From a virus, in IMG/VR virus record IMGVR_UViG_3300045051_001187, positions 1-20,174 of that record: 20,174 bases of DNA; one strand, 5' to 3'. The first letter of the stretch is position 1. The number at the start of each line of letters is the position of its first letter. Position numbers and translations under genes: made by a program. The notes under the pieces were generated by a model, which searched no databases, was not told the origin of the DNA, and saw only the letters and a program-made list of their open reading frames with translations. Below are positions 1 to 20,174 of the stretch, piece by piece.

Positions 1-69
1 TTCGTAGACGTGGTCGTCGTCGTGGTCGTCGTCGTGGACGCGTTCACGTCCGAGGCCGACCACGACCTT
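1..69. other. Probable host DNA flanking the prophage left end, with 12-bp repeat
   Basis: A 12-bp unit TGGTCGTCGTCG occurs twice in tandem (11-22, 23-34) and begins a third time. On the minus strand one frame is open throughout and reads a His/Asp-rich stretch (HDDDHDDDH), which is plausible as a metal-binding or linker segment. Another minus frame reads poly-Thr, and the plus frame reads a Val-rich stretch that stays open to a TGA at 184-186. I cannot tell which frame is real. The change in sequence style at about 70, where a Mu-like terminus begins, suggests this is the edge of a host gene interrupted by the insertion. Bases 65-69 would be one copy of a 5-bp target duplication. That is an inference, because the right end is outside the window. 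Confidence 0.45.
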
Positions 70-235
70 TGTAACGGGACAGTCATCTCGAGAATCCGGG
101 GAGTCCGGGGGACCAACGGGAAATCTCGGGAAGACCACGTCAGTCAACGGGATTCAGCGACAGAACTAGAATCGCAACGTCACTGAGCGCGACAGCCATC
201 TTCAGAACGGCGTCGTGGATGCGACAGCATCTCAA
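70..235. repeat. Left-end repeat array, putative transposase-binding sites
   Basis: The motif GACAG, usually followed by a CATCT-like stretch and AGAAT/C, occurs at 78, 159, 191 and 223. The best copies are GACAGTCATCTCGAG (78-92), GACAGCCATCTTCAG (191-205) and GACAGCATCTCAA (223-235). The last three copies are exactly 32 bp apart. AACGGGA also occurs at 73, 115 and 146, with weaker AACG echoes at 176 and 206, about 30 bp apart. Transposases of the Mu/TnsB type bind several such sites inside each end, with the outermost site next to the terminal TG. The assignment as A-protein sites is inferred from position and spacing. Confidence 0.5.
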
Positions 236-261
236 TAATTCAAGCAGCGTTCCACCGTGCT

Positions 262-879
262 TCAGACGGCATTCTTCCTGTCATCGTCGGGCGGGGCAAT
301 CGTTCGGTCCAGCAGAATGTGAATCCGCTTCAGCACCATGAACAAGTCGAGCAGGAAAATGCCAACGAGGTACCAGATCGAACACTCCAGTGCCCCCCTG
401 CCCCACTCGCCGGCAAGGTCCCATCGGTCGGATGAACCGACCGTTCCGGCCCCAGAGAATACGACGTGAACCAAGACCAGTCCGAGCAGCACGACTGACA
501 CGAGTGTCCCGAACGAGATGTTCGCGTGGACTTCCTTCAGGTAGTCGATTCGATCCTTCCGTCGGGACTCATTCACCCTGGCAGCAGCTGCACTAACTCC
601 ATCACCCGCAGTCGTCGGTGCCGAACCGACAAGACGTTCCGATGCCGTCTGGACGATGACCAGCAGGTTCAACAGCAAGGCCGAGAAGACCGAGAAAACA
701 GTGGCAAGAAGGTTCGCCAAATCAGGTGAAAATTTCGCGAGAGTCATCGCTACGCCAGCGCAGACCGCAGGCACTCCGAAGAACAGCAAGACTTCAAGCC
801 AATCCGCCCGCTTGGCCCCGTAGGCCCGCAACGTCTTGAAGTGATCGCGAACGATGAGAATTGGCAGGAACTTGCTCAT
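262..879 (-). CDS. Four-helix membrane protein, cargo gene of unknown function
   Basis: The product is 205 aa from ATG at 879, which has a purine-rich GGGGGAG just upstream; a TTG at 894 would add five residues and overlap the stop of the preceding gene. Four hydrophobic helices are visible at about residues 28-48, 54-77, 120-143 and 166-185. A charged segment of about 40 aa (RRKDR, about 106-110) lies between pairs two and three, and the tail is Asp/Arg-rich and hydrophilic. It begins 11 nt after the 319-aa gene, so the two are probably co-translated. I do not recognise the family. A soluble protein paired with a membrane protein on the leftward lysogenic strand resembles sensor/effector pairs in prophage defence, but nothing in the sequence proves it. 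Codon usage is less GC-biased than in the phage core genes. Confidence 0.8.
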   Translation of the reverse strand: MSKFLPILIVRDHFKTLRAYGAKRADWLEVLLFFGVPAVCAGVAMTLAKFSPDLANLLATVFSVFSALLLNLLVIVQTASERLVGSAPTTAGDGVSAAAARVNESRRKDRIDYLKEVHANISFGTLVSVVLLGLVLVHVVFSGAGTVGSSDRWDLAGEWGRGALECSIWYLVGIFLLDLFMVLKRIHILLDRTIAPPDDDRKNAV

Positions 880-890
880 GGCTCCCCCTG

Positions 891-1850
891 TCAAACCTCA
901 AGGTCGACTGCCGGCTGGTAGACGCGAATCCCGAGACTCGCGAGAAGATCGGCTGCGACCTTCTGAAGACTTTCAAACGTCGGGTGTCCCCCGTCACCTT
1001 GCGTAATATCGCCATCAATTGGAAAGCGTGCCCGAATTTTTTTGAAGTCCTGGAGATCGACAGTGTGGACGGTAGCCTTCGAATCGAATTCCAGCTTCAC
1101 CCTGTTGAACTCGAAGTCGTCGACGACGTCGGGAACAGAGTAGATTCCTGCTGCGCCTTTGCCCCGGAGAACCTCGGAGAACTGCTCGACCAGGCCACTT
1201 GGAAAGTTTTTTCCCCGGCCAACGGTGATCGTAAGCTCGGTCTCGCCCTGCTTGGCTTTCGACTCCTTACCGGTCGACATGCGATCCTCGATGGCACGAG
1301 GCAGTCCATGACGAAGAAGACGAATTCTGCGAACACGCCCCTTTCGGGTCCACTCCTTCACGATCTCTTCCGGCACCAGCGGATTCAGCTCGAGAACGTT
1401 GTCGGGAAACGAGTTCGTGAACAACTGGTTGAGTTCACTATCGATCAGCTTCCGTACGCCGAACGCCTTGAAGCGTTGGAGGAGAACGATGCCAACGTCC
1501 TGGTCATCCGGAATGAAGAAGCGGAAGTAGAACGGGATCATGTCAGCCTCCCGCTTCGTCCGGTGATGCACGGTTTCTCCAGTCTCGGAATCCTTGAGCT
1601 TGGACTCGTACCCATAGGCGCCCGTTTCGATAATCCCCGATACCGTTCGGTTTTCACGGATTAGAAAGGTCACCTGCATCGTGGACTTCACGCCATCGAT
1701 ACGAGAGAAGCTCCTCAGCCGATTCAGCAGATCGTATACCAGCGTAGCCAGGTCATGGGTACCGTCGAAGCACCCCAGGGCCTTGTAGTCGTCCTTGGAT
1801 TTCTTGGTTCGAACTCGAATCATGTACGCGGCAAGAGCGAACGTCGACAT
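891..1850 (-). CDS. 319-aa soluble protein, cargo gene of unknown function
   Basis: The start is the ATG at 1850, because GGAGG stands 8 nt upstream; a GTG at 1877 in the same frame lacks such a site. The protein has no signal peptide or membrane segment. The N-terminal two thirds look like mixed alpha/beta with conspicuous aromatic strands (TGAYGYES at about 77-83, MIPFYFRFFIP at 104-114). Next comes a helix-rich middle (IVLLQRFKAFGVRKL, 121-135), then a basic stretch (about 169-181), a Lys/Glu-rich linker (190-205) and a C-terminal region ending in QPAVDLEV. I see no nuclease, ATPase, protease or nucleotidyltransferase motif I can name. It is the central gene of the leftward cargo block, 79 nt from the small membrane gene before it and 11 nt from the four-helix membrane gene after it. 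Confidence 0.85.
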   Translation of the reverse strand: MSTFALAAYMIRVRTKKSKDDYKALGCFDGTHDLATLVYDLLNRLRSFSRIDGVKSTMQVTFLIRENRTVSGIIETGAYGYESKLKDSETGETVHHRTKREADMIPFYFRFFIPDDQDVGIVLLQRFKAFGVRKLIDSELNQLFTNSFPDNVLELNPLVPEEIVKEWTRKGRVRRIRLLRHGLPRAIEDRMSTGKESKAKQGETELTITVGRGKNFPSGLVEQFSEVLRGKGAAGIYSVPDVVDDFEFNRVKLEFDSKATVHTVDLQDFKKIRARFPIDGDITQGDGGHPTFESLQKVAADLLASLGIRVYQPAVDLEV

Positions 1851-1929
1851 GCCGAAAACCTCCACTAGTCGAACCACGGCATCAAAGCAGCATGAATGAA
1901 CCTTGCCTCGCGCGCGTGATCCTCAATCG

Positions 1930-2220
1930 TCAGGAAACCGGCTCGTCCAGGGTCTCCATGACCTGGCCCAGGCGCTGGCTCAGCAGCAGGATTCCTGCGA
2001 AGAGGCCCGCGACGGTCACAGACGCCGCGAAGTACAGGGTCTTTCCGCTGATCGCCGCCCTGGCAATGGCCACGCCGGTCGGGTCAAGATCGGTCGACTT
2101 CGCCGCAATCGCAATGGCGTCAACGGCATTCCATGCAGCCGCGAGGAGCGCCAGCACCAGCGGAATCCAGACAAGCACGCGCAGGAAGAGGCTCCCCTTC
2201 TTTTTGGTAGGTACAGGCAT
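1930..2220 (-). CDS. Small two-helix membrane protein, cargo gene
   Basis: The product is 96 aa from ATG at 2220, chosen because GGAGGG lies 5 nt upstream; the longer frame to 2313 adds residues without a ribosome site. A Lys-rich N-terminus (MPVPTKKK) precedes a first helix at about residues 11-33 and a second at about 58-80, so both termini are probably cytoplasmic. It is the first gene after the repressor on the leftward strand, separated by 127 nt. Small membrane proteins at this place in prophages often act in superinfection exclusion, but no family is recognisable and the role is inferred from position only. Confidence 0.75.
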   Translation of the reverse strand: MPVPTKKKGSLFLRVLVWIPLVLALLAAAWNAVDAIAIAAKSTDLDPTGVAIARAAISGKTLYFAASVTVAGLFAGILLLSQRLGQVMETLDEPVS

Positions 2221-2293
2221 GACGCCCTCCACAGCAGATACAGGACGGTACCGCGCTTCGCTGTCGCCTTCAAGACTTCTGTGCAAACCGGGC

Positions 2294-2341
2294 TTCAAAC
2301 GATTCAAGTACACGATAACACGAATATAACGCCTTCAAACG
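2294..2341. repeat. Two TCAAACG repeats in an AT-rich gap
   Basis: TTCAAACG occurs at 2294-2301 and 2334-2341, 40 bp apart, flanking an AT-rich stretch with TATAAC/ATAAC character. This is the only gap between the repressor and the cargo genes, so a leftward cargo promoter may lie here. On the minus strand TTGAAG followed after 15 nt by TATCGT is a poor promoter match. The heptamer TCAAACG is also the core of the operator sites further right, so repressor or Ner binding here is possible. Confidence 0.3.
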
Positions 2342-2347
2342 CCCGCG

Positions 2348-2722
2348 CTACTTCTGCGGCTTGAAGACTTCGGGGAGGTGCTTCCGGAGCTGGACCTTCA
2401 GCCAGGCGCGTTCGTCGTCGTCGGCCGACGACCACCAGGTCGTGAGCGCCGACTGGATGCGAAGCAGGTCCGGATCCACGGGTGCCGCCGGGGGCTCGTT
2501 CTGTCCGGCGTCCTCGAGGAGCATCGGACCCTCGCCGGTGAGAACCCACAGCGGCGAGATCCTCAAACGAGCAAGCGCCACAAGGAACGCGTCTGAAGGA
2601 CGCCGATCGCCTCTAATGTATTGATAAACCGTCGTGTTCGGAATTTCGAGAGCCTTGGCGAAGGCAAGCGGAGAGCCGTACCTGCTCGCAAGCAAAGCCA
2701 GTCTTTCCGACAAGTTACTCAT
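2348..2722 (-). CDS. XRE-family phage repressor
   Basis: The product is 124 aa. The N-terminal half is a lambda-repressor-like helix-turn-helix (SPLAFAKALEIPNTTVYQYIRGDRRPS, about residues 17-43), followed by a segment typical of short prophage repressors (ISPLWVLTGEGPM, 55-67). The C-terminal half is helical (DDDERAWLKVQLRKHL) and may mediate oligomerisation; there is no LexA-type Ser/Lys peptidase domain. The start ATG at 2722 has AAGGA upstream. The gene is divergent from the early operon and placed like Mu c, so it should keep the lytic genes silent. Palindromic sites overlap its own start codon and the early promoter, and a third similar site lies within its coding sequence, which suggests autoregulation. 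The three genes downstream may be expressed with it in the lysogen. Confidence 0.9.
   Translation of the reverse strand: MSNLSERLALLASRYGSPLAFAKALEIPNTTVYQYIRGDRRPSDAFLVALARLRISPLWVLTGEGPMLLEDAGQNEPPAAPVDPDLLRIQSALTTWWSSADDDERAWLKVQLRKHLPEVFKPQK
2559..2574. promoter_or_regulatory. Operator-like site O3 inside the repressor gene
   Basis: The sequence ATCCTCAAACGAGCAA matches the main operator-like palindrome at 13 of 16 positions and contains the identical 10-mer CTCAAACGAG. It lies 188 bp from the main site, close to 18 helical turns, a spacing compatible with looping. It may equally be a coincidence of coding sequence. Confidence 0.35.
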
Positions 2723-2730
2723 TTGAGAAG
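2715..2730. promoter_or_regulatory. Operator-like site O2 over the repressor start codon
   Basis: TTACTCATTTGAGAAG matches the reverse complement of the main operator-like palindrome at 13 of 16 positions. It covers the repressor ATG (2720-2722), and its centre is 32 bp (three turns) from that of the main site. Binding here could limit repressor synthesis. Confidence 0.5.
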
Positions 2731-2737
2731 ATTTTCC

Positions 2738-2766
2738 TTGACTGACTTTCTCAAACGAGAAACAAT
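2738..2766 (+). promoter_or_regulatory. Candidate early promoter
   Basis: TTGACT at 2738-2743 and AACAAT at 2761-2766 are separated by 17 bp, matching sigma70 boxes at 5 of 6 and 4 of 6 positions. The promoter faces the early operon, whose first start codon is at 2810. A 16-bp palindrome fills the spacer and the first two bases of the -10 box, as expected for a repressed phage promoter. Confidence 0.6.
2747..2762. promoter_or_regulatory. Main operator-like palindrome O1
   Basis: TTTCTCAAACGAGAAA is a perfect inverted repeat with 6-bp arms (TTTCTC/GAGAAA) around AAAC. It sits between the candidate -35 and -10 boxes of the early promoter and is the strongest candidate binding site for the adjacent XRE repressor. 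The Ner-like protein may compete for the same region. Confidence 0.6.
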
Positions 2767-2809
2767 CCTATCTGCGGGTAGCGAGTTCTCCAGACCCAGG
2801 GGGCCCGAT

Positions 2810-3016
2810 ATGCCGAGTGCCAAGAAAGTTCTGGACAGGCTGATGCCGCAGGAGCACCGCGCCCTTCTGCTGCTGCTCATGAAAGCGGACATGAAGCAGT
2901 CGGGCGGTGTCGTCCCACGGTTCCTCCGCAGGCGAGAGGCCCGCTTCCAGAAGCGGATGCTGGAGCTGCGTGCCGTGCAGAAGACGATGCGGGACCTCCT
3001 TGAGAATCGAGGTTGA
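2810..3016 (+). CDS. Small basic helical protein, first early gene
   Basis: The product is 68 aa from ATG at 2810, with AGGGGG about 6 nt upstream. It is helical and rich in Leu, Arg and Lys, with a hydrophobic run LLLLLM at about residues 19-24 that is too short for a membrane span. Two Arg-rich patches are RRREAR and the KKVLDR N-terminus. No helix-turn-helix motif is evident. It is the first gene behind the early promoter and lies three nucleotides before the Ner-like gene, so it is probably made very early. The family is not recognised; a small DNA-binding or anti-repressor-type role would suit the position but is speculation. Confidence 0.65.
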   Translation: MPSAKKVLDRLMPQEHRALLLLLMKADMKQSGGVVPRFLRRREARFQKRMLELRAVQKTMRDLLENRG

Positions 3017-3019
3017 ACA

Positions 3020-3367
3020 ATGCCGCGCGCGTTGAAAGTTGAGGTCAGTTCCGGGGACGCCATCCGGCTGGCGCTCCTGTCGAAGGGATACACGCTGAAG
3101 GCGATCGCCAAGGAACTGGGGGTCACGCGTGGCGCGGTGACCGGGGTCATCCACGGGCACTGGAATTCCGACCGCATCTGGTCGCGCATCGCGAGTCTCC
3201 TCGGGCGTTCCGTACGGTCCATTCAGGGGCGGAAGGCCCTATCCCTCGTTAGCGTGACACGCGAAACGTCCGTGGTCAATGTCCGGGTTTCCAAGGTTCG
3301 GCGGCGCCGCGTGAACACTGGCGGCGAGCGGTCCGAGACGGTTGTCGAGCATCGTCGCATCGCGTGA
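3020..3367 (+). CDS. ner: Ner-like DNA-binding regulator
   Basis: The product is 115 aa. Residues about 11-45 form the Nlp/Ner-type fold seen in Mu Ner: an AIRLALLSKGYTLKAIAKEL helix pair followed by the recognition helix GVTRGAVTGVIHGHW. The C-terminal 50 residues are Arg/Val-rich and go beyond the length of Mu Ner (75 aa). The ATG at 3020 follows a GAGG site within the end of the preceding gene. Mu Ner shuts down both the repressor and the early promoters once the lytic cycle starts; the same role is likely here from fold and position. The stop overlaps a GTG that could start the next gene. Confidence 0.8.
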   Translation: MPRALKVEVSSGDAIRLALLSKGYTLKAIAKELGVTRGAVTGVIHGHWNSDRIWSRIASLLGRSVRSIQGRKALSLVSVTRETSVVNVRVSKVRRRRVNTGGERSETVVEHRRIA

Positions 3368-3375
3368 GGGTAGGG

Positions 3376-3813
3376 ATGGCACGTCCACGCAAGCCCGGCC
3401 TTCCGGGCCAGCTCGGGTTGTTCGATGCGGTCGCGGTGCTGGACCACGCCCGAGCATTCCCATCCCGGCTGAAGGCGATGCTGGCCGAAGACCTGGCGCA
3501 CTCGCCGTTCCGGCGGGACCAGGTCGCGGCGCGGATGAGCACTCTGCTGGGCGTTACCATCACGGTCGCCCAGCTCGACGCCTACACCGCGCAGACGAAA
3601 CAACTCCACCGTCTTCCCCTCGAGTACGTCCCGGCCTTCTGCGAATCGTGCCGCCAGTTCGGAGCCCTGCGCCTGGTGGCCGAGGAGTGCGGGTGTCGCC
3701 TCTGGCGTCCGGCGGACGCCCGCCAGGAGCTGGATCAGGTCGTGGAGGAACGTCGCCGGCTGGCCGAGCGGGAGAGGTCGCTTCGCGCCCTGACCGCTTT
3801 GGACGAGGTTTGA
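3376..3813 (+). CDS. Putative early regulator, YmfL/CII-like
   Basis: The product is 145 aa from ATG at 3376, with a GAGGGTAGGG purine tract upstream; GTG at 3364 is an alternative. The central region (ARMSTLLGVTITVAQLDAYT, then LPLEYVPAFCESC..., then LVAEECGCRL) resembles the pattern of YmfL-like and CII-like prophage regulators, where a short HTH is followed by a hydrophobic PxxYxPAF segment. A Glu/Arg-rich coiled coil ends the protein (about residues 112-140). The resemblance is by eye and moderate. It sits between the Ner-like protein and the transposase, where Mu-like phages carry variable early regulators. Confidence 0.65.
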   Translation: MARPRKPGLPGQLGLFDAVAVLDHARAFPSRLKAMLAEDLAHSPFRRDQVAARMSTLLGVTITVAQLDAYTAQTKQLHRLPLEYVPAFCESCRQFGALRLVAEECGCRLWRPADARQELDQVVEERRRLAERERSLRALTALDEV

Positions 3814-3815
3814 AG

Positions 3816-4298
3816 ATGGAGCATCGAGCGCGTTCAAACGGCTTCAACAGTGGTTCAAACCTTTTTCGTCGGGGTAGCTCAAGACCCGAGCGCCGGCGTG
3901 GGGTCGGAGATGTGGGTTCGAGTCCCGCCCCCGACACCCGGTCAGACAACCTGCTCGATGCGTTCCGCAGCGAACGGCCGCTGCAGCGCCTGGTCATCAC
4001 GCCGGCGCAGTTCCGGAACGCGTACCTCGCGGCCCCGCTTGGGGCGGACGGCTGGGCGAGCGTCCCGGACGTGGCCGCATTGCTGGGCATTCACGCGAAC
4101 GCGCTTTGCACGTGGGCCGCGCACCAGGGCATCGCCTACTTCGGCGACCTCGAGGTCGTGGGGCAGACGTGCAGCTCGGCGCGCATCCGCCTTCGCCATC
4201 TGGTGGCCCCGCACACGCTTCCGGCCATCGCGGCCCAGGTCGCGGCGGGCGTGGCGGTCTGCGCAGTGCTGTTCGCCCTGGCCGTGCTGGTGGGGTAG
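3816..4298 (+). CDS. 160-aa early protein with C-terminal membrane helix
   Basis: The ATG at 3816 has GAGG 7 nt upstream and follows the previous stop closely. The first 40 residues are Arg/Ser/Gly-rich, unlike a normal domain, and are encoded by the stretch that also folds as a tRNA-like structure (3868-3936). From about residue 46 a more ordinary sequence follows (LLDAFRSERPLQRLVITPAQFRNAYL). It includes an HTH-like segment (WASVPDVAALLGIHANALCTWAAHQGI) that reads like a first-helix/turn/recognition-helix unit. A hydrophobic C-terminus (about 138-159) may anchor it in the membrane. No good start codon with a ribosome site exists after the tRNA-like element, so this start is kept with reservation. 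Confidence 0.6.
   Translation: MEHRARSNGFNSGSNLFRRGSSRPERRRGVGDVGSSPAPDTRSDNLLDAFRSERPLQRLVITPAQFRNAYLAAPLGADGWASVPDVAALLGIHANALCTWAAHQGIAYFGDLEVVGQTCSSARIRLRHLVAPHTLPAIAAQVAAGVAVCAVLFALAVLVG
3832..3861. repeat. Direct repeat GTTCAAAC, two copies 21 bp apart
   Basis: GTTCAAAC is found at 3832-3839 and 3853-3860, two helical turns apart, with a related CTTCAAC between them. The core resembles the TCAAACG motif of the switch region. It lies just upstream of the tRNA-like element and within the coding frame of the 160-aa gene. Confidence 0.35.
3868..3936 (+). tRNA. tRNA-like element, probably degenerate
   Basis: The 69-nt sequence has a perfect 7-bp acceptor stem (GTCGGGG 3868-3874 with CCCCGAC 3929-3935) and a canonical TA at positions 8-9. 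The D stem is a perfect 4 bp (GCTC 3877-3880, GAGC 3888-3891). The T stem is 5 bp (GTGGG/CCCGC, one G-T pair) and closes a textbook 7-nt T loop, TTCGAGT. The anticodon arm is short: CCGG/TCGG closes a 7-nt loop CGTGGGG without U33, or five pairs close a 5-nt loop. The D loop AAGACCC lacks the conserved GG. ACCC follows instead of ACCA. It is probably a shrunken tRNA or a tRNA mimic; the anticodon cannot be assigned with confidence (TGG, Pro, if read from the 7-nt loop). Confidence 0.5.
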
Positions 4299-4300
4299 GG

Positions 4301-4558
4301 ATGAAGACGCCCGAACTCATCGACCTGCTGGCCGAGACGCTCGACGACATCGACCGGCTCTGCTGCAAGTCGGGCGGCACGTGCGGTCCCTGCGACCTGC
4401 ACCCCTGCCCGTGCCGCGACTGCGAGCTGGTGCACTGCCTGGGCCGTGGCAAGGGGGAGTGCCCCTCCATCCTCGACGACCAGGGCGAGTTGATCCCGGA
4501 GATCGACGTCGGCGACACGTACGACGAGGGAGACGAGGACGGGCTGAGGGTGGGCTGA
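4301..4558 (+). CDS. Cys-rich small protein, likely metal-binding
   Basis: The product is 85 aa from ATG at 4301, two nucleotides after the preceding stop, with GGGGTAGGG upstream. An N-terminal helix (ELIDLLAETLDDIDRL) is followed by nine cysteines at residues 21, 22, 28, 31, 36, 38, 41, 46 and 54, and by His34 and His45. This density suits binding of one or two zinc ions. The C-terminal 30 residues are strongly acidic (Asp/Glu). No family is recognised. A small zinc protein with an acidic tail in an early operon could bind a host protein, but that is only a guess. Confidence 0.7.
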   Translation: MKTPELIDLLAETLDDIDRLCCKSGGTCGPCDLHPCPCRDCELVHCLGRGKGECPSILDDQGELIPEIDVGDTYDEGDEDGLRVG

Positions 4559-4686
4559 AAGCCGCAGATGGTGGGACGAAAGTCGCAGGTGAAGTCGCAG
4601 ATGGCAGAGCGAACCCGCAGAAGCGAGACGATTCAGTTGGTTAAAGAACCATCCGTCTGGATGGAGTCTGTGGAAGTCGCAGATTT
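4559..4686 (+). repeat. Four copies of a AAGYCGCAGRTGR-like motif at the start of gene A
   Basis: Copies lie at 4559-4571, 4580-4592, 4592-4604 and 4674-4686 (the last only partial after the ATT). Two of the copies contain the two possible ATG starts of the transposase gene (4568 and 4601). They could be a protein-binding site cluster, a translational control element or a slippage product. Confidence 0.4.
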
Positions 4687-6583
4687 GCTCGGCCTTAATT
4701 CTACGTACACCCGAGACCTCGCGACGAAGCTCGGTTGGCGCTTCCAGGAGGCGACTTGCCGGGGGGGGCGCCGGAAGCTCTATCACCGCCAGGACGTCCT
4801 GGCCTACAAGTCGGTCCGGGACGGCGTTTCCCTGGGGACTCTGGACCCCACCCTCGCGGCCCCGGTTCCTGCCCCTGAACCCACCTCGGCGCTGTGGGCC
4901 TCCTTGTCGGAGTCTGCCCGCCAGGAAGCGCGCGAGCGGTTCGAGGTCGTCCAGGCCCTGACCACTTGGCGCCGCGGGAAGCTCGGAAACGTGGCGACCT
5001 TCGCGGCGACCTGGTCGGCCGAACACCCGGACCGCGCGGTGAGCGCGCCGACGGTCTACGCCTGGGAGCGGGACTGGAAGGCCGGCGGGCTCGAGGCGCT
5101 GGTGTCCGGGTACAAGCTGCGGGCGGCGGAAGGGCCGAAGGTGCCCGAGCCGCTCGCGCAGTACTTCGACGGCCTCTACCTGTCGCAGGAGCAGCGCTCG
5201 ATCCGCCTGTGCGCCGAGCTGACGCGCATCCGTGCCAAGGAACTGGGCGTCGAGTGCCCGTCGCTGAAGACGTGGGAGCGGCACGTGCAGGACATCCCGA
5301 GGGCGACGCGCGTCGGCCTGCGGGAGGGTAACAAGGCGCTGGACGACAAGTGTCTGGCGTACCTGCGGCGCGACCGGGAGGAGCTGCGGTCGAACGAGAT
5401 CTGGGTTGCGGACCACCACCAGGTCGACGTGGCCGTGCTGGGCCCGAGCGGCAAGCCTGTCTTCCCGTGGGTCACGGTGTTCATGGACGTCCGGTCGTGG
5501 GCCTACGTGGGCTGGAACGTCTGCCTGTCCCCGAACTCGGACAGCATCGTCACGGCCTTCAAGCGGGGCGTGCAGCGGCGGGGCATCCCGGCCGAGCTGC
5601 AGCTCGACAACGGCAAGGACTTCCGGTCGCTGGACTTCGCCGGGGGCCGGATGGGCAAGGTCCGGCTCGAGCTGAACCAGGCCGCGTTCGAGTCGGTCGT
5701 GGGGCGGCTCGGCCTGGCCGTCCGGTGGGCACGCCCCTACAACGCCCGTTCGAAGGAGATTGAACGGACGTTCCGCATCCTGAAGGAGCGGTTCAGCCGC
5801 CTGTGGTCGACGTACCGCGGCGGGAACACGCGCGAGCGGCCGGAGCGGCTGAAGCACCTGCTGAAGAAGACGGGCGAGATCCCGACGCTCGAGCAGTTCG
5901 ACGGGCTGTTCGGAGAGTGGGCCGAGTACGTCTTCAACGGCATGGCCAGCGACGCCCGGGGCATGGAAGGGCGGACGCGCGACGAGGTGTTCCGGGCGTG
6001 CCTCGGCGAGACGCGCTGGGCGCCCCCGGCCGAGCTGGCGCTGCTATGCATGAAGACGAAGGTCGCGAAGGTCGGCCGGAACGGCGTGACGCTGTTCGGT
6101 GACCAGCAGTACTCGGGCCTGCAGTTGTTCGAGCACAAGGGCGAGACGGTGACGGTCCGGTACGACCCGCTGGACGTGGACCGCGTGTACGTGTTCGACC
6201 TCGAGGGCCGCTTCATCTGCGACGCCGAGAACCTCGGCTTCGCCGGCTGGCACATCACGGCCGAAGAGATCCGGGAACGCGAGCGACTGTACCGCCAGGA
6301 AAAGGCGCTCGTCACCAACGCGGCCCGCGCCCTCGAGGCCCAGGACGAGGAGCCGGACTATCTGCGCCGGGTCATCGCGGCCCGCAAGGCGGACGGGTCG
6401 GAAGCCGGCCCGGGAGATCCGCCGGAGCCGGGGCGCCAGGTCGTGCGTCCCGTCGCCTGGGGCCGGAAGCCGATGGCGAAGGCGGTCGGCTCGGACCTGT
6501 CGGACATCACGGACGAGGACATCGCGCGGGGTTTCCGCCTGTTGCGGGCCCGCGACGAAGCGAGAACGCAAGAGGAATTCTGA
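4568..6583 (+). CDS. A: Mu-like DDE transposase (A protein)
   Basis: The product is 671 aa, close to MuA (663 aa). It catalyses strand cleavage and transfer for phage integration and replicative transposition. An N-terminal winged helix (SVWMESVEVADLLGL...LYHRQDVL, about residues 29-78) matches the MuA end/enhancer-binding fold. A further HTH-rich region (about 115-240) should bind the end sites. The RNase H-like core carries the likely catalytic triad D282 (VADHHQVDV), D347 (LQLDNGKDF) and E399 (SKEIERTF). A beta-barrel follows (about 497-550). The C-terminal tail (DITDEDIARGFRLLR) probably contacts the B ATPase or ClpX-like unfoldase. The start is uncertain: ATG 4568 gives the longest frame, whereas ATG 4601 has a better upstream AGGTGA. 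Confidence 0.95.
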   Translation: MVGRKSQVKSQMAERTRRSETIQLVKEPSVWMESVEVADLLGLNSTYTRDLATKLGWRFQEATCRGGRRKLYHRQDVLAYKSVRDGVSLGTLDPTLAAPVPAPEPTSALWASLSESARQEARERFEVVQALTTWRRGKLGNVATFAATWSAEHPDRAVSAPTVYAWERDWKAGGLEALVSGYKLRAAEGPKVPEPLAQYFDGLYLSQEQRSIRLCAELTRIRAKELGVECPSLKTWERHVQDIPRATRVGLREGNKALDDKCLAYLRRDREELRSNEIWVADHHQVDVAVLGPSGKPVFPWVTVFMDVRSWAYVGWNVCLSPNSDSIVTAFKRGVQRRGIPAELQLDNGKDFRSLDFAGGRMGKVRLELNQAAFESVVGRLGLAVRWARPYNARSKEIERTFRILKERFSRLWSTYRGGNTRERPERLKHLLKKTGEIPTLEQFDGLFGEWAEYVFNGMASDARGMEGRTRDEVFRACLGETRWAPPAELALLCMKTKVAKVGRNGVTLFGDQQYSGLQLFEHKGETVTVRYDPLDVDRVYVFDLEGRFICDAENLGFAGWHITAEEIRERERLYRQEKALVTNAARALEAQDEEPDYLRRVIAARKADGSEAGPGDPPEPGRQVVRPVAWGRKPMAKAVGSDLSDITDEDIARGFRLLRARDEARTQEEF

Positions 6584-6595
6584 CGGAGGTCGATC

Positions 6596-7573
6596 ATGGG
6601 TGAGGCGGCGATGGCCCTGGGCACAGTAGCGGTTCCGAGCATCGACGAGGTGCGCTCCAGGCTGCGGGAGTACCTGATCTCCGAGTCGGGCCGGACGCAG
6701 GCCTCGGTCGCGAAGTCGATCGGGATCTCGGCGAGCGCCCTGTCGTCGTGGATGGGCGGGACGTACCGGGGCGACGTGGAAGCGCTGGCCTCGAAGATCG
6801 GCTCGTTCCTGTCGATCGAGGGATGCCGTGCGGTGGCGCCGAAGACGTCGACCTTCGTGTCCACGGCGATCGCCGAGCAGGTCATGGAGGTCTGCCGCTT
6901 CGCGCACATCCACCGGGACATCGGCCTGGTGTACGGCGAGGCGGGCATGGGCAAGACGGTGGCGCTGCGGCGCTACTGCCGCGAGCACCGGGACGCGATC
7001 TACGTCCGGTGCGACCCGTCGTCGTCGTCGGCCCAGGCGACGCTCGAGGCCGTGGCGATCGCGATGGGGCGGCGTCCCCGGTGGGGCGGGCTTCGGCGGT
7101 TCCTCCAGGAGCTGGTCGACGCGCTCGAGGAGACGGGGCGCGTGCTCATCCTGGACGAGGCGCAGTTCCTGACGCTGCGCGGGCTCGAGACGCTGCGCGC
7201 GCTGCACGATCGGGCCGAGATCGGCATGGTCCTGTGCGGCAACTTCGAGGTCTTCAGCCAGCTCCACGGCGAGGGCAAGGCGAGCTTCGCGCAGCTCTTC
7301 AGCCGGGTCGGGATTCGGCGCCAGGTGACGCTGACGGGGGCGACGGCCGAGGACGTCATGGGCATCGCCCGCCAGATCTCGAGCGACCTGGCGGCCGACT
7401 GCGAGGAGTACCTGGTCGCCAAGTCCCGCGAGCGAGGCGGCCTGCGGCGCATGGTGAAGGTGCTGCGCCTGGGCTTCGAGATGGCCAGCGGCGAGGGCCT
7501 GCCGGTCAGCGTGCGGCACCTGCGCACGGCCGAGGTGATGCTGATCGGAGGGAAGGCGGAGGCGCGGCGATGA
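6596..7573 (+). CDS. B: Mu B-like AAA+ target-capture ATPase
   Basis: The product is 325 aa; MuB has 312. The ATG at 6596 has GGAGG 6 nt upstream. An N-terminal HTH (about residues 17-60: REYLISESGRTQASVAKSIGI then SALSSWMGG) is followed by the ATPase core. The Walker A motif is GEAGMGKT (114-121) and the Walker B motif LILDEAQ (184-190), with the sensor-like MVLCGN at 211-216. MuB polymerises on DNA, selects target sites, activates the transposase and gives target immunity; this protein should do the same with the adjacent A. It lies 12 nt after A, and its stop overlaps the ATG of the next gene. Confidence 0.95.
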   Translation: MGEAAMALGTVAVPSIDEVRSRLREYLISESGRTQASVAKSIGISASALSSWMGGTYRGDVEALASKIGSFLSIEGCRAVAPKTSTFVSTAIAEQVMEVCRFAHIHRDIGLVYGEAGMGKTVALRRYCREHRDAIYVRCDPSSSSAQATLEAVAIAMGRRPRWGGLRRFLQELVDALEETGRVLILDEAQFLTLRGLETLRALHDRAEIGMVLCGNFEVFSQLHGEGKASFAQLFSRVGIRRQVTLTGATAEDVMGIARQISSDLAADCEEYLVAKSRERGGLRRMVKVLRLGFEMASGEGLPVSVRHLRTAEVMLIGGKAEARR

Positions 7574-7920
7574 GCGTCACCAGCCCGAACCGGGCCCTGC
7601 TGTTGTCCATGCTCGAGGTCGCGGTGCCGATGCACCAGGTTGCGCTGCAGCGGCTGACGACCTGGCCCGAGCTGGCGGCCCGGCGGGATGCGCTGGCGCT
7701 CGAGGTGGCGAGCACGGGCGACGTGGTCATGTACCGCGGAAAGGTGGCCGGTTCGTCGGCGCGTGCGTTCAACGCGCTGGCCGAGTCGATCGCGCTGGCC
7801 TCGTTCGTCGAGGGCGGCGTGGAGGTCCTGGGGCGGCGCTGGACGGGCCGGCATCCGGCGGTGAAGTACTGCCGGCCGGTGGCGGTCGAGGGCTGGGACG
7901 CGACTGCGTCCGGGGAGTAG
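7570..7920 (+). CDS. Early protein of unknown function, 116 aa
   Basis: The ATG at 7570 overlaps the B stop as ATGA, with GGAGG 7 nt before it. The protein begins with a helical half (ALLLSMLEVAVPMHQVALQRLTTWPELAARRDALALEVAS) and ends with a beta-like half containing VEVLGRRWTGRHP and KYCRPV. No catalytic motif or membrane segment is visible. The tight coupling to B shows it is translated with the transposition genes. I do not recognise the family. Confidence 0.75.
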   Translation: MSVTSPNRALLLSMLEVAVPMHQVALQRLTTWPELAARRDALALEVASTGDVVMYRGKVAGSSARAFNALAESIALASFVEGGVEVLGRRWTGRHPAVKYCRPVAVEGWDATASGE

Positions 7921-7923
7921 GCG

Positions 7924-8124
7924 ATGCCGCAGATGGTGACGGTGGACGTGCAGGTGAAGGCCGCGACGGACGCGGACCTTCTTGTGACGGACGGGACGGA
8001 CGAGGTGCGGGTCCCGCGGAGCCAGGTGGGCGCCGGCGGGACGGTCAGGGCCGAGGCCAGCCTGGGCGACGAGGGGACCATCGAGATCCCGAAGTGGCTG
8101 GCCGTGAGGGGAAACCTCGTATGA
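7924..8124 (+). CDS. Small acidic early protein, 66 aa
   Basis: It starts at the ATG at 7924, three nucleotides after the previous stop, and ends in an ATGA overlap with the next gene. The sequence is beta-rich (VTVDVQVKA, EVRVPRSQV, GTIEIPKWLAV) with many Asp and Gly residues, which suggests a small beta-barrel or sandwich. No family is recognised. Its fixed place in an overlapping operon and high third-position GC make it a real gene. Confidence 0.65.
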   Translation: MPQMVTVDVQVKAATDADLLVTDGTDEVRVPRSQVGAGGTVRAEASLGDEGTIEIPKWLAVRGNLV

Positions 8125-8414
8125 CGCAGCGACAGAAGGATCTGCTGATCCACTTCGCGACGCTGAACGAGCGGTGCGCGGAGATCGCAGTGCAGATGGC
8201 CGAGACGGCCAAGACGATCGAGCGGGAGAGAGCGCTCGTGGACGCAATCCTCGCGCTGCAGCACGACGAGTTCTACGGACGGATCCAGGCTGCGAACCGC
8301 AAGGCCCGGAGTGCGTTCGGCGCAGCAGGTGAGGCCCTCGAAGCGTCGAAGAAGCGGGCGGTGGCAGAGGCGATCGGTCTGCTGGCCCGTGGCGCCCCGG
8401 CTGGGGAGGCGTGA
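8121..8414 (+). CDS. Helical early protein, 97 aa
   Basis: The ATG at 8121 overlaps the preceding stop, and its TGA overlaps the next ATG (TGATG). The protein is almost wholly helical, with heptad-like charged repeats (LNERCAEIAVQMAETAKTIERERALVDAILAL), so a coiled-coil dimer is likely. It has a single Cys and ends in a Gly/Ala-rich tail. The family is not recognised. Its neighbours are the transposition genes on the left and Gam on the right. Confidence 0.65.
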   Translation: MTQRQKDLLIHFATLNERCAEIAVQMAETAKTIERERALVDAILALQHDEFYGRIQAANRKARSAFGAAGEALEASKKRAVAEAIGLLARGAPAGEA

Positions 8415-8647
8415 TGGTTCATTTCAACACGGCGCGGTTCAAGCGGGACCTGGACCGGGTGCTGGACGAGCTGCGGCCGATGGCCCTGCCGTCCGAGGTC
8501 CAGGAGTCGATGCGGCGGTTGCGGACCCTGATGGGTCCGGAGGACGCGTACACCTACTACGAACCGGAGGTTTCCGATGGGGATCAGGGACAAGCTGAAG
8601 CGGGTGCGGCTGGTGGGCCCGAAGCTGGTGAGCTGGGAGCAGGTTGA
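8414..8647 (+). CDS. Small early protein overlapping gam, 77 aa
   Basis: The ATG at 8414 overlaps the previous stop. The first 52 residues (FKRDLDRVLDELRPMALPSEVQESMRRLRTLMGPEDAYTYYEPE) look like a genuine helical domain. The last 25 residues are Gly/Ala/Glu-rich and are encoded within the 5' end of gam in another frame. The overlap is about 71 nt, larger than elsewhere in this operon, so either the tail is real dual coding or a frame difference shortened the true gene. No function can be assigned. Confidence 0.55.
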   Translation: MVHFNTARFKRDLDRVLDELRPMALPSEVQESMRRLRTLMGPEDAYTYYEPEVSDGDQGQAEAGAAGGPEAGELGAG

Positions 8648-9092
8648 CCAGCACCTGCTCGAGCTGGGCCGGCTGGACATGCAGATCGAGGGGGTCGAGG
8701 CACGCCTGACCGAGGTCTGCAATCAGGCCAAGGAGAAGGCGTCGGCCGAGGGCAGGCCGCTCATCCAGCGGCGCGAGCAGCTCGAGCGCGAGGTCAAGGA
8801 GTTCGTCGAGGCCAGCGCGGATCAGATGGCCCCGGCGCGTAGCCTGGTCCTGCAGTTCGGGACGGTCGGGCTGCGCAAGGCGAAGCGCCTGCACATCAAG
8901 AAGACCGTCGACACGGTCCGTCGCCTGCGCGAGCTGGGGATGCTGCAGTACCTGCGCATCAAGGAGGAGCCGGACAAGGAGGCCCTGCGCGAGCTGGGCG
9001 ACGAGATCCTGGAGAAGGTCGGGATCACCCGGAAGGAGGAGGACGCGTTCTTCCTCGAGGTGAACCGCGAGAAGGTGCGCGCGGCGGGGTAG
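8577..9092 (+). CDS. gam: Gam-like host-nuclease inhibitor
   Basis: The product is 171 aa, the usual length for Mu Gam (174 aa). The ATG at 8577 has GGAGG 6 nt upstream. Long amphipathic helices (residues about 20-85, with EREVKEFVEASADQM) form the coiled coil of the Gam/Ku-like dimer. They are followed by a beta strand segment, VLQFGTVGLRKAKRLHIK, and a C-terminal helical region with YLRIKEEPDKEALREL. Mu Gam is a Ku homologue that binds double-strand ends and blocks RecBCD-type exonucleases, shielding infecting DNA. The match is clear by pattern and by position in the early operon. Confidence 0.9.
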   Translation: MGIRDKLKRVRLVGPKLVSWEQVDQHLLELGRLDMQIEGVEARLTEVCNQAKEKASAEGRPLIQRREQLEREVKEFVEASADQMAPARSLVLQFGTVGLRKAKRLHIKKTVDTVRRLRELGMLQYLRIKEEPDKEALRELGDEILEKVGITRKEEDAFFLEVNREKVRAAG

Positions 9093-9095
9093 GCG

Positions 9096-9314
9096 ATGGT
9101 CGAGGACCTCCCGATGTCGAGGGTCGAGACGGAACTGCGGGAGCGAGTGCGGCTCCTGGAGTACCGCCTCGTCCTCGCCCGGGAGCGGGCCACGACGGCG
9201 GTTTCCCTGCTGGGCGATGTGGACGTCGGTGGCGAGGACGGACGCTCGGTAGCCCGTGCCCGCGACCTGACGCTCGAGGCGGTCGGGCTGTTGAACGGAC
9301 GGAGGTTGTCATGA
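9096..9314 (+). CDS. Small helical early protein, 72 aa
   Basis: It starts at the ATG at 9096, three nucleotides after gam, and its TGA overlaps the next ATG. The N-terminal half is a charged helix with leucine heptads (LRERVRLLEYRLVLARERATTAV). The C-terminal half (ARARDLTLEAVGLLNGRR) forms a second helix, so a helical hairpin is likely. No family is recognised. It may be an accessory replication or transposition gene. Confidence 0.6.
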   Translation: MVEDLPMSRVETELRERVRLLEYRLVLARERATTAVSLLGDVDVGGEDGRSVARARDLTLEAVGLLNGRRLS

Positions 9315-9667
9315 AGAGCATCGAGACGCGGGAGGATCTGGTCCTGGCGATCCGGGAGACGTGGCCGCTGTCGAGCGGGCACGTCAACGAGGTGACGTCG
9401 TGGTCGGGCCCGGGCAAGCAGACGACGGTCCTGCGGGCCTACCTGGACCGGGGCGAGGCGGGGCGTCCGGCCGTGGCGTCGGGGAAGACTCCCGGGGCGC
9501 TCTGGTCGGGTCTGCGGAAAGCGGCGCGGTGCATGCACGGCGTCGAGTCCATGTACGTCGTGGACGGCACGGTGGTCTGCCGGGTGTGCCAGTCGTCCGC
9601 GCCCGCGGCCCCGGCGGCGACGGGCGACGGCCAGCAGTCCCTGCCCCTGGAGGGGGCGGCGGCGTAG
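9311..9667 (+). CDS. Early protein with possible zinc site, 118 aa
   Basis: The ATG at 9311 overlaps the previous stop, with GGAGG 5 nt upstream. The first half has an HTH-like pattern (LSSGHVNEVTSWSGPGKQTTVLRAYLDRG). Near residue 76 RCMHG and near residue 92 CRVC could form a Cys-His-Cys-Cys zinc cluster. The tail is Ala/Pro-rich and probably disordered. No family is recognised. A small DNA- or protein-binding role is possible from the zinc-like residues. Confidence 0.65.
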   Translation: MKSIETREDLVLAIRETWPLSSGHVNEVTSWSGPGKQTTVLRAYLDRGEAGRPAVASGKTPGALWSGLRKAARCMHGVESMYVVDGTVVCRVCQSSAPAAPAATGDGQQSLPLEGAAA

Positions 9668-9677
9668 GGAGGCGGCC

Positions 9678-10115
9678 ATGCCGACGAAGGGACAGCTCGC
9701 TGCGATCCACGCGGGGAAGCGGGACCGCGGCCTGGACGACGAGACGTACCGGATGCTGCTGCGCGAGCAGGGCGGTGTGGACAGCGCGAAGGACCTGGAC
9801 GACGCGGGCGTGGATGCGGTGCTGACGCAGCTCCGCTGGCTTGGTTTCCCGGCGCGTACCGAGGCAGCGCGGCCGGCCCAGGTGAAGGGCAGCAACGCCC
9901 TGCCGTCGCGGAAGCAGTTGTGGATGCTGCGCCAGTTGTTCGCCGAGCTGGAGTGGACGGAAGCGGCGCGGCGTGAGGGCTTCTGCAAGCGGCTGTGCGG
10001 CAAGCCGTGGCCGCAGACGCGGGCCGAGGCGTCCGTGCTGATCGAGGCGCTGAAGAACATGCACGGCCGGGGCTACAGCGAGCGGGCCGGCAGGGAGGTG
10101 GAGGCCCATGGGTGA
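9678..10115 (+). CDS. gemA: GemA-like regulator, Mu gp16 family (DUF1018)
   Basis: The product is 145 aa, starting with GGGAGG 5 nt upstream of ATG 9678. The N-terminal pattern KGQLAAIHAGKRDRGLDDETYRMLLRE is characteristic of the DUF1018/GemA family. It is followed by a linker and a C-terminal region with ALPSRKQLWMLRQLFAELEW and KPWPQTRAEASVLIEAL. In Mu, GemA modulates host gene expression and DNA topology, and the gene sits just before mor. The same position holds here, with a small HTH gene overlapping its end. The family assignment is firm and the molecular role only partly understood. Confidence 0.88.
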   Translation: MPTKGQLAAIHAGKRDRGLDDETYRMLLREQGGVDSAKDLDDAGVDAVLTQLRWLGFPARTEAARPAQVKGSNALPSRKQLWMLRQLFAELEWTEAARREGFCKRLCGKPWPQTRAEASVLIEALKNMHGRGYSERAGREVEAHG

Positions 10116-10326
10116 GAAGTGCACCTACAGGATGGACGAGCTGGCGGCCAGGTGGAACATCAGCATCGACAGCGTCGCACGACTCGTGAAGAACGGCCGC
10201 CTGGCAGCGTTCCGGATCGGGCGGACGGTGCGGATCACCTCCTCCGCGGTCGAGGCCTTCGAGCGGACCGAAAATAGATCCGCAGAAACCCGCAGCAACC
10301 CGCAGCAGCCAGCAAACCGGAACTAG
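10108..10326 (+). CDS. Small excisionase-like (HTH_17) DNA-binding protein
   Basis: The product is 72 aa. The ATG at 10108 overlaps the GemA stop, and GGAGG precedes it. The winged-helix pattern MDELAARWNISIDSVARLVKNGRLAAFRIGRTVRI followed by AVEAF is the MerR/excisionase-type fold. A short Arg/Asn/Gln-rich tail follows, encoded by CCGCAG-rich repeats (10278-10312). In Mu this place holds mor, the middle operon regulator, which has an unrelated fold. The protein may replace Mor as activator of the lysis/late genes that begin 54 nt later. That role is inferred from position only. Confidence 0.75.
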   Translation: MGEKCTYRMDELAARWNISIDSVARLVKNGRLAAFRIGRTVRITSSAVEAFERTENRSAETRSNPQQPANRN

Positions 10327-10379
10327 CCGAATCTTCACGTCTAATCGATGATTTAGCTGTCTGACGCGGGACCCGTGAA
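10327..10379. promoter_or_regulatory. Candidate middle/late control gap
   Basis: This 53-nt gap separates the early operon from the lysis genes and is more AT-rich than its surroundings. CTAATCGATGATTTAG (10341-10356) is an imperfect inverted repeat with 4-bp outer arms (CTAA/TTAG). No good -35 box is visible, which fits activator-dependent promoters such as those Mor and C use in Mu, but the gap has not been shown to be a promoter. Confidence 0.4.
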
Positions 10380-10841
10380 ATGCCGGACGGCGACCTGGTT
10401 CACGACAACCTCCGGGAACTGGCGGCGACCTACGCCTGGGCGTTCCTGACGACCCCGTACCGTTGGGGTGGCGACGACCCGTCCGGCTTCGACTGCTCGG
10501 GACTCTGCGTGGAAATCCTCCAGGCTGTCGGGCTGCTCCCGCGGCACGGGGACTGGAACGCCCAGGCGCTCTACAACCGGTTCGAGAAGGTCGATCTGCC
10601 TGTCCGCGGATGCCTCGCCCTGTGGGGCAAGGACGCCCAGCACATCACGCACGTCGAGTTCGTCCCCCAGGTCATCGAAGGCCGTGCCTACACCATCGGC
10701 GCGTCCGGCGGCGGGTCGAAGACCAGGACGACGGCGGATGCCTGGGCGCAGAACGCGTTCGTCAAGGTGCGTCCGGTGGCCGGTCCGGGGTCCCGGACCG
10801 ATTTCGTGGGCTACGTGGACCCGTTCCGGTCCGCGGCGTAG
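10380..10841 (+). CDS. NlpC/P60-family endolysin
   Basis: The product is 153 aa. The core motif GGDDPSGFDCSG puts the catalytic Cys at residue 39. The second catalytic residue is probably His91 in AQHITHVEF, and the region IGASGGG near 107 is where the third polar residue is usually found. These enzymes cut D-gamma-glutamyl-diaminopimelate bonds in peptidoglycan. There is no signal peptide, so release through a holin is expected, and holin-like genes follow. Only a weak ribosome site (GGGACCC) precedes ATG 10380. Mu itself uses a different lysozyme family at this place. Confidence 0.88.
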   Translation: MPDGDLVHDNLRELAATYAWAFLTTPYRWGGDDPSGFDCSGLCVEILQAVGLLPRHGDWNAQALYNRFEKVDLPVRGCLALWGKDAQHITHVEFVPQVIEGRAYTIGASGGGSKTRTTADAWAQNAFVKVRPVAGPGSRTDFVGYVDPFRSAA

Positions 10842-10850
10842 GAGGGTTCG

Positions 10851-11915
10851 ATGAAGCGTTCGTGGCTGGTGCTGTTGATGCTGGCGGTCCTCGGGTCGAC
10901 GGGCGCGGCCGGGGCGGATGTCCTGACGCAGTCGCGGCTGGACCAGGTGAGCTGGGCGACGAAGTCGAACCGCATCCTGCTGCCGGACCTGCTGCTGAAG
11001 TGGGACCGCTGGATGCACACGGCGGTCGCGGACGTGACGGCGCTGAAGGCGGTGGCTGCGGCGGACCGGTACCACGGCATGGTGACGCTGGTCGTCGCCG
11101 GCGCGGACGGCGCCCCGCACCTTTACGGCTTCCACGGCACGTCGACGGCCTCGAACGACAACGACAAGGTCGTGGCGGGAAACGCGGGGGCCGGCCGCTG
11201 GCTGCGGCTCGATGACATCGTGGACGGCTCGATCAGCCTGGACGACCTGGGCGCCAACGACTGCGCGGCCAACCAGGTCATCAAGCGCAACGCGGGCGGG
11301 ACGGCCTGGGAATGCGCGGCCGACGTCGATACGGACACGGACACGACGTACACCGCGGGGTCCGGGCTGGCGCTGACGGAAGGGGCGTTCAGCCTGCTGA
11401 TGACGTGCAGCGAAAACCAGATCCTGAAGTGGAACGGCACTGCCTGGGCATGCGCGGCCGACGTCGATACGGACACGGATACGACGTACACCGCGGGGTC
11501 CGGGCTGGCGCTCACCGAGGGGGCGTTCAGCCTGCTGACGACGTGCAGCTCGGGACAGGTCCTGCGCTGGAACGGGACCGCATGGGCCTGTGCCGACACG
11601 ATCGAGTCGAGCACGGCTTCGGACGGGGACGGTGACGACTCGATCACCCTGAATGCCCAGTCCGGCCAGGTCACCACGAAGAGCCTGACGACCGCGGGGA
11701 GCAGCGAGTACACGCTGACGGTGGTCAACTCCTGGGTCGCCAGTGCGAGCACTCCGATCGCTCTGAACATGACTGCCCTCGGATCCAATACCGCTGGCGA
11801 GCCGCTGGTATTGACGACGACCGCAGGCACGGGTCAGTTCGTCACCGTCATCAAAAACGTCGACGAAGCCGCCCTGAACGGGACGCTGACGCTGTCGTTC
11901 ATCGTGGGCAAGTAG
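10851..11915 (+). CDS. Secreted repeat protein in the lysis block
   Basis: The product is 354 aa, from ATG 10851 with GGAGGG upstream. Residues 1-22 are a classic signal peptide (MKRSW, hydrophobic core, AGA cut site). A domain of about 110 residues follows. Two 46-aa repeats occupy 155-246, each starting with a Cys and reading CAADVDTDTDTTYTAGSGLA through to WNGTAWA, with partial copies before and after. The C-terminal 100 residues are beta-rich and Thr/Ser/Gly-rich. Such WNGTAWxC-type repeats are common in tail-fibre and surface proteins. The signal peptide and the location between endolysin and holin-like genes are unexpected for a virion protein. Function unknown: surface adhesin, envelope-modifying or exclusion protein are options. 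Confidence 0.8.
   Translation: MKRSWLVLLMLAVLGSTGAAGADVLTQSRLDQVSWATKSNRILLPDLLLKWDRWMHTAVADVTALKAVAAADRYHGMVTLVVAGADGAPHLYGFHGTSTASNDNDKVVAGNAGAGRWLRLDDIVDGSISLDDLGANDCAANQVIKRNAGGTAWECAADVDTDTDTTYTAGSGLALTEGAFSLLMTCSENQILKWNGTAWACAADVDTDTDTTYTAGSGLALTEGAFSLLTTCSSGQVLRWNGTAWACADTIESSTASDGDGDDSITLNAQSGQVTTKSLTTAGSSEYTLTVVNSWVASASTPIALNMTALGSNTAGEPLVLTTTAGTGQFVTVIKNVDEAALNGTLTLSFIVGK
11313..11588 (+). repeat. Two tandem 138-bp repeats within the secreted protein gene
   Basis: Unit one runs 11313-11450 and unit two 11451-11588, each starting TGCGCGGCCGACGTCGATAC. They differ at only a few sites in the first half and more in the second, and a decayed third copy begins at 11589. The period of 138 bp equals 46 codons, so copy-number change would keep the frame. 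Confidence 0.85.
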
Positions 11916-11924
11916 GAGGTCGTC

Positions 11925-12368
11925 ATGAACGCGCAGGCCAAGAGCTTCCTGTCCTCGAAGGTGCTGTGGGTCAACCTGCTGGCCATCCTGGCGCTGGCGC
12001 TGAGCACGTTCTTCGACGTCGACCTCGGCGCGGGCTGGGAGGCCCCGGTGCTGGCCGTGGTCAACATGATCCTGCGCCTGGTCACGAAGCAGCCGGTGGG
12101 CTGGTCCGACGACCCGGACAAGGCCGACCCGGCCGACGGGGCGCCGACCGCGAGCGCGGGCGCTCTGGTGGCGGTCGTGCTCGGCGCGTCGCTGCTGTCC
12201 GGATGCGCGGGCCTGAAGGTCTGCGACGAGGCGGCGATCGTGCTGCGGGACGTGGACACGTCGAGCAAGACGACGGTGGCCGTGACGTGCGACGGGGCGA
12301 CGCTGGTCGAGCTGCAGACGGCCGCCCTGTTCAACGAGACGAGCGAGCCGGCCGAGGTGTCGAAGTGA
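11925..12368 (+). CDS. Holin-like protein fused to a lipoprotein-like domain
   Basis: The product is 147 aa with AGGAGGT before ATG 11925. The N-terminus (SKVLWVNLLAILALALSTFF, helix about 12-30, and a second helix about 40-54, then RLVTKQPVGW) resembles small phage holins. A charged Asp/Pro-rich linker follows. Residues 79-94 form a third hydrophobic segment ending in LSGC, a textbook lipobox with Cys94. The remaining 54 residues contain two more Cys (100, 122). With a cytoplasmic N-terminus the third helix would place Cys94 at the periplasmic face, where signal peptidase II could act, releasing an outer-spanin-like lipoprotein. No internal start with a ribosome site is visible, so a fusion is likelier than two genes. 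Confidence 0.75.
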   Translation: MNAQAKSFLSSKVLWVNLLAILALALSTFFDVDLGAGWEAPVLAVVNMILRLVTKQPVGWSDDPDKADPADGAPTASAGALVAVVLGASLLSGCAGLKVCDEAAIVLRDVDTSSKTTVAVTCDGATLVELQTAALFNETSEPAEVSK

Positions 12369-12526
12369 ACCTTTCCGACCTGCTGAACCTGGACCTGGCC
12401 ACGGTCGTGAAGGCCGGCGTGGTCGTCGTCACGACGGTGGCGAGCGCGGTGGCCGGGTACCAGTTCTACCGGCGGGTCAAGGCGAAGCGTCTGGTGATCC
12501 GGGACGAGCGGAAGGCGGGGGGCTGA
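12365..12526 (+). CDS. Small single-helix membrane protein, 53 aa
   Basis: It starts with GTG at 12365 overlapping the previous TGA (GTGA), with GAGG upstream, and its own stop overlaps the next ATG. One hydrophobic helix (about residues 15-33, VVKAGVVVVTTVASAVAGY) is followed by a strongly basic tail (RRVKAKRLVIRDERK). This is the shape of a small holin, antiholin or membrane anchor. The overlapping arrangement supports a real gene despite the short length. It could tune lysis timing together with the flanking genes. Confidence 0.65.
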   Translation: MNLSDLLNLDLATVVKAGVVVVTTVASAVAGYQFYRRVKAKRLVIRDERKAGG

Positions 12527-13026
12527 TGGACACGAACACCGTGCAGGGGCTCGCCACGCCGATCGGCATGGCCGCGATCATCGTGCTGCTGGGCATCGCG
12601 CTGGGGTTCCTGCTGAAGTGGACGACGGGCCTGGTCAAGAAGTTCCAGGACGACGTGGACAAGCAGCTCCAGGCGAGCGCGGCGGCGGTCGCCGAGATCA
12701 ACAAGACGCACCAGGTCGAGACGAAGGAGCTTCGGCAGCAGCACTTCGACGCCGTGAAGGACCTTCAACGGTCGTTCACGGACGAGATCAAGCTCGTCCG
12801 GCGAGAGCAGGTGGACGAGCTGAAGGCGATGCGGACGTCGCAGGCGGCAGAGGTCGACCGCATCTGGCACCACATCTCGAAGCACGAGCAGACGCTGCCC
12901 ATGACGTACGTGCTGCGGGACGACTTCATCCGGATGATGTCCGGCTTCGACAAGAAGCTGGACCAGGTGCTCGAGAACCAGGGCGCGCTGCCCTGCAAGA
13001 ACGGAGGTGGCTGTGGACCCGCGTAA
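12526..13026 (+). CDS. Membrane-anchored coiled-coil protein, inner-spanin-like
   Basis: The product is 166 aa from ATG 12526, overlapping the preceding stop. A single membrane helix (about 13-31, IGMAAIIVLLGIALGFLLKW) precedes a long charged coiled coil (about 38-115, including FQDDVDKQLQASAAAVAEI and ELRQQHFDAVKDLQRSF). It ends in a short Cys-containing tail (CKNGGGC). An N-terminal anchor with an extended coiled coil is the pattern of inner spanins, which fuse the two membranes in the last lysis step. An alternative is the DUF2730-type protein found at this place in Mu-like phages. The spanin reading fits the lipoprotein-like partner just upstream. Confidence 0.7.
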   Translation: MDTNTVQGLATPIGMAAIIVLLGIALGFLLKWTTGLVKKFQDDVDKQLQASAAAVAEINKTHQVETKELRQQHFDAVKDLQRSFTDEIKLVRREQVDELKAMRTSQAAEVDRIWHHISKHEQTLPMTYVLRDDFIRMMSGFDKKLDQVLENQGALPCKNGGGCGPA

Positions 13027-13309
13027 GCGACTGGTGCGGAAGGAGATCCTGCGGGTCCTGCGCATCGCGGACCACTACGGCGCGACGGCGAACGTCATCG
13101 CCGAGAGCCTGATGGCGGGCGGCGAGTCGGTCACCATCCCGGAGATCGAGCAGCACCTGCAGTACCTGGCCGGCGAGGGCAAGGGCTACCTGAAGGTCGA
13201 GGAGCTGGAGGTCGAGGGCCTGGGCCGGCGCGTGCACGCGGTGCTGCTGCCCAAGGGGATCGACCTGCTCGAGGGGAACATCCCGGCCGACCCGGGCGTC
13301 TCGAAGTGA
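13013..13309 (+). CDS. Winged-helix protein, VpaChn25_0724-like (Mu gp26 position)
   Basis: The product is 98 aa. GTG at 13013 is chosen because GGAGG ends 5 nt before it; it overlaps the previous gene by 14 nt. The fold reads as a winged helix: KEILRVLRIADHYGATANVIAESL, then TIPEIEQHLQYLAGEGKGYLKVEEL and the wing RRVHAVLLPKGIDLLEG. Proteins of this type sit between the lysis genes and DUF3486 in many Mu-like prophages, but their function is not known. It may regulate late expression or assist packaging. Confidence 0.75.
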   Translation: MDPRKRLVRKEILRVLRIADHYGATANVIAESLMAGGESVTIPEIEQHLQYLAGEGKGYLKVEELEVEGLGRRVHAVLLPKGIDLLEGNIPADPGVSK

Positions 13310-13319
13310 GGGGCTGAGG

Positions 13320-13856
13320 ATGCTGTCGAAGCGCCGCAAGCACCACAAGATCGCGACGTTCCCGACGGAAGTCCAGTCCGCGGTCAACGACCTGCTGGCG
13401 GGCGGCGTGACGTACGAGGAGATCACCCACCGGCTGCGGGACCTGGGCCACCAGGTGGGGAAGTCGTCGGTCGCGCGGTACGGCAAGGAGTTCGCGGCGC
13501 AGCTCGAGGCGGCGCAGAAGACGAAGGACTTCATGCGCACGCTCGTCGACGAGGTCGGCATGGACCCGCTCGAGCTGGAGAGCGGGGCGATCAAGCTGTC
13601 GCTGCATCGGGCGGTCGAGACCGTGATGAAGGCCGAGGCCACGGGGGACGAGGACCCGATGGAGGCGATCCGGGCCATCGGCCTGCTCGCCAAGTCGTCC
13701 GCCCACGTCGAGACGGTGCGGATGAAGTTCCGGGCCGAGCAGAAGGCGAAGGCGGCCGAGGCGGCGGACCAGGTCAAGGCGATCGCGAAGAAGGGCGGAC
13801 TCTCGGACGAGATGATCCGGGAGATCGAGGAGAAGGTGCTTGGCATCGCAGCCTGA
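13320..13856 (+). CDS. DUF3486 protein, small terminase-like (Mu gp27)
   Basis: The product is 178 aa. An N-terminal HTH region (FPTEVQSAVNDLLAGGVTYEEITHRLRDLGHQVGKSSVARYGKEF, about residues 15-59) is typical of DUF3486. It is followed by a long helical part (about 60-165) with KAEATGDEDPMEAIRAIGLLAKSSAHVETVRMKF. Mu gp27-type proteins are thought to recognise the pac region and work with the large terminase next door. The large terminase gene overlaps its end by 17 nt, which supports coordinated synthesis. Confidence 0.88.
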   Translation: MLSKRRKHHKIATFPTEVQSAVNDLLAGGVTYEEITHRLRDLGHQVGKSSVARYGKEFAAQLEAAQKTKDFMRTLVDEVGMDPLELESGAIKLSLHRAVETVMKAEATGDEDPMEAIRAIGLLAKSSAHVETVRMKFRAEQKAKAAEAADQVKAIAKKGGLSDEMIREIEEKVLGIAA

Positions 13857-15201
13857 CAAGGGCGGGTACTTCCTGCCGTACCAGGAGCGGTGGCTGGCCG
13901 ACCGCTCGCGGCTGAAGATTGCCCAGAAGAGCCGGCGCATCGGGTGGACCTACGTCCAGTCGTACGAGGACTGTCGGGACGCGGTGCGCGCGGACGGCGG
14001 GATGGACGTGTGGTTCAGCTCGGCCGACCAGTCCGCGGCCGAGGAGTACATCCGCTACTGCGAGCGCTGGATCAAGATGTTCGACGCGGCCGCGAAGTCG
14101 ATCGGCGAGTGCGTCATCGACAGCGAGCGGTCCGTGAAGGCCCTCGTCATCGAGCTGTCGAACGGCAAGCGCATCAACGCCCTGACGAGCAACCCGAAGC
14201 GGTTCCGGTCCAAGGGCGGCAAGGTCGTGCTGGACGAGTACGCGTTCCATGACGACCAGGACGCCATGTGGCGCGCGGCCTCCCCGGCCATCACGTGGGG
14301 CTACCCGCTGCGCGTCATCAGCACGCACAACGGCCGGTCGTGCCGGTACTACCGCATGGTCTCGGACGCCGAGAAGGCGGGGCCGAAGAGCAAGTGGAGC
14401 CTGCACACGGTGACGATCGTCGACGCCGTGAACGGCGGCCTGGTCGACAAGATCAAGGGGCGGCCGGCGACGGAGGACGAGCGCCAGGCGTTCCTGGAGG
14501 AGTGCCGCGAGATCGCGGGCGACCAGGAGACGTTCGACGAAGAGTTCATGTGCATCGCCCGGGACGGCACGCTGGCCTGGCTGGACTGGTCGCTCATTAC
14601 GTCGTGCGAGTCCGAGGACGCGGGCCGGCCGGAGCTGTATCAGGGCGGGCCGTGCTTCGTCGGCCGCGACATCGCGCGGCGCGGCGACTTCGCGATCCAG
14701 TGGGTGTCCGAGCAGGTCGGCGACGTGCTGTGGACGCGGGAGATCGTCGAGCTGAGGAACGCTTCGTTCGCGGCGCAGGACCTGGAGTACTCGCGCCTGG
14801 TGAACGCCTACCGTGTCATCCGTGGCTGCTTCGACCAGACGGGCATGGGCGAGAAGGTGGTCGAGGACGCGCAGCGCATGTACGGCCGGTACGCGGTCGA
14901 GGGCGTGCTTTTCAACGGGCCGGTGAAGCAGGAGCTGGCGACTGCGGGGCGCCAGGCGTTCGAGGATCGGAAGGTCCGGATCCCGCCGTCCCGCATCGTC
15001 CGCGAGTCGCACCACAGCGTGCGGCGCGTGGTGACGGCGGCCGGCAACCCGCGCTTCGACGCGGACCGGAACGAGGCCGGGCACGCCGACCACTTCTGGG
15101 GCCACATGCTGGCGATCCACGGCGCGGCCACGCCGGCCGTGGGCCGGGTCGACTTCACGCCGGCGGCGCGTCGGCGCTTCACCACGGCGGGGGCGTACTG
15201 A
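13840..15201 (+). CDS. Large terminase subunit (Mu gp28-like)
   Basis: The product is 453 aa, starting at a TTG (13840) preceded by GAGGAGAAGG and overlapping the small subunit. The ATPase has the variant Walker A KSRRIGWT (30-37) and Walker B VVLDEYAF (129-136). The nuclease domain has likely metal-binding acidic residues D277 (FVGRDIARRGD), D332 (CFDQTGMG) and D417 (HADHFW). It translocates phage DNA into the prohead and cuts it headful-style, including a piece of host DNA in Mu-like phages. Its stop overlaps the portal start as TGATG. Length and motif order match the family. Confidence 0.93.
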   Translation: MASQPDKGGYFLPYQERWLADRSRLKIAQKSRRIGWTYVQSYEDCRDAVRADGGMDVWFSSADQSAAEEYIRYCERWIKMFDAAAKSIGECVIDSERSVKALVIELSNGKRINALTSNPKRFRSKGGKVVLDEYAFHDDQDAMWRAASPAITWGYPLRVISTHNGRSCRYYRMVSDAEKAGPKSKWSLHTVTIVDAVNGGLVDKIKGRPATEDERQAFLEECREIAGDQETFDEEFMCIARDGTLAWLDWSLITSCESEDAGRPELYQGGPCFVGRDIARRGDFAIQWVSEQVGDVLWTREIVELRNASFAAQDLEYSRLVNAYRVIRGCFDQTGMGEKVVEDAQRMYGRYAVEGVLFNGPVKQELATAGRQAFEDRKVRIPPSRIVRESHHSVRRVVTAAGNPRFDADRNEAGHADHFWGHMLAIHGAATPAVGRVDFTPAARRRFTTAGAY

Positions 15202-16760
15202 TGGCGACGCTGTTCGACCAGTACGGGCGCCCGATCGAGACGTCGCGCCGTCCGGACGATCGGCACGTGGCGGTCGCGCGCCTGGCGGACCGCTGGTCGA
15301 CGTACCCCTCGCGCGGCCTGACGCCCGAGCGCCTGGCCGCCATCCTCCGCGAGGCGGATGAGGGCGACGTCTCGCGCCAGTGCGAGCTGTTCGCCGAGAT
15401 GGAAGAGAAGGACGCGCACCTGGCGTCCGTGCTGCAGACCCGCAAGCTCGCGGTGCAGGGCCTGTCGTGGTCGGTGGAACCCTCGGCCGCGGACGATCCG
15501 GAAGCGGTCAAGGACGCCGAGCTGGTGAAGGAGGTCCTGGAGCAGCTCGACTTCGAGGACCTGGTGCTCGACCTGATGGACGCGGTCGGCAAGGGCTTCA
15601 GCGTCGCCGAGATCCTGTGGCAGACGGGCGACCGGGCCGTCCCCTCGAGCATCGAGTGGATCGACCCGAAGCGCTTCCGCTGGGACGACGCGAACCGGCT
15701 GCGCCTGGTGACGGACGCGTCGCCGGTCGACGGCGAGCTGCTGCCCGCGAACAAGTTCATCGTGCACCGGTACAAGGCGCGGTCCGGCTCGCCGTCGCGG
15801 GCGGGGATGCTGCGGGTCTGCGCCTGGATGTACCTGTTCAAGAACTACGACCTGAAGGACTGGGTGCAGTTCGTCGAGGTCTTCGGCATGCCGCTGCGGA
15901 TCGGGAAGTACGACCCGTCGGCGAGCAAGGACGACAAGGACCACCTGCTCCAGGCGATCATGGCGATCGCGGCGAACGCGGCCGGCATCATCCCGAGCAA
16001 CGCGGACATCCAGTTCGTCGAGGCGCAGCGGGGCAGCTCGGCCGACGTGTACGAGAAGCTGGCCGAGTACTGCGACCGCGCGATGTCCAAGGCCATCCTG
16101 GGCCAGACGCTGACGACGGATACGAGCGGCAGCACCGGGACCTTCGCAGCCGGGAAGGTGCACGCCCAGGTCCGTGAGGACCTGCTCAAAGCGGACGCCA
16201 AGGCGATCGCGAAGACGATCGTCCGCGACCTGGCTCGCCCGGTCCTCGGCTTCAACCGGGGCTGGGACCGGACGCGCGTGATGCCGACGTTCGAGTTCGT
16301 CCTGGCGGAAGCCGAGGACGAGAAGGCCAAGGCCGAGACGTACGGGACGCTCGTCGAGCGCGTGGGTCTGCCCATCCCGGCGTCGCACGTCTACGAGATC
16401 TTCAACATCCCCGCGCCGAAGGACGGCGAGGTGGTGCTCTCTCGGCCCGCGGCCGGCGCCCCTGCGCCCCAGCCGATGCGGGCCCATCCGGGTCGCAGTG
16501 GGCTGCGGCCCCTCGCGCAAAAACTGTCCCCGCAGGGACAGCAGATCGAGAGCCTGGTGCTGGCGTCCGTGGACGAGGCGGCGGCCCCGGTCGGGGCGCT
16601 GGTCGATCCGCTGGTGGCGATCGTCGAGCAGGCGAGCGACTTCGACGACCTGCGGGACCGGCTGCTGGCGGCGTACACGGACCTGGACGCCGGGTCGTTC
16701 GAGGACCTGATGGCCCGGGCGGTCTTCATGGCCGAGCTGGCGGGGAGGGCGAATGCCTGA
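15201..16760 (+). CDS. Portal protein, DUF935 family (Mu gp29-like)
   Basis: The product is 519 aa. The N-terminal part (TLFDQYGRPIE, then LTPERLAAILREADEGDVSRQCELFAEMEEKDAHL) and the core phrases SSIEWIDPKRFRWD, ANKFIVHRYKARSG and LKDWVQFVEVFGMPLRIGKY are characteristic of DUF935 portals. The helix AEYCDRAMSKAILGQTLTTDTSGSTGTFAAGKVHAQVREDLLKAD follows at about residues 290-335. A Pro/Ala-rich stretch (about 415-440) precedes a helical C-terminal tail that may contact the MuF protein. It forms the dodecameric channel of the head. The stop overlaps the MuF start by 8 nt. Confidence 0.94.
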   Translation: MATLFDQYGRPIETSRRPDDRHVAVARLADRWSTYPSRGLTPERLAAILREADEGDVSRQCELFAEMEEKDAHLASVLQTRKLAVQGLSWSVEPSAADDPEAVKDAELVKEVLEQLDFEDLVLDLMDAVGKGFSVAEILWQTGDRAVPSSIEWIDPKRFRWDDANRLRLVTDASPVDGELLPANKFIVHRYKARSGSPSRAGMLRVCAWMYLFKNYDLKDWVQFVEVFGMPLRIGKYDPSASKDDKDHLLQAIMAIAANAAGIIPSNADIQFVEAQRGSSADVYEKLAEYCDRAMSKAILGQTLTTDTSGSTGTFAAGKVHAQVREDLLKADAKAIAKTIVRDLARPVLGFNRGWDRTRVMPTFEFVLAEAEDEKAKAETYGTLVERVGLPIPASHVYEIFNIPAPKDGEVVLSRPAAGAPAPQPMRAHPGRSGLRPLAQKLSPQGQQIESLVLASVDEAAAPVGALVDPLVAIVEQASDFDDLRDRLLAAYTDLDAGSFEDLMARAVFMAELAGRANA

Positions 16761-17964
16761 CGCGACCCTCCAGCCGATGAAGCCCCTGCCGTTCGAGGAG
16801 GCGGCGGCGTTCTGGGCCAGCAAGGTCCAGCTGACGCCCAGCCAGTTCAAGCAGCTGTCGACCGCGGCGAAGGTGCGGGCCTTCGCGCTCGCCGGCGTCG
16901 CGAAGGCCGACGTGCTGGCGGATGTCTACACCGCGCTCGAGTCCGCGGTAGCAGGCGGTACGAGCTACGGGGACTTCCGCAAGTCCATCAAGCCGATCAT
17001 CCAGGCTCGCGGCTGGGGGAACTGGCGCGTCGAGACGATCTTTCGCACGAACGTCCAGACGGCCTACAACGTCGGGAAGTTCAAGCAGCAGAAGGAGTCT
17101 GGCGCGAAGTACCTGATGTACGACGCGGTCGACGACTCGCGGACCCGCCCGACACACGCCGCCCTCGATGGCAAGGTGTTCCCGGCCGACGACGCGATCT
17201 GGCAGAAGTGGTACCCGCCGAACGGCTTCCGTTGCCGTTGCACAACGCGAGGGATGTCCGAGGCCGAACTGAAGGCACGCGGGCTCAAGGTCGAGGCCGG
17301 CGCCGACTGGGACGGCAAGATGGTCGATATCGGCGATGGGCGGCTGCAGGCGCTGATGCCGGATCCGCAGTTCGCACATCACCCGGGGCAGGTGATGTTC
17401 GGGGGCATCAAGCCTGGGAAAGGCTTCCCCACGGAACTCCCCAATCTGAAGGGGCCCGAGTCATTCCGCCGCCGGGCGTCACACAACATTCGTCCTGCCG
17501 AACTGGATGACTTTCCGGCCGACCAGATCCTGCCGGAAGGGCTGAAGCCCGAGTCGTACTGGAAGGAATTCGTGAAGGCATTCGGCATCGCACTCGACGG
17601 CGAGACGGTCATCCGGGACCCCCTGGGTCAGGCGGTGATCGTGTCGGCAGCGCTGCTGAAGGACGTGTTCGGCAAATCCAAGATCCAGAAGACGGGGCAC
17701 GGAAGCTTCGTGCGTACGTTCCCGGGAATCCTTCAGGAACCGTTCGAGATCTGGCTGACGCCGACCCGCTACCCGGATGGTCGCATCGTGCTTCGTAAGC
17801 GGTTCGTGCAGCTCTGGAAGACCCCGGACAAGACACGGGTCGGGGCTGCGCTGGTGTTCGAAATCGAGCGCGGCCGGTGGGTTGGGGTGACGGCGTTCAG
17901 CCCAAAAGAGTTCGGGTATATGGACGAGCATTTTCGGAGAGGGGTGCTGCTGTATGGGCGGTGA
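16753..17964 (+). CDS. MuF head protein with C-terminal PBECR-like nuclease domain
   Basis: The product is 403 aa. Residues about 60-165 are the MuF (Mu gp30/SPP1 gp7-like) head-morphogenesis domain, with DDSRTRPTHAALDGKVFPADD and PPNGFRCRC. After about 205 a linker leads to a region (about 290-403) reading AVIVSAALLKDVFGKS, SFVRTFPGILQEPFEIWLTP, GRIVLRKRFVQLW, VGVTAFSP and ending RRGVLLYGR. This matches the pattern I associate with PBECR nuclease toxins (Barnase/EndoU/ColicinE5/RelE-like) carried on MuF proteins. The toxin would travel in the virion or be released at entry. From about 17400 codons become markedly less GC-biased than in the flanking genes, which suggests the C-terminal part was acquired separately. 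No obvious immunity gene follows. Confidence 0.85.
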   Translation: MPDATLQPMKPLPFEEAAAFWASKVQLTPSQFKQLSTAAKVRAFALAGVAKADVLADVYTALESAVAGGTSYGDFRKSIKPIIQARGWGNWRVETIFRTNVQTAYNVGKFKQQKESGAKYLMYDAVDDSRTRPTHAALDGKVFPADDAIWQKWYPPNGFRCRCTTRGMSEAELKARGLKVEAGADWDGKMVDIGDGRLQALMPDPQFAHHPGQVMFGGIKPGKGFPTELPNLKGPESFRRRASHNIRPAELDDFPADQILPEGLKPESYWKEFVKAFGIALDGETVIRDPLGQAVIVSAALLKDVFGKSKIQKTGHGSFVRTFPGILQEPFEIWLTPTRYPDGRIVLRKRFVQLWKTPDKTRVGAALVFEIERGRWVGVTAFSPKEFGYMDEHFRRGVLLYGR

Positions 17965-18082
17965 GTTGAAGTGCCCCCGGAGCTCCACCCGGGCAGCGGC
18001 GTCGTGGCGTAAAGATGGGGTGGCTCCCTCGCCACGACACACACAACAGAATGAATTCTACGGGATCGGAGGTCGGGTGTGA
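17954..18082 (+). CDS. Possible 42-aa reading frame after the MuF toxin gene
   Basis: ATG 17954 lies inside the MuF 3' end and the frame closes in the GTGA overlap with the protease start. The peptide is basic and polar (MGGELKCPRSSTRAAASWRK...), without a recognisable fold. It would be the only gene in a place where an immunity gene could sit. It spans the hairpin at 18001-18038 and has no convincing ribosome site, so it may not be translated. Confidence 0.2.
   Translation: MGGELKCPRSSTRAAASWRKDGVAPSPRHTQQNEFYGIGGRV
18001..18038. other. Hairpin in the gap between MuF and protease genes
   Basis: GTCGTGGCG (18001-18009) and CGCCACGAC (18030-18038) form a perfect 9-bp stem with a 20-nt loop that may hold a further GGG/CCC pairing. 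There is no T run after it, so it is not a classical terminator. It could be an RNA processing or attenuation site that lowers expression of downstream head genes, or a scar of cassette exchange. Confidence 0.5.
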
Positions 18083-19149
18083 AGAGGTTCCTCGAGAACG
18101 CCATCCCGCTCGTCCTCGCCGAGGGCGAGGCGGCCGCGCCGAAGTGGATCCGGGTCGTACCGTCGGGCACGGTCCGGACGGTTTCCTATCCGCCGTTCCA
18201 GGTGGACCGGGGCGTCATGGACCGCATCATCGCGGCGTACAAGGCGGCCGGCCTGGACGTGGTCATCGACTTCGAGCACCAGACGCTCGGCGGGGACTGG
18301 TCCTCGCCCGACGGAACCGCGCCGGCGGCCGGCTGGATCAAGGACCTGGAGCCGCGTGACGACGGCCTGTGGGCGCTCGTCGACTGGACCGAGCGCGGCG
18401 GCCGCGCCGTGGCGGCCCGCGAGTACCGGTACCTGAGCCCGGTGCTGCTGCCCGGGAAGTCGCCGGCCCGCCTGCACTCGGTCGCCCTGACCAACACACC
18501 GCAGATCCGGGGCATGGCGCCCCTGGTGGCCAAGGACCTGAACGAGGAGAACGACATGAAGACCCTGAGGGAGGTCCTCGGGCTGGCCCCGGACGCGACG
18601 GACGAAGCGGTCGTCGCGGCCGTCCAGATCCTGGAGGACGGCCGAAAGGCCACGGTGCTGATCCTGGGCCTGAAGCCCGAGGCGCAGGCGTCGGAGATCG
18701 CGGCGGCGGTCAAGGACCTGATGGCGCTGAAGGCGTCCGCGGTCGAGAGCCTGGCGCTGTCGCAGGCGGTCAAGCCCGAGGAGCTGCGGGGCGCGGTCAT
18801 CGCGCTGCGGAACCCCGCGAACACGGTCCCGGCCGTGGACTTCCTGGCGCTGAAGGCGCGCCTGGACGACCGCGACGCCGAGGACCTGGTGGCGAAGGCC
18901 ATCGCGGACGGCAAGGTGACGCCGGCCCAGCGCGACTGGGCGAAGGGCTACGCGTGCAAGGACCGCCCCGGGTTCGAGGCGTTCGTGGCGCAGGCCCCGG
19001 TGGTCGTGGCGTCGGGTCGCGTGGTCCCGCCGGCGGCGTCCGGCGGCGGCACGGGCGCGGGCCTGACGGAGTACGAGGCGATGGTGTGCGGGCAGCTCAA
19101 GCTGGACCCCAAGAAGTACCAGGCCGAGAAGGCCGGGCAGGAGGGCTGA
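18079..19149 (+). CDS. I: Mu I-like prohead protease with scaffold domain
   Basis: The product is 356 aa from GTG 18079, with GGAGG 6 nt upstream. The protease part (about 1-150) has VVIDFEHQTLGGDW with likely catalytic His67, APAAGWIKDLEPRDDGLWALVDWTERG, EYRYLSPVLLP and the segment ARLHSVALTNTP with a candidate nucleophile Ser134. The C-terminal half is helical and Ala/Glu-rich, as scaffolds are, and ends in a conserved-looking LKLDPKKYQAEKAGQEG. In Mu, gpI processes the head proteins and the scaffold gpZ is made from an internal start within I; the same layout is seen here at 18556. Confidence 0.9.
   Translation: MKRFLENAIPLVLAEGEAAAPKWIRVVPSGTVRTVSYPPFQVDRGVMDRIIAAYKAAGLDVVIDFEHQTLGGDWSSPDGTAPAAGWIKDLEPRDDGLWALVDWTERGGRAVAAREYRYLSPVLLPGKSPARLHSVALTNTPQIRGMAPLVAKDLNEENDMKTLREVLGLAPDATDEAVVAAVQILEDGRKATVLILGLKPEAQASEIAAAVKDLMALKASAVESLALSQAVKPEELRGAVIALRNPANTVPAVDFLALKARLDDRDAEDLVAKAIADGKVTPAQRDWAKGYACKDRPGFEAFVAQAPVVVASGRVVPPAASGGGTGAGLTEYEAMVCGQLKLDPKKYQAEKAGQEG
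18556..19149 (+). CDS. Internal-start scaffold protein (Mu Z-like)
   Basis: An ATG at codon 160 of the I gene (18556) is preceded by GAGGAG with 6-nt spacing (18544-18549), an unusually good ribosome site inside a coding region. The product would be 197 aa beginning MKTLREVLGLAPDATDEAVVAAVQ, which is the helical scaffold region without the protease. Mu makes its scaffold gpZ in this way. The prediction rests on the internal site and the family precedent. Confidence 0.7.
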   Translation: MKTLREVLGLAPDATDEAVVAAVQILEDGRKATVLILGLKPEAQASEIAAAVKDLMALKASAVESLALSQAVKPEELRGAVIALRNPANTVPAVDFLALKARLDDRDAEDLVAKAIADGKVTPAQRDWAKGYACKDRPGFEAFVAQAPVVVASGRVVPPAASGGGTGAGLTEYEAMVCGQLKLDPKKYQAEKAGQEG

Positions 19150-19153
19150 CGAC

Positions 19154-19564
19154 ATGGCGGCGCTGACGACGGATCGGGCGACGGAACGGCGGGAGGTGTC
19201 GATCCTCCGACTGCCCGTGGCGGCGAACAAGAAGATCTTCGCGGGCTCGCTCGTGATGCTCGCGGCGGGCTACGCGACGCCGGGCGCCACGGCCACCGGC
19301 CAGGTCGCGGCCGGCCGCGCGGACGACCAGGTGGACAACACCGGCGGGTCGGCGGGCGACGAGTTCGTGGACGTGCGGCCCGGGTGCTTCAAGTGGGCCA
19401 ACAGCGCGGACACGGACGAGATCACGCAGGCCGAGGTGGGGACCACCTGCTACATCGTCGACGACCAGACGGTCGCGAAGACGAACGGCACGAACACCCG
19501 GTCGGCGGCGGGCACGGTCATCGCCGTGGACGCCGACGGCGTGTGGGTCAAGACGGGCCTGTAG
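19154..19564 (+). CDS. Small head decoration/cement-like protein
   Basis: The product is 136 aa, from ATG 19154 four nucleotides after the I stop. The sequence is beta-rich with Gly/Ala/Thr runs (AANKKIFAGSLVMLAAGYATPG, ATATGQVAAGRADDQVDNTG, VGTTCYIVDDQTVAKTNGTN, AAGTVIAVDADGVWVKTG). This is the pattern of capsid cement proteins found between the I and T genes in Mu-like phages (DUF2190-like). It probably trims or stabilises the capsid surface. The family name is given by pattern only. Confidence 0.75.
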   Translation: MAALTTDRATERREVSILRLPVAANKKIFAGSLVMLAAGYATPGATATGQVAAGRADDQVDNTGGSAGDEFVDVRPGCFKWANSADTDEITQAEVGTTCYIVDDQTVAKTNGTNTRSAAGTVIAVDADGVWVKTGL

Positions 19565-19582
19565 GCCCAGGAGGACACCGAG

Positions 19583-20174
19583 ATGCGCGTGATCAACCGC
19601 GAGGTTCTGCACACGGCGGCCAAGGGCTTCCGTGCGCTGTACAAGGAGGAGCTGGCGGTCATCCGGCCCGAGCTGGAGCAGCTCGCCATGGTCGTCCCGT
19701 CGGACGCGCCGGAGGAGACGTACGCGTCGCTGGCTTCGCTGCCGCAGATGCGGGAGTGGATCGGCGACCGGCACATCCACGGCCTGTCGGCCAAGAACGC
19801 GATCACCATCCGGAACAAGGACTGGGAGGCGTCGATCGGCGTCGACCGGAACGACTTCCTGTTCGACAAGATCGGCGTGGTCGGGCCGCGCGTCAGGCAG
19901 CTCGCCCGCGCCTACCAGCTCCACCGGATCTCGATCCTGGCGAGCCTGGTGGCCGGCGGGTTCACGTCGGTCTGCTTCGACGGGCAGTACTTCTTCGACA
20001 CGGACCACCCCGTCGGCAAGCCCGGCTCCGAGGTGTCGGTGTCGAACAAGGACACGGCGGCCCTGTCGCAGGTGGCCATCCTGGCCGGCCTGGCCGCCAT
20101 GCGCAGCCTGAAGGACGAGAGCGGGAACTACCTTCGCATCGTCGGCGACACCCTGGCCGTGAGCCCGCAGAACA
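19583..20174 (+). CDS. T: Major head protein T-like, 5' part (cut by window edge)
   Basis: The start ATG at 19583 has AGGAGG upstream. About 197 codons are visible without a stop before the window ends. The pattern VINREVLHTAAKGFRALYKEEL, followed by PQMREWIGDRHIHGLSAKNAITIRNKDWEASIGVDRNDFLFDKIG and FDGQYFFDTDHPVG, is that of Mu gpT major capsid proteins, which are about 300 aa long, so roughly a third is missing. It forms the capsid shell after processing by the I protease. The break is due to the window, not a mutation. Confidence 0.93.
   Translation, partial: MRVINREVLHTAAKGFRALYKEELAVIRPELEQLAMVVPSDAPEETYASLASLPQMREWIGDRHIHGLSAKNAITIRNKDWEASIGVDRNDFLFDKIGVVGPRVRQLARAYQLHRISILASLVAGGFTSVCFDGQYFFDTDHPVGKPGSEVSVSNKDTAALSQVAILAGLAAMRSLKDESGNYLRIVGDTLAVSPQN

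Follow-up and report, generated by a model that had tools for sequence, protein, structure and literature searches.

A tRNA-derived element with lost decoding features between early genes of a Mu-like phage

The window analyzed here, a viral record of 20,174 bases, has its genes arranged as in Mu-like phages, and at positions 3868-3936 it holds an element that is homologous to tRNA, has lost decoding features, lies in noncoding DNA, and is absent from the relatives found. We consider it moderately probable that this element is an acquired, degenerate tRNA gene, unable to decode and carried as accessory cargo. The coordinates of the element and of the surrounding genes are collected in Table 1.

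Table 1. Features of the tRNA-like element and its surroundings (window coordinates unless a related locus is named)
Feature	Position	Strand	Details
Repressor-like HTH gene	2348-2722	leftward	
HTH gene	3020-3367	rightward	
phrog_2345 transcriptional regulator, early gene upstream of the element	3364..3813	+	phrogs E=3.2e-24
TTCAAAC repeats directly upstream of the element	3806..3861	.	3808 -, 3833 +, 3854 +; variant CTTCAAC 3842
Open frame across the element	3816..4298	+	coding-like only from ~3942; no family match
tRNA-like element, from the acceptor through discriminator base A	3868..3936	+	ARAGORN; Rfam RF00005 46.6 bits
Acceptor stem, 5' strand GTCGGGG	3868..3874	+	7/7 with CCCCGAC 3929-3935; pair probabilities 0.86-1.0
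D arm GCTC-AAGACCC-GAGC	3877..3891	+	4/4 pairs; 7-nt loop without GG; sequence and Rfam alignment
Anticodon arm CCGGC-GTGGG-GTCGG	3893..3907	+	5 pairs (one G-U), 5-nt loop
T arm GTGGG-TTCGAGT-CCCGC	3912..3928	+	5/5 pairs (one U-G)
Discriminator A, then CCC, not CCA	3936..3939	+	sequence
Orphan gene for a small Cys-rich protein; the second of the two genes in the inserted stretch	4301..4558	+	
Mu-type transposase A	4568..6583	+	phrog_310 E=1.7e-112; Pfam Mu-transpos_C
MuB-like ATPase	6596-7573		
Gam-like protein	8577-9092		
Terminase	13840-15201		
Mu-like protease	18079-19149		
tRNA Arg-ACG call in related locus L144	10197-10271	-	ARAGORN
tRNA Thr-TGT call in related locus L145	8919-9003	-	ARAGORN

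The first-pass annotation had pointed to a tRNA-like fold at these positions that would be hard to credit to chance, and had named ARAGORN and a covariance model as checks. Both call a tRNA, and both the coordinates and the anatomy proved correct. The RF00005 model aligns over its full length (1-71) with a score well above the curated cut-off of 29 bits and with E=2.8e-7 over all Rfam families, and tRNA is the sole RNA family matched in the window even when E-values up to 1 are admitted. The ARAGORN call spans 3868-3938, and when the same program was run on 12.1 Mb of sequence obtained by dinucleotide shuffling of the window, it made 8 calls, or about 0.013 expected per window, a rate far above the covariance-model E-value. 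Together, the E-value and the shuffle rate rule out a chance resemblance. Folding energy was also lower than in shuffled sequences (RNAfold z = -2.4). An assembly chimera is unlikely, since the element is flanked by phage genes on either side.

The anatomy is that of a complete cloverleaf, as had been described: perfect acceptor (7/7) and D (4/4) stems, a full T arm with the loop TTCGAGT, and TA at tRNA positions 8-9. All 21 pairs can form, the variable loop has 4 nt, and the departures from the tRNA norm lie in the loops. For the anticodon arm, ARAGORN offers an alternative with four pairs and a 7-nt loop, CGTGGGG, containing the anticodon TGG. In energy predictions for the bare RNA, the cloverleaf (-33.3 kcal/mol) lies 2.4 kcal/mol above the minimum-energy fold (-35.7 kcal/mol), which keeps the acceptor and T arm and joins the D and anticodon regions as one hairpin.

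That the element is not a normal decoding tRNA, as first judged from its D loop without GG, its short anticodon arm, and the absence of U33, is borne out. The D loop reads AAGACCC and lacks G18G19, and instead of a 7-nt anticodon loop with U33 we find either GTGGG (5 nt) or CGTGGGG, with G at position 33; there may be a small sequencing deletion within this loop. The encoded 3' end is A-CCC rather than CCA, and enzymatic CCA addition after trimming is possible. ARAGORN labels the element Pro(TGG); allowing introns changes the label to His(GTG), by means of an implausible intron wrapping round the test fragment. Bacterial Pro tRNAs carry C1-G72, unlike the acceptor of the element, which begins G1-C72. 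Read with positions 32-33 missing, the 5-nt loop gives the anticodon GTG (His); however, most bacterial His tRNAs have G-1/C73, while the element has C before G1 and A at position 73. Codon usage shows no need for a Pro or a His tRNA of this kind: CCA (4/3667) and CAT (6/3667) are rare among the phage codons.

We also examined the open frame that runs across the element, using codon statistics for which twelve phage genes served as the training set and comparing the scores with those of 795 coding windows of this phage. Its downstream part, 3942-4295, is coding, with a log-odds score of +0.44 and a third-position G+C of 0.91. In contrast, 3816-3941 is noncoding in every frame; the open frame scores -0.93 there with a third-position G+C of 0.57, and none of the 795 coding windows scores as low. 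An open frame over DNA of this type is expected in 61% of shuffles, so that its presence is no evidence of coding. The tRNA thus lies within a stretch of about 130 nt without coding signal and not clearly in a gene, which makes the earlier description of the fold as embedded in an early phage gene doubtful. ATG 3816 stands 2 nt past the upstream stop codon with GAGG, a plausible ribosome-binding site, a few bases upstream, and GTG 3912, within the T arm, is the only other common in-frame start ahead of the coding-like part. The product had no family match by hmmscan, and no relatives of the overlapping-frame protein were found in viral contigs or phages. Its last residues are hydrophobic and could possibly form a membrane helix.

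The DNA just upstream of the element is regulatory-looking and noncoding, and contains a cluster of TTCAAAC repeats. Six exact copies are present in the window against 0.61 expected, all in the left 4 kb (972, 2294, 2334, 3808(-), 3833, and 3854); they are perhaps repressor or transposase binding sites. Another motif, CTCAAACGAG, occurs inside and beside the repressor-like gene, close to the divergent promoter region, at 2562-2571, 2718-2727(-), and 2750-2759 (two exact sites and one with a mismatch); these are operator candidates, with a count that is not above chance when mismatches are allowed. At the left end of the window, a leftward gene pair (262-1877, -) encodes a 328-aa protein and a 210-aa membrane protein, with a G+C content of 55-58% against ~69%. 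These two genes had no significant family match, and defence models had no significant match to the left-end genes; the pair is perhaps cargo or a defence pair. Further right, the protein segment DTDTDTTYTAGSGLALTEGAFSLL is repeated in the 354-aa product of 10851-11915 (window 11312-11640).

Comparison with related phages indicated that the element is peculiar to the present one among those found. The nearest relatives are distant, with transposase identities of at most ~36%, and searches with the transposase, MuB, and regulator returned relatives at 23-48% identity, all of which lack a tRNA at the corresponding place. In the two relatives that could be checked, L155 and L156, the phrog_2345 regulator gene directly abuts transposase A, whereas ~750 nt separate these genes in the present phage and comprise the tRNA plus a pair of small orphan genes. 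Across 125 loci of related Mu-like phages (1.19 Mb), ARAGORN found no tRNA at the corresponding place; its two calls among them both lie >3 kb downstream of MuB. No close relative of the phage was found, and such searches may omit near-identical records, so the absence applies to the distant relatives found. A pattern search for the element in viral contigs gave no match, and a terminase search found no relatives there. BLAST of the element against ~400 genomes did not find a parent tRNA: the matches covered mostly the T-arm/acceptor half (~89-93% over 28 nt), and the tRNAs at the matched places were Leu according to ARAGORN. A pattern combining the acceptor with the start of the D arm also found no match. 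In the literature, no tRNA genes were reported for the Mu-like phage SfMu (PMC4406740), and in Mu-like phages of Pseudomonas the accessory genes are located mainly in the left arm (PMC4378225).

Under the degenerate-gene interpretation, a tRNA gene would have been gained by transfer, together with the two small orphan genes, between the phrog_2345 regulator and transposase A. The D-loop GG, a normal anticodon loop with U33, and the encoded CCA would then have been lost while the stems remained pairable. The element would be expected to be transcribed within the rightward early transcript and to be neither charged nor used by ribosomes, and it is presumably without function. RNase P may still cut the early transcript at 3868; the element is a plausible substrate because the acceptor/T-arm helix is intact and followed by A-CC. 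Against decay, all 21 pairs are intact despite several loop changes. By rough arithmetic with an assumed number of changes, the chance that three to five evenly spread changes would leave all 42 stem bases untouched is ~0.08 to 0.01, a slight hint that the fold is under selection or that the element arose recently.

Selection on the fold would be explained if the element were a functional tRNA mimic, engaged by RNase P and perhaps by RNase Z or EF-Tu, a reading that we regard as unlikely but worth serious consideration. Its acceptor and T-arm pairs are intact with high pair probability, A73-C74-C75 stands on the 3' side, the loops have changed while the stems have not, and the position amid the early genes, directly downstream of the TTCAAAC cluster, would suit such a role. 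However, the lack of the element from all 125 related loci gives no sign of conservation, and the D and anticodon regions favor a different fold. In the mimic reading, a cut in the early transcript after the regulator and ahead of the genes that follow would set the ratio of the regulator to the later early products. That cleavage by RNase P at 3868 acts as a processing switch, dividing the regulator message from that of the genes behind it, is doubtful; should translation start at ATG 3816, such a cut would also decide whether the downstream protein can be made.

We find it improbable that the element is an odd but working phage tRNA, one that provides or substitutes for a host tRNA and has a changed anticodon loop to escape host anticodon nucleases. 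Anticodon-loop changes in mycobacteriophage tRNAs have been proposed to evade these nucleases (PMC10264068), and both ARAGORN and RF00005 still recognize the element. The published cases are loop mutations, however, whereas the element has also lost part of the loop, U33, and the D-loop GG for contact between the D and T loops; the remaining loop has 5 nt or begins with C-G. In addition, the identity bases misfit Pro and most His tRNAs, with no codon need for either. A decoy absorbing tRNA-cutting or tRNA-sensing defence proteins is more improbable still. The early position and the intact tRNA-like outline would be compatible with it, but the element is found in one phage alone with no conservation, and the decoy is weakest for enzymes that cut anticodon loops, the target of most known anticodon nucleases, because this loop is the damaged part. 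Thus, among the remnant, mimic, and decoy options put forward in the first-pass annotation, the remnant fits best and the decoy fares poorly. Finally, a single real gene at 3816-4298 with a coincidental tRNA likeness is highly implausible, since the well-placed ATG 3816 and the lone alternative start at GTG 3912 are set against the tRNA-model E-value, the noncoding statistics of 3816-3941, and the frequency of open frames in shuffles.

The favored interpretation, a degenerate acquired tRNA gene, can be set beside known systems. Like the tRNAs encoded by mycobacteriophage cluster C1 and by coliphages T4 and T5, the element is a phage-borne tRNA gene recognized by ARAGORN and RF00005; it differs in being a single copy, in having a D loop without GG, a short anticodon loop without U33, and no CCA, and in its place between early genes of a Mu-like phage, which holds no tRNA in the 125 related loci. 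With tRNA pseudogenes and remnants of prophages and genomic islands it shares a tRNA origin and lost decoding features. Remnants at integrase attachment sites are 3' fragments, whereas the element is full length with every stem pairable, and no attachment-site origin is expected because the phage integrates by transposition. It also resembles tRNA-like structures in messenger RNAs that are recognized by RNase P, with an acceptor/T-arm mini-helix, a purine-CC 3' side, and a location in a region expected to be transcribed; here processing is putative.

What phage tRNAs do in counter-defence is a matter of current interest, and a tRNA with its fold preserved but its decoding ability lost would be a natural test of whether phages retain RNAs of tRNA shape for purposes besides translation. 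For the element described here, an ordinary decayed tRNA is the likelier reading. The analysis also illustrates that an open frame without stops can conceal a noncoding element in G+C-rich phage DNA.
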